A program made the translations under genes and the position numbers. The notes under the pieces are model-generated. The model did not search any database, was not told the DNA's origin, and worked only from the letters and a program-made list of their open reading frames with translations. A stretch of DNA of 64,000 nucleotides from Nitrospirota bacterium (GTDB taxonomy: Bacteria; Nitrospirota; Thermodesulfovibrionia; SZUA-242): the NCBI GenBank assembly GCA_016212095.1, contig JACRHH010000002.1, forward strand, positions 1 through 64,000, read 5' to 3'. Of this stretch, positions 1 to 64,000 are shown one piece after another (within the stretch, counting starts at the first letter, position 1; each line of letters starts with the position of its first letter).

Positions 1-526
1 AGACGGATGCCGACGCAATCGGCCCGAATATAGCTCCGAGGCCTCCCGTCGTTATAAAGATGGTGGCCATTACGGCTCTCGTGTTCTTTTTGGTTCTGGC
101 ATCCTGGATGGAATGGCGGCTGGTGGCGTGGGTCATCTCATGTCCAAGCAACGTGGCGAGCTGGGCCTCGTTATCCATAGCGGCAATGATGCCGGTGTGC
201 AAATATACCGCTCCGTTTGCAAAACAGAAGGCGTTTAGATGAGGGTCGCGGAGCACCTTGACCGTAAAGGGTATCCGCTTGTTGACGCCGGGGGGTTCCA
301 GCTTTTTCGCGACCGAGTTCACGTATGCTTCCAGCTCCTTGTCGTCGTAAACGAAACCGCTCTCGTCGATCCTCTTTGCCTGCTCCGCGAATCTGTTCCA
401 AAGCGTCAGTTCGTCGCTTTCAAAGACGCTGAAACCAGAGTCCGTAACCGGAACGAGTTTCGGGCTCATGCATGCCGACGCCAGCAACGCGCACAAGAGC
501 GCGGTTATAAGGACGCGGGATCTCAT
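1..526 (-). CDS. M48-family zinc metalloprotease lipoprotein (C-terminus cut by window edge)
   Basis: Reading the complement from 526 gives an N-terminal lipoprotein signal with lipobox Cys at residue 19 (LLASAC), then a globular region leading to the zinc motif H129-E-M-T-H133 followed by ATSRHS. This matches the HExxH helix of M48 (HtpX/BepA/LoiP-like) peptidases, which usually read GHEIAHVTARH. A hydrophobic glycine-rich stretch follows, as in this family. The third zinc ligand would lie beyond base 1. By family, it should be a periplasmic protease attached to the outer membrane and acting in envelope quality control. The ATG overlaps the stop of the upstream lipoprotein gene (ATGA), so the two are probably translationally coupled. 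Confidence 0.85.
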   Translation of the reverse strand, partial: MRSRVLITALLCALLASACMSPKLVPVTDSGFSVFESDELTLWNRFAEQAKRIDESGFVYDDKELEAYVNSVAKKLEPPGVNKRIPFTVKVLRDPHLNAFCFANGAVYLHTGIIAAMDNEAQLATLLGHEMTHATSRHSIQDARTKKNTRAVMATIFITTGGLGAIFGPIASASV

Positions 527-1203
527 TTCTTCACCTCGGGCAGCTTTGTGAATATCTCCTCGACAATCGACTGCACCAGCGCCGGGTCGCGAATATCCCT
601 GGCGATTAGCGGTTCCCCCGGCTTTGTATACGGCTCGAACCAGAGGAGCGCGCCGGTTCTGTCCACTATGGCGATCAGAAGCGTCGTTCCGCCCGGAATC
701 AGGAAACCGCTTTCAGCTCCGCCGCCGTCGACCAGAATGAGTGCGTCAACTTTACAGGCGTCCAGCACCTCGTTGAGCGAACCCACGGAGTAGTCGAACG
801 ACGCGGCCTTGTGGGGGAATACGCTCTCTTGTACTGGCGTGAGAACGTAGACACGGTAGCTCCAGGCGATCCTGTTGAAGAGATCGACTATCTCGTCAAG
901 GCTTGGCTTGAGGTCGCCCTCGCGCACGATAAGCTTCGGTTCGAACCCACGCTTTGCGAGCGCGGTTTTGATTGCGGCCACGACGTTATCGTTCGCCTGA
1001 CGCGAAGCAGCATCGTTCTTTTCCGGCGCGCTACCCAGCGAAGTGTTGTAGTAGGAGATATCCGGCGACACAATACCGACGGCCCGGATGCTGGCGGCGC
1101 GCTGGTCGTACTCGGCATGAACCCTCTTCCTCACCGGCTGCACACAGCCAAGCATGGCGAAGGACAGAAGAACCATAGCCGCGGAACGCATCAGAATGCT
1201 CAT
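523..1203 (-). CDS. Putative outer-membrane lipoprotein of unknown function
   Basis: A 226-residue protein with a short hydrophobic signal ending in a lipobox (FAMLGC, Cys at about residue 20), so probably a lipid-anchored periplasmic protein. The mature part shows alternating alpha/beta character with a hydrophobic beta strand near residues 155-160 (DALILVDGGG), somewhat like lipoproteins of the GNA1162/DUF799 sort, but I do not recognise it firmly. A clear Shine-Dalgarno (AGGGGGA, about 5 nt spacing) supports the ATG at 1203. Its TGA overlaps the ATG of the M48 protease gene, which suggests joint expression and perhaps a shared envelope role. Confidence 0.75.
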   Translation of the reverse strand: MSILMRSAAMVLLSFAMLGCVQPVRKRVHAEYDQRAASIRAVGIVSPDISYYNTSLGSAPEKNDAASRQANDNVVAAIKTALAKRGFEPKLIVREGDLKPSLDEIVDLFNRIAWSYRVYVLTPVQESVFPHKAASFDYSVGSLNEVLDACKVDALILVDGGGAESGFLIPGGTTLLIAIVDRTGALLWFEPYTKPGEPLIARDIRDPALVQSIVEEIFTKLPEVKK

Positions 1204-1281
1204 TGTTTTCCCCCTGAAACTGGTTTGTTCTTATGGAAAAATAAGGCGATAAATCTGTGCAACGCTATCGCCTCAATCACT

Positions 1282-1950
1282 TCATCTCGCCTTCCCCACT
1301 CCAACCCGTTCGCATAATTCCCCAACCGGACAGGCTGAGCACATCGGCGAGACCGGCTTGCAGACGTTCTGCCCGAACATCACAAGCAGGCGATTGATCG
1401 GCTTCCAGAAACGAGGCGGCAGTTTTTCGCGCAGGGCGGTCTCGGTTTCGTCCGGCGTTTTCGTGCAGACATATCCCCAGCGGTTCGTGATTCTGTGAAC
1501 GTGCGTGTCCACGCAGATTGCGGGCTTGCCGAATCCGGCGGAAAGAACCAGGTTGGCGGTCTTGCGCCCAACGCCCCGAAGCGACAGCAGCCCCTCCATG
1601 GTGTCCGGAACCTGGCCAGCATCATGGCCGGCATGGCCGGCGGCAAGCGTATTTGAAATATCTAAGATTGCGCGGGCCTTGTTGCGGTAGAAACCGACCG
1701 GATATATCGCCTTTTCAACGGTTTCCACCGGCAGGGCCGCAAGCGTTTCAGGCGTGTCGGCAAGCGCGAAAAGACGATTGCTTGCAACGGCTGTTGTTTC
1801 GTCCTTGGTTCGCAGGCTAAGAATACATGCAACGAGCACGCGGAACGGATCGCGCTTACGGCTTACGTCTTCCTCCACCCACGGCATCCTCCACGCAAGC
1901 GACGCATGTTCAAGAACAGGCATTATCCGGGCTATCGCGTGGTTGTCCAT
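1282..1950 (-). CDS. nth: Endonuclease III (DNA glycosylase/AP lyase)
   Basis: A base-excision repair enzyme that removes oxidised pyrimidines and nicks the abasic site. All hallmarks are visible in 222 residues: the helix-hairpin-helix around LRGVGRKTAN (124-133) with catalytic Lys130, catalytic Asp148 in CVDTHVHR, and a C-terminal [4Fe-4S] site of Cys197, Cys204, Cys207 and Cys213 (C-x6-C-x2-C-x5-C). Length is usual for the family. It follows the ferredoxin gene by 22 bp on the same strand. The ribosome binding site before the ATG is weak. Confidence 0.96.
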   Translation of the reverse strand: MDNHAIARIMPVLEHASLAWRMPWVEEDVSRKRDPFRVLVACILSLRTKDETTAVASNRLFALADTPETLAALPVETVEKAIYPVGFYRNKARAILDISNTLAAGHAGHDAGQVPDTMEGLLSLRGVGRKTANLVLSAGFGKPAICVDTHVHRITNRWGYVCTKTPDETETALREKLPPRFWKPINRLLVMFGQNVCKPVSPMCSACPVGELCERVGVGKAR

Positions 1951-1972
1951 GAACGCTTGTGATTAAACGGTG

Positions 1973-2170
1973 TCAGTCTTCCTCGATGATTATTGCCGAA
2001 ACCGGGCAGTTCTCCTCGGCAGCCTCGCAGCAACCGGCTGAATCGCAGGCGTCAGGATCGTATGCCTCGGCCTTGTCGTTGCTTTTAAGCCTGAAAACGG
2101 CGGGGCAGACCTCCTCGCAGTTTCCGCATCCGATGCAAATTTCCTCGTCAACTCTTATATCCATCTCCAA
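1973..2170 (-). CDS. Small [4Fe-4S] ferredoxin
   Basis: A 65-residue acidic protein with one classical iron-sulfur motif, CIGCGNCEEVCP (from about residue 12), and a later ENCPVSAI segment that supplies the distal cysteine. An extra SAGCCEAAEE segment replaces the second cluster motif of 2x[4Fe-4S] ferredoxins, so this is probably a monocluster ferredoxin with a possible disulfide. It should act as a cytoplasmic low-potential electron carrier. It lies 12 bp after the deoxyhypusine-synthase-like gene; its redox partner is not evident from the neighbourhood. Confidence 0.9.
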   Translation of the reverse strand: MEMDIRVDEEICIGCGNCEEVCPAVFRLKSNDKAEAYDPDACDSAGCCEAAEENCPVSAIIIEED

Positions 2171-2182
2171 ATCTCCTTGATT

Positions 2183-3124
2183 TTATTTAATCCCGCCTTC
2201 AAGCGCCTCGATCACGGAGGCGGCGAGAAGCGGAAGCATTATTTCATGATGGCCGGTAAGCGCGAAAGCTTTGCCGCTTCCGAGCGTGGGTCGCTTCAGC
2301 ACGTTCACGCCGGGCCGGTAATGCTGGATGAAATCCATGTTCACGGTCGTAAGATTCGAAACGTCATGCCCCAGATTTCTGGCAAGAGTGACTGCTTTAA
2401 GAAAAACCTCAGGCAGAATCACAGCCGAGCCAAGATTGATGTATGCGCCGTCTTTCAGCCCGGCCACAAGCCCGGTAAGCGTCCGGAAGTCGCGAAGGCT
2501 TCCCTCGCCGATAGCCGCGCCGTCGGCTTCCGGGTGCATGTGGATGATGTCGGTTCCGACAGCCACATGAACAGTGGCCGGGATGCCAGCGCTTCGGCAG
2601 GCGGCAAGAAGGCTCAACCCGGCATTCGGAAGTTTCTCCCGCAGAATCATTTCGCCCACAGCCGCTCCAAGCCCAAGCCCTGCGGAAACTCCGCCGCTAA
2701 TCGCGCGGTTTATCGTGCCGCCTGTCTCGCGCGCCATGCCGAACGAGCCGTCCAGAATCGCGCTGTCAACGTCCTCCGACGTGGCCCCGGCAAGCGCAAG
2801 CTCGAAATCGTGAATCACGCACGCGCCGTTCATCGCAACGCCCTTTATCACGCCGCGACGGATGAGGTCGATAATGACAGGGCTTAAGCCAACCTTGATG
2901 GAATGCGCGCCCATGCCCAGAATCACGGTTTTCCCGCCCGAATGCGCCCTCGCGATACGCACAGCCGCCTCAAGCAGGTTTTCCGCGCCCAGGAAACCGG
3001 GCAGGCGGCGAAGGAACTCGGCAAACGATGATCCGGGCTCGTGCGCCCTGCCCATGCTGTCGATGCATACTTTTGATGGCCGGTCGGCTATGGAATAGGT
3101 TTTAATCTTTGTTATGTCAATCAT
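2183..3124 (-). CDS. Conserved protein, possibly deoxyhypusine-synthase-like
   Basis: A 313-residue cytoplasmic protein without signal or membrane segments. The clearest motif is GAHSIKVGLSP (about residues 72-82), then a strand-helix unit ending in AMNGACVIHDFE, and a C-terminal GSGKAFALTGHHE. The spacing resembles the Rossmann-like core of deoxyhypusine synthases (a SNLISSG-type helix followed by VTTAGG..ED), which use NAD and spermidine. However, the catalytic-lysine region of the eukaryotic enzyme is not obvious. A role in polyamine-dependent modification is therefore only a suggestion. It sits between NUDIX and ferredoxin genes in a tightly packed run (7 and 12 bp gaps). Confidence 0.5.
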   Translation of the reverse strand: MIDITKIKTYSIADRPSKVCIDSMGRAHEPGSSFAEFLRRLPGFLGAENLLEAAVRIARAHSGGKTVILGMGAHSIKVGLSPVIIDLIRRGVIKGVAMNGACVIHDFELALAGATSEDVDSAILDGSFGMARETGGTINRAISGGVSAGLGLGAAVGEMILREKLPNAGLSLLAACRSAGIPATVHVAVGTDIIHMHPEADGAAIGEGSLRDFRTLTGLVAGLKDGAYINLGSAVILPEVFLKAVTLARNLGHDVSNLTTVNMDFIQHYRPGVNVLKRPTLGSGKAFALTGHHEIMLPLLAASVIEALEGGIK

Positions 3125-3130
3125 GGCGTA

Positions 3131-3532
3131 TCAGTATTTCCCGGTGAAGTAGTCGTCGAGAATGCTTCGATGGTCAAACGCAATCTCATCGGGAAGCGAT
3201 TCACGGTCGAACTCGGCGGCGTCGGCTGCGTCATCGCCTGCCAGCAGTTTCCCGGTTGAGCGCCCGGCAAAAACCATGCTGATCGTGTGTTGGCGCAAAT
3301 CGCGGGATGGATCGGAATAGGCGTGAAACTGCCGCATGTTTTCTATGTCGAGGCCGGTTTCCTCGCGGGCCTCGCGCAACGCGGCGGCTTCCAAAGTCTC
3401 GCCATAATCGACGAAACCGCCCGGCAAGGCCCAGCCGGAAGGCGGATTCCGGCGTTTTATCAAAACCACCATTCCGCCTTCCCTTTCGATAATCACATCG
3501 ACTGTCGGGACAGGGTTTCGCCTGTCACTCAC
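3131..3532 (-). CDS. NUDIX hydrolase (ADP-ribose pyrophosphatase-like)
   Basis: A 133-residue cytosolic hydrolase of nucleoside diphosphate derivatives. It has a complete Nudix box starting at GGFVDYGE and continuing through [11 protein letters not shown], i.e. G-x5-E-x7-REUxEExGU, which binds Mg2+ and carries the catalytic glutamates. The preceding [10 protein letters not shown] and the length fit ADP-ribose or nucleotide-sugar pyrophosphatases, but substrate cannot be fixed from sequence. The start overlaps the 3' end of hfq by 8 bp, so it is probably co-transcribed with hfq. Confidence 0.9.
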
Positions 3533-3764
3533 CCGATTCGGTTAAATTGACGCTTACGTCGCGGTCGGGAACAATTGTTGAAATGGCATGTTTATAAACA
3601 AGCTGCTGTGTCGCGTCCTTCAGGAGCACTACAAAACTGTCGAAAGCCTTGATTGTTCCTTTCAATCGCACTCCGTTCATCAGGAACATCGTCATCGGAA
3701 CCTTGTCTTTTCGGAGCTGATTGAGATACGCATCCTGAAAACTTGGATTTTTGTTCATGGCCAC
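3525..3764 (-). CDS. hfq: RNA chaperone Hfq
   Basis: A 79-residue Sm-like protein forming a hexameric ring that pairs small RNAs with mRNAs. Sm1 is visible as [20 protein letters not shown] (22-41) and Sm2 as YKHAIS (57-62, the residues lining the proximal RNA pocket). The N-terminal [15 protein letters not shown] is the usual Hfq helix. A strong Shine-Dalgarno (GAAGGGG) precedes an ATG-GCC-ATG, so Met1 or Met3 may be used. It has its own promoter just upstream and probably drives the run of genes leftward. Confidence 0.97.
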
Positions 3765-3813
3765 CCCTTCTCTATTTATAGCGTCTTATTTATGACTCTT
3801 CCAGACAAAATGT

Positions 3814-3842
3814 AACATATACCATTTATTGCAATATTTCAA
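3814..3842 (-). promoter_or_regulatory. Sigma-70-type promoter of hfq
   Basis: On the minus strand, TTGAAA (3842-3837) and TATGTT (3819-3814) are separated by 17 bp. They lie about 50 bp upstream of the hfq start within an AT-rich stretch that contrasts with the surrounding coding DNA. Confidence 0.6.
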
Positions 3843-3958
3843 GATGTTTTGGATTGGCGCCCAAGCGGTTCAGTCTTCTCCGTAACATACCGTGAATGAG
3901 GAACAATACCGGTTTTTTGAATCCGATTCGCCTTTTGGCAAATGGCAGGAATTTAGCC

Positions 3959-5380
3959 CTACACCGCCTTCATCGCCTCAATCGCCGCGTTCAGCCTTGC
4001 AACCGCAAGGCTTCTGCCCATCACCTCGACAAGCTCGTAGATGCCGGGGCTTGCCGTGCCGCCGGTCAGCGCCACTCGCGCGGGCTGCGCGATTTTTTTC
4101 AGGCCGATTCCGGCGTTTTCGCATATGCCCTTGAAGACCGACTCGATGCCGTCGTGGCTGAAATCGGCGAGGTCTTGCAGCCTGTCTCGCAGCGATTCAA
4201 GAAGCGGTTGGGCATCGGGCGTGAGAAACTTCTCCTTCGTCTTCTGGTCGAACTCAACCGTATCGCCGATATAGAAACGCATCTGGCCAGCCATTTCCAC
4301 CAGCGTCTGGCTGCGCTCCTTCAGCGTGTTTATCGCCTTTGCAAGCCAAGCGGAATCGACAGCGGCGTCCTCCGCCAGCAAGCCGTTTGCCGCAAGAAAC
4401 GGCCTGATGAGTTCGGCCAGCCGTTCCGAAGCCGATGTCTTTATGTAATGCGCGTTCAGCCATAGCAGCTTTTCCGGATTGAACACCCCGGCAGATTTCC
4501 CTATATGGCTGAAATCGAACTGGGCAACCATCTCGTCCATCGAGAAGACCTCCTGATCGCCGCTCGACCAGCCAAGGCGCACCAGATAGTTGTTCAGCGC
4601 CTCAGGCAGATAACCCATATCCTTGTAAGCCATCACCGATGTCGCGCCGTGGCGCTTCGACAGCCGTGTTTTGTCGGCGCCCAGAATCATCGGAAGATGC
4701 GCGAAAAGCGGCGGCTCGCCGTGGCCGATCGCCTTGTAGAGCTGAATCTGCTTTGGCGTGTTGTTGATGTGGTCGTCGCCGCGTATTACGTGAGTAATGC
4801 CCATGTCCACGTCGTCAACCACAACGACGAAATTATAGACAGGCGAGCCGTCGGAGCGGGCGATGACAAGATCGTCCAACTGCTCGTTTTCGAAAACCAT
4901 GCGGCCCCTGATGAGATCGTCAACAATTGTCGCACCGTGCTGCGGCATCCGAAACCGCACGACAGGCGAAACGCCCTCGCGCGCATCCTCGCTGTTCCTG
5001 CATGTGCCGTCATACTTGTACGGAATCTTTGCCGCAATCGCCGCCTCTTTCTTTGCCTCAAGCTCTTCCCTGGTGCAGTAGCAGTAATAGGCCTTGCCCT
5101 CGGCAAGCAGGCGGTCGATATGCGCCTTGTAAACATCGAATCGCGCGGTCTGGCGGTGCGGGCCTTCGTCGTAGGTGAGTCCAAGCCAGTTCATTCCCTC
5201 GATGATCGCCTGAATATACTCGTCGGTTGACCGGTCGAGATCGGTGTCTTCAATGCGAAGGATGAACGCGCCTTTGTTGGCGCGCGCGAATAGCCAGTTG
5301 AAGAGCGCGGTGCGCGCGCCTCCGATATGCAGATGCCCGGTTGGGCTTGGGGCGAAGCGCACCCGTATTTTGTCGCTCAT
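3959..5380 (-). CDS. gltX: Glutamyl-tRNA synthetase
   Basis: A class I aminoacyl-tRNA synthetase charging tRNA-Glu (and perhaps tRNA-Gln where GatCAB is used). In 473 residues it shows the HIGH signature [13 protein letters not shown] (10-22), the Zn-binding-like region with CYCTREE, and the KMSKS equivalent KTRLSKRHG (about 240). The helical anticodon-binding domain fills the C-terminal third. About 195 bp of non-coding DNA separate it from hfq, which has its own promoter. Confidence 0.97.
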
Positions 5381-5457
5381 GCGAAACCTCTCGTATTGTC
5401 AGGGATGAGGCCGGCGTCGAAAACCCGCGCGGGCGGAGGATATTATAGCACCGGATG

Positions 5458-5646
5458 CTATTTGCGCCGCAGGATGTATCCGGTGCCGTTGCATACCGGG
5501 CATTCCACTTCAGGATTGCACTGGCAGTCGGTCATCTCTCCCTGCTCGTTCATTGTGCCGCGCCATTCCATGTTGCAGACGCATGACCCCTGAACAACCT
5601 TCTTCCCGTTGCATTCCGGGCATGTCTCGCGATCATCGTTTTCCAT
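5458..5646 (-). CDS. Small DnaJ-type zinc-ribbon protein
   Basis: A 62-residue cysteine-rich protein. Paired motifs CPECNGKK and CPVCNGTGYI are DnaJ-like CxxCxGxG zinc knuckles, with additional cysteines between them (SCVCN, CQCN). I place the start at 5646 because GGAGG lies 7 nt upstream of this ATG, while the longer frame has no such site. Function is unknown; such proteins may serve as zinc-binding adaptors. It sits between gltX and the large signalling protein. Confidence 0.7.
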   Translation of the reverse strand: MENDDRETCPECNGKKVVQGSCVCNMEWRGTMNEQGEMTDCQCNPEVECPVCNGTGYILRRK

Positions 5647-5754
5647 CCAGTTGCCTCCATGGTTGAATTTGCACAACGCTTTCGGCGTTATCCGTAAATT
5701 CTCCCAGAAAGACGGGGGCAGGTCAAACGGAGCATGAAAGCCGGGAACTGAAAT

Positions 5755-8700
5755 TTATTGTGCCCGCCGGAACTCCACGCAGGTTGCGCGGTTTCTTCCG
5801 TCGGCCTTCGACCGGTACAGGGCGCTGTCGGCTGCGGAATACAGGTCATCGCTTTCAGCAAACGTTCCCGGTTGAAGCGAGCAGACGCCAAGCGAAACCG
5901 TCATATTGATGGTTCCTTCGGAATCGACCAGTTGGAACCCGGTTGCTTCCACGACAGCGCGGAAGCGTTCGGCCACGATTGCTGCCTCGACCGGATCGGT
6001 TTCGGGAAGCAGAACGCCGAACTCCTCTCCGCCGAGCCGTCCGGGCAGATCGACCATGCGCAGGTTGTCGCGCAGTATTTGGGCAAGCCGCCTCAGCATC
6101 TCGTCTCCCTGCCTGTGTCCCCACGTGTCGTTTATCTTCTTGAAATGGTCTATATCCAGCATCAGAAGGGATATGGCGCGGCCATGCCTTCTGACGCGTT
6201 TCAGTTCCGAATCGAAATACTCGAAGAAACACCGCCTGTTTGCCAGCCCGGTAAGGCTGTCGGTGTTGCTCACATCGGTAATCGCCTTGAGCGCGCTTTC
6301 AAGCTCAAGCGTCCGTTCCCTCACTTTTTCCTCAAGGTGCGCGTACAACCCGGCGTTCTCCATGGACATGCCGATCTGGGCCGAAAGCAGTTCGATATGC
6401 TCAAGCCGGTAGCGCAGGAACACGCCATCGGCCAGATCGTTCTCCATATACAAAATGCACGAAATGCGCCCGCGACGCTCAACCGGAATGCAGAGGACGG
6501 ATTTTTTCCCGCCGGCGCTGATGTACGGATCGGAAGAGAAGGCGGCGTCTGCCGCCGCGTTGTCCAGAACCACCGGCCTGCCCGTGCGATTGACGTAGTT
6601 GATGACGTTTTTGGGCATGTCATCCCTTTCGTCAATGCCAACCGGCGGTTCATGCATCTTCACTCCGGAACCATCGGCGCTGCATTCGGCTTTAAGAAAC
6701 ATGCCGTCCATGCCGTCGATCAGAAGCAGGCAGCGCTGGGCTCCGGCATTTTCCATGACGATGTGCATAAGCTTGTCGATCAATCTGTCGAACACCACCT
6801 CTCCGGAAAGCTCATGCGATGCCCTGACCACGGACATGAGGTCGAACACCTTCCGGCTGTCCGATGACGTCGTCGTCCTGCTGTAAGAGTCCGTCGGCAT
6901 GGTGGCGAGCGAACCAATGTCCTGGCCGGCAGGAATTGACGGCTGCGCATGAAGATCCGGGTGCTTTCTGTCCAGCTCATCCACCTTGGCCGACGCGCCC
7001 CAGCGCACATAGCAGTGGCGGGCGGCGGCAAAGTAGTTTCCAGATATTTTCACGCTTCCGAGCCGTTCGTGGAATGTGGCGGCACGTTCGTTGGCAATTG
7101 CCTCGTGATGAACGAATCCGTTTGCTCCGGCCAGACGAATCGCCTCATCAAAGAACGCCATGGCGCTGACCCGGTTTCCGTCGAACGCCTCCAGCTCGGC
7201 CTGAACAAGAACGTGGCGGTGAAGGAAGTTGTCCGGACAGACCGCGGCCCAGCGCTTCATTCGACGCTGATCCCGCCATATTCTCATCCGGGCGCGCTTT
7301 CGCCATGCAAATGACAAGTCCGGAAGCGATGCTGCCAAGGCCAGCGTGCCGATGAATCGGGCGTCCGGAATGGAGGACAGAAGCTCCACAGCGCCGGCGT
7401 GCCGCCAGCAGCGCAAGGCATGTTCGTCCGCTTCGGCGTATTGCCCCGCGATGAAGAGCAGGTGCGCCTTCCAGCAATGATAGTGAAATTTCAGGTTATC
7501 GTTTTTTATCTCATCGAACCGGCGCAGGGAATCGGTCTCGCTGTAATCCGGGGAATCGAGCGAAACCGCGCTGTCTGTCTGCCCCTTCAGCGCCAGCAGG
7601 TACTGGTGGCGCAGACGGTGAAGCTCGATGCCGAATATGTCGCGCGATCGCGCGGCCAGGTCGGAATAATGGCGCGATTCGTCAATTATTTCATCGATGT
7701 TCACACCCTGCGACAGACGGCAGAGCGCAATCTGGCTACCGGCGTATCCGGCGTTCTTCATGTCTCCCGATTCAAGAGACTGTCTGAACGCGTCCCTGAG
7801 CACCTCAACCGAGCCGCGAATGTGTTTCCGCCAGTGATAAACCATGCCGTAAACGAGATTCAGCCTGGCGGTCTGGGCAATGTCCGGATAGCGATAGTTC
7901 AGACGAACGGCCAGCGACAGATATTCGTATCCGCGCCTGAAATCACCCAGGTAAACGGCAAGAGCGTAGCCGTAACCGGCGTACATGTATGGAGATAAAG
8001 CCGAATTGCCGTTATCGATTGCGATGCTTAAACCGATCATTCCAAGAGTTCCGGTCATGTTCTGGCTGACGAAGTAAGACGCCGGAATTATCGCGGCAAT
8101 AAGCCGCATGGCGGCAATAAGCCTTTTGTCCGTCATCTCCGGCTTCCGCAGGATGTCTTCCTCGGACAGATTTCTCAGCCGAAGGCCGGCCCGCGCCATC
8201 CGGAAAGCAAGTCCCGGCATACCGGGTTTTTCAGGAATTCGAATGCCAAGTTCCCTCAGGCCGCTGATTCCGGCGGAAACCGAGTCGCGATTCCGTTCGA
8301 GGTGGTTATAAAGCAAGGCCCGCATCTCCCAGACGGACGCCTTCTCCACCGGAGTGCGCATCATGCCGATGGTTTCCGACAGAATCTTCTCGGCATGTCC
8401 GAAATTGCCGGTCAGGAATTCGCATTCGGCGCACGCCATGCGAAGGTTCCGTACAAGCTCGTATTGGCTGTCATTGTCTTCAGCAAGTTCAAGACCGGCA
8501 ATCGAATGCCTGAGCGCCGAGTCGTATGCGTTGGATAATTTAGACTTGCGGCAAGCTGTCAGGTTCAATCCGGCAAGCACGATTCGTTCCGCCGGATCAT
8601 CGATCAAGTCACGTCCGGCGTTCAGATGTGATACAAGCTCGAACAGCGACTCATCGAGGGATACCGGCTTCGTCCGCTCCAGCATTATCCTGCCGATGGA

Positions 8701-10851
8701 AAGATGTATGCGCTTTCGTGTTTCAACGGCAAGCAGGCTGTAAGCCGCCTGCCTTATCCGGTCATGGACGAAAACATATTCGATGGCGTCGCACGGAACC
8801 GGGCTGTTTCCGGTATCGTCGTCGCACCCGGCGGCATATTTGTACGCATCGCCAACCGGGTGAACAAGACCCGCCTCAACAGCCTCCCAGATGTCCGCCG
8901 CTGCACTGGAAACACGGCAATCCAGTATCCGGGACAGCAAACACAGCTCGAACCTGTTCCCGGCGCAGGCGGCAAAGGTAATGGCCTCCCTTGCGCCGGG
9001 GGAAAGCTTGCCGATATGTTCGCATAGAAGCTCGACGACATTGTCGGTGATTCCGGCCTCTGCAATCTCGTCGTTGTTCCAGGTCCACTCATACCGTGCC
9101 GCGTTGAATACAAGAAGCCCGCCAGCATGCAGCGTTTTAAGGAAGCGCTTCACAAAAAACGGGTTGCCGTGCGTGTTGAGCGTGATTACAGCCGAGAGCG
9201 CGTATGCCTCCGCCTGACCGCACGAAAGCATGTCGCGCAGCATCGTAACCAGTCCGTCGGTGCTCAACGGGCCGATGGATATATTCGTAACGATAGCGCC
9301 TGCCTTCCCGGCCTCGGCAATCATGATCGAAAGCGGATGTAAATCGTTCACCTCGTTGCTGCGGTATGCGCCCACAACAAGGATGTTGCTTATCTCTGTG
9401 TCGGATACAAGCTGGCACACGAGCTTCAGCGAGTCGGCATCCGCCCATTGCATATCGTCCAGACAGAGCACCAGCGGGCTTTCGCGGTCTGCCGACGCCT
9501 TGACGAAGTCGGAAAACACCGTCTTGAAACGGTGCATCGCCTGCCCCGGCGGAAGCTCCTGAACCGGCTCGCCCAGACCTGTAATATGGCCGGCAAGTTG
9601 TCCGGTCAAGTGCGCGACATCCGGTATGACGTCGGTGATGATCCTGCCGTTTGCGCCGACAGCCGCCTTGATCGCTTCCGCCCGCCTCGCAATGGCTTCG
9701 GAGCCGGACGACAGTATCTGGCGCACAAGCTCCCGAAACGCGCCGATCAGCGCACTGTACGGAACATCCCTCTCGTACTGATCGAACTTGCCGCTTACAA
9801 AATGGCCGTTTCTCAGTATTACCGGCTTTCCAAGCTCCCTTATGACGGACGACTTGCCGACACCGGGATCTCCCGAAACCAGCAGCAGTTCCGCCCTCCC
9901 AACCGCCACACGGTCGAACGCCGAGAGTATCGCGCCAACTTCACGGTCGCGCCCGTAGATATTGCCGGGAATGAAAAAAGTGGTGTGAATATCCTTGCGC
10001 CCCAGCTCGAACGGCTCTGATGTTCCGCTTCGCAGATACTCCAGCGCCTGCTCAAGATCGTGCATGAGCCCGAACGCGCTCTTGTAGCGGCGCTCCGGAT
10101 TCTTGAGCATGAGCTTCGTCACGATATCCGAAACATACGCCGGAATTGACGGGGCGAGCGCCGTCAAATCGTCGGGCTGAACCGCAATATGGCAGTGAAT
10201 CAGCTCCATCGGGTCGGTTACGGCGAAAGGCAGCCGGCCTGTAAGCGCCTGATACATCGTTACGCCCAGACTGTACAGGTCTGCCCTGTGATCGACGCTC
10301 CTGTTTATCCTGCCGGTCTGCTCCGGAGCGATGTAGGCAAGCGTTCCCTCCATGAGATCGGGGCTGGTGATCTGCTGCGTCTCGCCGGACAGGCGCGTGG
10401 ACAGGCGAAAGTCCGTGATTTTTGGGCTGTTACTGCCGGGCCTGATGATGATGTTATGCGGTTTTATGTCCTTGTGAATAACGCCGCGCCTGTGAATCTC
10501 CCCAAGCGTTCCGGCAAGAGACCGGAATATCTCAAGCCAGTTTTCAAGCCCGATGCCTCCGCCGGCGATAACGGCGTCCAGCCCGATGCCGCCGAAATCC
10601 TCGGACATGATCGCGTAGTTCCCCTGAAATGCCAGAAGCTCGTAATGCTTCACAACGCCGGGGATGTCGAGGCTGCGGGCGGTTTCGAACTCCCATCGAA
10701 TCCGGGATATTTCCCTCGACGTCGGAAACTCCGAAACACATGTCTTTATTATCACAGGCACGCGGCATTCGTCGGCGTAGCCTCGGTAAACACGTGACGA
10801 GCGTCCGGTATGTATGCATTCGAGTATGGTGTAGCCGGGCAGGGTGATCAA
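5755..10851 (-). CDS. Giant serine/threonine kinase-AAA-GAF-diguanylate cyclase signalling protein
   Basis: A 1698-residue cytoplasmic multidomain protein. Residues 1-280 form a Hanks-type kinase (lysine K36 in VIIK, catalytic loop H126-K-D, metal-binding D147-F-R, SPE-like APEQTGR). An AAA/STAND ATPase follows with Walker A GDPGVGKSS (327-335) and Walker B VLCLDDMQWAD (about 461-471). A long helical region of TPR-like repeats spans about 700-1250. A GAF domain lies near 1335-1490, a coiled coil after it, and a GGDEF domain at about 1530-1690. The active site is GGEEF, and RMVD five residues before it is an intact inhibitory site, so it should make cyclic-di-GMP with product feedback. The DFG glycine is Arg. 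Kinase-AAA-GAF proteins usually end in histidine kinases; here the output is a cyclase. Confidence 0.93.
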   Translation of the reverse strand: MITLPGYTILECIHTGRSSRVYRGYADECRVPVIIKTCVSEFPTSREISRIRWEFETARSLDIPGVVKHYELLAFQGNYAIMSEDFGGIGLDAVIAGGGIGLENWLEIFRSLAGTLGEIHRRGVIHKDIKPHNIIIRPGSNSPKITDFRLSTRLSGETQQITSPDLMEGTLAYIAPEQTGRINRSVDHRADLYSLGVTMYQALTGRLPFAVTDPMELIHCHIAVQPDDLTALAPSIPAYVSDIVTKLMLKNPERRYKSAFGLMHDLEQALEYLRSGTSEPFELGRKDIHTTFFIPGNIYGRDREVGAILSAFDRVAVGRAELLLVSGDPGVGKSSVIRELGKPVILRNGHFVSGKFDQYERDVPYSALIGAFRELVRQILSSGSEAIARRAEAIKAAVGANGRIITDVIPDVAHLTGQLAGHITGLGEPVQELPPGQAMHRFKTVFSDFVKASADRESPLVLCLDDMQWADADSLKLVCQLVSDTEISNILVVGAYRSNEVNDLHPLSIMIAEAGKAGAIVTNISIGPLSTDGLVTMLRDMLSCGQAEAYALSAVITLNTHGNPFFVKRFLKTLHAGGLLVFNAARYEWTWNNDEIAEAGITDNVVELLCEHIGKLSPGAREAITFAACAGNRFELCLLSRILDCRVSSAAADIWEAVEAGLVHPVGDAYKYAAGCDDDTGNSPVPCDAIEYVFVHDRIRQAAYSLLAVETRKRIHLSIGRIMLERTKPVSLDESLFELVSHLNAGRDLIDDPAERIVLAGLNLTACRKSKLSNAYDSALRHSIAGLELAEDNDSQYELVRNLRMACAECEFLTGNFGHAEKILSETIGMMRTPVEKASVWEMRALLYNHLERNRDSVSAGISGLRELGIRIPEKPGMPGLAFRMARAGLRLRNLSEEDILRKPEMTDKRLIAAMRLIAAIIPASYFVSQNMTGTLGMIGLSIAIDNGNSALSPYMYAGYGYALAVYLGDFRRGYEYLSLAVRLNYRYPDIAQTARLNLVYGMVYHWRKHIRGSVEVLRDAFRQSLESGDMKNAGYAGSQIALCRLSQGVNIDEIIDESRHYSDLAARSRDIFGIELHRLRHQYLLALKGQTDSAVSLDSPDYSETDSLRRFDEIKNDNLKFHYHCWKAHLLFIAGQYAEADEHALRCWRHAGAVELLSSIPDARFIGTLALAASLPDLSFAWRKRARMRIWRDQRRMKRWAAVCPDNFLHRHVLVQAELEAFDGNRVSAMAFFDEAIRLAGANGFVHHEAIANERAATFHERLGSVKISGNYFAAARHCYVRWGASAKVDELDRKHPDLHAQPSIPAGQDIGSLATMPTDSYSRTTTSSDSRKVFDLMSVVRASHELSGEVVFDRLIDKLMHIVMENAGAQRCLLLIDGMDGMFLKAECSADGSGVKMHEPPVGIDERDDMPKNVINYVNRTGRPVVLDNAAADAAFSSDPYISAGGKKSVLCIPVERRGRISCILYMENDLADGVFLRYRLEHIELLSAQIGMSMENAGLYAHLEEKVRERTLELESALKAITDVSNTDSLTGLANRRCFFEYFDSELKRVRRHGRAISLLMLDIDHFKKINDTWGHRQGDEMLRRLAQILRDNLRMVDLPGRLGGEEFGVLLPETDPVEAAIVAERFRAVVEATGFQLVDSEGTINMTVSLGVCSLQPGTFAESDDLYSAADSALYRSKADGRNRATCVEFRRAQ

Positions 10852-10947
10852 TTCCGTATCCCTGTTGAATGTCTCCGGAGGGCGGCTGCGCTCGTCCGGG
10901 CATAATGCTTTTCGGCAAGAGGTTACATAGCTTTAATTGATATGAAA

Positions 10948-11007
10948 TTGCTATCGTCGGAGGCGGACATGCCGCTGTTGCTATCGTCGGAGGCGGACAT
11001 GCCGCCT
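10948..11007. repeat. Tandem 30-bp repeat, two copies, at the nadB 3' end
   Basis: Two adjacent copies with a 30-bp period share their first 28 bases (TTGCTATCGTCGGAGGCGGA followed by CATGCCGC). The second copy contains a perfect hairpin, GGAGGCGG-acatg-CCGCCTCC. The last codons of nadB lie inside it, so duplication has probably reshaped the protein tail. Confidence 0.85.
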
Positions 11008-12552
11008 CCATGCACTCCCCTTTTCTTTATGGTCAGATCGATAGTGCGCCCCCACGCTGTTTTCGCGCTGGAGCGCCGAAGCGCAGATCAGTTCGGCGCA
11101 GGTGAGCATGTTTCGAAGCTCGATGCCCCGGCGCGAAACAAACAGCGTATCGGCAATCTTGCGCCACGACAACAGTTTCTGTTCGGCGGATCGAAGCGAT
11201 TTCCCGCACCGGATTATTCCCACCTCCTGCCACATCACGCGCCGCAGGCTGCTTCTGATCTTCTCGGCGTCGGCAGGCAGTCCGGAAACCCCGTCGTATC
11301 GGTTCGGGCGCGGCCTTTTTTCCACAGGCCCGGCCTTCTCGCCGTAGATGGCCGCCGCCTTTCCCGCTCTCGCGCCGAACACTATGCCTTCCAGCAGGCT
11401 GTTCGACGCAAGGCGGTTCGCGCCGTGAACGCCGGTGCAGGCCACCTCGCCGGCAGCGTACAACCCCTTGATGTTCGTCGCGCCGTCAAGATCGGTCTTC
11501 ACCCCGCCCATCAGGTAGTGCGCAGCGGGCGATACCGGAATCGGCTCCTCGGTGATGTCGATGTCGAACGCAAGGCATGTGGCGTATATGTTCGGAAAGC
11601 GGTTTTTCACGTAGACCGGATCGAGATGCGTGAGGTCGAGCGAAACAAAGCGCGATTTCGTGCGCACCATCTCGGAAAGTATCGCGCGGCTCACCACATC
11701 GCGCGGGGCAAGCTCGGCGTCGGCATGATGCCTGTGCATGAACCGCTCGCCGTTGCAGTTTCTAAGCACCGCGCCCTCGCCACGCATCGCCTCGCTAAGC
11801 AGAAACTGCGGCGCTCCGGGCACATACAGGCTGGTCGGATGAAACTGCACGAACTCCATGTCTTCAACCACCGCTCCGGCGCGCCAGGCCATGGCCACGC
11901 CGTCGCCGGTTGCTACCGACGGATTGGTGGTGCGCGAGAAAATCTGCCCGGCTCCGCCGGTGGCAAGAACAACGGCGCGTCCGTAGCAGGCGATCAGTTC
12001 GTCGCCGCGCACAAGAAGCACGCCCCGGCAGACGCCATCTTCAACGATCAGGTCTATGGTGCAGGAATGCGGGTAGTGGATGACGTTCCGGAAGCTGCGC
12101 GCCTTTTTCAGCAGCGCCCGGACGATCTCCTTGCCGGTGGAATCGCCGTGCGCCCGCAAAATGCGCCTTCTGGAATGCGCCGCCTCGCGGGTGAAGGCAA
12201 GCGAAGTGCCTTCCTTGTCGAACTGGGTTCCCCATTCGATCAACTCGGTTATGCGAACCGGGCCTTCCTCCACGAGCACCTTGACAGCCTCGCTTCGGCA
12301 TAGTCCGTCGCCCGCGCGAAGGGTGTCGCGGTAGTGGATCGAGACCTCGTCCTCGTAATTTAGCGCAACCGCAACGCCGCCCTGCGCGTATTCGGAGCTT
12401 GATTCGGACGGCCTGTCCTTGGTGACAACCATCACCCGCCCGCCGGTTGCGGCAAGCTCGATGGCGGCGCGAAGCCCGGCAACTCCGCTTCCGATAACAA
12501 CATAATCGGCGCGGCGCACCTTTGGGGTAATTAAATTTTTTGAGACCGGCAA
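10981..12552 (-). CDS. nadB: L-aspartate oxidase
   Basis: A FAD-dependent enzyme oxidising L-aspartate to iminoaspartate in de novo NAD synthesis; in anaerobes fumarate can be the electron acceptor. The dinucleotide-binding N-terminus reads DYVVIGSGVAGLRAA, and the family segments SSEYAQGG, HSRRRILRAHGDSTG and GEVACTGVHGANRLASNS are all present. I prefer the TTG at 12552: it has AAGGGGGAAG 7 nt upstream and gives a normal N-terminus. A GTG at 12588 would add 12 residues encoded by a repeat. The usual C-terminus (SVGAHYRSDHKE) is followed by about 12 Arg-rich residues encoded in the 30-bp repeat. The gene lies downstream of pyrE. Confidence 0.93.
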   Translation of the reverse strand: MPVSKNLITPKVRRADYVVIGSGVAGLRAAIELAATGGRVMVVTKDRPSESSSEYAQGGVAVALNYEDEVSIHYRDTLRAGDGLCRSEAVKVLVEEGPVRITELIEWGTQFDKEGTSLAFTREAAHSRRRILRAHGDSTGKEIVRALLKKARSFRNVIHYPHSCTIDLIVEDGVCRGVLLVRGDELIACYGRAVVLATGGAGQIFSRTTNPSVATGDGVAMAWRAGAVVEDMEFVQFHPTSLYVPGAPQFLLSEAMRGEGAVLRNCNGERFMHRHHADAELAPRDVVSRAILSEMVRTKSRFVSLDLTHLDPVYVKNRFPNIYATCLAFDIDITEEPIPVSPAAHYLMGGVKTDLDGATNIKGLYAAGEVACTGVHGANRLASNSLLEGIVFGARAGKAAAIYGEKAGPVEKRPRPNRYDGVSGLPADAEKIRSSLRRVMWQEVGIIRCGKSLRSAEQKLLSWRKIADTLFVSRRGIELRNMLTCAELICASALQRENSVGAHYRSDHKEKGSAWRRHVRLRR

Positions 12553-12587
12553 GGGAACGCTTCCCCCTTCAGGCGGCAGCGCCGCCA

Positions 12588-12634
12588 CCCCTCCCTAACC
12601 CTCCCCTTGCCAAGGGGAGAGAAGGGGGTGGGGT
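12588..12634. repeat. Dispersed C-rich palindromic repeat (family B) between pyrE and nadB
   Basis: ACCCCTCCCTAACC leads into CTCCCCTTG-c-CAAGGGGAG and then GGGGGTGGGG, so both inner and outer arms are complementary. Related elements lie at about 15126-15251, 21394-21445 and 31992-32039. It touches the pyrE stop and the longest possible nadB start. Confidence 0.75.
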
Positions 12635-13192
12635 CTACATAAAATCGTGAATATTCAGGATGGAATACGCCGGACAGCCCTGCGCGCTGACATTTTCCAT
12701 GCCGTTCTGCTCGCAGCGGTCGAGAAGAACGATCACCGCCAGAATGTGTACGCCGCATTCCTTGGCCACATTGATGGCCTTGATCGTCGATCCGCCGGTT
12801 GTCACCACATCGTCTACGATCACAACCGAATCTCCGGCCTTCACATGCCCCTCAAGCTGAAGCGTCATGCCGTACTTCTTCGGCTCCTTGCGGATGACGA
12901 ACGCCTCTACAGGCGGCTTGCGCGCAAACGATGTCATGGCCACGGCTGCGGCAATAGGATCGGCACCCATCGTCAGGCCGCCGATTGCATCCGGGCGAAT
13001 GCCGAGTTCGTCCATCTTGTCCAGATACAGGCCGCCGATCAGCGTCAGCCCCTCAGGCGAATGGGCGGTCGGCTTCATGTTGAAGTAGAACCGGCTCGTG
13101 GCCCCGGAGGCAAGCTTGTATATTGGTTCATCGGCCATCTGGAATGACCGTTCGCGAATGAGTTGTATAAGTCTGTTTCGTGCGTTTTCCAT
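12635..13192 (-). CDS. pyrE: Orotate phosphoribosyltransferase
   Basis: Converts orotate and PRPP to OMP in pyrimidine synthesis. The PRPP-binding signature VIVDDVVTTGGSTIKA is complete in the C-terminal half; FYFNMKPTAHSPEG and TMGADPIAAAVA correspond to the orotate and substrate regions of bacterial PyrE. Length (185 residues) is normal. It is followed on the same strand by a palindromic repeat and nadB. purB lies 42 bp upstream. Confidence 0.96.
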   Translation of the reverse strand: MENARNRLIQLIRERSFQMADEPIYKLASGATSRFYFNMKPTAHSPEGLTLIGGLYLDKMDELGIRPDAIGGLTMGADPIAAAVAMTSFARKPPVEAFVIRKEPKKYGMTLQLEGHVKAGDSVVIVDDVVTTGGSTIKAINVAKECGVHILAVIVLLDRCEQNGMENVSAQGCPAYSILNIHDFM

Positions 13193-13234
13193 GCGGGCAA
13201 TACTACCAAAGCCGGTGAAGCAGGCGCAAGGCTG

Positions 13235-14530
13235 TTACTTCCCGAACACCCGCTTATACACATAATCCACATGCTCCAGATACGGCGCGAGATCGAAAAG
13301 CGCGGTCAGTTCGTCCGACGGAAGCACCGCGGCAACGTCCGCGTCGGCGGCAAGCCGCTCGCGGAAATCCACCTCGGTGCGCCAGCTCTCCATCGCGTTT
13401 CGCTGAACCAGCAGGTATGCGTCGTCGCGGTTCATGCCCTTTTCGGTAAGCGCCAGAAGCACGCGCTGCGAATAGTGCAGATTGCGGCTTATGGACATGT
13501 TTCTGAGCATCCGCTCCGGATACACATGCATTCCGTCCAGAATGCGGGTGAGGCGGGCAAGCATGTAATCCACAAGAATCGTGCTGTCGGGGATGATTAC
13601 CCGCTCCACGGACGAATGCGAGATGTCGCGCTCGTGCCACAGGGCGATGTTTTCGAGCCCGGCCATCGCGTTTCCTCGCACCACGCGGGCAAGGCCGGAG
13701 AGGTTTTCGCAGCCAACCGGATTGCGCTTGTGCGGCATGGCCGACGAACCCTTCTGCCCCTTCGAAAACGGCTCCTCAGCCTCCCGAACCTCGGTGCGCT
13801 GAAGGTGGCGCATCTCAACCGATATTTTTTCGATGCAGGCCGCGGTTATGGCAAGCGCACTCAAATATTCGGCGTGACGGTCGCGCTGGACAACCTGCGT
13901 GGCCAAGGGTTCGGGCTTGAGCTTCAGCTTTTTCAGCACTTTTTCCTCAAGCGCCGGAGGAACATTCGAAAACGTGCCGACTGCGCCTGAGAGCTTTCCA
14001 ACGCTGATCGTCTCCCGCGCCTGCGTCATGCGTTCGAGGTTCCGCTGCATGTCGCCGTACCAGAGCACGAACTTCAGGCCGAAGGTCATCGGCTCGGCGT
14101 GAACGCCGTGGCTTCTGCCCATCATCGGCGTAAGTTTGTACTTAAGCGCCTGTTTTTTCAGCACTTTCAGCAAATTTTTAATGTCGGCGATGATGATGTC
14201 GGCGGCGTCGCGCATCCCAAGCGAAAGCGCTGTGTCAACGATGTCCGACGAGGTCAGCCCCTTGTGAACATATCTGCCTTCCGGGCCGATGTTCTCGTTC
14301 ACGGCGGTCAGGAAGGCGATAACGTCGTGTTTCACCTCGGCCTCGATCTCGTCGATGCGGGCGACGTTGAACGCCGCTTTTTCCTTGATGACCTTGACGG
14401 CGGCCTTCGGAATCTGTCCCAGCTCGGCCCAAGCCTCGCAAGCCGCGATCTCGACCTTCAGCCAGCGGTTGAACCGTGCCTCGTCCTGCCATAATGCGCC
14501 CATTTCGGGCCGTGTGTAACGTGTAATCAA
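13235..14530 (-). CDS. purB: Adenylosuccinate lyase
   Basis: Catalyses two steps of purine synthesis (SAICAR to AICAR, adenylosuccinate to AMP). In 431 residues the fumarase-superfamily signature GSSAMPHKRNP is present, with the SSDIVDTA and GRSHGVHAEP segments holding catalytic residues. The start is TTG at 14530, judged by the typical N-terminus (ITRYTRPEMGALW). This TTG overlaps the TGA of the upstream lipoprotein gene, consistent with translational coupling. Confidence 0.96.
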   Translation of the reverse strand: MITRYTRPEMGALWQDEARFNRWLKVEIAACEAWAELGQIPKAAVKVIKEKAAFNVARIDEIEAEVKHDVIAFLTAVNENIGPEGRYVHKGLTSSDIVDTALSLGMRDAADIIIADIKNLLKVLKKQALKYKLTPMMGRSHGVHAEPMTFGLKFVLWYGDMQRNLERMTQARETISVGKLSGAVGTFSNVPPALEEKVLKKLKLKPEPLATQVVQRDRHAEYLSALAITAACIEKISVEMRHLQRTEVREAEEPFSKGQKGSSAMPHKRNPVGCENLSGLARVVRGNAMAGLENIALWHERDISHSSVERVIIPDSTILVDYMLARLTRILDGMHVYPERMLRNMSISRNLHYSQRVLLALTEKGMNRDDAYLLVQRNAMESWRTEVDFRERLAADADVAAVLPSDELTALFDLAPYLEHVDYVYKRVFGK

Positions 14531-15090
14531 TGTGTTGCCTCCATATTGCTGACCGATCCCGATGAGGCGGAATCGGCGGTTTTGTTTGCTGAACTCGCCT
14601 GTTTAGGCTCCCATTGCCATGACAGCATTTTTGCCTCACCTTCCAGATAGAAAAGAGGACGAAGCATTTTTGCCTTAACAACATAATCACCCTTTTCCCA
14701 TTTATAAATATGTGGGCTTGGAATTTCGACCTTATATAATAGAAAGGCTCCCACCGACGCATAAACAGGAAAAACTCCAAGCACAGCAAAAGCTGTCAAT
14801 TCAGCCCCTATCTCAAAGTCCAACGTATGGTCGGTCTTAATATCCACCGGCTCGCCCCATTCCTTGATCAGATAACTTGCCAATGGCCGATTATTTGTAT
14901 TTGACGCATCTTCGTAAATTTTAATCTCCGGATATTTCTCAACCAACTCGCTGTAAGGCATCTTGAAATCATCGGCATCCTTCGGCAACGATTTGAAATC
15001 GTTTGTCGTAGCGCAGCCTGAGAGCGACAGCAACACAACAAGCAGCATCGCCAGAGATTGCTTCATTCGATCCGCATATTTAGTTTTCAT
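14527..15090 (-). CDS. Putative lipoprotein of unknown function
   Basis: A 187-residue protein with a basic N-terminus, a hydrophobic signal and a lipobox ending in LSLSGC, so probably lipid-anchored. A hydrophobic stretch (AELTAFAVLGVFPVYASVG) in the middle may be a membrane helix. The start at 15090 is chosen because GGAGGGG lies 5 nt upstream. Codon use looks more AT-rich than in the neighbouring purB, which may indicate acquisition. Its stop overlaps the purB start. I do not recognise the family. Confidence 0.75.
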   Translation of the reverse strand: MKTKYADRMKQSLAMLLVVLLSLSGCATTNDFKSLPKDADDFKMPYSELVEKYPEIKIYEDASNTNNRPLASYLIKEWGEPVDIKTDHTLDFEIGAELTAFAVLGVFPVYASVGAFLLYKVEIPSPHIYKWEKGDYVVKAKMLRPLFYLEGEAKMLSWQWEPKQASSANKTADSASSGSVSNMEATH

Positions 15091-15125
15091 TGTTGCCCCT
15101 CCATGCATACCACATCGGGTGCTAT

Positions 15126-15251
15126 TAACTCCCCCCGGCTTCGCCACCCCCCTCATTGAGGGGCGGTGTTTTCCGCCCCTACCTCCGGTGCGGGCGTTTA
15201 ACTCCCCCCGGCTTCGCCCCCCCCCTCATTGAGGGGGGCTAGGGGGGAGTC
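15126..15251. repeat. Two copies of a C-rich palindromic repeat (family B variant)
   Basis: Copies at about 15126-15168 and 15199-15251 both begin AACTCCCCCCGGCTTCGCC and continue to CCCCCTCATTGAGGGG. The second is complete, with outer arms ACTCCCCCC and GGGGGGAGT. They fill the gap between nusB and the lipoprotein gene. No coding signal is seen here. Confidence 0.75.
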
Positions 15252-15275
15252 GTTCATTGAAGTCGCTCCATCCGC

Positions 15276-15692
15276 CTACGTCGCTGCCGTTTGCCCCTTC
15301 GCTATCCTGTCCAGTATCCCGTTAATGAACGACGCCGAATCTGGCGTGGAGAATTTCTTCGCTATTTCAAGGGCTTCGTTTATCGAAACCGACGCCGGTA
15401 TGTCGGGCCGGAACATAATCTCGTATGCCGCGAGGCGAAGCACGTTGCGGTCAACCGCGTTCATGCGCTCAAGGCTCCAGTTCTCCGCCGCGTCGCGCAG
15501 CGCCGCGTCTATCGCCACGACGTTCGCCCCGGTTCCGGTCACCAGCCCGCGGCAGAATTCCACCAGATCATCCGGCTCGTCCTTGTCCGCCCAGAAATGG
15601 GCGAACGATTCCCAATTCGCCGCATCCTTTGTGATGTCTATGCCGAAAAGAAGCTGAAGCGCGTATTCGCGGGCCTTTCTGCGCCGGCTCAT
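15276..15692 (-). CDS. nusB: Transcription antitermination factor NusB
   Basis: A small all-helical RNA-binding protein that joins NusE (S10) on boxA RNA in rRNA antitermination. The N-terminal RRKAREYALQLLFGID and the C-terminal signature (MNAVDRNVLRLAAYEI, ASVSINEALEIAKKF) are typical. At 138 residues the size fits. It follows ribH by 27 bp, a common ribH-nusB pairing in proteobacteria. Confidence 0.96.
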   Translation of the reverse strand: MSRRRKAREYALQLLFGIDITKDAANWESFAHFWADKDEPDDLVEFCRGLVTGTGANVVAIDAALRDAAENWSLERMNAVDRNVLRLAAYEIMFRPDIPASVSINEALEIAKKFSTPDSASFINGILDRIAKGQTAAT

Positions 15693-15719
15693 ATGTGTCT
15701 CATTCGCAATTTGTCACCG

Positions 15720-16181
15720 CTAAATCTGCTTGAGAAGGCGCGCCATCTCGATTGCCGTAATTGCAGCGTCAACGCCCTTGTTGCCGCTCTTGGTTCCGGC
15801 CCGCTCGATCGCCTGCTCGATGGTGTCGGTCGTGAGCACGCCAAACGCAATCGGAACGCCGGTTCCAAGCGAGGCGTGGGCGATGCCCTTCGACACCTCG
15901 GACGCAACGTAATCGAAATGCGGCGTCGAGCCGCGAATCACCGCGCCAAGACAGATAAGCGCGTCGTATCCGCCCTTTGCCGCGAGCTTCTGCGCCACAA
16001 GCGGGATTTCAAACGCGCCCGGCACGCGGTAAACGCAGATGTCGCCAGCCGATGCGCCGTGGCGCACAAGCGCGTCTATCGCGCCCTCAAGCAGCCGCCC
16101 GCCGATAAAATCGTTGAACCTCGCGAGAATTATTCCAAATTTCAGGCCGTCGGCCCTGAGATCGCCTTCGATTGTTTTCAT
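15720..16181 (-). CDS. ribH: 6,7-dimethyl-8-ribityllumazine synthase
   Basis: Condenses 5-amino-6-ribitylaminouracil with dihydroxybutanone phosphate, the penultimate riboflavin step. The sequence shows [15 protein letters not shown], the VPGAFEIP loop and [17 protein letters not shown], all standard active-site regions, and [18 protein letters not shown] at the C-terminus. The start at 16181 has AAGGGGA in good position and gives 153 residues, the usual length. It is followed by nusB and preceded by ribBA. Confidence 0.97.
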
Positions 16182-16205
16182 TTGCGTTCCCCTTTCAGAC
16201 ATTGT

Positions 16206-17423
16206 TCAGACCTTGTCCAGCATATGCCCAAGCTTTTCCTTCTTGGTCTCCAGATAACGTATGTTGCCCTCGCCCGGCTCCGCCTCAAGCGGCAGGCGTT
16301 TTTTCACCTTCAGTCCGTAGCCTTCCAACCCCACGATTTTACGCGGATTATTGGTGAGCAAGTTGATCTTTTTCAGGCCCAGATCAACCAGGATCTGCGC
16401 GCCGATGCCGTAGTCGCGGAGATCGGCCTTGAACCCAAGCCGCTCGTTCGCCTCCACGGTGTCGAGGCCGGAATCCTGCAACTCGTAGGCGCGAAGCTTG
16501 TTGGCAAGCCCTATTCCGCGGCCTTCCTGCCGCATGTACAGAATCACGCCCTTGCCCTCGCGGTTTATCCTGTCCATCGCCTTATGAAGCTGGTCGCCGC
16601 AGTCGCAGCGCTGCGAGCCGAACACGTCGCCGGTGAGGCATTCCGAATGAACGCGCACCAGCACGTCGTCGCCGTGCGTCACGTCGCCCTTCACAAGCGC
16701 GATGTGCGTGTTGTCGTCCACGCGGTTTTCGTAGGCAATCGCCCGGAATTCGCCGTAGCGCGTTGGCAGTTTCGTGTCGGCAATGCGTTTCACGAGGCTT
16801 TCGTTCTTCATCCGGTACTGGATAAGGTCTTTGATAGTGACGATCTTCATGGCGTGCGTTTCGGCAAATGCGGTCAGTTCGGGCATTCGCGACATCGTGC
16901 CGTCGTCGTTCATGATCTCGCAGATAACGCCCGCCGGGGTGAGGCCCGCAAGCTTTGCAAGGTCAACCGAGCCTTCGGTCTGCCCGGCGCGCTGAAGCAC
17001 GCCGCCGCCGCGCGCGCGAAGCGGGAAAATGTGGCCCGGACGCGCCAGATCGGACGGTTTGGCCTCCGGCGCAATAGCCGCAAGAATTGTGGTTGCGCGG
17101 TCGGCAGCCGAAATGCCGGTGGTCACGCCCTTGGCGGCCTCGATCGAAACGGTGAAAGCCGTGCCGAACGACGACGTGTTAACGTCGGACATCATCGAAA
17201 GGTTAAGCTCCTTCACCTTCGCGGGCGTAAGCGACAGGCAGATCAGGCCGCGCCCGAATTTCGCCATGAAGTTTATAGCCTCCGGCGTGATCTTCTCCGC
17301 CGCCATCGTTAGGTCGCCCTCGTTTTCGCGGTCTTCGTCGTCAACCAGAATCACCATCTTGCCGGCGCGAATGTCTTCGATCGCCTCCTCGATGGTGTTG
17401 ATTTTAAACCTGTTTTTGCTCAT
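16206..17423 (-). CDS. ribBA: Bifunctional DHBP synthase / GTP cyclohydrolase II
   Basis: A fusion supplying both precursors of riboflavin. The N-terminal half (about 1-205) is RibB: the acidic Mg2+ loop [11 protein letters not shown] and the [11 protein letters not shown] region are seen. The C-terminal half is RibA: zinc cysteines in [15 protein letters not shown] and the catalytic [10 protein letters not shown]. Total length of 405 is normal for the fusion. The ATG overlaps the ribE stop (ATGA), so the order ribE-ribBA-ribH-nusB forms one operon. Confidence 0.97.
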
Positions 17424-18079
17424 TTGATGAAACCTTCCTCTTGCAATAGTCCTAAAATCGATTTATCCCTGTTGCCGCCGCCGGAACCGGCTCTGGGTTC
17501 AAGCAGCCGCGCAACGTATTTGCCGATCATGTCGGATTCGATATTCACCCTGTCACCCGCCTTGAACGCGCCGATGGTCGTGACGCCCGCAGTGTGCGGA
17601 ATGATCGCTATGGTGAACGTCTCGTCGTCCAGATCCACAATGGTGAGACTTACGCCGTCAACCGTGATCGAGCCTTTTTTGATCGAAACCGAGAGAACCT
17701 CCGCAGGCGCGGATATTTTGTAATATGTGAATTCGCCAGTGGGCGTAACCGATTTCACAACGCCGGTTCCGTCCACATGCCCCGACACAAGATGCCCGCC
17801 GAACCGGCCCGACATCGTCATCGCGCGTTCGAGGTTCACTTTAGCGCCGCGCCGAAGTTCGCCCAGATTCGTGCTCTTCAGGGTTTCCGGCGATATATCG
17901 AACGAAAGCTGCGCCGGCTTGATTTCCACAACCGTGAGGCAGACGCCGTTTATGGCGATGCTCTCGCCCATCGAAGCCCCTGCGGTGTCGAAGCCGGGCT
18001 TCAGCGCGATGCGGGAACCGCCGCGAATAGGGGCAACCGAAACAATTTCGCCCGTGCATTCAATCAGGCCCGTGAACAT
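17420..18079 (-). CDS. ribE: Riboflavin synthase, alpha subunit
   Basis: Dismutates two lumazine molecules to riboflavin. The start at 18079 gives [12 protein letters not shown], the conserved N-terminus, with GGAG 7 nt upstream; the longer frame would begin inside lepB. Two internal lumazine-binding repeats are visible, the first containing [12 protein letters not shown] and the second [11 protein letters not shown], with [11 protein letters not shown] between them. It lies 14 bp downstream of lepB and overlaps ribBA. No FMN riboswitch-like conserved boxes are visible upstream. Confidence 0.96.
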
Positions 18080-18093
18080 GACAGCACTCCGGA

Positions 18094-18756
18094 TCAGTGA
18101 ATCAGGCTTCCGATGCGAGACCAGCGAACCTTGTCGCCAAGGCTGCCGTCGCCGTTCCAAGACCAGTAGAGAACAAGCGCCTTGCCGCGTATGAGATCGC
18201 GGTTCACGAAACCCCAGAACCGGCTGTCGAGGCTGAAGTCGCGGTTGTCGCCCATCATGAAGTATTTGCCCGGCGGAACGGTGAACACCTCAACATTGTC
18301 GCGCTTGTCGTCGCCCTTCATCCGGACGGTCGGGTCTTTATGCACCGTATAAGGCTCGTCAAGCTTCACGCCGTTTCTGTAAACCTGCTTGTCGCGGATC
18401 TCTATCTTGTCGCCCGGAATTCCGATCACCCGCTTGATGAAATCGCGGTCGGGGTCTTGCGGGAACTTGAAGACAATAACATCGCCGTGCGCCGGATCGC
18501 GAACTCCGGGCGTGCTGAAAAGCTTGATGCTGGTGAACGGAACCTCAACCGGCGTTCCGTAGACCATTTTATTGACAAGAATATGGTCGCCGATCTGGAG
18601 GGTTTCGAGCATGGAGCCCGACGGTATCTTGAAAGCCTGAATTACAAATGTGCGGATCACCAGCGCCAGCAGAAGCGCGGTGACAATCGCCTCCACGGTT
18701 TCGCGGGTCTTGTTGACCGGCCTGTTGCCGGAAGGTTTCGAAAAAGAGCCGAACAT
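18094..18756 (-). CDS. lepB: Signal peptidase I
   Basis: Membrane-anchored Ser/Lys protease that removes Sec signal peptides. One N-terminal membrane helix (about residues 21-41) precedes the nucleophile Ser48 in PSGSML. The general-base Lys109 lies in DFIKRVIGIPGD, and the late box FMMGDNRDFSLDSRFWG is present. At 220 residues it is a compact member. It is the first gene of the run leading into the riboflavin genes, and shares the intergenic region with the divergent foldase gene. Confidence 0.97.
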   Translation of the reverse strand: MFGSFSKPSGNRPVNKTRETVEAIVTALLLALVIRTFVIQAFKIPSGSMLETLQIGDHILVNKMVYGTPVEVPFTSIKLFSTPGVRDPAHGDVIVFKFPQDPDRDFIKRVIGIPGDKIEIRDKQVYRNGVKLDEPYTVHKDPTVRMKGDDKRDNVEVFTVPPGKYFMMGDNRDFSLDSRFWGFVNRDLIRGKALVLYWSWNGDGSLGDKVRWSRIGSLIH

Positions 18757-18846
18757 ATATAAATCTCCGGAACGCGAATTGCGGAATCAAATCCGCAGTC
18801 GTATATTTTACAGGAAGAGGGATTTTTTTGGGGGAAACACGCGCTC

Positions 18847-18876
18847 TTGACCGTTTCGAGGCGCGGTTGCTATCAT
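18847..18876 (+). promoter_or_regulatory. Probable sigma-70 promoter of the PpiC foldase gene
   Basis: TTGACC (18847-18852) and TATCAT (18871-18876) are 18 bp apart. They lie about 65 bp upstream of the GTG start of the plus-strand gene. Confidence 0.55.
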
Positions 18877-18940
18877 CAGCGGCCCGCCAATATGTTCCCT
18901 TGGCGCGGCGCTTCCATTAAAGACATTAAGGAGATTCCAG

Positions 18941-19987
18941 GTGAAATATGCAGGATTCGGCGCATCAGTATTTTTTTTCATGATGTTATCATTTTTATGC
19001 TCGCCAATCGCTCCATGCTCCGTATCACACGCACAGGAGGCGGCAGCCGAACAGGCGGCAGCCCCGCATGAAACACCGGCGTCGGCGCCTGTCGATCCGC
19101 AGACGGTAGTTGCACGTGTAAACGGCGTTTCGGTGAGGGAAGCGGACATACTGGAGATGCTGAACATCGCGATTTCCAAAACGCCTCAGATCGCATTTCT
19201 CATTACCAACGACGAGGAACTCAAATCGTTCAAGCGAGAAGTGCTCGATCAACTCGTGGCGCGTGAACTGCTCTCGCAGGAGAGCGCGAAGCTCGAAATA
19301 CCCGGAATGGCAAAGCTGGTGGATGAGAAATACGCATCGGTGAAGGCAAGCTTTCCGGATGAAGCGACGTTCAAGGCAGCCATTTCGGAGCGCAATTTCA
19401 CCGAGGAGCTGCTGAAGAAAGACATCGAAAAAACCATTCGGATTCAGCGCTTGCTGGATGAAAAGCTTAAAAAGGGCGTGCAGATTCCGGAGGAAGAGAT
19501 CAAAAGCTTCTACGACGGCAACAAGGACAAATTCACCGAGCCTGAATCCATGCGGGCGCGTCATATCCTGGTACGGATCGAGGACGGCCAGGACGGTGAA
19601 AAGAAGGCCACCGAAAAGATCGAGGGATTGTTGAAACGCGCAAAAGCGGGCGAGGATTTCGCGGCCCTTGCAAAAGACAACTCGGATGACGTGATCTCTG
19701 GGCCAAACGGCGGCGATCTCGGCTCGTTCACGCGGGGACGCATGGCGGAATCGTTCGAAAAAGCGGTGTTCGCGCTCAAGTCGGGCGAGATAAGCGGAAT
19801 CGTGAAAACAACCTTCGGCCTTCACATCATCAAGTGCGAGGAGTACAAACCGGAGAAAGTGGTTTCATTCGACGAAGCAAAGGCCGAAATAAAGGATTAT
19901 CTGGAGAACACGGCGGTTGAGGGCAAGATTGAAGGCTATATAAATTCGCTCAGGACTGCGGCAAAGGTTGAGATTCTGTTGAAATAA
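18941..19987 (+). CDS. PpiC/SurA-type periplasmic peptidyl-prolyl isomerase
   Basis: A 348-residue exported foldase. A signal peptide covers about residues 1-31 (hydrophobic stretch, then SVSHAQEA). A SurA-like helical N-domain follows, then one parvulin domain at about 200-300, visible as RARHILVRIEDG, SNGGDL-like GPNGGDLGSF and TTFGLHIIKCE. By family it assists folding of outer-membrane or exported proteins. The start is GTG at 18941 with AAGGAG 7-8 nt upstream. Its own promoter lies upstream; a palindrome follows the stop. Confidence 0.93.
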   Translation: MKYAGFGASVFFFMMLSFLCSPIAPCSVSHAQEAAAEQAAAPHETPASAPVDPQTVVARVNGVSVREADILEMLNIAISKTPQIAFLITNDEELKSFKREVLDQLVARELLSQESAKLEIPGMAKLVDEKYASVKASFPDEATFKAAISERNFTEELLKKDIEKTIRIQRLLDEKLKKGVQIPEEEIKSFYDGNKDKFTEPESMRARHILVRIEDGQDGEKKATEKIEGLLKRAKAGEDFAALAKDNSDDVISGPNGGDLGSFTRGRMAESFEKAVFALKSGEISGIVKTTFGLHIIKCEEYKPEKVVSFDEAKAEIKDYLENTAVEGKIEGYINSLRTAAKVEILLK

Positions 19988-19992
19988 TAAGC

Positions 19993-20018
19993 AGGGGCGA
20001 ACACGCAGGTTCGCCCCT
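19993..20018. repeat. Dispersed G/C palindrome (family A), copy 1
   Basis: Arms AGGGGCGAAC and GTTCGCCCCT flank a 6-base loop, followed by ACAAAAT. It lies between the convergent foldase and cold-shock genes and could act as a bidirectional terminator. Related copies occur at 27460, 51761 and 56048. Confidence 0.85.
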
Positions 20019-20024
20019 ACAAAA

Positions 20025-20225
20025 TCAGGCCTTAGAAACGTTTACGGCTTTTGGCCCCTTCGGGCTGTTCTCGATTTCGAAAGAAACAGCGTCGCCTTCC
20101 GCAAGCGACTTGAATCCGTTTCCCTGAATCGAGGAATAATGAACGAATACGTCGGTTCCGTCATCGCCGGTGATGAATCCGTATCCCTTGGCTTCGTTGA
20201 ACCATTTCACTTTTCCACTAGACAT
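20025..20225 (-). CDS. Cold-shock domain protein
   Basis: A 66-residue single OB-fold nucleic-acid-binding protein of the CspA type. RNP1 is KGYGFITG and RNP2 is [20 protein letters not shown] is the standard N-terminus. It acts as an RNA chaperone or transcription antiterminator. The upstream minus-strand region (20226-20345) is long enough for a structured 5' leader, as known for csp genes, but I cannot demonstrate one. Confidence 0.95.
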
Positions 20226-20398
20226 TCCTTGCCTTGCCCCTCCTTTCCTGCGTACTGAAACGCTGAAAGCCGCCCCCTGATTTCAAGTTACATGTGAGAT
20301 TGCGTGATGTTACCGGTCTGCAGGAGGCCCCCCCAGCGCTTTGGAATTAAACATCAGGGCGCATCCAAAAGTCAAACCAATTTCGCTTTTCATGCGCG

Positions 20399-20773
20399 TC
20401 ACGACCTCCAGAGTCCATGCAGGTTGCAATACTCACGCGCATAAACATCGGACGCTTCAACCGCAAAAAACGCCTCAGGCGCGTCGCCGGGCTTAAGGAA
20501 CTGCCTGTACGCCCTGCCGTCGGCAACAAGCTCGATCCATTCGATGAAGTGCTTCTCCTCCATCGGATGGGCAACGCTTCCGACCTTCACCATCACGCCG
20601 CCTGCCACCTTCTCCACAACCGGAACATGCTTTTCCTTCGAAGCGTCAACCGTGTTTTCCGCCATGTGGCGCATCGGCTGTCCGCAGCAGACGAGCTCGC
20701 CAACGCCCTCGTGAAGAACCTCAACGATATGACCGCACAGGTCGCACTTGTAAACATCCAGACGATTTGCCAT
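20399..20773 (-). CDS. dfx: Desulfoferrodoxin (superoxide reductase)
   Basis: Reduces superoxide to hydrogen peroxide without making oxygen, a hallmark of anaerobes. In 124 residues the desulforedoxin-type centre I (Cys10, Cys13, Cys29, Cys30) and the catalytic centre II (His49, His69, His75, Cys116, His119; motifs [14 protein letters not shown] and YCNLHGLW) are complete. The start at 20773 has AAGGAG upstream. The conserved glutamate-containing EKHVPV loop is present. The gene lies 16 bp after rubrerythrin, so the two form an oxidative-stress operon. Confidence 0.97.
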
Positions 20774-20789
20774 GTTTGTAATCTCCTTT

Positions 20790-21365
20790 CTAGTAATTCT
20801 CGCCGTGAAGCTCGAAATGATCGCGCGGGTGCGCGCAGGCCGGACAGGAATCGGGCGCTTCCGTGCCGTCGTGCATATATCCGCAGTTGCGGCACCGCCA
20901 TGTTGTCTTTGCGTCGCGCTTGAAAACCCTGCCGTTTTCGATATTGGCCGCAAGCGCCCGGTAACGCTTTTCATGCTGGCGCTCGGCCACGGCAATGGCC
21001 TCGAAAATCCTGGCGATGTCGCCGAATCCTTCCTCGCGCGCAATCACGGCGAAATCCGGATACATGGTGGTCTGTTCATAATGCTCGCCGGCAGCCGCGG
21101 CCAGCAGGTTTTCCGTGGTGCTTCCGATAACACCAGCCGGAAACGACGCCTGCACCATAACCTCGCCGCCCTGCAACAGCTTGAACAGCCGCTTTGCGTG
21201 CTCTTTTTCCTGATTGGCCGTCTCCTCGAAGATCGCCGAAATCTGCACGTAGCCTTCTTTTTTGGCCTTGGCCGCAAAGTATGTGTACCTGTTGCGCGCC
21301 TGCGATTCCCCGGCAAACGCCGTCAGAATATTCTTCTCCGTCCTGCTTCCCTTTAATTCAGCCAT
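20790..21365 (-). CDS. rbr: Rubrerythrin
   Basis: Non-heme diiron peroxidase that completes peroxide detoxification with the downstream superoxide reductase. The ferritin-like four-helix domain carries ExxH ligands ([13 protein letters not shown] and [13 protein letters not shown]). The C-terminal rubredoxin domain has [10 protein letters not shown] and [11 protein letters not shown]. Length 191 is normal. The start at 21365 is preceded by AGGAGG. A perfect TTGACA hexamer lies further upstream with a family-B repeat in the presumed leader. Confidence 0.97.
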
Positions 21366-21393
21366 GATCCGCTTCCTCCTGCGTCGATTAATC

Positions 21394-21445
21394 AATCCCC
21401 CTGCCTTCGGCTCCTCCCTTTGGCAAACGGGGGTTGGGGGGGATT
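21394..21445. repeat. Dispersed C-rich palindromic repeat (family B) in the rubrerythrin leader
   Basis: AATCCCCC and GGGGGATT form outer arms around a middle part CTCCCTTTGGCAAACGGGGG. It sits between the presumed promoter and the ribosome binding site of rbr, so it would be transcribed into the 5' leader. Confidence 0.7.
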
Positions 21446-21471
21446 TCAGAGCGACATTGCGCAATAGCCCC

Positions 21472-21500
21472 ATATTGATGTCGGATCGGCGCTTTGTCAA
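21472..21500 (-). promoter_or_regulatory. Possible promoter of the rubrerythrin-desulfoferrodoxin operon
   Basis: On the minus strand a perfect TTGACA (21500-21495) is followed after 17 bp by CAATAT, a weak -10 match. Confidence 0.4.
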
Positions 21501-21620
21501 GAATGAGCCATTTCACACACGAGGCGTTGGAAGCTTGACTGACGGCATAAAGAGCGATAGCCTGAAAACCATTATGGCTTGATCGGACAAATGCCGATAC
21601 CCGGAGTCTGGAGCTGATGC

Positions 21621-24062
21621 ATGAAGCTTGGCGAAAAAATCAAAGTTGGCCTGATTACCGGCGCAATTACCCTCTACGCAATAATTTTCACGGTTTCCTA
21701 CATCCATGAGCGCAACGAGGCGGAAAAAGACGCCTACAATACATGCCTGCATATACTCGCCGACGCCGATGCGACGCAGGCGTATGTCCGGGATGAACTG
21801 AGGCCGCGCATTTCAAGGTTGCTTCCTCCGGATGTTTTCATTCCGGAGGCGATGTCTTCCACCTTCGCCGCGCGAAGCGTGCTGAAACGCTTCGCAGATG
21901 ATTCGACTTCCGGCTACCGGTTCAAGCTGGCCGCAATGAATCCGAGGAATCCGCTGAACACGCCAACCGATGCGGAGCGCCGGATCATCGAAGCGTTCAC
22001 GCGGAATCCGGAACTGAGGGAATGGCGCGGCAGGGTGGATCATAACGGAACGGAATATCTCCATGTTGCCACGCCGATTGCTCTTGCCGACAAATGCCTG
22101 AAATGCCACGGCAGGCCGCAGGACGCCCCCGCCGGACTTCTGGCAATGTACGGCGACACACGCGGATTCGGCAAGAAAGCGGGGGAAATAGCCATACGGT
22201 CGGTCATGGTTCCGGTCAAGGTGACGATGGATAGCGTTTTTGCCCGCACGGCGGGAATGATGGTTCCACTTCTCATTGTGATATTCGCGTTCTCCTTCCT
22301 GCTTCTTCGCTTCCTGAACCGTTCGGTCGCCAATCCGGTGCTGGAACTGGAAGCGGGCGTGCGGAAAATGGAGGCTGGAGATTATCAGGTTTCCGTATCC
22401 GCTGATTCCGGAGATGAAATAGGTCGTCTGGCCGGAGCCTTCAACCATATGGCTACGCAGATACGGCATGGCATGAACGATCTGGATCAGAGCCGGAAAT
22501 TCCTTCAGAGCGTCATCGACGGCGTGGCCGAAACAGTTATAGTGATCGACAGGCAGTACCGCATACTGATGATGAACAGTTCGGCGTCGAGGCTCTGCAC
22601 CCAATCGGATGGAAGCTGCGCCGGAGACTATTGCCACAAGGTCACGCACGGATCGGACACGCCATGTTCGGGAGTGGAGCACCAGTGTCCGGTTCAGGAG
22701 GTGTTCGCATCGGGCAAGCCGTTCCAGACCACGCACGTGCATTTAGACGCCGACGGCGGCAGGCATGTCATCGAGCTTTCCGCCTCCCCTATCTTCGACG
22801 CTGACGGAAATATCGAAGCCATTATCGAGATCGGGCGCGACATAACAAACACAATAGCCGAAGTGGAGGAACGAAAAAGGCTGGAGACGATGCTGGCCGA
22901 GCGGCGCAAGGAAGAGTTCGTTGCCACGCTTGCGGGCGTCATCGCTCAAGATTTCAACAACATATTTACAGGCTTGATGGGCAACGCCGAGCTGCTGAAG
23001 ATGCGGAGCGATTCCCTGGGGAACGACGCGCGCCTCACCGATTACATCATCGAGGGCTGCGACAGGATGGCGCATCTTACCAAACAGCTTCTTGCCTATG
23101 CGCGCGGCGGCAAGTATCACCTCAGGAAGACATCCATCAACAAGACAATTGCAGACACGCTTGACAGGCTGAAGATTGCATCGCATCCGGAATTGCATGT
23201 TTCGCTGAATCTGGCCGAAGACCTGTGGGATGTGATGGCCGACCCCGACCAGATGATCCAGGTGATGAGCAACATTCTCAACAATTCGCTGGAGGCGATG
23301 GGAGATCTTTCCGGCAAATCCGGCGTGCTGACGATTACCACATCCAATTTCAGCGCTGCAAAGTCTTATGAGATCGATCCGGGTCATCTCCATCCGTCAG
23401 GCGCATATATTTGCGTGAAAATCGCCGACAGCGGCCCAGGCATTCCTGAATCGGATCGGGAGCGTGTTTTCGAGCCGTTCTACACAACCAAATTCCTCGG
23501 ACGCGGCCTGGGCCTTTCCGCCGCGCAGGGAATAATTCAGAACCATGACGGCTGGATAAAGGTCGAAAGCCCGCCCGGAAACGGCACGACAGTGACAGTA
23601 TGCCTGCCGCGCGCAGAACGCTGCGATGAAACCGCGCCACGGCAACCCGTATCGGCGGCGCGCAGGTCGGCAAAGCCCGGAGTATTTCTTCTTGTGGATG
23701 ACGAGCTACAGGTAATCAAGCTGCTTGAGGCGATTCTCGCCATGAGAAACACTGAATGCATCTCCGTTACAAACGGTCTGGATGCAATCGAGACCGTCAT
23801 GGCCCGCAAAGATGAAATTTCGTTTGTTATCCTCGACATACAGATGCCGGGAATGGACGGAAGGCGCGTTTACACGCGCATCAAGAAGATCAAGCCTGAG
23901 TTGAAGGTGCTGATCGCAAGCGGCTACGATGAGGATTTCGCAACCGGAGGAATGCTGCTGGACGCCGGAGACGGTTTCATTCAGAAGCCCTTCCATGCAA
24001 AAAGATTGCAGGACAGAATCGATGCCATGCTTTCAGGAAAAACGGAGGCGGAAGCGAGCTGA
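21621..24062 (+). CDS. Hybrid sensor histidine kinase with DUF3365/heme-motif sensor and receiver domain
   Basis: An 813-residue membrane sensor. After TM1 (about 10-30) a periplasmic DUF3365-type domain ends with a c-heme motif CLKCH (about 154-158). TM2 is near 213-233, then HAMP (SVANPVLELE to about 290), a PAS domain (about 295-410) with cysteines, a HisKA-like helix, HATPase (PFYTTKFLGRGLGLSAAQG) and a C-terminal receiver with Asp739 (ILDIQMPGMDG). The expected phosphoacceptor His in IAHDFNN is Gln443 (IAQDFNNIFTG). By family the sensor is redox- or ligand-responsive via heme. GGAG precedes the ATG by 7 nt. A response regulator follows 2 bp later. Confidence 0.92.
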   Translation: MKLGEKIKVGLITGAITLYAIIFTVSYIHERNEAEKDAYNTCLHILADADATQAYVRDELRPRISRLLPPDVFIPEAMSSTFAARSVLKRFADDSTSGYRFKLAAMNPRNPLNTPTDAERRIIEAFTRNPELREWRGRVDHNGTEYLHVATPIALADKCLKCHGRPQDAPAGLLAMYGDTRGFGKKAGEIAIRSVMVPVKVTMDSVFARTAGMMVPLLIVIFAFSFLLLRFLNRSVANPVLELEAGVRKMEAGDYQVSVSADSGDEIGRLAGAFNHMATQIRHGMNDLDQSRKFLQSVIDGVAETVIVIDRQYRILMMNSSASRLCTQSDGSCAGDYCHKVTHGSDTPCSGVEHQCPVQEVFASGKPFQTTHVHLDADGGRHVIELSASPIFDADGNIEAIIEIGRDITNTIAEVEERKRLETMLAERRKEEFVATLAGVIAQDFNNIFTGLMGNAELLKMRSDSLGNDARLTDYIIEGCDRMAHLTKQLLAYARGGKYHLRKTSINKTIADTLDRLKIASHPELHVSLNLAEDLWDVMADPDQMIQVMSNILNNSLEAMGDLSGKSGVLTITTSNFSAAKSYEIDPGHLHPSGAYICVKIADSGPGIPESDRERVFEPFYTTKFLGRGLGLSAAQGIIQNHDGWIKVESPPGNGTTVTVCLPRAERCDETAPRQPVSAARRSAKPGVFLLVDDELQVIKLLEAILAMRNTECISVTNGLDAIETVMARKDEISFVILDIQMPGMDGRRVYTRIKKIKPELKVLIASGYDEDFATGGMLLDAGDGFIQKPFHAKRLQDRIDAMLSGKTEAEAS

Positions 24063-24064
24063 CA

Positions 24065-24592
24065 ATGGAACAAATGGAACAATCCGTTAAAACAATTCTG
24101 GTTGTGGACGACGACAATTCGCTGGCGGCCATGCTGAAAAAGGTGTTCGAGATGAACGGATGGCGTTGCGAAACCGCCGATTGCGGCAAAAGCGCGCTTG
24201 GCCGTCTCGCGATCAACCAGTATGAGCTGATGCTTACGGACATTGTGATGCCGGGAATGGACGGGTTCGAGCTGGTCGAGAAAGCAAAGCAGATACACCC
24301 CGACATGATGGTGATAATGATGACCGGATTCAGCGAATTCGATTCGTATGACAAGGCAATCGCCTCCGGCGCGGCGGATTTCGTGAAGAAGCCGTTTCAG
24401 TTGAAGGAACTCCTTGTGCGAATCGACAGGATCGAACGCGACATGCGGCTGATAGAGGAGGCGCGGCAGCGCGAGCAGGCGATGCAGGCCATATCGCGGG
24501 AGATGATCGCCGGCATTCAGGAGGAGACGCGGGCGCGTCTGGAGGCGGCGGAGGAGAAACTGCGAGGCGTGAAAGGAGCTGGAGGAGGCTAA
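24065..24592 (+). CDS. Single-receiver response regulator with C-terminal coiled coil
   Basis: A CheY-like receiver (residues 9-125) with acidic pocket VVDDD, phosphoacceptor Asp59 (LTDIVMPGMDG), Thr in MMTGFSE and Lys in FVKKPFQ. The remaining about 45 residues are a charged coiled coil (LIEEARQREQAMQ) with a Gly-rich end, but no DNA-binding or enzymatic output. It starts 2 bp after the hybrid kinase stop, so it is most likely its partner and passes the signal by protein contact. Confidence 0.9.
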   Translation: MEQMEQSVKTILVVDDDNSLAAMLKKVFEMNGWRCETADCGKSALGRLAINQYELMLTDIVMPGMDGFELVEKAKQIHPDMMVIMMTGFSEFDSYDKAIASGAADFVKKPFQLKELLVRIDRIERDMRLIEEARQREQAMQAISREMIAGIQEETRARLEAAEEKLRGVKGAGGG

Positions 24593-24678
24593 CGAAGGCC
24601 CGCATATGTTCCAAAACTGTTATTATTTTACAGGCGATCACCAATTCGCCATTGAATGATTTATACCGGAGAATTGCC

Positions 24679-24903
24679 ATGCTGGTTGATTACAAAGAGA
24701 GAATCCTGAGGGAGATCGAAAAGATACCACCCGCCAAGTTGGTTGATATGTATCGCATTGTTCACATCCTGTCAAATGAAATGGCAACATACTCCAACAA
24801 TAAGAGCTTGCCCAGCCTCAAGGGCATATGGAAGGGAAACAGGATTGACGATTCCGTGATCGCGGAGGCAAGGGAATCGCTTTACCCGTATGAAACGAAA
24901 TGA
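24679..24903 (+). CDS. Antitoxin-like small protein (orphan)
   Basis: A 74-residue protein beginning MLVDYKERILREIEKIP; the ATG at 24679 has CCGGAG 7 nt upstream. The helical N-terminus and the C-terminal GIWKGNRIDDSVIAEAR resemble small antitoxins that precede PIN-domain toxins. No toxin gene follows: the next about 75 bp only hold a short frame before the convergent kinase gene. It may be an orphan antitoxin left after toxin loss. Base composition is more AT-rich than the neighbours, as is common for toxin-antitoxin genes. Confidence 0.6.
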   Translation: MLVDYKERILREIEKIPPAKLVDMYRIVHILSNEMATYSNNKSLPSLKGIWKGNRIDDSVIAEARESLYPYETK

Positions 24904-24981
24904 TGCGGCCATCTGTTCATGCAACGGACTCGGCAATATCGGATTCCGGCGCGGTCAAGACTATTTGGTAGATATTGCCAT

Positions 24982-26274
24982 CTAATCGGGCGAACGCGGC
25001 AGCCTCATCGCAAACTCTGTCTTTCCGCCGCCCGAACGCGCCTCTATCGTGCCGTCGTGCATGACCACCACCTTATGCGCTATCGCAAGCCCAAGCCCCG
25101 TGCCGCCTTCTTTGGTGGTCACGAACGGCAAAAATATCCGCTCCAGCAACTCATCCGGGATTGGCTCACCCGGATTCGAAACCCTGATTTCAAGCTCATT
25201 GCCCACGCAGCGCGTTGAAACGGAAACAACCCCGCGTGTGTCACCATCAACGGTAATCGCCTCGATAGCGTTCCGGAACAGGTTGAGCATCGCCTGACGA
25301 AGCAGGATCTCGTCGCCGCTCACAAAGCTTCCATCCCCGATATTGAAATCGAATGTCATGCCGTCGTTTCCGGCAAGCGCGGAATCGGCGGCGTCATGAA
25401 TGAGCGCGTTCATATCGACAAGCGGCGAGGCGTTCATGTCGGCGGGGCGCGCGAACTGGAGAAACTCGGTTATCACGCGGTTCATGCCGTCGACCTCCTT
25501 GCGGATGGCCGATACAGCCGAACGCGCCGCGTTGTTGCCGGAAACAGCCTGATCGAGCATTCTTGCATATCCGGCGATGACGGCCATCGGGTTGCGAAGC
25601 TCGTGCGCTATGCCCGCGGAAACCTCGCCCAGATGGCTCAGCCTCTCGCGAAGCTCTATTTTCTGGCGCAGATGCCGCACCTCGGTTAAATCGGTAAAGC
25701 CCAATATCGTGCCGATTCCGCGCCCGTTGGCGTCGCGAAGCCGCGATGTGAAAAAGCCAAGCCGCAGTCTCCGTCCGTCGGCTGCCAGATGGTCGGTCTC
25801 TTCCCTTCGCAAAACGGTTTCCGGCTGATCGGCGTCTTTCAGAAATGCAGAAATCGCAGGGCCAAGCGCATCGGCGGGCCTGCCCACAAGATCATCGGCT
25901 CCAACGCCCAATATCCCGGCGGCAGCCCGGTTCACCGTCACGATATTGCCGGATTCGTCAAACGTGATCACGCCGCTTGGAACGCTCTCGATAACGTTGC
26001 GGCTGTAAGATTCAGACCGCTCGGCCCGCGATTCGGCGCTCGACCGCAAAGCCTCAAGCTCGCGCTCCTTCTCCTTCAGCTTCGTGACAAGATCGTGGAA
26101 GGTGTCCACCACAAACTCCACCGGCTGGCGTCCGCCCTGCCCGGCATCACGCTCGCGCCCCATGCGGCGCATCGACGCGGACATCCGGATGACAAGAAAC
26201 AGAAGAAGGATTACAGCGGCAAGCAGGATGGAAGCGATGAGAAGAATATCGCCCGAAAAACTATCGCCAGCCAT
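24982..26274 (-). CDS. PAS-domain sensor histidine kinase (NtrB/ZraS-like)
   Basis: A 430-residue membrane kinase. One N-terminal helix (9-29) is followed by a coiled coil (about 60-90), a PAS domain (about 90-200), and HisKA with phosphoacceptor His224 (SAGIAHELRNPM). The ATPase domain has the N box (LNLFRNAIEA) and G2 box (TTKEGGTGLGLAIAHK). No periplasmic loop is evident, so it probably senses a cytoplasmic or membrane signal. The 3' neighbour on the same strand is none; its start overlaps the 3' end of the prepilin peptidase gene by 14 bp. No adjacent response regulator is on this strand. Confidence 0.93.
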   Translation of the reverse strand: MAGDSFSGDILLIASILLAAVILLLFLVIRMSASMRRMGRERDAGQGGRQPVEFVVDTFHDLVTKLKEKERELEALRSSAESRAERSESYSRNVIESVPSGVITFDESGNIVTVNRAAAGILGVGADDLVGRPADALGPAISAFLKDADQPETVLRREETDHLAADGRRLRLGFFTSRLRDANGRGIGTILGFTDLTEVRHLRQKIELRERLSHLGEVSAGIAHELRNPMAVIAGYARMLDQAVSGNNAARSAVSAIRKEVDGMNRVITEFLQFARPADMNASPLVDMNALIHDAADSALAGNDGMTFDFNIGDGSFVSGDEILLRQAMLNLFRNAIEAITVDGDTRGVVSVSTRCVGNELEIRVSNPGEPIPDELLERIFLPFVTTKEGGTGLGLAIAHKVVVMHDGTIEARSGGGKTEFAMRLPRSPD

Positions 26275-27040
26275 GTGAAAGATACCAGTTCAGCAGTTCC
26301 TGGCCGTAAAATATTGATACCGCGCCGCCAAGCGCCAGAAACGGCCCGAACGGAACCTTGGTTTTGCGGCCCGCGCCGCTGAAAAGAACCAGGCCAAGGC
26401 CAACAACGGAACCGGCAAGGCTGCCGACGAATGTCGTAAGCAGCACGCCCTTCCAGCCCAGAAAGCCGCCGAGCATCCCCATCAGCTTGATGTCGCCGCC
26501 GCCCATGCCTCCACGGCTTGCAACAGCGATGATGTAATACAGCCCGAAACCAAGCGCCGCGCCCGCCGCGCTGCTTGTCCAGCCCAACTGCTCACTTGGC
26601 ATGAACGGATCGGACAGGAAAAATGAGCCGAGCACGATTCCAATCGGAATGCCGGGAATGGAGATCGAATCGGGGATGATCTGGTGATCGAGATCTATAA
26701 ACGTAATGACAACCAGCGCGGAAAGCAGAACAGCGTATATCGCCGCCGATGTAAAATCCGGCTCGAAACGCAGGAACACCGCGCACCAGAGCGCGCCGTT
26801 CAGCGCCTCTACAAGCGGATAGCGCGCGGAAATACCGGACTTGCATGATCGGCATTTACCGCCCAGCAGAAGCCAGCTTATTACCGGGATATTGTCGTAT
26901 GGCTTTACAGGGCTTCCGCAGGACGGACAGGATGATGGAGGCGTTACAATTGACTTGCCTGTCGGAATGCGGTAGATGCAGACGTTCAGAAATGAACCAA
27001 TTATTGCGCCGAATGCGAATACGGCAAGATAAAACGGCAT
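26261..27040 (-). CDS. pilD: Prepilin peptidase / N-methyltransferase (type IV pilus or type II secretion)
   Basis: Integral-membrane aspartic protease that cleaves and N-methylates type IV prepilins and pseudopilins. The N-terminal FGAIIGSFLNVCIYRIP box, a zinc site of Cys38, Cys41, Cys63 and Cys66, and the catalytic aspartates Asp116 (FIDLDHQIIPD) and Asp183 (MGGGDIKL) are all present, with about eight membrane segments. Length 259 is normal. No pilin genes lie in the window; the gene is placed between a coiled-coil protein and a sensor kinase. Confidence 0.95.
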   Translation of the reverse strand: MPFYLAVFAFGAIIGSFLNVCIYRIPTGKSIVTPPSSCPSCGSPVKPYDNIPVISWLLLGGKCRSCKSGISARYPLVEALNGALWCAVFLRFEPDFTSAAIYAVLLSALVVITFIDLDHQIIPDSISIPGIPIGIVLGSFFLSDPFMPSEQLGWTSSAAGAALGFGLYYIIAVASRGGMGGGDIKLMGMLGGFLGWKGVLLTTFVGSLAGSVVGLGLVLFSGAGRKTKVPFGPFLALGGAVSIFYGQELLNWYLSHGWR

Positions 27041-27048
27041 CGCCTATG

Positions 27049-27459
27049 TCATTCCGCCGGATAGCCGGCCGGATGCTTCTCAGGAATCCGGATTACGTCC
27101 TCTTCCCCGCCCGGCGTCTTGCCGCCCAGCTCGCGGGCCTCGGCCATCCCCTCGTCGAGCCGGGACTTCAGCGATTCGATCTCGGCGATAATGTCGCGGA
27201 CAACGGCATTGTGAAGCGCGCGCTTGTCGTCGCGAAGATCGAACACCCGCTCGCCAAGCTCAAGCTTCTTTTCCTCTATGCTCTTTTGCAGCTTCTGGCA
27301 CTCGAAAACAACCTTGGCAAGCGACACCTCAACCTTGGTGCGCTCGGCAAGAAACTCGCCCGCCCATTTAAGCCTTCGCATTCCCTCATCGAAGTCACGA
27401 CGAATCCGATCGAGCATACCCGATGCCTCCGGTTTCAGAATGTCATCAACAAACGCCAT
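27049..27459 (-). CDS. Coiled-coil protein of unknown function
   Basis: A 136-residue soluble, highly charged protein. Residues about 15-110 are predicted by eye to be long helices with heptad character (LAKVVFECQKLQKSIEEKKL, then AEIESLKSRLDEGMAEAREL). The C-terminus (GGEEDVIRIPEKHPAGYPAE) looks disordered. I do not recognise a family. It ends 8 bp before the prepilin peptidase start, and its first codon abuts a family-A palindrome separating it from nusA. Confidence 0.7.
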   Translation of the reverse strand: MAFVDDILKPEASGMLDRIRRDFDEGMRRLKWAGEFLAERTKVEVSLAKVVFECQKLQKSIEEKKLELGERVFDLRDDKRALHNAVVRDIIAEIESLKSRLDEGMAEARELGGKTPGGEEDVIRIPEKHPAGYPAE

Positions 27460-27483
27460 AGGGGCGGTTCGCGAACCGCCCCT
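27460..27483. repeat. Dispersed G/C palindrome (family A), copy 2
   Basis: A perfect 24-bp palindrome with half-site AGGGGCGGTTCG and its complement, followed by GCAAAAA. It lies immediately after nusA and before the coiled-coil gene on the minus strand, so it may end or attenuate nusA transcripts. Confidence 0.85.
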
Positions 27484-27495
27484 GCAAAAATCATA

Positions 27496-28629
27496 TTACT
27501 CCGGTTCCTGCGCGGATCTGGCCATTTTTGCCATTTCGGCCTCGGACGCGTCCGACTCCCTCCGGATCGATTCCTCTATCTGATCGTTGCGAAGCCGGTC
27601 GTACTCCTTGTCGCTGATTATGTCGATCTCCCAGCCGGTGAGCTTGATGGCAAGCCGCACGTTCTGGCCGCGCCGTCCGATCGCAAGCGGAAGCTGGCCC
27701 TCGGCCACGATCGCCATGGCCGATTTTTCCTCCTCGTTGATCGCGATTCGGTCTATGGTGGCTGGAGAAAGCGACTTCGAAATGAACAGGCGAAGATCGC
27801 CCGTCCACGGAATGATGTCAATCTTTTCGCCGCGAAGTTCCCGCACTATCGACTGCACGCGCGTTCCCTTCATGCCGACGCAGGCTCCAACCGGATCCAC
27901 CATCCTGTCCTTCGATGTGACCGACATCTTCGTGCGGTCGCCCGGCTCTCGCACGATATTCGAAATGGAGACGATTCCCTCGGCTATCTCAGGAACCTCC
28001 ATGCGGAAAAGAGCCGAGACAAACTCCGGACGGGTGCGAGAAAGCTGGATAACAGGGCCGCGCTGGGTGGATTCCACCTTCTCGATATACGCCTTCACAA
28101 TGTCGCCGCGCCGCAGGTTCTCACCGGGGATGGAAGCCTTGACCGGAAGAATGCCCTCGGTCTTGCCTATGGTTATGTATATGCTGCCCTTTTCGCGCCG
28201 GGCCACGGTTCCGCTTACAACATCGCCCACGCGGCTCTTGAATTCAGAGAAGATGACGTCCCGCTCCGAGTCGCGCACCTTCTGGAAAAGCACCTGCTTG
28301 GCGGTCTGGGCCGCAATGCGCCCGAAGTCCTGAAGATTCAGCTCATCCTCGATCGTGTCGTCCATCTGGAATTCAGGATCGAGCTTTCGGGCATCGTCAA
28401 GACTGATCTCGCATTTCGGATCGGTAACGGTTTCAACAACCGTTCTGACCGTGTGGGCCACAATCTGTCCGCTTGTCATATCGATACGCAGATTGATGTT
28501 GGACTGGTTGCCGTACTTGCGGCGCGCCGCGGACTGAAGGGCCGCTTCAAGATTCGCGATAAGAACATCGCGCGCGATTCCGCGCTCACGGCTCATCTGG
28601 TCGATTAACTGTACAAGTTCACGGCTCAT
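27496..28629 (-). CDS. nusA: Transcription termination/antitermination factor NusA
   Basis: RNA polymerase-binding elongation factor. The 377 residues include the N-terminal RNAP-binding domain (1-about 130, with ALQSAARRKYG), an S1 domain (GDVVSGTVARREKGSIYITIG), and two KH domains (VDPVGACVGMKGTRVQ and LAIGRRGQNVRLA). The acidic C-terminal AR repeats of E. coli NusA are absent, as in many bacteria. Its start overlaps the rimP stop by 4 bp. The usual next gene, infB, is not found; a palindrome, a coiled-coil gene and pilD follow instead. Confidence 0.97.
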   Translation of the reverse strand: MSRELVQLIDQMSRERGIARDVLIANLEAALQSAARRKYGNQSNINLRIDMTSGQIVAHTVRTVVETVTDPKCEISLDDARKLDPEFQMDDTIEDELNLQDFGRIAAQTAKQVLFQKVRDSERDVIFSEFKSRVGDVVSGTVARREKGSIYITIGKTEGILPVKASIPGENLRRGDIVKAYIEKVESTQRGPVIQLSRTRPEFVSALFRMEVPEIAEGIVSISNIVREPGDRTKMSVTSKDRMVDPVGACVGMKGTRVQSIVRELRGEKIDIIPWTGDLRLFISKSLSPATIDRIAINEEEKSAMAIVAEGQLPLAIGRRGQNVRLAIKLTGWEIDIISDKEYDRLRNDQIEESIRRESDASEAEMAKMARSAQEPE

Positions 28630-29114
28630 TCCCGGCCTCCTCCCGACGGAAATTCAACCTCCAGCCGGGCCTTTTTAACGTTATTGTATTTAATGGTGGC
28701 TGTTTCGCCACCGCCTGTGTCAAGCACTATTTCATCATCCTGCACGCGCAGGATGCGGCCTATGATCAATCCTATTCCGTCAACCGGCTTTGCCGGCGTC
28801 ACCCTTGCCAGCCTGCCCGCGAATCGCAGGAAGTCCTCGATCCGGTTCAGCGGCCTGTCCAAGCCCGGAGACGATATTTCAAGCGTGTAGCTGCACGGAA
28901 TAAAGTCCTCCACATCAAATATGGTAGAAAGCTCGCGGCTCACCTCGGCGCAGTCGTCAACGCCCACGCCGCCCTCCTTGTCTATCACCACGCGCAGAAT
29001 GCCACGACGAGGCCCGCGCGCAAACGACAGCTCGACAAGCTCCATCTGCCGGAACCTGAGCACGGGCTCAACGATCGCGGCAAGCCTTGCTTCAAGAGTT
29101 GATCCTGCAACCAT
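28626..29114 (-). CDS. rimP: Ribosome maturation factor RimP
   Basis: Assists 30S subunit assembly. Across 162 residues, the N-terminal alpha/beta domain contains VDDCAEVSRELS and the core motif YTLEISSPGLDRPL, and the C-terminal Sm-like barrel follows. It is the first gene of a rimP-nusA operon, a very widespread order. Its upstream region contains an unusual array of alternating complementary 8-mers (29155-29288), which may form part of the leader. Confidence 0.95.
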   Translation of the reverse strand: MVAGSTLEARLAAIVEPVLRFRQMELVELSFARGPRRGILRVVIDKEGGVGVDDCAEVSRELSTIFDVEDFIPCSYTLEISSPGLDRPLNRIEDFLRFAGRLARVTPAKPVDGIGLIIGRILRVQDDEIVLDTGGGETATIKYNNVKKARLEVEFPSGGGRE

Positions 29115-29154
29115 TTTTCACCACCTTGCGCGGATAACCGCCATAAAAAGACCA

Positions 29155-29288
29155 CCGCCAACAGTATGTTTAGTTGGCGAAAAAACACCACCGCCAACAG
29201 GCCGTTTCGTTGGCGGAAAAACACCACCGCCAACAGGCCGTTTCGTTGGCGGAAAAACACCACCGCCAACAGTATGTTCAGTTGGCGG
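29155..29288. repeat. Array of alternating complementary 8-mers, 36-bp period
   Basis: CCGCCAAC occurs at 29155, 29191, 29227 and 29263, exactly every 36 bp; its complement GTTGGCGG lies midway in each unit (the first copy has one change). Spacers of 10 bases are near-identical between units rather than unique. Each 8-mer can pair with the one on either side. The array lies in the 308-bp gene-free stretch between rimP and the plus-strand kinase. I see no gene in it. Confidence 0.95.
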
Positions 29289-29296
29289 AAAAACAA

Positions 29297-29319
29297 AAGA
29301 GTGGGGAATTCCCACTCTT
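29297..29319. terminator. Perfect inverted repeat, possible terminator
   Basis: Arms AAGAGTGGG and CCCACTCTT flank a 5-base loop. It lies directly after the 36-bp repeat array, with A-rich sequence on the left (a U-tract for minus-strand transcripts). Confidence 0.45.
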
Positions 29320-29422
29320 GCTGTAAACTTCGCTGGCTTGAAAAATAACATATCGCAGCGGTGTAATTCAATACTTATCAACAAATGCGCTTCCGCCACG
29401 CATTACCAATCCGGCTTTTCAT

Positions 29423-30571
29423 ATGCTATATTGCCTGATGCCGGAAACCGCCATGTTCTCCCATGCCGACGTCCTGAACAGCCTGTCCGTGGCGGTTCTG
29501 CTGCTTGACAGGGACATGAACGTGCTGGCCGCAAACCGCGCCGCCGAGGAAGACCTGCCGCACGCCGGAGGCATACATACGGGGCACCCGTTGTTAGTCG
29601 CATTCCCGTGGCTCGCCCCGTACCGGAACACGCTTCTGTCATCTTCCGGCGCAGGGCGCAGCTGCTATCTGTCCAACATCCCGATGCCTGAAGGCCCAGC
29701 CTGGGCGCATCTGACGCCGCATGTCACGGCGGACGGCGCGGTCGAAGGTTCGGTGCTCACAGTGGGAATATCACGCGGCGCATCGGATGAGCGCGACGAT
29801 CTGGCGTTCGAATCTGTCGAGGGGCTGATTTCACAGATCGCGCATGAAATACGGAATCCGCTTGGCGGCATTCGCGGCGCTTCCCAGCTTCTGGCGGAGC
29901 GGCTTCCTCCGGATCAGGGCGAATTCCTTCATGTGATAATCCGCGAGGTTGACAGGCTTTCGGCCATTCTCCACGAGCTTCTGGACTTCGCCGCGCCTGC
30001 CAGGGCGCCACGGCAGACGCTCAACATCCACGAGGTTATCGACCGTGCATTCATGATCCTGGCTCCGGAGATGGACGGCATCACCGTTCGCCGGTTGTAC
30101 GACCCCAGCCTGCCGGACGTCTTCGGCGACGGCGCGAAGCTGCTTCAGGTGTTCATAAACCTGATCCGCAACGCCGCCGAGGCCATGCGCGAGCCCGACA
30201 ACGCCGCCGAGGCGGTGCGTGAAACTGATCCGCCACGCGTGCTTGAGGTTCAGACGCGCCCATCATCGCGCTACATGCAGCGAAACGGACGGATTTCGAA
30301 ATGGGCCGAGGTCAGGGTGATAGACAACGGGCCGGGGATCGCGAGGGAAGACCTGCGGCGCATATTTCTGCCATACTACACGCGCAAAAAGCAGGGCTCC
30401 GGCTTGGGGCTTGCCATATCGAAGAAAATACTTGTCTCGCACGAGGGAATGCTCCGGGTGGAAAGCCGCGAGGGCATGGGCGCAACGTTCATCGCGTGCG
30501 TGCCGTTTGCGGCAAATCAATCCATCGGACGCCAGAAGCCGCGCGGACGAAAATCAAACGGAAGCCGCTGA
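29423..30571 (+). CDS. NtrB-type sensor histidine kinase
   Basis: A soluble 382-residue kinase with an N-terminal PAS-like domain (about 15-115: NSLSVAVLLLDRDMNVLAAN), a HisKA helix with His141 (SQIAHEIRNPLGGIRGASQL) and an HATPase domain (NLIRNAAEAM; KKQGSGLGLAISKK). The GIRGASQLL stretch is diagnostic of NtrB/GlnL kinases, so nitrogen control is possible, though no glnA or glnB is nearby. Starts at 29438 or 29453 are alternatives; the last has GGAAA upstream. It is followed after 5 bp by an NtrC-type activator. Confidence 0.92.
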   Translation: MLYCLMPETAMFSHADVLNSLSVAVLLLDRDMNVLAANRAAEEDLPHAGGIHTGHPLLVAFPWLAPYRNTLLSSSGAGRSCYLSNIPMPEGPAWAHLTPHVTADGAVEGSVLTVGISRGASDERDDLAFESVEGLISQIAHEIRNPLGGIRGASQLLAERLPPDQGEFLHVIIREVDRLSAILHELLDFAAPARAPRQTLNIHEVIDRAFMILAPEMDGITVRRLYDPSLPDVFGDGAKLLQVFINLIRNAAEAMREPDNAAEAVRETDPPRVLEVQTRPSSRYMQRNGRISKWAEVRVIDNGPGIAREDLRRIFLPYYTRKKQGSGLGLAISKKILVSHEGMLRVESREGMGATFIACVPFAANQSIGRQKPRGRKSNGSR

Positions 30572-30576
30572 CTTAT

Positions 30577-31965
30577 ATGAAGATACTGCTGATTGACGAT
30601 GACGAGGGCATTGCCTGGGTTGTCCGGAAAACGCTTGAGCCGGATTTCGCGGTCACTCACGCGGCAACCGGGGCAGCCGGATTGAGCAATCTTGAGGATA
30701 GCCACTCGCTGGTTCTTCTCGATCTGCGCCTTCCCGACGCCGACGGACTCGACCTTCTGAAGCGCATAACCACCACCAAGCCTGAACTGCCGGTGATAAT
30801 GATAACCGCCCACGGCGGCATGGAATCGGCTGTGGAGGCGATGAAGCTCGGCGCTTACGACTACCTGGAAAAACCGTTCAACGTGGATGAGCTTCGTATT
30901 GTAGCAAGGAAGGCGCTGGAAGACGCCAGCCTGCGCGAAGAACTTAAAAAACTTCGCTCCGAGGTCGGAGTCAAACCGCCTCTTCTTGTCGGATCAAGCC
31001 CGCAGATGATGGACGTGTACAAGGCTATAGGCAGGGTGGCTCCGCGCAACGTGACCGTGCTGATTTCCGGGGAATCCGGAACCGGGAAAGACGTTGTGGC
31101 GCAGGCCATTCACCACAACAGCCCGCGCTCGTCGGGGCCGTTCATCGCGATCAACTCCGCCACGCTGCCGAAAGATATTCTTGAGGCAGAGCTTTTTGGA
31201 AGCGCGAAGGGCGCCTTCACCGGAGCCGACAGGGAGCGGGCCGGAAAGATCGAGGCCGCGCACGGAGGCACGCTTTTCCTTGATGAAATCGGTGAAATGA
31301 CGCCGGAAATTCAGGCCAAACTCCTTCGCGTGATTGAGGAAAACACCGTAACTCCGCTTGGGTCGAACCGGCCTGTTCCCGTGGACGTGCGCATTATCGC
31401 GGCCACAAACCGCGACCTGGAAGAGGCGGTCAGGGGCGGCGGCTTCCGCGAAGACCTCTACTACAGGCTAAACGTGTTTCGCATAAGGCTTCCGTCGCTT
31501 CGCGAAAGACGTGAGGACATTCCGCTTCTGGCCGAGCATTTTTTGAAGAAAGCCGAGACACAGCTTGGCGTTGGCCCGAAAACCTTCTCAACCGGAGCGA
31601 TGGACTTCCTGCGCGGCCAGAACTGGCCCGGAAACGTGCGAGAGCTGGAAAACGCGATCAAGCGGGCGGCGCTGCTGTCGTCGGGCCCGCTGGTCGATAT
31701 TTCCGACATCAAACCGGATTCCGCGCCCTGCCGCGAAATCACGCTCGATGTCTTCTTCGAACAGAAGCTCAATCACCTGTTGCAGCGGATGTCGAAAACC
31801 GAATCCTACGATATTTACGAAACAGTGATTCTGGAGGTTGACCGCGCGTTGCTGACCATGGTGCTGAAACATACAAACGGAAACCAGCTTGCCGCCGCGC
31901 GCATCCTCGGATTAAACAGGAACACCCTGAGGAAAAAGATAAACAGCCTGAAGATCAAGGTGTAA
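30577..31965 (+). CDS. NtrC-type sigma-54-dependent response regulator
   Basis: A 462-residue enhancer-binding protein. The receiver holds Asp49 (LLDLRLPDADG). The AAA+ domain has Walker A GESGTGKD (164-171), the sigma-54 contact loop GAFTGA (211-216) and Walker B TLFLDEIGEM. The C-terminal Fis-type helix-turn-helix is LAAARILGLNRNTLRKKINS. It should activate RpoN promoters when phosphorylated by the adjacent kinase. Two strong sigma-54 promoters lie 2.7 and 3.6 kb downstream, but a link is not shown. The start at 30577 is taken from the canonical MKILLIDDDE. Confidence 0.95.
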   Translation: MKILLIDDDEGIAWVVRKTLEPDFAVTHAATGAAGLSNLEDSHSLVLLDLRLPDADGLDLLKRITTTKPELPVIMITAHGGMESAVEAMKLGAYDYLEKPFNVDELRIVARKALEDASLREELKKLRSEVGVKPPLLVGSSPQMMDVYKAIGRVAPRNVTVLISGESGTGKDVVAQAIHHNSPRSSGPFIAINSATLPKDILEAELFGSAKGAFTGADRERAGKIEAAHGGTLFLDEIGEMTPEIQAKLLRVIEENTVTPLGSNRPVPVDVRIIAATNRDLEEAVRGGGFREDLYYRLNVFRIRLPSLRERREDIPLLAEHFLKKAETQLGVGPKTFSTGAMDFLRGQNWPGNVRELENAIKRAALLSSGPLVDISDIKPDSAPCREITLDVFFEQKLNHLLQRMSKTESYDIYETVILEVDRALLTMVLKHTNGNQLAAARILGLNRNTLRKKINSLKIKV

Positions 31966-31991
31966 TTCAAATTCTAAACGAATAAAACCAT

Positions 31992-32039
31992 AACCCCTCC
32001 CTGCCCTCCCCTTGGTAAATGGAGGGATTGGGAGGGGTT
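31992..32039. repeat. Dispersed C-rich palindromic repeat (family B)
   Basis: Outer arms AACCCCTCCC and GGGAGGGGTT enclose CCCTCCCCTTGG and AAATGGAGGG. It lies 27 bp after the activator stop and may serve as a terminator between convergent units. Confidence 0.75.
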
Positions 32040-32076
32040 GTTGAACGTTTGATCTGAAAATGGACAAATGGGCAAT

Positions 32077-32101
32077 AAAAAACCCGCGTTTTCGCGGGCT
32101 T
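32077..32101 (-). terminator. Rho-independent terminator of tmRNA
   Basis: On the minus strand AAGCCCGCG-aaaa-CGCGGG is followed by six T residues, about 35 bp after the tmRNA 3' end. Confidence 0.85.
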
Positions 32102-32134
32102 GAACGCTTTATTGAACTTGACTGAACCATGAAA

Positions 32135-32482
32135 TGGTGGAGGCGGGGGGAATCGAACCCCCGTCCGAAAGCGCTACGCGCGGGCATCTACATGCTTAGC
32201 CTAACCTTTTAAGTCTCGGAACTCACGACGCCGGCAGGCGGGCTTCCCAAGTTCCATGTTCCCAAAATCTTGTCCTTCGGGGCCGGGAACGACTCCCTGA
32301 AGAACCAGCCTGTAGGGTAATGCCCCATCCGGGTTCCAGACTCACCCGGCGAGACATGGCGGCTTAAGCCGCCAGGGCCAATTCGTTGTTGGCTTTTGTA
32401 AAGTTTCCGCCTTTTAACGAGGTGACGGGCCTCGGCATGCTTCCCGTGCTTCGACAACCCCCGTCGAAACCATGTCGCCCCC
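32135..32482 (-). ncRNA. ssrA: Transfer-messenger RNA (tmRNA)
   Basis: Rescues stalled ribosomes. The 5' end reads GGGGGCGACATGGTTTCGAC and the 3' end has the T arm GGTTCGATTCCCCC and an encoded CCA, with acceptor pairing GGGGGCG to CGCCTCC. The tag frame after the conserved UUUACAAAA stretch reads GCC-AAC-AAC-GAA-TTG-GCC-CTG-GCG-GCT-TAA, giving the degradation tag ANNELALAA. Length of 348 nt is normal. It starts 5 bp after smpB stop, so it may be processed from an smpB transcript. Confidence 0.97.
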
Positions 32483-32487
32483 AAATG

Positions 32488-32937
32488 TTACTTCACTTTC
32501 ATTGCGCGCTCGATCTCACGCTGATCGGAGCGCTCTTTCATGGCCTCCCTTTTGTCGTACTGCTTCTTGCCCCGCGCAAGGCCGAGCTCCAGCTTGGCGC
32601 GGCCATCCTTGAAGTACACCTTCAGGGCAACGACCGCCATGCCCTTCTCTTTTATCTTACCAGAAAGCCGCTCTATTTCCTTCTTATGTAAAAGAAGCTT
32701 GCGCGTCCGTAGCGGATCGGGGTTATTTATGTTGCCGTGGCTGTACGGGCTGATATGAAATCCCAGCACCCACGCCTCGCCGTCCTTAATGAGCGCGTAG
32801 CAGTCTTTCAGGTTGCCCTTGCCGTCGCGAAGCGATTTCACCTCGGTTCCGGTGAGCATTATCCCGGCCTCGACGGTTTCATCGATGAAGTAGTCGTGAT
32901 AGGCCTTCTTGTTATTGCAGACGATCTTGATTCCCAT
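32488..32937 (-). CDS. smpB: SsrA-binding protein SmpB
   Basis: Binds tmRNA and places it in the ribosomal A site. The 149 residues contain [39 protein letters not shown] and the basic C-terminal tail [18 protein letters not shown], all typical. A TATAAT hexamer lies 7 bp upstream of the start codon, which would give a nearly leaderless mRNA if used. tmRNA follows directly. Confidence 0.97.
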
Positions 32938-32996
32938 GACCGCGAATTATAACATGATGCCGCCCATGCCGGATTTTAATCCGGCTTATGGCAAAA

Positions 32997-33788
32997 TTAG
33001 GCCGGGCTCATGCTGCCGCTTCGAAAACCCTCCAGATCGACCGTAACGAATCTGAAACCGAGTTTTTTCAATTCCGCCTCGATGCCGGATTCCAGCAGAC
33101 TCGCGATCCGATCACGGTCAACCTCAATCCGCGCCAGATCGCCGTGATCACGCACGCGCACGTTCGCAAACCCGTGCGCCCGGATGATCGCCTCGGCGCG
33201 TTCCACGCGCGAAAGCCGCTCGATGGTGATCCGGCTTCCGTGCGGGATGCGCGACGCAAGACAGGCCATAGCCGGCTTGTCCCACGTTGCAAGCCCCATT
33301 TCGCGTGAAAATTCGCGGACTTGCGCCTTGGTCAGTTCGGCGTCGGCAAGCGGACTGATAACGCCGTGCAGCGCGGCTGCCTTCATTCCCGGCCTGTGGC
33401 CGCCAACGTCGTCGGCGTTAGTGCCGTCCGCGATGTGCGAAATTCCGCGTTCATCGGCAAGCCCACGAAGACGTCCAAACAGGTCGTTCTTGCAGTAGAA
33501 ACAACGGTCATGCGGATTATCCAGAAAATCATCGTTTGAGGTTTCGCCGGTCTGAATAACTTCGTGCCGGATTCCGTACTGTTCCGCAAACGCCTTCGCC
33601 GCGCAAAGCTCGCTTCGGGCAAGGGTCTCAGAGTCGCCGGTCACGGCAAGCACGTTGTCGCGGCCAAGCGCGTCGAACGCGAATTTCAGCAGGAACGAAC
33701 TGTCAACGCCGCCGGAGAAGGCGACAACAAGCGGCGAATGCGCGCGAAGGATGTTTTCAAGTCTATGTAATCCGGGCTCTGTTTCCAT
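32997..33788 (-). CDS. larE: Sacrificial sulfur transferase LarE
   Basis: Builds the nickel-pincer nucleotide cofactor of lactate racemase-type enzymes by donating sulfur from its own cysteine. In 263 residues the PP-loop SGGVDSS (25-31), DRCFYCK, DGTNADD, HRPG and MACLASRIP with Cys176 are visible; Cys176 is the expected sulfur donor. The start at 33788 is chosen over an upstream ATG because of the weak GGA site and typical N-terminus. larB, larC and racemase genes are not in the window. Confidence 0.93.
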   Translation of the reverse strand: METEPGLHRLENILRAHSPLVVAFSGGVDSSFLLKFAFDALGRDNVLAVTGDSETLARSELCAAKAFAEQYGIRHEVIQTGETSNDDFLDNPHDRCFYCKNDLFGRLRGLADERGISHIADGTNADDVGGHRPGMKAAALHGVISPLADAELTKAQVREFSREMGLATWDKPAMACLASRIPHGSRITIERLSRVERAEAIIRAHGFANVRVRDHGDLARIEVDRDRIASLLESGIEAELKKLGFRFVTVDLEGFRSGSMSPA

Positions 33789-33857
33789 TAAATATCCTGT
33801 TTTCGGGACTTCATAATACACTTTATCTGCTAGACTCAGGTTCAGGAGGTATTCGAT

Positions 33858-34091
33858 ATGAGAACGAAGATGATTATGGCCTTGGTGTTGCTGGCATTAT
33901 CGGGCGTGGCATTTTCCGAGGAACCTGCAAAAAAAGTTTACAAGGCTGCCGTTGATGCGGATGGCATTCAGAGGATAACGGTTATTGGCGGCGAATTTTT
34001 CTTCGATCCCAATTTCATCATCGTCAAGGTTAATGTTCCGGTTGAGTTGAGCGTAAAGAAGGAACAAGAGCGCCTTGATGGAAGAGGTTAA
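33858..34091 (+). pseudogene. Truncated cupredoxin-like exported protein
   Basis: A signal peptide (about 1-20, VLLALSGVAFS) is followed by an N-terminal cupredoxin-like strand set, QRITVIGGEFFFDPNFIIVKVNVPVELSV (shown here in parts: GGEFFFDPNFIIVKV). The expected second half with the copper ligands (H, C, H, M) is missing. After VKKE the frame ends within ten residues. From about 34066 a different frame reads into MDDLLINLELPDDFF and stop, as if the tail of another gene were joined here. A strong AGGAGGT site precedes the ATG. I infer a deletion-truncated gene. Confidence 0.55.
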
Positions 34092-34172
34092 GATGGATGA
34101 TTTACTGATTAACCTTGAGCTGCCGGACGACTTTTTCAGTCTCTGACAGCATTTCCCTTGGAGGACTGAACC

Positions 34173-34586
34173 ATGATCACGTATCTTAAAAGCATACATG
34201 CTTTATATAACATCTTGATTTTGTTCTTTTTTGTCTATCAACTATCGCTTGGGCTACAAATCAGGCGCGGAAGGAAGACAGGAGTGTTGCCATTGCAGGC
34301 CATCAAAAGTCACAGGAAGTTCGGGCCTGTATTGGCGTTTATGGGCATTGCCGGTTTTTTCGCAGGAATGCTTGTCATGTTCATTGATAAAGGACATCTC
34401 CTGAAATATCCGCTGCATTTTTACAACGGCATGGCAATCTCGTTAGCTATCGCCGCGCTATATTTCATTTCTGGAAAAATCAGGGCGTCAGGGGCGGAAT
34501 GGCGAAATCTGCACTTCAGCGGCGGCATTGCGTTGATCGGCCTTTACCTGTCACAAGTCCTTATGGGGCTGGTAATTTTGATGTGA
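34173..34586 (+). CDS. DUF4079-like four-helix membrane protein (possible b-type cytochrome)
   Basis: A 137-residue integral membrane protein with four hydrophobic helices (about 10-28, 48-70, 85-102, 117-137). Histidines occur near helix ends (IHALYN, KSHRKFG, PLHFYNG, LHFSGG), the layout of small cytochrome b561-like DUF4079 proteins, so heme binding is possible but unproven. GGAGG lies 8 nt before the ATG. It is isolated between the cupredoxin remnant and the sigma-54 cluster. Confidence 0.7.
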   Translation: MITYLKSIHALYNILILFFFVYQLSLGLQIRRGRKTGVLPLQAIKSHRKFGPVLAFMGIAGFFAGMLVMFIDKGHLLKYPLHFYNGMAISLAIAALYFISGKIRASGAEWRNLHFSGGIALIGLYLSQVLMGLVILM

Positions 34587-34706
34587 AGTACTGCGTTCAT
34601 CCGGGACAGGTGACGTCATGACAGTTATTTTCGCAGTTTTGCAAACCCATTCGCGCCCCTGCAATGTTTCCCGCCACAAAAACACCGTATTTTCAACGAC
34701 ATATCT

Positions 34707-34723
34707 TTGGCATAGGATATGCT
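34707..34723 (+). promoter_or_regulatory. Sigma-54 promoter, copy 1
   Basis: TTGGCATAGGATATGCT has the invariant GG (34709-34710) and GC (34721-34722) with exactly 10 bases between them, matching the -24/-12 RpoN consensus. It is part of a 99-bp block (34630-34728) repeated at 35482-35580. Confidence 0.85.
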
Positions 34724-34793
34724 CTATAGATTGCAGTTGAAAACACGACAGGCAAGTGATTTTAAATCACAATATCGATCAGGAGGTTACACC

Positions 34794-35132
34794 ATGACGA
34801 ACGACAGACAAAAGGCACTTAAAACCGGACGCAACATCGGAGCGGTCATCGGCGGATTGGCATTTCTCGCGGGCGGCATCATGCCGGCCATCTACTTCGG
34901 AAGCGCCGGAATGCTGGTTCTGCTTACACACTTGGCGGGCGGGCCGGTCGATCCGGGAATCGTCGTTCGCATGATGCTGGTTATCGGCGTGATCATGGGA
35001 ATCGTCTGCTCGGCGGCGGTCAGCATAGTGATCGGCTCGGTACTGGGAACCACCTTGGCATGGGCAACCGACGCAGTGGCCGAATCTTTCAGGACAGAAC
35101 CCGAAACGGCGGCGGCAGCGGCAAAAAAGTAA
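34794..35132 (+). CDS. Small glycine-rich membrane protein, paralogue A1
   Basis: A 112-residue protein starting MTNDRQKALKTGRN, with two long hydrophobic segments (about 15-48 and 56-92) rich in Gly and Ala, a short loop GGPVDPG, and an Ala-Lys tail. AGGAGG precedes the ATG at 34794. It differs from paralogue A2 (35977) by one substitution (Leu to Met) and one Ala, so duplication or gene conversion is recent. It is transcribed from a sigma-54 promoter about 60 bp upstream. Function unknown; not recognised. Confidence 0.8.
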   Translation: MTNDRQKALKTGRNIGAVIGGLAFLAGGIMPAIYFGSAGMLVLLTHLAGGPVDPGIVVRMMLVIGVIMGIVCSAAVSIVIGSVLGTTLAWATDAVAESFRTEPETAAAAAKK

Positions 35133-35136
35133 TTTA

Positions 35137-35210
35137 ACCGGTTAACAAACATCAACAGCCAACAGAACACCCATTCCGTGAAAGCGGGATGGGTGTTTCT
35201 GTTAACCGGT
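35137..35210 (+). terminator. Nested hairpin terminator after paralogue A1
   Basis: Inner arms ACACCCATTCC and GGGATGGGTGT flank an 8-base loop and are followed by TTTCTGTT; outer arms ACCGGTTAACA and TGTTAACCGGT enclose it. A shorter relative of the inner hairpin follows paralogue A2. Confidence 0.75.
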
Positions 35211-35219
35211 GCAACCCCG

Positions 35220-35336
35220 CTATTTTGATGCGCTTTTTGGCAGTTTGTCCTGCTTGGCCTTGAGCTCCTGCGTCTGCTTCACGGATTTCTGCTTCTGGCT
35301 CTTGTCTTTATCCTTCTTGCCGCCCTTGTCTCCCAT
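35220..35336 (-). CDS. Very small lysine-rich protein
   Basis: A 38-residue frame starting MGDKGGKKDKDKSQKQKS, almost entirely Lys, Asp, Gln and Ser. It is credible because GGAGG lies 7 nt upstream of the ATG, and similar small lysine-rich proteins with the MGDKGGKKDKDK start are known to me from related bacteria. It is on the opposite strand within the sigma-54 cluster. Function unknown; probably disordered and nucleic-acid or ribosome associated. Confidence 0.6.
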   Translation of the reverse strand: MGDKGGKKDKDKSQKQKSVKQTQELKAKQDKLPKSASK

Positions 35337-35528
35337 TGTCTGCCTCCATTGGTGTCGCAAGCTATTTCCTCGCCGCAAGAGGCGAGTGTGGAAAGGCTGA
35401 TGCTTCTGTTTCCGATTATGAATGCTATCCCAAAAACTAACCATTGACAAGAGAGTGAGTGTTCGCGCCGTTCCCCCCGCATTCGCAGTTCTGCAAACCA
35501 ATTCGCGCCCCTGCAATGTTTCCTTTCA

Positions 35529-35547
35529 TGAAAACACCGCGTTTTCA
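35529..35547. promoter_or_regulatory. Possible enhancer (activator) site, inverted repeat TGAAAAC-N5-GTTTTCA
   Basis: A perfect inverted repeat with 7-bp arms lies 11 bp upstream of the sigma-54 -24 element of copy 2. The equivalent position in copy 1 (34678-34696) keeps most of it. Its conservation within the duplicated block suggests an activator binding site. Confidence 0.5.
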
Positions 35548-35558
35548 ACGACATAGCC

Positions 35559-35575
35559 TTGGCATTGAATATGCT
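35559..35575 (+). promoter_or_regulatory. Sigma-54 promoter, copy 2
   Basis: TTGGCATTGAATATGCT keeps GG (35561-35562) and GC (35573-35574) at 10-base spacing. Changes relative to copy 1 fall in the spacer only. Confidence 0.85.
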
Positions 35576-35611
35576 CTATACAATGCATACTGACGAACGG
35601 AGGACAAGGCG

Positions 35612-35944
35612 ATGAAAGGAACACAAGGAACACTCAGAAACAAGCTTCTCTACGGCGGCGCGGGCGGCGGGCTGGTATGCTTCGCGATATTCGGGCTTCT
35701 TCCCGGCTCATTCCTCGGCGGCGTTATGGGACTCAACATAGCGGGCTCAATTCTCGGCTACCCGGTTGCAGCCGGAATCGCGGCGCGTGTAATCGTGACG
35801 CTCTCGATGCTCACTGGCATCATGGCTTCCGGCCTTGTCTTCACAGTAGGCGGCGCGGTTGCCGGATGGCTTATCGGCGCGGCGGCGGACGCTGCAGCAG
35901 GTGGAATTACGGAACATGCCGCATCGGCTGATGCGATCAAGTAA
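35612..35944 (+). CDS. Small glycine-rich membrane protein, paralogue B
   Basis: A 110-residue protein with two long Gly/Ala-rich hydrophobic segments (about 12-50 and 53-92). It resembles paralogues A1 and A2 in layout: GGLxxxA-type first segment ending before a Pro, a conserved Arg at the start of the second segment (AARVIVTLSML against VVRMMLVIGVI), and an Ala/Asp-rich end (GAAADAAAG against WATDAVAE). GGAGG lies 8 nt before the ATG. It is the first gene after sigma-54 promoter copy 2 and forms an operon with A2. Function unknown. Confidence 0.75.
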   Translation: MKGTQGTLRNKLLYGGAGGGLVCFAIFGLLPGSFLGGVMGLNIAGSILGYPVAAGIAARVIVTLSMLTGIMASGLVFTVGGAVAGWLIGAAADAAAGGITEHAASADAIK

Positions 35945-35976
35945 TTAATGTCATCAATTTATCAGGAGGTTACACC

Positions 35977-36318
35977 ATGACGAACGACAGACAGAAGGCA
36001 CTGAAAACTGGACGCAACATCGGAGCGGTCATCGGCGGATTGGCATTTCTCGCGGGCGGCATCATGCCGGCCATATACTTCGGAAGCGCCGGGATGCTGG
36101 TTCTGCTTACACACATGGCCGGCGGGCCGGTCGATCCGGGAATCGTCGTTCGCATGATGCTGGTTATCGGCGTGATCATGGGAATCGTCTGCTCGGCGGC
36201 GGTCAGCATAGTGATCGGCTCGGTACTCGGAACAACCCTGGCATGGGCAACCGACGCAGTGGCCGAATCTTTCAGGACAGAACCCGAAACAGCGGCGGCA
36301 GCGGCAGCGAAAAAGTAA
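35977..36318 (+). CDS. Small glycine-rich membrane protein, paralogue A2
   Basis: A 113-residue near-copy of the protein at 34794, with one substitution and one extra Ala. The identity extends upstream through AGGAGGTTACACC, so the ribosome binding site was copied too. It lies 32 bp after paralogue B and is probably co-transcribed with it from sigma-54 promoter copy 2. The glycine-zipper-like helices suggest oligomeric membrane assemblies, but no function is known to me. Confidence 0.8.
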   Translation: MTNDRQKALKTGRNIGAVIGGLAFLAGGIMPAIYFGSAGMLVLLTHMAGGPVDPGIVVRMMLVIGVIMGIVCSAAVSIVIGSVLGTTLAWATDAVAESFRTEPETAAAAAAKK

Positions 36319-36346
36319 CCATTAACCAACTGAGCAGGTGACAACG

Positions 36347-36378
36347 CGCCCATTCCGTGAAAGCGGGGTGGGCGTTTT
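36347..36378 (+). terminator. Terminator after paralogue A2 (shared with convergent Ehr operon)
   Basis: CGCCCATTCC and GGGGTGGGCG flank GTGAAAGC, followed by TTTT. The last base touches the stop codon of the convergent small-subunit gene. Confidence 0.7.
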
Positions 36379-36886
36379 CATTCCCCAACCGCCCTTAAAA
36401 TCCCCTCCAGCAGCATCGCCGGCGTTGGCGGACAGCCCGGAATTCTCACATCCACCGGAATCACCTTGCTGATGCCGCCAAGCGAGGCGTAGTTTTCGCC
36501 GAAAATGCCGCCGTTACAGCCGCAGTCGCCAACCGCAACCACGATCTTCGGCGACGGCGTGGCCTCGTAGGTTCTTTTGAGCGCGATTTCCATGTTGTGC
36601 GTGACCGGCCCGGTGACAAGCAGCATGTCGGCAAAGCGCGGCGACGCGGTGAAATGAATGCCGAACCGCTCGCAGTTGTAGATCGGGTTGTTTACGGCAT
36701 GAATCTCAAGCTCGCAGCCGTTGCACGATCCGGCGTCCACCTGACGGATTGCGAGGCTGCCGCGAAAACGCTTCCGAATCGCCTCTTCCAGCAGTCGCCC
36801 GATTTCGATAATTCCGGAGTCATCGTCCGGCTTATGATGCGGCTCGGTAACGACGCCGGTTCTTGCTATCTGGCGGAGAATTCGTA

Positions 36887-36890
<4 letters not shown>
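36378..36890 (-). CDS. Ehr/Hyf-type complex, small subunit (NuoB/HyfI-like)
   Basis: A 170-residue iron-sulfur protein of the complex I PSST / group 4 hydrogenase small-subunit family. The cluster ligands are visible in AGSCNGCELE (Cys56, Cys59), VGDCGCNGG (about Cys123) and PGCPP (Cys153), a single N2-type [4Fe-4S] site. The start is GTG at 36890, overlapping the large-subunit stop (GTGA). It would receive or pass electrons at the membrane interface next to the large subunit. It is the last gene of the operon. Confidence 0.9.
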
Positions 36891-38473
<1,583 letters not shown>

Positions 38474-38495
38474 TTCAACAACTCACTGAAAATGA

Positions 38496-38915
38496 TCATT
38501 TCTTGTACGGCAATCCCAATATGGTAATTTTACTGGACAGGCAATCGAATTCCGGATCTTTATGAACGAGAACAGCCTTGAATGTGGTTGAGGTTGCAGC
38601 AACGAACGAGTCGGCCAATGATACCTTGTTAGCCGCCTTTATCTTTCCGGCGGCAATGCTTATCTGTTCATTCGATTCAACAATAGTCAATTTAAGGCGT
38701 TTGATCAGGTTAATGCGTTTCAACGCCGTTTTTTCGTCGCGTTCCTGACTGGTTACGTAAAACACTTCCGTCAGGGTGACGAACGAAATAAATATCTCGA
38801 TTTCGCCACTCTCCGCCGATTGCAGTAATCGCTCCACCTCATCGGCGCCATCTTCATCTTCGATTAAGGAAAACAGAGCTGAGGTATCGAGCACATATTT
38901 CTTATCGCCGCTCAC
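38496..38915 (-). CDS. PIN-domain ribonuclease toxin (VapC-like)
   Basis: A 139-residue PIN protein. Acidic catalytic residues are seen in YVLDTSALFSL (first Asp), TLTEVFY (Glu), SLADSFVAA (Asp) and HKDPEFD (Asp). The GTG start at 38915 overlaps the antitoxin 3' end by 14 bp, with GAGG upstream. As VapC-type toxin it would cleave RNA (often tRNA or rRNA). It is inserted, in the same orientation, between two subunit genes of the Ehr operon. Confidence 0.88.
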   Translation of the reverse strand: MSGDKKYVLDTSALFSLIEDEDGADEVERLLQSAESGEIEIFISFVTLTEVFYVTSQERDEKTALKRINLIKRLKLTIVESNEQISIAAGKIKAANKVSLADSFVAATSTTFKAVLVHKDPEFDCLSSKITILGLPYKK

Positions 38916-39135
38916 GCAACCTGTCCTCGCGTCGCGATTCAATCAGCCTCTCGGTTAACCGCTCGCTTTTACCGGAGCCGCGTAACGTTGTTCTTGCCTT
39001 CTCAGCCATAATTCGCCGCGCAGCATCATTCTCCGTATCCGGGAAAATGACTAAAACATCGGCCTTTTCTCTTGTTTTTATCGGATCGAGCGGCTTTATT
39101 GCTTTCCCGTCATAAATAGCCCTGATTGCCTGCAT
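38902..39135 (-). CDS. Antitoxin of the PIN toxin (DUF104-like)
   Basis: A 77-residue protein starting MQAIRAIYDGKAIKPLDPI, the beta-hairpin N-terminus typical of AF2212/DUF104-type antitoxins; the C-terminal half is charged and helical (LTERLIESRREDRLRERR), suitable for wrapping the toxin. AGGAG lies upstream of the ATG at 39135. It overlaps the toxin gene, the usual antitoxin-first order. Confidence 0.85.
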   Translation of the reverse strand: MQAIRAIYDGKAIKPLDPIKTREKADVLVIFPDTENDAARRIMAEKARTTLRGSGKSERLTERLIESRREDRLRERR

Positions 39136-39198
39136 GACACTATTCTCCTTTCCTTTGGCTGACAAGATATTATGCCACTTTCCTTCCCGACAAACCGC

Positions 39199-40668
39199 TC
39201 ATTTCAGCAGCTCCACGGCGGCATGAAACCAGTTGTTCAGAAAATCCGGCATATACACGCCAAGCATAAGCACCAGCGCAAGATGAAGCAGCACCGGAAC
39301 ATTCGCAACCTTCAGCGGCTTCTGGTACGGCGGAATCTCTCCGGAAACCATCGGCTGAACGCGCCGCAGAAGCGCGGCGAACGCCACGCCCAGCCCCAAT
39401 AGCAGAAACGGCGTGAGATACGGCGCGTCCTTCATGGTGGCGGTAAGAATCAGGAATTCGCTGGTGAAGATTCCAAACGGCGGCATTCCCACAATCGCCA
39501 TAACGCCGAACATCAGCCCCCAGCCCACAAGCGGATTGCCTTTAAAAAGCCCGCGTATGCGCGACATCTCCTGCGTCTTGTGCATCTGCGAGGCGTGGCC
39601 AACGGTAAAAAATATCGCCGATTTGGCCAGGCTGTGAACCAGCATGTGCAAAAGTCCGCCGAAGGTGGCAACCGGGCCGCCAAGCCCGAAGGCGAATGTG
39701 GCGATGCCCATATGCTCAATCGACGAGTACGAAAACATACGCTTGATGTCTTTCTGGCGAAGAAGCGAAAACGCGGCCACGACGATGGATAGAATGCCGA
39801 AGCCCATCATGATGTTTCCGGCGTGATGCGACTGCGTGGAGCCGTCAACCAGCACCTTGCACCGCACCAGCGCATAAAGGGCAATGTTCAAAAGAAGTCC
39901 GGAAAGCACCGCCGATATTGGCGTGGGGCCTTCGCTATGGGCGTCGGGCAGCCAGTTGTGAAGCGGCACGAGGCCTACTTTTGTTCCGTAGCCGACCATC
40001 AGAAACACAAACGCAAGCGACAGAACCGTGGGCTCAAGGCTTCCGCTCACCGCGCTAAGGTTCGTCCAGAGAAGCGCCTCGCCGCCCTCGCCGATCACCT
40101 TTTCCGCCGCGAAGGAGAGAAGAACCGTGCCGAAAAGCGCCTGCGCGATGCCCACGCCGCAGAGGATGAAATACTTCCACGCCGCCTCGATTGCTGTCGG
40201 CGTTCTGTAAAGCGAAACCAGCAGCACAGTGGAAAGCGTCGCAAGCTCCATCGCAATCCATAAAACGCCAACGTTGTTGGTGAGCAGGCAGAGCAGCATC
40301 GCGAATATGAAAAGCTGAAACATCGCGTGATAAAACCGCATTCCCACATGCCCCACGCGCCCGTGCTCGCGCTCGCGGCGCATGTACCGGCGGCTGAAAA
40401 TCGCGGTGGTCATCGACACAAACGCGGTAAGCACCGATAAATACACGTTAAACGCATCGACGAAGAAAAACTTTCCGCCCGCAAGCATCGATCCGCGCTC
40501 CAGCACCTCAAGCGCAAGCCCTATTCCGGCAACGAACGTGGCGGCGGAACCGGCGATGTTTATCTCCGGCGCAAACTTACGGTCGCCAACGAAGCCCAGA
40601 ACCACGGCGGCGAACGCCGGAACGCCAAGCAGAATGAGCAGCATCATGCTTGTGTTCATTCCGATCAT
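39199..40668 (-). CDS. Ehr/Hyf-type complex, antiporter-like membrane subunit (HyfF/NuoN-like)
   Basis: A 489-residue polytopic protein of the proton-conducting Mrp/NuoLMN family (about 13-14 helices). The proton_antipo_M core is seen in LWIAMELATLSTVLLVSLY (key Glu), KVGLVPLHNWLPDAHSEGP (key Lys) and a later LHMLVHSLAKSAIFF (Lys). Such residues form the ion channel, so the complex is likely to couple electron transfer to proton or Na+ movement. It lies 6 bp after the HyfE-like gene and precedes the toxin-antitoxin insertion. Confidence 0.93.
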   Translation of the reverse strand: MIGMNTSMMLLILLGVPAFAAVVLGFVGDRKFAPEINIAGSAATFVAGIGLALEVLERGSMLAGGKFFFVDAFNVYLSVLTAFVSMTTAIFSRRYMRREREHGRVGHVGMRFYHAMFQLFIFAMLLCLLTNNVGVLWIAMELATLSTVLLVSLYRTPTAIEAAWKYFILCGVGIAQALFGTVLLSFAAEKVIGEGGEALLWTNLSAVSGSLEPTVLSLAFVFLMVGYGTKVGLVPLHNWLPDAHSEGPTPISAVLSGLLLNIALYALVRCKVLVDGSTQSHHAGNIMMGFGILSIVVAAFSLLRQKDIKRMFSYSSIEHMGIATFAFGLGGPVATFGGLLHMLVHSLAKSAIFFTVGHASQMHKTQEMSRIRGLFKGNPLVGWGLMFGVMAIVGMPPFGIFTSEFLILTATMKDAPYLTPFLLLGLGVAFAALLRRVQPMVSGEIPPYQKPLKVANVPVLLHLALVLMLGVYMPDFLNNWFHAAVELLK

Positions 40669-40673
40669 GGCCG

Positions 40674-41339
40674 CTACTCGCCCTCCTTCAGGCGCGCCAT
40701 CTGATCCACGTTCAGGCTGTCGAACGCCGCGTGAATCTGGAAGAAGAAAATGCCGAATATGAACGCCGCAATAAGAACATCAAGCGCAACGCCAAGCTCC
40801 ACAACCAACGGCATTCCGTATGTCGCGCTTGTCGCGGCGAAGAACAGCCCGTTTTCGAGCGCCAGAAATCCGATGATCTGCGTAACCGCGTGCGTGCGGG
40901 TGATCATCATCAGAAGGCCGATCATCACTGTGGCGAGCGCCACTGCCAGCGTTGAGCGCGTTACAAGCGTTGAAAGCTCGCGCACCGGCGAGGTGAGATG
41001 GTACGAGAATATCACAAGCGCGATGCCAATAAGCATCGTGCGCGGAATGTTCACCACGGTTTCAACATCCCTGCGGATTTTCAGGCGGTTCACAAGCACA
41101 TGCAGGATGTACGGAAGCACGAAAACCTTGATCGAAAGCGTGAGCACCGACGATATATATAGATGATGCTTTCCAGCAACATAGCCCACAATGGCGGTGT
41201 TTAGCGACAGAAAAAAACCTTGCCACGCAAACAGGTGTATAAGGCCGTACACCCGTTTCTGCACCAGCATTCCAAACGCCGTAACCAGCACAAGCGCGGC
41301 AAGGAAGCTGTTTATCTGGGCGGCAAGCGCAAGATTCAT
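40674..41339 (-). CDS. Ehr/Hyf-type complex, membrane subunit HyfE-like
   Basis: A 221-residue membrane protein with about six to seven helices. The second half resembles NuoK/MrpC-like HyfE (QIIGFLALENGLFFAATSATYG, then LGVALDVLIAAFIFGIFFF). The conserved Glu in LENGLFF is retained. It is the usual third gene of hyf-type operons (B-C-E-F-G-I order). Probably a structural and ion-path component in the membrane arm. Confidence 0.9.
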   Translation of the reverse strand: MNLALAAQINSFLAALVLVTAFGMLVQKRVYGLIHLFAWQGFFLSLNTAIVGYVAGKHHLYISSVLTLSIKVFVLPYILHVLVNRLKIRRDVETVVNIPRTMLIGIALVIFSYHLTSPVRELSTLVTRSTLAVALATVMIGLLMMITRTHAVTQIIGFLALENGLFFAATSATYGMPLVVELGVALDVLIAAFIFGIFFFQIHAAFDSLNVDQMARLKEGE

Positions 41340-41349
41340 CGGTTTCCCT

Positions 41350-42294
41350 TCACTCCAATATGAAAAACGAAAGCATTCCCAGCGTCGCCATCAAGAATGC
41401 GCTTCCAAGAAACTCGGTCAGGCGGAAAAGGCGCATTTTGGCAAGCCCGGTTTCGATAAGCACCAGCACAACACCGGCTCCGGCAAGTTTTATTATCAAG
41501 AACACGAAGGCAAGCGATGCGCCGCTTACAGTGTCTGTCGCGTCAATTCCCCACGGGAAAAACAGCGTTGCGCCCAGAGCCATGAAAAGAAGCGTTTTCA
41601 TCATGCCAGCCCATTCGATAAGCGCCAGATGCCTACCCGAATACTCCAGAATCATCGCCTCGTGAATCATCGTTAGTTCAAGATGCGTAGCCGGATTGTC
41701 TACCGGAATCCGCCCGGTTTCGGCAAGGCTTATAAGGATGAACGCAATAAACGCAAACGCTATCGACGGCTTCAGCACCGGCCCTGCGGTGTAGATAACC
41801 TGCACGATTCTTGACAGCGATGTTGACTGCGCGGCAAGCGAGATTGTGAAGATTGCCATCAGCATCGCCGGTTCGGCAAGCGAGGCTATGGTCATCTCGC
41901 GGCTTGAGCCCATGCCGCCGAAAGCCGTGCCGATGTCCATTCCGGCAAGCGCGGTGAAAAACCGCGCAATGGCGAAAAGCGCCACAAGCACGATAACGTC
42001 GGCAGTGGCCGAAAGCGGCAGGTGCGCGGAAAGTATCGGAATTATTCCGCCCGCAAGCACCGTGACTGCAAACACGAGATACGGCGTGAAGCGGAAAATC
42101 CACGACGCGTTTTCGGCCAGAACCACTTCCTTGGCAAAGAGCTTTGAAATGTCGCGGTACGGCTGAAAAAGCCCGGCGGTGGTTCGCCCCTGCGTCCAGC
42201 ACTTGAGCATACGCACCCAGCCGATAAAGACCGGAGAGAGCGCCAGCACCACGGCTATCTGTGCGAACTCGATGATTATCCGGTGCGCGTTCAT
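41350..42294 (-). CDS. Ehr/Hyf-type complex, NuoH/HyfC-like membrane subunit
   Basis: A 314-residue polytopic subunit linking the hydrophilic and membrane arms. NuoH-like signatures are present: GRTTAGLFQPYRDISKLF near the N-terminus, MGSSREMTIASLAEP, and the ETGRIPVDNPATHLELTMIHEA segment seen in parts (RIPVDNPATHLELT). About eight helices are evident. It overlaps the HyfB-like gene by 4 bp (ATGA). Confidence 0.93.
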   Translation of the reverse strand: MNAHRIIIEFAQIAVVLALSPVFIGWVRMLKCWTQGRTTAGLFQPYRDISKLFAKEVVLAENASWIFRFTPYLVFAVTVLAGGIIPILSAHLPLSATADVIVLVALFAIARFFTALAGMDIGTAFGGMGSSREMTIASLAEPAMLMAIFTISLAAQSTSLSRIVQVIYTAGPVLKPSIAFAFIAFILISLAETGRIPVDNPATHLELTMIHEAMILEYSGRHLALIEWAGMMKTLLFMALGATLFFPWGIDATDTVSGASLAFVFLIIKLAGAGVVLVLIETGLAKMRLFRLTEFLGSAFLMATLGMLSFFILE

Positions 42295-44378
42295 TTTAGA
42301 AACAGAAGCAGGACGATGATCGTCACGAACGAATAGATCAGGTACGAGCGTATGCGTCCCTGCTGAAGCATTCCGGCAAGCCGCGCCGCCCAGAAGCTTG
42401 CGTCAACAATCGGCCTGTAGAGCCACATCCAGAAACGGTCGCTAATGCGAATGGCATACTGGATGCGCGACGGAAACGCCCTGTGCGCCGCCTGCGGAAC
42501 CAGCTTCACGCGCTCGCGAACGCCGAAAGCAAAGCTGAATATCCGGCGTATGGGCATGGCAAACGAGGCCGACGTGTACTGCATGCGTGGCGTCAGTTTT
42601 TCAAACCCGCAGTCCCAAATCGCCGCGCGCCTGATCGATCCGGCGCGAACGCGAAGCAGAAGCCAGACAACCGCCGTCACCAAAAGTATCACCAGAAACG
42701 TTGCCGCGCCCGAGTACGACGCCCGCTCGCTCGCAACCGGAGTTAGCCACATCCAGCCGAACGCCCCGGCGCTTCCGCTGATGCTCGATCCGGTAAGTTG
42801 CTGCGGCACGCTGTCCATCCAGTCGATAACCACGGACGGCAGCACGCCAAGCGCAAGGCAAAGCGCGGCGGCAAGCGCCATCGCCAGCTTCATGGTACGG
42901 CTGGAGTCGTGAGCCGCGCCAATTCCCGGAGTTCTGGCATGGCCCAAGAATGTCACGCCGAAAGCCTTCACAAACGCGGCTCCGGCAAGAGCGGCGGTCA
43001 GGGCCAAGAGCGCCGCTCCCATCGGAATGAGCAGTCTGATTATCTGGTTTGGAATCGCGGGCGAAAGCAGAAACGCCTGAAACGTGAGCCATTCCGAAAC
43101 GAAGCCGTTAAACGGCGGAAGCCCGGAGATCGAGACGCAGCCGACAAGAAACAGCGGCGCAGTCCAGCGCATCTTGTGAATGAGCCCGCCCATCCTGTCC
43201 ATGTCGCGCTCGCCGGTTGCGTGAAGAACCGAACCCGCGCCCATGAACAGAAGCCCCTTGAACATCGCGTGGTTCAGGCAGTGGTAAAGCGCCGCAATGA
43301 GCGCCAGAGAGGCCAGAACCGGGCTGTTGAACGAGGCGTAGATCATCGCAAGGCCGGTTCCGATTAGTATTATTCCCACGTTCTCAACCGACGACCAAGC
43401 CAATAGACGCTTCAGGTCGCCTTGCATCATGGCAAACAGCGCGCCGATCACAGCGGACACAAGCCCCATCACCAGCACCAGCGCGCCCCACCACCACGGG
43501 AAAACCCTGACAAGATCGAATGTTACGCGCAAGATTCCGTAAATGGCGGTTTTCAGCATCACGCCGCTCATCAGCGCAGACACATTCGATGGCGCAACCG
43601 GATGCGCCTCAGGCAGCCAGACATGAAGCGGAATGATGCCGGCCTTTGCGCCGAAGCCGAAGAACGCAAGCAAAAACGCGGCGGTTGCCCAGCCCGGAGT
43701 GACATTCGCATGTCGCATGGCATCGAAGGTATATCCCCTGAAAGCGGTAAACCCGGCAGGATCAGCTCCGGCAAGGCCAAGCCCGGCAGCCGGAACTGTG
43801 GCAATTCCGGCCAGCACTCCAAACGAAAGCAGAATGGCAATCGCCCCCACATGCGCCACAACCATGTAGAGAAACGCCGCGCGCCTGTTTTCTATCCGCT
43901 CGTCCTCGAACAGAACGAGGAAGTACGAAGCCGCAGCCATGATCTCCCACGAAACAAGAAAAAAGAGCGCGTCGTCGGCCAGAATCACCATGAACATCCC
44001 GGCGATGAAAAGCGCGTAGAACGCAATAAGCCGCGTAACCGGGCGATGTTTCGCAATCGCCTTCACGTAACCAATGGAATATATCGAAACGATGAACGAA
44101 AGCAGGCCGACCACGGTCATGAAAAAGCCCGAAAGCGGATCGAGGCGCATATGAAACGGCAAGTCAGGCAGGCCCACCGCAAGAACCGCGCTGCCGACTG
44201 ATCCGCTTGCAACCGCCATTGCGCCTGCATACGCGCCAAGAAGCGAGCCGATTGCCGCAAGCATGAAGCAGATTGTCACCATTAGCGGGGTGCGACTTCC
44301 ACTGACTGCGGCGGCGGGCGCAAGCAGAAGCATCACGGCAACGGATATTGCGGCCAGATCGAGCGGGGAGAAACTCAT
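42291..44378 (-). CDS. Ehr/Hyf-type complex, antiporter-like subunit (NuoL/HyfB-like)
   Basis: A 695-residue protein with about 16 helices, the largest membrane subunit. The antiporter core shows FFLVSWEIMAAASYFLV (Glu), FGAKAGIIPLHVWLPEAHP (Lys) and LYHCLNHAMFKGLLFMGAG (His, Lys). The C-terminal third (about 560-695) contains extra helices and a conserved cytoplasmic CGFEKLTPRMQYTSASF, as in HyfB/HycC. It should be a second ion-translocating module. It overlaps genes on both sides by 4 bp. Confidence 0.94.
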   Translation of the reverse strand: MSFSPLDLAAISVAVMLLLAPAAAVSGSRTPLMVTICFMLAAIGSLLGAYAGAMAVASGSVGSAVLAVGLPDLPFHMRLDPLSGFFMTVVGLLSFIVSIYSIGYVKAIAKHRPVTRLIAFYALFIAGMFMVILADDALFFLVSWEIMAAASYFLVLFEDERIENRRAAFLYMVVAHVGAIAILLSFGVLAGIATVPAAGLGLAGADPAGFTAFRGYTFDAMRHANVTPGWATAAFLLAFFGFGAKAGIIPLHVWLPEAHPVAPSNVSALMSGVMLKTAIYGILRVTFDLVRVFPWWWGALVLVMGLVSAVIGALFAMMQGDLKRLLAWSSVENVGIILIGTGLAMIYASFNSPVLASLALIAALYHCLNHAMFKGLLFMGAGSVLHATGERDMDRMGGLIHKMRWTAPLFLVGCVSISGLPPFNGFVSEWLTFQAFLLSPAIPNQIIRLLIPMGAALLALTAALAGAAFVKAFGVTFLGHARTPGIGAAHDSSRTMKLAMALAAALCLALGVLPSVVIDWMDSVPQQLTGSSISGSAGAFGWMWLTPVASERASYSGAATFLVILLVTAVVWLLLRVRAGSIRRAAIWDCGFEKLTPRMQYTSASFAMPIRRIFSFAFGVRERVKLVPQAAHRAFPSRIQYAIRISDRFWMWLYRPIVDASFWAARLAGMLQQGRIRSYLIYSFVTIIVLLLFLK

Positions 44379-45064
44379 TTGCCCTCGCCTCCGAAGATCA
44401 CCGCTTCCTTGCGCGACAGAAGATCGAGCATCGCCTCGCCGTCAGGCTCCTTTTTCACCGACGACATAACCTCGTCGTCTTTGAGCAGCCTGAGCAGTTT
44501 CGACTGGATGCGAAGGAAACGCCGTTCGCTTTTGGGAAATATGAAGAAAAGCGTGTCAACATCCTCGTTGTCGAGCGCGCCAAAGGCAATGGGCTTTTCG
44601 AGGCGGCAGAGCGAGATATGCGAAAGTTTAGTGAAAGTTCCGAAGGTTTTCGGGTGCGGCAGGGCGATGCCGCTTCCTATGGCGGTCGGGCAGAGTTCCT
44701 CTCGCTCCATGACAGACCTGAACAGCCCGGCAGTGTCCAGGCCGGAAATCGCGCCGCCTATTTTTGCAAGACAGGCATGAATCGCGTCTTCCCTCGTGTT
44801 GGCTGAAACCGAATGCATCACGCCGCCGCGCCGCATGAATTCGGCTATGGAGATCAGCGCCTCGTCCTCGGACGAATACTTGTCGATTCCGGCCTTCGCC
44901 GAAAACGCCCGCGTGTCCTCGATCCACGAATTTATCTCGCGCCGGTCGAACCTCCACTGTCCGCCCACACGGAAACACGGAATGGTTTCGTTGCGGATCA
45001 TGCGGTAGATCGTCTTTTCGGAGACGTTCAGAAGTTCAGCTACGTCTTTTACCGAAAGCTGCAC
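44375..45064 (-). CDS. Excisionase-type HTH fused to PTS EIIA-like domain, putative regulator of the Ehr operon
   Basis: A 229-residue regulator. Residues 1-50 are a MerR/excisionase-family DNA-binding helix-turn-helix (VKDVAELLNVSEKTIYRM, then VGGQWRFDRREINSWI). Residues about 80-229 are a fructose/nitrogen-type EIIA domain with the phosphorylatable His137 (GSGIALPHPKT). No transport genes are near, so it probably senses phosphorylation state and controls transcription. It is the first gene of the Ehr operon, overlapping the HyfB-like gene. Start is GTG at 45064. Four 10-bp-spaced repeats directly upstream may be its operator. Confidence 0.9.
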   Translation of the reverse strand: MQLSVKDVAELLNVSEKTIYRMIRNETIPCFRVGGQWRFDRREINSWIEDTRAFSAKAGIDKYSSEDEALISIAEFMRRGGVMHSVSANTREDAIHACLAKIGGAISGLDTAGLFRSVMEREELCPTAIGSGIALPHPKTFGTFTKLSHISLCRLEKPIAFGALDNEDVDTLFFIFPKSERRFLRIQSKLLRLLKDDEVMSSVKKEPDGEAMLDLLSRKEAVIFGGEGK

Positions 45065-45066
45065 GA

Positions 45067-45106
45067 TGTCCCATTTTGTCCCAACTTGTCCATAACTGTC
45101 ACATAT
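45067..45106. promoter_or_regulatory. Four direct TGTCC repeats at exact 10-bp spacing (putative operator)
   Basis: TGTCC begins at 45067, 45077 and 45087, and TGTCA at 45097, so one element per helical turn. The first repeat is 2 bp from the regulator's start codon and its complement (GGGACA) overlaps the ribosome binding site. Autoregulation by the HTH protein is a natural reading. Confidence 0.6.
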
Positions 45107-45134
45107 ATTGCAGCAAGGTGGGCGCGGTTGTCAA
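45105..45134 (-). promoter_or_regulatory. Possible promoter of the Ehr operon
   Basis: On the minus strand a perfect TTGACA (45134-45129) is followed by CAATAT after 18 bp, or GCAATA after 17. The -10 is weak, which would fit a regulated promoter next to the TGTCC repeats. Confidence 0.4.
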
Positions 45135-45140
45135 TTGCGC

Positions 45141-45242
45141 CGCCGGGTGCTTGACACACGGCGTTGGCTTGACGCGCCGGGTGCTTGACACACGGCGTTG
45201 GCTTGACGCGCCGGGTGCTTGACACACGGCGTTGGCTTGATT
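45141..45242. repeat. Tandem 34-bp repeat, three copies, upstream of atpB
   Basis: CGCCGGGTGCTTGACACACG begins at 45141, 45175 and 45209, each unit continuing GCGTTGGCTTGA. Each unit carries TTGACA. Only the last is followed by a -10 hexamer at the right distance. Confidence 0.95.
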
Positions 45243-45247
45243 ATCAT
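45219..45247 (+). promoter_or_regulatory. Strong sigma-70 promoter of atpB
   Basis: Perfect TTGACA (45219-45224), 17-bp spacer and TATCAT (45242-45247). The -35 lies in the third copy of the 34-bp repeat. Confidence 0.75.
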
Positions 45248-45314
45248 TACCTCGCCTTAATTGTCACATCCGGAATCCTGCCGGTTTATTTGCAAACTTT
45301 TTCGGAGGACTTGT

Positions 45315-45974
45315 ATGAAGGAACCGTTTGAGTTTTTCCATTATATTCACGGCATACCACTGTATGTAACCCATGCGTGGCTTGTCATGGGCGGACTTAT
45401 CATGGCGGCGCTTGCAGTGCGCGGCGCAATGGCGGTTCTTCCCGGCGGATTCCAGAACGTGGTCGAGTCTGTTCTCGACATCTTCTACGATCTGGTCAAC
45501 GAGTCGATGGGGCACGAGGGTAGAAAGGTATTTCCGCTGATCGCCTCGCTTGGCCTATTCATCCTTTTCGGCAATTTCCTCGGCCTCGTTCCGGGTTTCG
45601 GCGCGCCCACGGGCAACATCAACACAACGCTGGCGCTGGCGCTTCCGGTCTTCTTCCTCACGCATATTCTTGGTCTGAAGCATCACGGCCTGGGCTACAT
45701 CAAGCATTTCACCGGCCCGATGCCGGCGCTCGCGCCGCTCATGCTGCCGATTGAACTGATCGGACATGTTGCTCGTCCGGTAACCTTGGCTGTTCGACTT
45801 TTTGGAAATATGACAGCCAAGCACTACCTGCTTGCGATTCTTGGCGTGCTTTCACCGTGGATCATCCCTAGCGCGATTCTGGCGCTTGGAACACTGGTGA
45901 GCGTGATTCAGGCTTATGTGTTCGTGCTTCTTACCACGAACTATCTGGCTGGCGCTGTAGAACACGCGCATTAA
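45315..45974 (+). CDS. atpB: F-type ATP synthase subunit a
   Basis: Membrane stator subunit that forms the ion half-channels against the c-ring. The start at 45315 has CGGAGGA upstream; MKEPFEFFHYIHG is a plausible N-terminus and gives 219 residues. The essential arginine helix is visible as RPVTLAVRLFGNMTAKHYL, with the usual GNFLGLVPGFGAPTGNINTTLALAL segment earlier (seen in parts). It is followed by atpE only; the remaining ATP synthase genes are not in the window, an arrangement common in delta-type bacteria. Confidence 0.96.
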   Translation: MKEPFEFFHYIHGIPLYVTHAWLVMGGLIMAALAVRGAMAVLPGGFQNVVESVLDIFYDLVNESMGHEGRKVFPLIASLGLFILFGNFLGLVPGFGAPTGNINTTLALALPVFFLTHILGLKHHGLGYIKHFTGPMPALAPLMLPIELIGHVARPVTLAVRLFGNMTAKHYLLAILGVLSPWIIPSAILALGTLVSVIQAYVFVLLTTNYLAGAVEHAH

Positions 45975-45984
45975 TACCGCTGGG

Positions 45985-46050
45985 GTTTTCACGCCGCATG
46001 GCTTGCCATGCGGGACAGTTTTCACGCCGCATGGCAAGCCATGCGGGACA
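45985..46050. repeat. Tandem 33-bp palindromic repeat between atpB and atpE
   Basis: Two copies start GTTTTCACGCCGCATGGC. Each contains arms CCGCATGGC and GCCATGCGG, with loop TT in the first copy and AA in the second. In an atpBE transcript they would form two adjacent stem-loops before the atpE ribosome binding site. Confidence 0.9.
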
Positions 46051-46100
46051 GGCGAATCTAAGCATTCGTTTCATCATTACGGAAAGGAGGAGTAAAAATT

Positions 46101-46421
46101 ATGAAGAAGTTCATGACAGTCATGGCTTTGGCGTTCGCGGTTGTCGCAGTGCTCGCACCGGCGGCTTTCGCGGCTGAGGACGGCGGCGCAAGCGCACATG
46201 CGTTCGGCTACCTCGGCGCCGGTCTTGCCATCGGCATCGCGGCACTCGGAACCGGCATCGGTCAGGGTATCGGCGTCGGCAAAGCGGTTGAAGGCATCGC
46301 CCGCAATCCGGGAGCAGCCGCCAAGAGACAGACCGCGCTTCTGATCGGTCGGGCCCTTATCGCGTCGCTCGCCATTTACGCGCTCGTCGTTTCGCTCATC
46401 ATTCTTATTGTGAAGTGGTAA
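46101..46421 (+). CDS. atpE: F-type ATP synthase subunit c with altered ion-binding site
   Basis: Rotor-ring subunit. A leader-like N-terminus (1-24, ending AAFAAE) precedes helix 1 (about 36-64, glycine-rich [16 protein letters not shown]), the polar loop GIARNPGA and helix 2 (about 79-104). The usual helix-2 motif is [14 protein letters not shown]; here it reads [14 protein letters not shown], so the essential carboxylate is Ala88 (codon GCG at 46362-46364). No acidic residue exists in either helix. A strong GGAGG precedes the ATG. Otherwise the protein is intact, so it is either a real variant, an inactive copy, or a base error. Confidence 0.93.
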
Positions 46422-46465
46422 TCCGGAGAAATACCGGAAAGTAACGTTTATAGTCATCATATATC

Positions 46466-46511
46466 AGGGGCAGGGCCGGTCCCCCCGGACACGGATTCCA
46501 GCCCCTTTTTA
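46466..46511 (+). terminator. Probable terminator after atpE
   Basis: AGGGGC (46466-46471) can pair with GCCCCT (46501-46506), followed by TTTTA; an inner CCGG-TCCCC-CCGG may stack within the long loop. Confidence 0.5.
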
Positions 46512-46530
46512 TTGGCATCAACATACTAAA

Positions 46531-47307
46531 ATGATTCCATATCACGAAATAGACCCCGTAATATTCCGTATCGGCCCTCTTGCCGTCAGATGGTACGGCA
46601 TGATGTACCTGCTCGGCTTCGGCTCGTCATTTGCGCTGATTCGTTATCGCTTAAACCGCGAGCGAAACGTGATGGACGATGCGAAGGTGGAAGACGTTTT
46701 TTTCTACCTGATTGTCGGGCTTGTCGTCGGCGCGCGCGTGGGCTATATGCTTTTTTACAATCTTGGCGAGATGATTCGTCACCCGCTTTCGATCGTCGCG
46801 GTCTGGAACGGCGGAATGTCGTTTCACGGTGGCCTGATCGGGGCCGTGACAGCGGGATTGCTGTTCTGCCGCAAAAACAGGATATTACCGCTTCCACTGG
46901 CCGACATTGTGATGATAACCGCGCCGATCGGGCTTGCCTTCGGAAGGCTGGGCAACATCATTAACGGCGAGCTTTGGGGTAGGCCGACTGATGTTCCCTG
47001 GGCAATGATGTTTCCGGGAGCCGGGCCGCTGCCGCGCCATCCGTCGCAGTTATACGAACTGGCGCTGGAAGGCGTGACGCTTTTCATGATAATGTGGTTC
47101 ACCCGCAAGCGGTTTTCGCTGCCCGGACAGTCCGCCGGGATTTTTCTTGTGGGCTACGGAATCTTTCGCACAACATGCGAATTCTTCCGCGAACCCGATC
47201 CGCAGCTCGGTTTTCTGTTTGGGCTCTTAACCATGGGCCAGCTTCTGAGTTCCGTCATGATCGCGGCTGGCGCATACATGCTGTTTAAGCGAAGGCAGTC
47301 AACCTGA
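46531..47307 (+). CDS. lgt: Prolipoprotein diacylglyceryl transferase
   Basis: Inner-membrane enzyme that attaches diacylglycerol to the lipobox cysteine of lipoproteins, several of which are encoded in this window. Of 258 residues, the signatures RWYGMMYLLGF, NGGMSFHGGLIGA, the Lgt box GRLGNIINGELWGRPTD and HPSQLYELALEG are all present, with about seven helices. No strong Shine-Dalgarno is seen before the ATG at 46531. The stop codon lies in the first copy of a 15-bp tandem repeat. Confidence 0.97.
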   Translation: MIPYHEIDPVIFRIGPLAVRWYGMMYLLGFGSSFALIRYRLNRERNVMDDAKVEDVFFYLIVGLVVGARVGYMLFYNLGEMIRHPLSIVAVWNGGMSFHGGLIGAVTAGLLFCRKNRILPLPLADIVMITAPIGLAFGRLGNIINGELWGRPTDVPWAMMFPGAGPLPRHPSQLYELALEGVTLFMIMWFTRKRFSLPGQSAGIFLVGYGIFRTTCEFFREPDPQLGFLFGLLTMGQLLSSVMIAAGAYMLFKRRQST

Positions 47308-47327
47308 CACTAGTCAACCTGACACTA
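47298..47327. repeat. Tandem 15-bp repeat spanning the lgt stop codon
   Basis: GTCAACCTGACACTA occurs twice in a row. The lgt TGA lies in the first copy. Confidence 0.85.
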
Positions 47328-47357
47328 TTGCAAACCATGTGCCCGGCTTTCTATAAT
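47328..47357 (+). promoter_or_regulatory. Probable promoter of the aminotransferase gene
   Basis: TTGCAA (47328-47333), 18-bp spacer and a perfect TATAAT (47352-47357), about 50 bp before the start codon. Confidence 0.55.
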
Positions 47358-47405
47358 CCCTGACGCGGCGATTTCCGCGTACATTATTTTGCGGAGAATA
47401 CCGTC

Positions 47406-48614
47406 ATGAAAACACTTGCAGAACGGGCCGGATCGATCAGGCCGTCGCCCACGCTTGCCATAGACGCAAAGGCCAAGGCCATGAAGGCCTCAGGCATCGA
47501 CGTGGTGGGGTTTGGAGTTGGCGAGCCCGACTTCGACACGCCTGAACATATCAAGGAGGCCGGAATAAAGGCCATCCGCGACGGCCACACGAAATACATG
47601 GCAGTGCCGGGAATCGATCCGCTCAAGGACGCGATCATCGCCAAGCTGAAGCGCGACAACGGCCTCGACTATGCGCGCAACGAGATTATCGTATCCTGCG
47701 GCGCAAAGCACAGCCTTTACAACGTGGCGCAGGCGCTCTACGGCCCAGGCGACGAGGTGCTCATTCCCGCGCCATACTGGGTTTCGTATCCGGATCAGGT
47801 TATGCTGAACGGCGCGACGCCGGTAATCGTGCCTACACGCGAGGAAGACAGGTTCGCCATATCCGCCGAGCAGCTCGAACGCTACATCACGCCGCGCACG
47901 AAGGCGCTCATACTTAACAGCCCGTCGAACCCCACCGGGCTAGCCTACGACAGGGGCGTGTTCGAGGCGGTTGCCGCGCTTGCCGTGAAACACGACTTCT
48001 ATGTGGTTTCGGACGAAATATACGAAAAGCTGGTCTACGACGGATTCCAGCACATAAGCATCGCGTCGCTTGGGCCGGAGATCAAGGCGCGAACATTCGT
48101 GATCAACGGCGTTTCGAAGTCGCACGCCATGACCGGCTGGCGCATGGGATACACCGCTGGCCCGGCAAACGTGATCAAGGCAATGTCCGACATCCAGAGC
48201 CAGTCAACATCGAACGTATGCTCGATCACGCAGATGGCCTCGATTGCGGCGCTGAACGGCCCGGAAGATTTCCTCAAGGGCATGTTGGCCGAATTCGACA
48301 AGCGTCGGCGCTATATGGTTGAACGCCTGAACAAGATGCCGGGCGTTTCCTGCCTTATGCCTGTCGGCGCGTTCTACGCGTTTCCGAATGTGTCGGCCCT
48401 GTACGGTAAGATGTACGGCAAGAGCGCGGGCGGGCGCAAGATCAATTCGTCCGCCGACATGGCCGCCTATCTGCTTGAAGACGCGAACGTTGCGCTGGTT
48501 CACGGCGAGGCGTTCGGCGACGACAGGTTCATCCGGCTTTCCTACGCCACCTCGATGGAGAATATCGAGAAGGGACTGAACCGTATCGAGCAGGCGCTCG
48601 CCCGGCTGGCCTGA
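47406..48614 (+). CDS. Class I aminotransferase (aspartate aminotransferase type)
   Basis: PLP enzyme of 402 residues, probably interconverting aspartate and glutamate or a related pair. The PLP-lysine motif is NGVSKSHAMTGWRMGY, with FGVGEPDFDTPEHIKEA near the N-terminus, NSPSNPTG in the middle (Asn for PLP), and FIRLSYATS at the C-terminus (substrate-binding Arg). This is the subgroup I-gamma pattern common in bacteria. It lies 5 bp before era and has its own promoter. Near-by lysine genes suggest an amino-acid role, but specificity is not certain. Confidence 0.92.
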   Translation: MKTLAERAGSIRPSPTLAIDAKAKAMKASGIDVVGFGVGEPDFDTPEHIKEAGIKAIRDGHTKYMAVPGIDPLKDAIIAKLKRDNGLDYARNEIIVSCGAKHSLYNVAQALYGPGDEVLIPAPYWVSYPDQVMLNGATPVIVPTREEDRFAISAEQLERYITPRTKALILNSPSNPTGLAYDRGVFEAVAALAVKHDFYVVSDEIYEKLVYDGFQHISIASLGPEIKARTFVINGVSKSHAMTGWRMGYTAGPANVIKAMSDIQSQSTSNVCSITQMASIAALNGPEDFLKGMLAEFDKRRRYMVERLNKMPGVSCLMPVGAFYAFPNVSALYGKMYGKSAGGRKINSSADMAAYLLEDANVALVHGEAFGDDRFIRLSYATSMENIEKGLNRIEQALARLA

Positions 48615-48619
48615 CCGTC

Positions 48620-49558
48620 TTGAATAATGAATCCAAAGAGCCGGACGACTTCAAGTCCGGCTTCGTGTCGCTGGTCGGACGCCCGAACACGGGCAAGTCA
48701 ACGCTTCTTAACGCCTTCGTCGGGCGTAAAATTGCCATAACCACAAGCCGCCCGCAGACCACGCGAAACCGCCTGACCGGAATTCACAACCAGCCCGGCG
48801 CTCAGGTGGTCTTCATGGATACGCCCGGCATCCACAAGCCGCACGACAAGCTGGGCGAGTTCATGGTGAAAACAGCCGTGCAGTCGCTGGAAGAGGTGGA
48901 CTGCGCGATATTCGTGGTCGAGCCTTTTTGGTCGAATACGCCTCAACTCGGCCCCGGAGACCGCTACATTGCCGAAGTTCTCAAGGCCGCCGGTCTGCCG
49001 GTGATACTTGCGATAAACAAGGTTGACACGATCAAGCACAGCGACGCGATACTTCCGGTGATGGACGCGTACCGGGAGCTTATGGATTTCGTCGGGATAG
49101 TGCCTGTCTCGGCCAAAACCGGACAGAACGTGCCGCTATTAATGGATACGGTCATCGGGCTGCTGCCCGAAGGGCCGAAGTTCTACCCGGACGACATTCT
49201 TACCGATCAGATCGAGCGTTTCATGGCAGGCGAAATCGTGCGCGAAAGGGTTATGACGCACACGCGCGACGAGATTCCTCACTCGGTTGCGGTCGAGATC
49301 GAGGAGTTCAGCGAGCGCGAAGGCGGCAACGTTGGGGTCTTCATCCGGGCGGTGGTGTATGTGGAACGCGAAAGCCAGAAAAGAATTATAATAGGCAAGT
49401 CCGGTTCGCTGCTAAAGAAAATCGGAACCGAGGCCAGGGTAGACATTGCGCGTCTTCTGGATACATCGGTGTACCTCGATCTTTGGGTGAAGGTGAAGGG
49501 CGACTGGCGGCGCGACGACCGCTCGCTAGCCGCGTTCGGTTACCGACGCGGCGATTGA
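48620..49558 (+). CDS. era: GTPase Era
   Basis: Essential GTPase for 30S assembly that binds the 3' end of 16S rRNA. Residues include G1 GRPNTGKST, G3 DTPGIHKP, G4 NKVD and the C-terminal KH domain (GKSGSLLKKIGTEARVDIARL, seen in parts). Length 312 is normal. The start is taken as TTG at 48620, 5 bp after the aminotransferase stop; no clear ribosome site is visible, so translation may be coupled. Confidence 0.96.
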   Translation: MNNESKEPDDFKSGFVSLVGRPNTGKSTLLNAFVGRKIAITTSRPQTTRNRLTGIHNQPGAQVVFMDTPGIHKPHDKLGEFMVKTAVQSLEEVDCAIFVVEPFWSNTPQLGPGDRYIAEVLKAAGLPVILAINKVDTIKHSDAILPVMDAYRELMDFVGIVPVSAKTGQNVPLLMDTVIGLLPEGPKFYPDDILTDQIERFMAGEIVRERVMTHTRDEIPHSVAVEIEEFSEREGGNVGVFIRAVVYVERESQKRIIIGKSGSLLKKIGTEARVDIARLLDTSVYLDLWVKVKGDWRRDDRSLAAFGYRRGD

Positions 49559-49610
49559 TCGCGCGTTGGTAAATACTGCGAGGCTTAACGGGAGAAATGG
49601 CAGGCGAAGC

Positions 49611-50069
49611 ATGCTTGTTCAGATGAAAATTGAGGGTCTGCTCTTTGATCCACGCAGCAGCATGTATATACTGCTGCTTAAAGACATGCGGAAGGATGCC
49701 ATGCGAACGCTGCCGATATGGATCGGCAAGCCCGAAGCCGATTCCATTGCGATAGCGATCGGCAGGGTGGCAACGCCGCGCCCCCTTACGCACGATCTCA
49801 TGAAAAGCCTGATGGACTGCTTCGACGCATCGGTTGCCCGCGTCGTCATCACGGATATTCGCGAAAACACGTATTTCGCAACTATTGAGCTATATGTAAA
49901 CGGACGCTCGATGTATATCGACTCGCGCCCCTCCGATGCCGTTGCTCTGGCGATAAGATCGAACGCCCCCGTGTTCGTGAGCGAAAGCGTGATCGAGCAC
50001 CAGTATAACGACAACCTTGAGGGTTGGCTTCAGAATCTGAAGCCCGAAGACTTCGGCAACGTCATGTGA
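49611..50069 (+). CDS. Bifunctional nuclease family protein (DUF151)
   Basis: A 152-residue protein with the DUF151/bifunctional-nuclease signature: LPIWIGKPEADSIAIA, RPLTHDLMKSLMD and the ending DSRPSDAVALAIRSNAPVFV. In plants and some bacteria this fold has DNase/RNase activity or binds nucleic acid; in bacteria the role is unsettled. The start at 49611 is chosen to give the usual N-terminus (MKIEGLLFDP two residues in). It lies between era and recO. Confidence 0.88.
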   Translation: MLVQMKIEGLLFDPRSSMYILLLKDMRKDAMRTLPIWIGKPEADSIAIAIGRVATPRPLTHDLMKSLMDCFDASVARVVITDIRENTYFATIELYVNGRSMYIDSRPSDAVALAIRSNAPVFVSESVIEHQYNDNLEGWLQNLKPEDFGNVM

Positions 50070-50132
50070 TTGCCGGGCTCTGGCAGCCTTGCCCTTTTCA
50101 TGCGGCAGGTTCGGCTCGATGATGCAGCGTTC

Positions 50133-50840
50133 ATGAACCAGCGATCCGACGCTTTGGTGCTCAAAACCCGCGAGTACGGCGACGCCGACCTGATAGTCAC
50201 ATTCTTCGCCCGCGAGCTTGGCATTGTAAATGGATTCGCCAAAAGCGCGCGCAAGTTCAGGAGCCGTTTCGGCGCTTCGCTTGAGCCGCTGTCGCACGTC
50301 AGGCTGACGCTCATGGGCAAGGAGGGCGCGGCGCTTCCGCGAATTACCCAAGCCGACATCATCGATTCATTCCGCGCAATCCGCGAAGATCTTCAGCTTC
50401 TGCTTCATGTTGCGCCGCTTGCCGATTTCATGGCCGGAATGCTGCACGAGCACGAGCCGCATCCGCGCAGGTTCGATCTTTTTCTTGCCGCGCTTCGGAG
50501 CTTCGAAAAGGGCGCGCCGCGCGAACTTGTCGCCCTTGCGTTTCGGGTGAAATTTCTCTGGATGACAGGCTATGCCCCACGCACAGGCGGCTGCGGACGA
50601 TGCGGCGCAACGTTTCAGGGCAGCTTCGCGCTCTTCTATCCGACGCAGGGAACCGTGCTATGCCGCAACTGCGCTCCTGAAGGCGAGGCCGAGGCGGTGA
50701 AATTGGGCGCCGAGGCGGTGAAATTGCTGGAAACGGTAAAAACAAGGCGGTTCGACGAGCTTGCGGTGATGCCGGTTTCCGGCGAAGCCCTTGCAGGGGC
50801 CGGGCGGGTGATCGACGCGCATGTTAAAAGGCACGGCTGA
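50133..50840 (+). CDS. recO: DNA repair protein RecO
   Basis: Recombination mediator that loads RecA with RecR. An N-terminal OB fold (SDALVLKTREYGDADLIVTF, then SRFGASLEPLSHVRL) and a C-terminal domain with a four-cysteine zinc site (CGRCG and LCRNC) are present. The start at 50133 gives the standard N-terminus and 235 residues; a longer frame back to 50070 is possible. Next to era, a frequent neighbour in bacteria. A short direct repeat near the C-terminus encodes GAEAVKL/AEAVKLGAEAVKL. Confidence 0.93.
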   Translation: MNQRSDALVLKTREYGDADLIVTFFARELGIVNGFAKSARKFRSRFGASLEPLSHVRLTLMGKEGAALPRITQADIIDSFRAIREDLQLLLHVAPLADFMAGMLHEHEPHPRRFDLFLAALRSFEKGAPRELVALAFRVKFLWMTGYAPRTGGCGRCGATFQGSFALFYPTQGTVLCRNCAPEGEAEAVKLGAEAVKLLETVKTRRFDELAVMPVSGEALAGAGRVIDAHVKRHG

Positions 50841-50968
50841 CATATCTTCCGTAAGCAATTGAATTTGCCGCATATTATTTCACCCGCCTGCTTCGCCTTT
50901 GAGTTTGCCGTTTTTCGGGTACAATGTGATATTGCATCCAAACGCTGGTTCAAGAGGTGTTTTTCATC

Positions 50969-51208
50969 GTGTGTCTTGCCGTGCCATCAAGAATAGTTGA
51001 ACTCGACGGCATGAAGGCCGTCGTTGACGTACGCGGAGCTCGAAGGGAGGTTAGCCTGCTTATTCTGCCGGAGGAGGTTTCGTTGGGCGACTATGTGATA
51101 GTTCACGCCGGATTCGCCATCAACACTGTGAATCGCGACGACGCGCTGGAAGCCCTGCGTTTCTTCGATAAAGTTCTTCAATCGGGCGGAGAAGGCGTGT
51201 TCCTTTAA
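50969..51208 (+). CDS. hypC: Hydrogenase maturation chaperone HypC/HybG
   Basis: A 79-residue chaperone that delivers the Fe(CN)2CO unit to the large subunit of NiFe hydrogenases. The start at GTG 50969 gives MCLAVPSRI, with the essential Cys2, and the SLLILPEEVSLGDYVIVHAGFAI barrel (in parts) follows. The other hyp genes are not here. Since the Ehr large subunit lacks NiFe ligands, HypC implies a true NiFe hydrogenase elsewhere in the genome. Confidence 0.93.
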   Translation: MCLAVPSRIVELDGMKAVVDVRGARREVSLLILPEEVSLGDYVIVHAGFAINTVNRDDALEALRFFDKVLQSGGEGVFL

Positions 51209-51259
51209 AACCGTTCCACCGGAACACCACGCGCCCGGATATTTTTCTGGAGGTGGTTT

Positions 51260-51742
51260 ATGGAAAACAGCCGTTTCGGAAGACGTGACAGGCTTATGCA
51301 GGAGGAACGTCACGACACCTACAAGGATTGGGGGAAATTACCGGAGCCGACACTCTGCGGCACTTGCGGATCGCTGTTTCAAAACGGCAGATGGTCTTGG
51401 GACAAGCCGCCTGTCAAAGCCAATGTTGCCGTCTGTCCGGCCTGCCAGCGCATTGCCGACGGATACCCGGCAGGGCAGGTCGAAATCAGCGGCGAATTCC
51501 TTCGCGATCATCGCGACGATATTCTGAACCTCATCAAAAACCGCGAGGGCATGGAAAAGGAAGAACGCCCGCTTGAACGAATCATGAAGATTAGCGACAC
51601 TGGCGACCGCATTTCGATAACGACAACCGGCGTGCATGTTGCGCGCCGGATCGGCGAGGCCCTGTCACGCGCATATCAGGGCGATTTTTCGTATCAATAC
51701 GGCGAGGCGGACAAGAGTATCAGGGTTTCGTGGTGCAGGTGA
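51260..51742 (+). CDS. Zinc-ribbon protein, BCAM0308-like
   Basis: A 160-residue soluble protein. The N-terminal half has a basic stretch (RFGRRDRLMQEERHD) and two zinc-binding knuckles, PTLCGTCGSLF and VAVCPACQRI. The C-terminal half is an alpha/beta domain. The KLPEPTLCGTCG arrangement is what I recall from the BCAM0308 family, whose function is unknown. GGAGG precedes the ATG. It is followed by a family-A palindrome. Confidence 0.7.
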   Translation: MENSRFGRRDRLMQEERHDTYKDWGKLPEPTLCGTCGSLFQNGRWSWDKPPVKANVAVCPACQRIADGYPAGQVEISGEFLRDHRDDILNLIKNREGMEKEERPLERIMKISDTGDRISITTTGVHVARRIGEALSRAYQGDFSYQYGEADKSIRVSWCR

Positions 51743-51760
51743 GATGAATTGTTAATTTGT

Positions 51761-51784
51761 AGGGGCGAACGGCCGTTCGCCCTT
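51761..51784. repeat. Dispersed G/C palindrome (family A), copy 3
   Basis: AGGGGCGAACGG and CCGTTCGCCCTT form near-perfect arms (one mismatch), flanked by TTTGT and ACAAAAT. Located between convergent genes, so a bidirectional terminator role is possible. Confidence 0.85.
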
Positions 51785-51801
51785 ACAAAATAAATGATAT
51801 T

Positions 51802-52794
51802 TTACGATTTCGGGGCCATAACGCGAACCGTCACGCGGCGGTTCACCTTGCGTCCGTCCTTTGTCTTGTTGCTCTCGACAGGATTCCTGTCGCCCATGCC
51901 GAACTTGTAAACCCGGTAGAGGCTCACGCCCTTTTCACCTGCAAGATAAAGCATCGCGCTCTTTACACGCTTTTCGCTGAGCGCAAGATTGTATGCGGGC
52001 GAGCCGGTTCCATCTGTGTAGCCTTCCAATAACACCACGGCGTTCTTGTTTCCGGCGGCAAGAGCGGCCACCTCATCGAGCGCCGCCTTTGCCTCGGCGG
52101 CAAGTTCTGTTTTATTGAAGCCAAACAGAAGCTGAACCGTTTTCACTTCATCGTAGGCATTGCGGTCGCGGAAGGCGATGCGGAGTTCATCGCTGGCCTG
52201 ATTCGCCTTTTCCGACATATGCCTGGCCTGCGCCGCCAGTTCCTGCGCCTGAGCCGCAAGCTCACGCGCCTGACGCGCCGCCTCTCTGGCCTCAAGGCCG
52301 ATCAGCCGAGCCTCGCTCACCCGTGAATCGATGCCCGCAAGGCGTTCGTCGGATACGTTGCCGCCAGCCGCATTGCCGGAAGCTCCGGGCTGCGCCTGAA
52401 CAGCGCCTGAGGCAACAGGGGCCGGTGCGGCAATTTTCTCCGGCGCGCTGTCCGCAGTCTGCGGCGCGAAATCCATCGAACGGCTTATGCGCTCGGTACG
52501 ATTTTCACCTCCGGCGCTAACGGCATTTGCCGCCGCGGCCTGCTCGCGCTCCATCCGCGCGCGCTCGGCGCGTTCAAGCGCATCCACGCGCCCCGCAAGC
52601 GTTTTGTGGGAATCGGACACCTCGCCCACCTTTTTCATGATCACGCGGCGGTCTTCATCGCGCTCTGTGTTTATCCGCTCCTCAAGGCTGGAGATTTCCT
52701 GCTTGACGAAGTCGTTGGTTGCGCAGCCTCCAAGCGCAAGCAGCGCAACACCGGCCAACGCCGCCGTAATTTTTCCTATCGAAAAATCTCTCAT
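51802..52794 (-). CDS. OmpA-family peptidoglycan-binding lipoprotein
   Basis: A 330-residue envelope protein. Starting at 52794, the signal ends in the lipobox LALGGC (Cys about 23). A long helical, Ala/Glu-rich region (about 30-215) with coiled-coil repeats such as AREAARQARELAAQAQELAA follows. The C-terminal OmpA domain (about 225-330) has LLFGFNKTEL, the peptidoglycan-binding EGYTDGTGSPAYNLALSEKR (Asp and Arg contact DAP) and RKVNRRVTVRV. It should tether outer membrane and cell wall. The longer frame upstream lacks support. Confidence 0.92.
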   Translation of the reverse strand: MRDFSIGKITAALAGVALLALGGCATNDFVKQEISSLEERINTERDEDRRVIMKKVGEVSDSHKTLAGRVDALERAERARMEREQAAAANAVSAGGENRTERISRSMDFAPQTADSAPEKIAAPAPVASGAVQAQPGASGNAAGGNVSDERLAGIDSRVSEARLIGLEAREAARQARELAAQAQELAAQARHMSEKANQASDELRIAFRDRNAYDEVKTVQLLFGFNKTELAAEAKAALDEVAALAAGNKNAVVLLEGYTDGTGSPAYNLALSEKRVKSAMLYLAGEKGVSLYRVYKFGMGDRNPVESNKTKDGRKVNRRVTVRVMAPKS

Positions 52795-52990
52795 GTTTTT
52801 GTCTGTCCTCCCTGCAAACTGCTTGCCAATATCGTCTAAACCCATTGCATTAGCAGTGAAATCCTAACAACAGCATATATCATTGTCAAGGAATAAACAG
52901 TAATATTCGCGTAAACGGCATATGATTTTACTTTTAGCTTTATCATGTGGTAAAAACAGGCTTCACTTTAAGCATCGGAGACGCATAATC

Positions 52991-54247
52991 ATGGACTATT
53001 TCAATTACCGGCGTGGCAAGCTCTTCGCCGAAGATGTGGATATACAGGCGATAGCCGAAAAGGTCGGCACGCCGTTCTACGTTTACAGCCATCGCACGAT
53101 AACGCGCCATATTAACGCCGTTCGCGACGCCTTTAGCGGACACCCGCACATCGTCTGCTACGCGCTGAAGGCCAATTCCAACGGAGCGCTTCTTCGCATC
53201 TTCGCAAGGGAAGGATTCGGCGGAGACATCGTTTCCGGCGGCGAGCTTTTCCGCGCGCGCAAGGCCGGCATTCCGTCAAAGAAAATCGTGTATGCTGGCG
53301 TGGGCAAAACCGGGCCGGAAATCCGAGCGGCGCTCAAGGCCGGAATCCTGATGTTCAACGTGGAGAGCAACGACGAGCTTCGCGCAATAGACCGCATCGC
53401 CGCGTCGATGAAAAAGCGCGCGCCTGTTGCGCTTCGCGTGAACCCGGACATCGACGCAGGAACGCACCCGTACATAACCACCGGCATGAAAAAATACAAG
53501 TTCGGCATTCCGGTTGACGAAGCGCTCGAAAGCTACAGGCTTGCCAAGTCACTGAAAAACATAGAGATTGTCGGAGTGCAGAAGCATATCGGCTCGCAGC
53601 TTACCGAAATGCGCCCGTTTGTGGAATCGGCGGAGCGCATAGTTTCGTTCGTCGAGCGCCTGCGCTCAGAGGGAATCGGCATCAAATACCTCGACATGGG
53701 CGGCGGCCTCGGCATCCGCTACGACGACGAGACGCCGCCGGAGCCGCATGAGCTTCTAAACCGGCTGATTCCGCTGGTGAAACATACCAGCTGCACGCTG
53801 ATAATTGAGCCGGGCCGCTCGATCATCGGAAACGCCGGAATGCTGGTGACAAGCGTTCTGTACCTGAAAAGCAACGACCAGAAGAATTTCGTCATCGTGG
53901 ACGCCGGCATGAACGACCTCGTGCGCCCAAGCCTCTACGACGCGTTTCACAAGATCGAGCCGGTGGCGAAGAAGAGACGCGCGGAAATCAAGGCCGATAT
54001 CGTGGGGCCGATATGCGAATCCGGCGATTTCATCGCGCGCGACCGCATGATTCAGGAGATGCGCGCTGGCGAGCTTCTTGCCGTTCGTTCGGCTGGGGCC
54101 TACGGGTTTTCGATGTCGTCGAACTACAACTCGCGCCCCCGTCCGGCGGAAGTGCTGGTTGACGGCGACAAATTCCACGTCATCAGAAAGCGGGAACGCA
54201 TCGAGGACTTGATAGCTCACGAGCAGATTCCGGCTTTTTTGAAATAG
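52991..54247 (+). CDS. lysA: Diaminopimelate decarboxylase
   Basis: PLP enzyme (fold type III) converting meso-DAP to lysine. The lysine binding PLP is Lys60 (CYALKANSN), HIGSQL supplies the His, and the glycine-rich LDMGGGLGIRY binds phosphate. The substrate motifs EPGRSI and CESGDFIA are present. The start at 52991 gives MDYFNYRRGKLF and 418 residues, with GGAGA upstream. It is first in lysA-dapF-dapA, a lysine and cell-wall precursor operon. Confidence 0.96.
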   Translation: MDYFNYRRGKLFAEDVDIQAIAEKVGTPFYVYSHRTITRHINAVRDAFSGHPHIVCYALKANSNGALLRIFAREGFGGDIVSGGELFRARKAGIPSKKIVYAGVGKTGPEIRAALKAGILMFNVESNDELRAIDRIAASMKKRAPVALRVNPDIDAGTHPYITTGMKKYKFGIPVDEALESYRLAKSLKNIEIVGVQKHIGSQLTEMRPFVESAERIVSFVERLRSEGIGIKYLDMGGGLGIRYDDETPPEPHELLNRLIPLVKHTSCTLIIEPGRSIIGNAGMLVTSVLYLKSNDQKNFVIVDAGMNDLVRPSLYDAFHKIEPVAKKRRAEIKADIVGPICESGDFIARDRMIQEMRAGELLAVRSAGAYGFSMSSNYNSRPRPAEVLVDGDKFHVIRKRERIEDLIAHEQIPAFLK

Positions 54248-54256
54248 GGAGCCAGC

Positions 54257-55096
54257 ATGAATCTTGATTTCACAAAAATGCACGGAACCGGCAACGATTT
54301 CATCCTTATCGACTGCCGCCCGGATGAAACAGCCGCGCTTTTTAATCATCCCGCCGACGCCGAACGAATCGCCCGAACTCTCTGCGAGCGCCGCTTCGGA
54401 GTGGGCGCCGACCAGATGCTTCTGCTTTACGATTCGCCGCGCGCCGACTTCCGCATGGTGATTCTGAACGCCGACGGAAGCGAGGTGGAGATGTGCGGAA
54501 ACGGCATCCGCTGCTTCGCCAAATACTTGTGGGAGCGCGGCATGTCGTCGAAGGAGACGCTCGACATCGAAACCGGCGCGGGCATAATCAGGCCGCGCAT
54601 GGACGGCGATCTGGTGCGCGTTGACATGGGCGAGCCGATTCTGGACGGCCCGCGCATTCCGGTGAATATCGAAGGGCATGTCACGGATCATCCGATCGAA
54701 TCAGTCGATAAAAAATTCAACATGACGTGCGTTTCGATGGGCAACCCGCACGCCGTGATTTTTGTTGACGATGTGGATAATTTCCCGGTGGAAAAATACG
54801 GGCCGCCCATTGAAAACTCGCCGCTATTTCCGCGCCGCACGAACGTTGAATTCGTGCAGGTTCTGTCCGGGCGCGAGATAAAGATGCGTGTTTGGGAGCG
54901 CGGTTCGGGCGAGACGCTTGCCTGCGGAACCGGCGCGTGCGCGGCGGCGGTTGCGTCGCATATCAACAAGTTCACCGGGCGCGATGTAAAGGTGCGTCTT
55001 CGCGGCGGCGAGCTTCATATCCGCTGGGACGGCAATAACCGCGTATTCATGTCGGGCCCGGCTGTCGAGGTTTTTCAGGGAGTCGTAACCGTATAA
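54257..55096 (+). CDS. dapF: Diaminopimelate epimerase
   Basis: Interconverts LL- and meso-DAP without cofactor, using two cysteines. Cys80 lies in EMCGNGIRCFAKY, and the second is in LACGTGACAAAVA. N-terminal KMHGTGNDFILID is standard. 279 residues is the usual size. GGGAG lies 5 nt before the ATG, 10 bp after lysA. dapA follows after 45 bp. Confidence 0.97.
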   Translation: MNLDFTKMHGTGNDFILIDCRPDETAALFNHPADAERIARTLCERRFGVGADQMLLLYDSPRADFRMVILNADGSEVEMCGNGIRCFAKYLWERGMSSKETLDIETGAGIIRPRMDGDLVRVDMGEPILDGPRIPVNIEGHVTDHPIESVDKKFNMTCVSMGNPHAVIFVDDVDNFPVEKYGPPIENSPLFPRRTNVEFVQVLSGREIKMRVWERGSGETLACGTGACAAAVASHINKFTGRDVKVRLRGGELHIRWDGNNRVFMSGPAVEVFQGVVTV

Positions 55097-55141
55097 TTGC
55101 GGTATAATACGCCTCATCACAATTCAAGGAGGACTTGTCAC

Positions 55142-56020
55142 ATGTTCGAGGGCTCAATAGTAGCGATTGTCACGCCATTCAAGAAGGGAAAGGTGGACGA
55201 GCCCGCCTTGAAAAAACTCGTCGAATGGCACATCAAGGAAGGAACCGACGCCATCGTGCCATGCGGCACAACCGGCGAATCGGCCACGCTCGACTACGAC
55301 GAGCATATAAACGTAATAGACATCGTGGTGAAGACAGTCAACAAGCGCATTCCGGTTATCGCCGGAACCGGCGCGAACGCCACCGACGAGACGATCATGA
55401 TAACGAAGCGGGCGATGGAGGTTGGCGCAGACGGCGCGCTTCTGGTCTCGCCGTATTACAACAAGCCAACGCAGGAAGGCCTTTTCAGGCATTACAAGGC
55501 CGTGGCCGACGCCGTTAAAAAATTTCCGCTGGTGCTCTACAACGTGCCGGGCAGAACGGCGATGAACATGATCCCGTCAACCGTGGCCCGGCTTGCCGAG
55601 ATAAAGAATATCGTGGCTATCAAGGAAGCCACCGGCGACATGCGTCAGGCCAGCGACCTTCTGCGCCTCTGCCCGAAGGATTTCAACATCATCTCCGGCG
55701 ACGACTTCACCACGTTTACAATGGCGATGCTCGGCGGAAAGGGCGTGATCTCGGTTGTGGCGAACGTCATGCCGGGCGCTGTTGCCAAGATGATGGACGC
55801 GCTGAAGGCCGGAAACATCGACGAGGCCAGAAGCATCCACTTCATGCTGGAAGAGCTTAACGCCGCCATGTTCATCGAGACGAACCCGATTCCGGTGAAA
55901 ACCGCGCTTGCGATGATGGGCAAGATCAAGGAAGAGTTCAGGCTTCCGCTCTGCGAGATGTCGCCGGACAACCGCGCGAAGCTTGAAGCGGTGATGAAGA
56001 AGTACGAATTGATTAAATAA
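55142..56020 (+). CDS. dapA: 4-hydroxy-tetrahydrodipicolinate synthase
   Basis: Condenses pyruvate with aspartate semialdehyde, the first committed lysine/DAP step. TIM-barrel of 292 residues with GTTGESATL, Tyr133 (LYNVPGRTA) and Schiff-base Lys161 (VAIKEATGD). The start at 55142 has AGGAGG 9 nt upstream. A TATAAT hexamer occurs upstream (about 55101), so an internal promoter is possible. A family-A palindrome follows the stop. Confidence 0.97.
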   Translation: MFEGSIVAIVTPFKKGKVDEPALKKLVEWHIKEGTDAIVPCGTTGESATLDYDEHINVIDIVVKTVNKRIPVIAGTGANATDETIMITKRAMEVGADGALLVSPYYNKPTQEGLFRHYKAVADAVKKFPLVLYNVPGRTAMNMIPSTVARLAEIKNIVAIKEATGDMRQASDLLRLCPKDFNIISGDDFTTFTMAMLGGKGVISVVANVMPGAVAKMMDALKAGNIDEARSIHFMLEELNAAMFIETNPIPVKTALAMMGKIKEEFRLPLCEMSPDNRAKLEAVMKKYELIK

Positions 56021-56047
56021 TTCCCGTTCATTACAAATCTGGCGTAG

Positions 56048-56073
56048 TAGGGGCGGTTCGCGAACCGCCCCTA
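56048..56073. repeat. Dispersed G/C palindrome (family A), copy 4
   Basis: Perfect 26-bp palindrome with half-site TAGGGGCGGTTCG, followed by CAGTTTG. It separates dapA from the DsrE-like gene on the same strand. The 24-bp core is identical to the copy at 27460. Confidence 0.85.
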
Positions 56074-56097
56074 CAGTTTGTTAAAGGAGAACCCACC

Positions 56098-56466
56098 ATG
56101 GAAAACAAGGAATTCGTTTTCATAATCACCCATTCATACGACGACCCGGCGAAGGCCGCCGCCGCTTTTCAGCTTGCCACCAACATGCTGGCGTTCGATG
56201 CCAAGATTGATTTCTTCCTCTTGAACGAGGGGGCGTTTATCGCAAAGAAGGGGTTTGTGGAAAGCGTGAGCTGGCAGAAGGGTTTCTCGCCGCTCAAGGA
56301 TCTGGTGAAGACCGTCACCGAGGATTTCGGCTGCAAGCTATACGTCTGCGCGTCCTGCGCCGATTCGTACGGCATGAAGAAGGACGACATGATAGACGCC
56401 GCCGAGATTAAGCCCGGCTCGTATCTGGGCGAGCTTCTGATGTCGCGTCAGAACGTTACGTTCTAG
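56098..56466 (+). CDS. DsrE/DsrF-like sulfur-carrier family protein
   Basis: A 122-residue alpha/beta protein. FVFIITHSYDDPAKAAAAF, the small hydrophobic strand DAKIDFFLLNEGAF and the late cysteine strand LYVCASCADSYGM fit DsrE/DsrF/YchN-type proteins, where a Cys in the last motif carries sulfur. Two cysteines (VCASC) are close together here. AGGAGA precedes the ATG. It is 16 bp before aroD; the context gives no sulfur pathway. Confidence 0.8.
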   Translation: MENKEFVFIITHSYDDPAKAAAAFQLATNMLAFDAKIDFFLLNEGAFIAKKGFVESVSWQKGFSPLKDLVKTVTEDFGCKLYVCASCADSYGMKKDDMIDAAEIKPGSYLGELLMSRQNVTF

Positions 56467-56482
56467 CAGGGGGCGTTCCCGG

Positions 56483-57193
56483 ATGCTGAAACTTGGGCCT
56501 GTTGAGCTTGGCTCAAAACCGGCGGTTATCGCCGTTGTTGCCGATGCGAAGGATGTTTCGTCGCTATCGGCAAACATGCTGGATTCGATAGATATATTCG
56601 AGGTTCGGGCCGACATGTTCAAGGACTGCTCGGTGTCCAGCCTACGGCATGTTGTTGAAAAATGCCGCGCGCTCGGCAAGGGCGTGCTTCTGACCGTCAG
56701 AAGCCGCGATGAGGGCGGAAGGCGCGAGATGACAGACACCGAGCGGCTGGAACTCTATCTTTTCCTGCTGGACAACTGCGACGGCGTTGACATCGAGGTG
56801 GCGTCCGCATCGCTCTGGCCGCACATGAAGAAGGCGTGCAAGCGAGGCGGCAAGCTCCTGATCGGCTCATTTCACGACTTCGACGGCACGCCTGCGGATG
56901 CGGCGCTCGAAGCGATGTTCAAAAAATGCCGGAAACAGGGGGGCGACATCTTCAAGACGGCCTGCATGGCGCACACGCAGGAAGACCTTGGGCGGCTGCT
57001 ATGTTTCACGCTTGCCCACAAAAACGACAACGTGATCACGCTTTCGATGGGAACCGTGGGGCTGATTTCGCGGGTGGCGGCCCCGGCTCTGGGGTCGCTT
57101 GCAACATACGGCTACCTGTCGCAATCGGCCGCGCCAGGCCAGCTTTCATGCGCCGAGCTGGTTAAATACCTCAAGGTGTTCGCCGCGAGATAA
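56483..57193 (+). CDS. aroD: 3-dehydroquinate dehydratase, type I
   Basis: Shikimate-pathway enzyme with a Schiff-base lysine. The 236 residues form a TIM barrel with EVRADMF (Glu), TVRSRDEGG, GSFHDF (catalytic His) and DIFKTACMA (Schiff-base Lys), then LSMGTVGLISRV at the phosphate-like end. No shikimate dehydrogenase domain is fused. GGGGG upstream of the ATG at 9-nt spacing. It converges with speE. Confidence 0.94.
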   Translation: MLKLGPVELGSKPAVIAVVADAKDVSSLSANMLDSIDIFEVRADMFKDCSVSSLRHVVEKCRALGKGVLLTVRSRDEGGRREMTDTERLELYLFLLDNCDGVDIEVASASLWPHMKKACKRGGKLLIGSFHDFDGTPADAALEAMFKKCRKQGGDIFKTACMAHTQEDLGRLLCFTLAHKNDNVITLSMGTVGLISRVAAPALGSLATYGYLSQSAAPGQLSCAELVKYLKVFAAR

Positions 57194-57217
57194 GGGGCTT
57201 ATTTCCTCCGGCTTCAG

Positions 57218-58033
57218 TCAACACCCTTTTGCATTCCTCTCCGACAGAAACGCCCGCGCATGGGTTTCGGCGTCGTAATACCGCGTTTTCACCTCAAACG
57301 CCCGGCAAGCCGCCGCCGGATGATGCTTGCGAGACGCTACGCAATACGTCCACGCGCCGCCCGGCCATGAGGCAACCGGCGCGGTATAAAGCCCGGAGGC
57401 CGGAAACAGAGCGTCAACCGTCCGTTTAACATCCGCAATCGCCTTCGCATGGAATATCAGCGAGCCAACCGGAATGACGAACATGCCGTCGTCGTTCAGC
57501 GCGTCGAAAACAGACCGGAAAAAATCGTCGGTGTAAAGGCTTTGGGCAAATCCGCTCATGTCGGCGGTATCGACCATTATCACGTCCATTCGGCATTCCG
57601 GAGCCTTAACAAACTCCGCGCCGTCCATGAATACGGTTTCGGTGCGCTTGTCGTTTAGCGCGGCGGCGTATTCCGGAAAGAAACTTTTAGCCGCGTCAAT
57701 GATCTCCTCGTCAATTTCCACAAGATAGAGCTTCTCGACCGACGCGTGTTTTAAGACCTCATTGGCAGTCGCGCAGTCGCCGCCGCCGATGACGGCCACG
57801 GTTTTCGGAGCCGGATGCGCGTGAAGCGCCACATGCGCCAGCATCTCGTGATTGAAATGAGCGTCTGCCGTGGCAAGCTGAACCGCGCCGTCGAGCACAA
57901 GCATACGGCCCAAGCCACGGCTCTCCGCCACCACAATCTCCTGAAACGCGCTTTGACTGCGATGAAGAATCGACTCTATTTCGCAGGAATACTCAACCGG
58001 CGAACCGGGGTCGTTGTGTGTCAGACGAATCAT
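57218..58033 (-). CDS. speE: Polyamine aminopropyltransferase (spermidine synthase)
   Basis: Transfers aminopropyl from decarboxylated SAM to putrescine. Motifs: SESRGLGRMLVLDG, NHEMLAHVAL, GGGDCATANEVLKH (SAM-binding loop, GGGDGG in most members) and VDTADMSGFAQSLY for the active-site loop. I place the start at the ATG 58033 with GGAAGG upstream; ATG 58042 is an alternative, giving 274 residues. It lies 16 bp after the ornithine decarboxylase-like gene, supporting a joint putrescine-to-spermidine pathway; speD is not in the window. Confidence 0.9.
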   Translation of the reverse strand: MIRLTHNDPGSPVEYSCEIESILHRSQSAFQEIVVAESRGLGRMLVLDGAVQLATADAHFNHEMLAHVALHAHPAPKTVAVIGGGDCATANEVLKHASVEKLYLVEIDEEIIDAAKSFFPEYAAALNDKRTETVFMDGAEFVKAPECRMDVIMVDTADMSGFAQSLYTDDFFRSVFDALNDDGMFVIPVGSLIFHAKAIADVKRTVDALFPASGLYTAPVASWPGGAWTYCVASRKHHPAAACRAFEVKTRYYDAETHARAFLSERNAKGC

Positions 58034-58049
58034 GCGCCGCATCCTTCCT

Positions 58050-59219
58050 CTAAAGCAATATCGTTTTCGGAATCGAAAAACCGTTGAATTCCGAGGCGTA
58101 GCACGTTGTGTACGCGCCGCAGCCAAGCACAAGCATCCGGTCGCCCACTTCCGGATGCGGCAGGCGCACGCCCTTGTCGATCACGTCGAAGCTGTCGCAG
58201 CTTGGGCCGGAAAGCGTCCATTCCTTCATCTGGCCAGTCACCGGGCCGGAACTTTCCGAAAGCCATGTGTAGCGGATTCCGCCCACGCCCTCCATCAGTC
58301 CGTTGAATACGCCAACGTCAACATACATCCAGTTTTCGTCGATGCGACAGGCGGTTCCATGAACCGAGGTGACGAATATTCCGGCGTCGCCAACCATGCC
58401 GCGCCCCGGCTCGATGAAGATGCGGATGTCGGGCGGAAAGAGCCGCGCAAGCTGCTCGTCAACCCTTCGCTCGATCGTCTCGATTTCGGCAACATCCTTG
58501 GTGTAGCGGATGGGATAGCCGCCGCCCAAATTCAGGATGGAAAGCTCCAGTCCGGCATCCCGCGCCATCTCCCAAAGCCGCGCGGCTTTTGAGAGCGCCA
58601 TGTCCCAGTTGTACGGATTGGTACACTGCGAGCCAACGTGAAACGTTATGCCGAGCGGGCGAATGCCCTTTTCACGCGCGTAAATCAGAAGCGCCAGCGC
58701 TTCCTCTGTCTCAACGCCAAACTTGCGGCTCAGCGGCCATTCGCTTCCCTCGTTCGGAACTGTAAGCCGAATATAAACCCCGCACGAAGGGTGCAGCCGC
58801 GCAAGCTTGTCGATCTCGTCGCGGCTGTCGAAGCTGAAATGCGTAACCCCGGCTGACGCCGCTTCGGCGATGAACTTCTCGGTCTTCATCGGGTTGCTGG
58901 ATATGATCTTCTCAGGCGGCACGCCAAGCTCCAGAAGCCCGCGAAGCTCGCCGCCGGAGGCTATCTCGAAGCCCAGGCCCATGCCGTGAAGCATCGCGAG
59001 GATCTCCGGATGGGTGTTCGCCTTCACGGCGTAATAGACCTCGGCCCGGCGGATGTTGCGCCCGATCAGCCGCGCCTTGCGGGCGATGCGATCCTTGTCC
59101 ATCACCAGATACGGCGTTGGCTCGTCGGGGTGCGCGTTCATGAAGTCGAGGCATTTTTTTATGGTGGAGCGCACGTTGATTCCGGGTGGAATCGCGCTTA
59201 AATCAAATCGTTTTTTCAT
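58050..59219 (-). CDS. Ornithine/lysine decarboxylase-like PLP enzyme (fold III)
   Basis: A 389-residue alanine-racemase-fold decarboxylase. PLP-Lys66 lies in VYYAVKANTH. FHVGSQC supplies His, ILNLGGGYPIRY and EPGRGMVG bind phosphate, and GPSCDSFDV carries the Cys and Asp diagnostic of ornithine decarboxylases of eukaryotic type rather than DAP decarboxylases. It should make putrescine (or cadaverine). The start at 59219 is the Met of MKKRFD. It is adjacent to speE and to the unknown 233-residue protein (4 bp upstream). Confidence 0.9.
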   Translation of the reverse strand: MKKRFDLSAIPPGINVRSTIKKCLDFMNAHPDEPTPYLVMDKDRIARKARLIGRNIRRAEVYYAVKANTHPEILAMLHGMGLGFEIASGGELRGLLELGVPPEKIISSNPMKTEKFIAEAASAGVTHFSFDSRDEIDKLARLHPSCGVYIRLTVPNEGSEWPLSRKFGVETEEALALLIYAREKGIRPLGITFHVGSQCTNPYNWDMALSKAARLWEMARDAGLELSILNLGGGYPIRYTKDVAEIETIERRVDEQLARLFPPDIRIFIEPGRGMVGDAGIFVTSVHGTACRIDENWMYVDVGVFNGLMEGVGGIRYTWLSESSGPVTGQMKEWTLSGPSCDSFDVIDKGVRLPHPEVGDRMLVLGCGAYTTCYASEFNGFSIPKTILL

Positions 59220-59223
59220 GGCT

Positions 59224-59925
59224 CTATTTCGACTGCTGCCTTCCTGCAAGCAGCCGTTTGGAAGCGGCGCGCACAAGTTCAGGCACGTTTTTGTTCTTTT
59301 CAATTCGCACAAGATCACCTTTGTTGATACGGCTTATGAAATTCATAGAGACGCCGGGCGGGGTCTTCGGGTTGGTCACAAGCGCAAGGATTATGGCGTA
59401 GTTCTTCACCCATTCCCTGTTTTTGGCTATGATGCGAAGCACGTCTTCCGCGATGTTGCGGTTTTTAGCGATAAGCTCAATCTCGCTGTCGGTGAGCTTC
59501 GGATTGGCCATCACGGTCTTTACGACTTCCTTGTTCGAATCCTTGATGAGCAGATTTCTTACATCGCGTCCGCCGCGCATCGCAAGCTGAATTCGGTCGC
59601 CAACCTTCATGCGCTGAAGCGTCTGATACAGCGTCAGCGCGCGCTCCTCGGCTGGCCGCGCGGTTTCGGCCTCGCGCTCGCGGTCGAGCACAGTGGCGCT
59701 TGGAGGCGGCATTCCCAGAAAAGCGCTTGCATCGCGGCGCACATCGTCGGGCGTGTTGAAATGATGCAGCATCAGAAGAAGCACATCGCGGCGGGCGCGG
59801 CAGGCTTCAAACGCCTCCCTGAAAAATCCGGGCGCGGTTGACTGCCCGGAGAAGAGTATCTCGAACGCCTCCCTCGAAAGCGAGCCCAGATCGAGCCCTA
59901 TCTGCAATACTTCGTTTTCAGCCAT
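59224..59925 (-). CDS. Conserved protein with helical repeats, unknown function
   Basis: A 233-residue soluble protein. The C-terminal two thirds contain repeated helical segments of the sort [17 protein letters not shown], then [15 protein letters not shown] and [18 protein letters not shown], resembling a short leucine-rich or HEAT-like repeat array. I recall such proteins in delta-type bacteria, without known role. The start at 59925 has GAGGG 6 nt upstream and overlaps tlyA by 8 bp. It precedes the decarboxylase by 4 bp, so probably one operon. Confidence 0.75.
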
Positions 59926-60664
59926 TTGCAACCCTCTTTAGGCAGATCAGGAATTCCACGTTGCCCCGCGCGCCCCTTATCGGCGATTCGATGACTCCGC
60001 ATGAGGCAAGGCCGATCGATGCGGTAAACTCCTCGATTTCAGTCACAACGCGCCGCCTTTTCTCCTCGTCACGCACAATGCCGTTTTTCCCGACCTCGCC
60101 CTTTCCAACCTCAAACTGCGGCTTTATCAGGGCAATAATTGTACCATGACCGGCAAGGAATTCAGCGGCCTTCGGAAGCACAAGGCGCAGCGAAATGAAT
60201 GACACATCGATGACTACCAGGTCGATTACGGCATCGATTGCATCGCGACCAAGATGGCGAATGTTCGTTTTCTCCATCAGAGCTACACGCGGATCGTTCC
60301 GGAGCTTCCAGTCGAGCTGGCCGTAGCCCACATCAACCGCGAATACGCGGGATGCGCCGCGCTGCAAGAGGCAGTCGGTGAAGCCGCCGGTTGACGCGCC
60401 GATGTCCATGCAGGCGGCTCCGGCGCAATCGACTCCGAATGCATCCAGCGCGGCGGCAAGCTTCAATCCGCCGCGGCTCACATACGGCAGGTCTTCAAGC
60501 ACCTCGACCTCAGCGTCATCGGGAACCAGGTTTCCGGCCTTGTCGGCGCGCCGTCCGCCCACGGTCACGCGTCCGCCCATGATGAGCGCCTGAGCACGCT
60601 CACGGCTTTGGGCAAGCCCGCGTTCAACAATTAGCCTATCCAGGCGTAGTTTGGTTACAGACAT
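59918..60664 (-). CDS. tlyA: TlyA-family rRNA 2'-O-methyltransferase
   Basis: S4 domain plus FtsJ-like methyltransferase. The N-terminal S4 part reads [20 protein letters not shown] with [10 protein letters not shown], and the SAM motif is [20 protein letters not shown]; the catalytic K-D-K-E residues are represented by the Lys in SRGGLKL and DVSFISL. By family it methylates ribose in 16S/23S rRNA. Length 248 is normal. First gene of the run to the decarboxylase and speE. Confidence 0.93.
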
Positions 60665-60990
60665 TCAGGCTTCAATAATAACGTAAAAATGACATGCTCT
60701 GCGCGTTCCGCCCCATTCTTGGGGGTCGGGCATCACATGCCGGCACCATAAGCTTTTAGTGTCAGCTTTTAGCTTGACTTGCGCACAATCTAAATACTAT
60801 GATGCCTGTGTTTTGAATTTCTACTTTATGCAACTGAGCAATCGCACTATGGCAAGTGAAACCGACATCATGGATTTTTCATCTTTCCACTACTTCATCA
60901 TGAGTCACAGGCTTTGTGAAATCCTGAGATTTCGGGATCGTCAAGACCGATTTCCCAGGAACATTATTTAAAAGAAAGGAGGTAAATCCG
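60665..60990. other. Gene-free stretch upstream of the triheme cytochrome
   Basis: 326 bp divergent between tlyA and the cytochrome. It is more AT-rich than the surroundings. It holds a sigma-70-like promoter at 60774-60803 and, next to the gene, a perfect ribosome binding site AAAGGAGGT. A 70-codon frame here (60759-60971) has neither ribosome site nor protein-like composition. Confidence 0.6.
60774..60803 (+). promoter_or_regulatory. Probable sigma-70 promoter of the triheme cytochrome
   Basis: TTGACT (60774-60779), 18-bp spacer and TATGAT (60798-60803). It leaves a leader of about 180 bases before the start codon. Confidence 0.55.
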
Positions 60991-61308
60991 ATGCGTAAAA
61001 TCATGTTCGCTATTGTTGCCATTATCGCGTTTGGCCTCGTCGGCACCGCTATGGCGGTTCCGCCGGGCAAGACTGTCGAGTTCGACGGCAAGGGCGGAGG
61101 CAAAGTTGTCTTTGACGGCAAGTCTCACGCCGAGAAGGGCAAGAAGTGCAACGACTGCCATCCTAAGATCTTCAAGATGAAGAAGGGAGCGGAAGCAGTA
61201 ACCATGAAAGACATCAACGCCGGCAAGTTCTGCGGAGCCTGCCACAACGGCAAGGATGCTTTTGATGCCAAGGCCGCCGATTCCTGCAAGAAGTGCCATC
61301 ACAAATAG
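60991..61308 (+). CDS. Triheme c7-type cytochrome, exported
   Basis: A 105-residue periplasmic electron carrier. A signal peptide covers 1-22 (LVGTAMA). Heme motifs are CNDCH (53-57), CGACH (81-85) and CKKCH (99-103). The family usually has FxHKxH before the first heme to supply two axial His; here FDGKSH keeps only His46 (Gly43 replaces the other). The Lys-rich mature part and MKDINAGKFCGACHNG fit the c(7)-type triheme domain. Perfect AAAGGAGGT lies 7 nt before the ATG, and a strong terminator follows, so it is a highly expressed single gene. Confidence 0.93.
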   Translation: MRKIMFAIVAIIAFGLVGTAMAVPPGKTVEFDGKGGGKVVFDGKSHAEKGKKCNDCHPKIFKMKKGAEAVTMKDINAGKFCGACHNGKDAFDAKAADSCKKCHHK

Positions 61309-61332
61309 GTTGAAAAACCCTTAAGTGAAAAC

Positions 61333-61364
61333 AAAAGGCCCGGTTAATTCCGGGCCTTTTTATT
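61333..61364 (+). terminator. Rho-independent terminator of the triheme cytochrome
   Basis: AAAAGGCCCGG and CCGGGCCTTTT flank TTAATT, followed by TATT. Confidence 0.92.
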
Positions 61365-61434
61365 TGGCGCACCGGGCAAACAGTGCCCATGCCGCCCCCG
61401 ACAAACCCGCAACCGCGCGCATAATCAAGCTATT

Positions 61435-61815
61435 TCACAGAAAATAGCCCATTATTTCCTCCAGTATTCCGGACAGTTCCGGCACTTCGGAGCGGAGAGC
61501 GCGACCATCGGCCAGATGCTTGTGATCGGGAAAGTCGCACGCAGGCTTATGGCGGGCGTTGTCGTAGCGAAAAAGCATCGCGCCGTCACAATCCTGGTAA
61601 TGGAAAGAGTAGGTGAGCTTTTCTGCCCTGTACCTGAGATCAAGGTACTCGGTGAAGAATAGGCTGGATCCATCGACGAAAATTATGGTTCCCCTGATAA
61701 CCCCGATCTTGGCTGTCCTGCAATCGGCGGCAACGGTCGAATCGACTATCAGTTCGGTGTTCGAATAGTCGTCAACTATCCGGGCCAGCGTGGCGGCGTA
61801 TTCAGTGAGCAACAT
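61435..61815 (-). CDS. TumE-type (DUF6516) toxin-like protein
   Basis: A 126-residue protein with the features I associate with the TumE/DUF6516 family: GVIRGTIIFVDGSSLFFTEYL, a YRAEKLTYSFHYQD core and RYDNARHKPACDFPDHKHLADG (both in parts; key residues the RYDN..H and FPDHKH clusters). The start at 61815 is used because the TTG at 61821 lies inside the partner gene. It overlaps the partner by 14 bp, the normal layout of toxin-antitoxin pairs. Confidence 0.75.
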   Translation of the reverse strand: MLLTEYAATLARIVDDYSNTELIVDSTVAADCRTAKIGVIRGTIIFVDGSSLFFTEYLDLRYRAEKLTYSFHYQDCDGAMLFRYDNARHKPACDFPDHKHLADGRALRSEVPELSGILEEIMGYFL

Positions 61816-62098
61816 ACTCAATGGCCCGGAGTTTTTGCAGGTCGGCGACGATCCTGTCCCTTATTTTCAACTCTCCAGCCCACTCAACGTACTCACTGTC
61901 GCCGCGCTCCAGGTCTTCGGATGCATAATCTTTAATAAACGTCTCGGTAGAAACGCCGTACAGGCTCTCTTGAGCGGCGATTTGCCGCTCAGTTTTATGC
62001 AGGCCTATTTCCAGCCGCTTGATTTCCGCAACGATGGCGGCCTTGACTATATCAATGGCATTGTCCTGCACATCCGACTGAATCTGCAACCGTATCAT
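61802..62098 (-). CDS. Partner (antitoxin-like) of the TumE-type protein
   Basis: A 98-residue, mostly helical charged protein (AEIKRLEIGLHKTERQIAAQ, then VEWAGELKIRDRIVADLQKL). No DNA-binding domain is obvious; an antitoxin role is inferred from position and overlap with the toxin-like gene. AGGAGG lies 7 nt before the ATG. Confidence 0.65.
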   Translation of the reverse strand: MIRLQIQSDVQDNAIDIVKAAIVAEIKRLEIGLHKTERQIAAQESLYGVSTETFIKDYASEDLERGDSEYVEWAGELKIRDRIVADLQKLRAIEYVAH

Positions 62099-62189
62099 CT
62101 GCTTGCCTCCTTTTATGGTTCCGCTTTCAATATACCTGTCATTACGTTAGATTTCGAGTGGTGAGTAGAGAACGATGCAGGCAGCGGGC

Positions 62190-62876
62190 TTAAGCCCGCT
62201 GTTGCAACAACTTCCACGGGTATTCATCTCCCGGCGGCTCTGCCAAAAGCCGTATTCGCTCTTTTGTAACCGGGTGATCGAACTCAAGCATAGCCGAAAA
62301 AAGGGCAATGTTGCGCCCGGCAAGCGCCTTTGGCGCGCCGTATTTTAGGTCGCCGCATAGCGGCCAGCCCCGCGACGACATCTGCACCCGTATCTGGTGC
62401 GGGCGTCCGGTGATCAGATCGACCTCGACAAGCGACAGTCCGCCGCCGCCTGCGGCTACAACACGATAGCGCAGCCGCGCCTCTTTCGAGCCCGAAACAT
62501 GGCTCGATACATTAATAGCTGTGTTTCGCTCGTGATCTTTCAGCAGATAATCGACCAGTTCGTCTTCCGGCGGCGGCTCGCCATGCAGAACGGCAAGATA
62601 ACGCTTGGCTATCGTGCCGGTTCTGAACTGTTCCGAAAGCCTTGACGCCGCCTTTGAGGTTCTGGCAAACAGCACAATGCCGCCAGCCGGCCGGTCTATC
62701 CGGTGCAGAAGCCCGATGAAGACGTTGCCGGGCTTGGCGTATTTTTGCTTGACCCAATCCTTAACCCAGTCAATCAGCGCGGCGTCGCCGGTTATATCGC
62801 CCTGAACGAGCATGTTCCAGGGCTTGACCACGGCGATGCAGTGATTGTCCTCGAAGATTACAATTGGTTCAGGCAT
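62190..62876 (-). CDS. RluA-family pseudouridine synthase
   Basis: A 228-residue RNA-modifying enzyme without an S4 domain. The catalytic Asp lies in LLHRIDRPAGG (canonical HRLDxxTSG), followed by AKRYLAVLHGE and TGRPHQIRVQMSSRGWPLCGD (in parts). KPWNMLVQGD is the N-terminal strand of the family. The start at 62876 overlaps the methyltransferase gene by 8 bp. Substrate (tRNA or rRNA site) not assignable. Confidence 0.92.
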   Translation of the reverse strand: MPEPIVIFEDNHCIAVVKPWNMLVQGDITGDAALIDWVKDWVKQKYAKPGNVFIGLLHRIDRPAGGIVLFARTSKAASRLSEQFRTGTIAKRYLAVLHGEPPPEDELVDYLLKDHERNTAINVSSHVSGSKEARLRYRVVAAGGGGLSLVEVDLITGRPHQIRVQMSSRGWPLCGDLKYGAPKALAGRNIALFSAMLEFDHPVTKERIRLLAEPPGDEYPWKLLQQRA

Positions 62877-63750
62877 CTCCGTCAACGCCAATCGACGCCG
62901 CAGACCACCGGGCGAATATGCCGCACGGAAGAACGCGCCGCGATGACGACTGCGGAATGACCAGATCGCCAGATTCCAGCGTCCCGCCGAGACGATCCGC
63001 ATAATCCTCCAGGAAATTCCTCATGCTCATGTGGGCGTAGCCGGACGCGTATGTGTTAATCAGAAAGAAAAGCGGCCTGTCCGAAAGAAGCGACATGCAG
63101 CCTGAAACCAATGGCGCGAGATCGGTCTCGATCTTCCACATCTCGCCGGAGGCGCCGCGCCCGTAGGGAGGCGGATCCATCACAACCGCGTCGTAGCGCG
63201 CGCCACGGCGCGTCTCCCGCGCAACGAACGCCGACACGTCATCCTGAATCCAGCGGATTTTCCTGCCTGTCAGCCCGCTCGCCTCCTGATTCTCCCGCGC
63301 CCATTTTATCGCACCCTTCGATGCGTCAACATGAACCACCTCTGCCCCAACAGACGCCGCCGCAAGCGTGGCCCCGCCGGTATAGGCGAACAGATTCAGC
63401 ACCCGCCCGCCGCCGCGTTTTGCAATCAGGCGCTGAAGCCAGAGCCAGTTTGCCGCCTGTTCCGGAAAAAGGCCGGTATGCTTGAAAGATGTGGGCTTGA
63501 CCCTGAAAACCAGCTCGCGAAACGATACCGTCCAGCTTTCCGGCAGGCTGCGCCTGAACGTCCATTCGCCTTCGCGCCCGCTTCGCGCGTATTCGGCGTC
63601 GGCCTTGCGCCACTCGGCTTCCGGAAGCGCGGGCAGCCATATCGCCTGCGGATCGGGCCGCACAAGACGGTATTTGCCGTAGCGCTCGAATTTCCGTCCG
63701 CCGCCGGAGTCGATCAGCTCGTAGTCAGTCCAGTTGAAATCGGTTTCCAT
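62869..63750 (-). CDS. Class I SAM-dependent methyltransferase (RlmI/RlmK-like)
   Basis: A 293-residue protein resembling the methyltransferase domain of 23S rRNA m5C/m7G methyltransferases. Motif I is NLFAYTGGATLAAASVGA, the acidic motif is VVHVDASKGAIKWAREN, and the catalytic motif IV is VVMDPPPYGRG. The N-terminal part (GLFPEQAANWLWL) is typical of the family, whose PUA domain is absent here. It lies 6 bp after rnhB and overlaps the pseudouridine synthase. Confidence 0.9.
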   Translation of the reverse strand: METDFNWTDYELIDSGGGRKFERYGKYRLVRPDPQAIWLPALPEAEWRKADAEYARSGREGEWTFRRSLPESWTVSFRELVFRVKPTSFKHTGLFPEQAANWLWLQRLIAKRGGGRVLNLFAYTGGATLAAASVGAEVVHVDASKGAIKWARENQEASGLTGRKIRWIQDDVSAFVARETRRGARYDAVVMDPPPYGRGASGEMWKIETDLAPLVSGCMSLLSDRPLFFLINTYASGYAHMSMRNFLEDYADRLGGTLESGDLVIPQSSSRRVLPCGIFARWSAASIGVDGDA

Positions 63751-63756
63751 CGTTTT

Positions 63757-64000
63757 CTAAAACAGCCTGCGTTGTCTTACGCCGCCGAAAGTCATGCGGT
63801 GAATGGCGCACGGGCCGAATTGCTCGATCCGCTCCAGATGAAGCTTCGTGCCGTACCCCTTGTGACCGGTGAAGCCGTATTTGGGAAATTGTTTGTGGTA
63901 ACTGCGCATCATCGAGTCGCGCACTTCCTTGGCAACTATTGATGCGGCGGCTATGGATGCGCTCGTGTCGTCGCCCTTGACGATGCCGCGCTGTTCGATG
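63757..64000 (-). CDS. rnhB: Ribonuclease HII (C-terminal part; N-terminus beyond window)
   Basis: The visible 80 residues match the C-terminal half of RNase HII: GDDTSASIAAASIVAKEVRD (in parts), then PKYGFTGHKGYGTKLHLE and CAIHRMTFGGV. It removes ribonucleotides from DNA-RNA hybrids. The catalytic acidic residues of the first half lie outside the window, which cuts the gene at 64000. Confidence 0.93.
   Translation of the reverse strand, partial: IEQRGIVKGDDTSASIAAASIVAKEVRDSMMRSYHKQFPKYGFTGHKGYGTKLHLERIEQFGPCAIHRMTFGGVRQRRLF

Follow-up and report, generated by a model that had tools for sequence, protein, structure and literature searches.

A putative heme-sensing hybrid histidine pseudokinase with glutamine at the phosphoacceptor position in a Nitrospirota genome

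The window analysed here, a stretch of 64,000 nucleotides (contig JACRHH010000002.1, positions 1 to 64,000, assembly GCA_016212095.1), encodes a hybrid histidine kinase in which the phosphoacceptor histidine is replaced by glutamine (Gln443). The reading favoured in this study, which is made from one sequence and is given about an even chance of being right, is that the protein is a real, lineage-private histidine pseudokinase that would act via a partner kinase or by receiver binding. The gene is an intact ORF of 813 amino acids with no frameshifts. Residue 443 is Q within ...TLAGVIAQDFNNIFTG... of the assembled sequence, and the 813-codon ORF contains ...RRKEEFVATLAGVIAQDFNNIFTGLMGNAELL..., with CAA at 22947-22949. 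A single third-position change separates this codon from the His codons CAT and CAC. The features of the locus, all on the + strand, are as follows.

21621..24062, +, hybrid histidine (pseudo)kinase, 813 aa, with sCache_heme, TM, HAMP, PAS, HisKA, HATPase_c and receiver (ORF and Pfam)
21714..22193, +, Tll0287-like/sCache_heme sensor, residues 32-191 (PF11845, E 9.3e-32; matches the solved Tll0287 structure 5B82)
22095..22109, +, CLKCH covalent heme c attachment motif, residues 159-163 (Cys/Cys/His invariant in 18 aligned sensor domains)
22311..22466, +, HAMP, residues 231-282 (PF00672)
22530..22853, +, PAS, residues 304-411 (PF08448)
22929..23108, +, HisKA (DHp), residues 437-496 (PF00512)
22938..22940, +, Val440 codon GTC (Gly in 56/56 homologues)
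22947..22949, +, Gln443 codon CAA, phosphoacceptor position (His in 56/56 homologues)
22965..22967, +, Phe449 codon TTT (Leu in 55/56 homologues)
23241..23615, +, HATPase_c, residues 541-665 (PF02518, E 2.2e-22; N, G1, F and G2 boxes retained)
23688..24020, +, receiver, residues 690-800, phospho-Asp739 codon 23835-23837 (PF00072)
24065..24592, +, receiver-only response regulator, 175 aa, Asp59 codon 24239-24241 (PF00072 as the sole Pfam domain)

The C-terminal fused receiver, with its Asp and the supporting residues, makes the protein a hybrid kinase, and its HisKA domain (PF00512), having Gln in place of the His, shows the replaced phosphoacceptor expected of a histidine pseudokinase. When it is compared with a canonical HisKA autokinase, the phosphoacceptor His is missing, and the HATPase_c domain with the N, G1, F and G2 boxes is present. 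The ATPase domain and both receivers had been described as intact in the sequence-only reading, and this description was confirmed. In HATPase_c, besides the PF02518 match, 26 of the 27 columns conserved at 90% or more are retained, the exception being the conservative change Ala556Ser. The receiver of the kinase carries Asp739 in cis within LDIQMP, with D693, D694, D739, S767 and K789 all present, and the next protein carries Asp59 within LTDIVMP. The latter, a response regulator, starts 2 bases past the stop codon of the kinase, an operon-like spacing; it has no DNA-binding domain, and its C-terminal stretch reads as helical and charged.

Several other elements were noted in the neighbourhood. 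Genes of desulfoferrodoxin and rubrerythrin (20399-21365, minus strand) lie upstream of the kinase gene, about 255 bases away and divergent from it; such an oxidative-stress gene pair would suit an oxidative or nitrosative setting, though it is no proof of one. At the other end, 3' of the response regulator gene, a small ORF (24652-24903, + strand; 74-83 aa) has an antitoxin-like reading and no Pfam match. A 36-base tandem repeat (29145-29295; 4.2 copies, 90% match) is located just upstream of another histidine kinase gene, 29423-30571.

The rarity of Gln443 was assessed at several levels. The alignment comprised 56 non-self homologues, three copies of the query itself having been excluded, and all 56 carry His443. 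Thus, the replacement of the His of the expected IAHDFNN motif, which had been read from the letters, is borne out by both the re-read codon and the alignment. The same reading had named, as what would speak against it, His in all close homologues together with reads for CAT or CAC, and the first half of this is what the homologues display. Within the same genome, 53 HisKA proteins were scored with confidence, and 52 of them have His, the exception being the kinase under study. Of the 230 genomes of the class, 198 contain the DNA word for A-H-D-F-N-N, 1281 times in all; the word for A-Q-D-F-N-N occurs three times in these 230 genomes, once in this kinase and twice in non-kinases. When extended to 396 sampled genomes of the phylum, the DNA-word search revealed no additional A-Q-D-F-N-N kinases. 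The closest proteins of the class share 40-44% identity across PAS, kinase and receiver, and among full-length class proteins with this architecture the best match shares 34%. No ortholog combining this architecture with high identity was identified in the 230 class or 396 phylum genomes, and a protein scan of the genome contigs yielded mostly distant kinases (22-35% identity) and no ortholog. As judged from these sequences, the change from His to Gln is private to this kinase. The loss of the phosphoacceptor His is a rare kind of change that has been seen before in other proteins; no description of Gln at this position was found in the literature searched.

The simplest objection is a base-call or assembly error at 22949, in which case the true codon would be CAT or CAC and the protein an ordinary hybrid kinase. 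One third-position change is enough for that, and His is present in all homologues. However, an error hitting exactly this base is rare a priori, the ORF is free of frameshifts, and two other near-invariant residues of the same helix, Gly440 and Leu449, are also replaced, which a single error cannot yield. Within the H-box (residues 434-452), eight columns reach a conservation of at least 90%, and three of them deviate, versus 2 of 42 elsewhere, a modest excess that depends on the cut-off (Fisher p = 0.02 at 90%, 0.05 at 85%), and none of the 56 homologues has more than one H-box deviation at the conserved columns. Besides, helix 1 of the DHp domain has diverged as a whole: it averages 48.6% identity to the subfamily, versus 59-68% for the other members. 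The kinase falls less far behind in the PAS and ATPase domains than in helix 1, and it is not the lowest member of the subfamily for the remainder of DHp or for the receiver. The alteration of positions 440 and 449 and the excess divergence of helix 1 thus speak for something beyond one miscalled base. A lone base-call error is therefore unlikely to be the whole story, and an ordinary kinase behind a sequencing fault appears decidedly improbable; the pattern resembles genuine divergence with its focus on the phosphoacceptor helix. Since there is one sequence and no ortholog with Gln, conservation of Gln and later selection on the protein cannot be shown.

The CLKCH sequence in the sensor domain had been proposed to be a c-type heme motif, and the PF11845 match together with the invariance of Cys159, Cys162 and His163 bears this out. 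CXXCH is 99% conserved in the sCache_heme family (PMC12889525, preprint). Heme c assembly proteins (PF01578) are encoded in the same genome. In this family, an axial Cys would mark the redox type and its lack the NO-sensor type. In the sensor alignment, the protein shares Cys42 only with L137 and L138. The alignment with 5B82 stops short of the region that decides the axial heme ligand. In vitro, a HAMP-containing member of the family bound NO tightly and behaved as an NO sensor, and a stand-alone member that was tested appeared redox-related (PMC12889525, preprint). Because the HAMP-containing relative acted as an NO sensor, the redox signalling route suggested from the sequence is too specific a label, and the heme motif itself stands. 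The likely input of the domain is nitric oxide or redox state.

As the acceptor His is absent, the usual autokinase reaction is impossible; autophosphorylation at the usual site would be lost, and the protein alone is probably not able to act as a kinase. The suggestion that it is a pseudokinase acting by binding or phosphatase activity, or depending on a partner kinase, is still the best reading as regards the partner and the binding; the phosphatase part has lost ground, as discussed below. Under the favoured reading, the heme domain would sense nitric oxide or redox state and pass the signal to a partner. It is conceivable that the dimerising protein, His-less and ATP-competent, pairs with a His-bearing paralogous kinase, and within such a heterodimer the ATPase domain of the Gln443 protein could phosphorylate the His of the partner. 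The other option is the binding or gating of phosphoryl groups set on Asp739 and Asp59, which would come from other kinases or Hpt proteins. The same genome does contain Hpt domains and about 50 His-bearing HisKA kinases as possible partners. Judging from its sequence, the most natural candidate partner is a paralog of the same subfamily (G000:C34:26803-28347, minus strand; L002, L186), which keeps His (GGIAHEFNN) and shares 36% identity. With a heme-c sensor and with both the ATPase domain and the fused receiver intact, such a pseudokinase would offer a clean test of trans-phosphorylation versus regulator binding alone. If it is an isolated loss, the case is of little importance.

The same genome also encodes something like a mirror image of this kinase, an sCache_heme-PAS-HisKA protein with a normal His and without an HATPase domain (L243:3053-4519, minus strand; G000:C9, about 212552-214018). 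It could be imagined that the two heme-c sensor proteins are complementary halves whose heterodimer would be an NO-gated, trans-only kinase. However, their DHp types differ, QDFNN in the kinase under study versus HEIRQPL in the G000:C9 protein, and this mismatch argues against the pairing, which is given only the slightest chance.

Three further readings accept Gln443 as real. The protein could be a recently inactivated kinase, with the phosphoacceptor lost, the gene decaying and no current signalling role. This would agree with a change seen in a single genome out of 230 of the class and 396 of the phylum, with the alteration of two more near-invariant H-box residues, and with a tip branch (0.95) longer than those of other subfamily members. 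Yet neither the 813-aa ORF nor the downstream regulator is disrupted, the residues of the ATPase and receiver domains are retained, and GC3 of the gene is close to that of its neighbours, so decay is rather doubtful, if a serious possibility. As for a His-less phosphatase working on Asp739, Asp59 or another regulator, some His-less HisKA mutants keep phosphatase activity, and the acidic D444 beside position 443 and Asn N447 four residues on are both kept in the H-box. On the other hand, in the HisKA kinase HK853 the phosphoacceptor His is described as belonging to an HxxxT phosphatase centre, and the H260A mutant has diminished phosphatase activity (PMC5727384); DivL, the best-studied pseudokinase, has no phosphatase activity and stabilises DivK~P (PMC4211667). 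These two cases weaken a pure phosphatase role, which is considered improbable. It is very unlikely that the protein is still a kinase using an unconventional nearby phosphoacceptor, e.g., His485 of DHp helix 2 or another residue. H485 is indeed present in DHp, and a neighbouring same-helix His was suggested for CCNA_03265 (PMC11481889), but helix 1 of this kinase has no His, the nearest on either side being at 382 and 485, and H485 is 42 residues off, in the expected helix 2.

The literature searched yielded few histidine pseudokinases, and most of those that have been studied belong to Caulobacter. In its sensory part, the protein resembles the sCache_heme (DUF3365/Tll0287) sensor kinases, in which HAMP and a kinase are joined to a CXXCH-bearing Tll0287-like domain; unlike it, the hybrid kinase relatives with this sensor and a match to the H-box motif have retained His. 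DivL of Caulobacter crescentus has Tyr550 at the phosphoacceptor position and functions without kinase activity (PMC4211667). Both proteins are of the HisKA type, with the phosphoacceptor replaced and the other H, N, G1, F and G2 motifs kept. However, the Tyr of DivL is conserved across Alphaproteobacteria, whereas Gln443 is found in a single genome, and the present protein, known from sequence alone, combines a c-heme sensor with a fused receiver and has a further receiver protein next to it. Another Caulobacter protein, CCNA_03265 (CC_3162), is a hybrid kinase without His and with the receiver Asp kept, which was a hit in a hyperadhesion screen and for which a heterodimer or Hpt input has been proposed (PMC11481889). 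As far as its description allows, it is similar to the present kinase in being a hybrid with the conserved His missing and the receiver Asp retained, but the neighbouring same-helix His proposed there has no counterpart here. The pairing suggested above has its closest likeness in a laboratory-evolved ChrS pseudokinase of Corynebacterium glutamicum, which depends on cross-phosphorylation by HrrS, with ChrS and HrrS forming heterodimers (PMC9491836). There, as proposed for the Gln443 protein, a kinase-dead sensor signals with a heterodimerising paralogous kinase; the difference is that ChrS lost its ATPase domain by a frameshift, whereas the protein described here loses His and keeps the ATPase domain.
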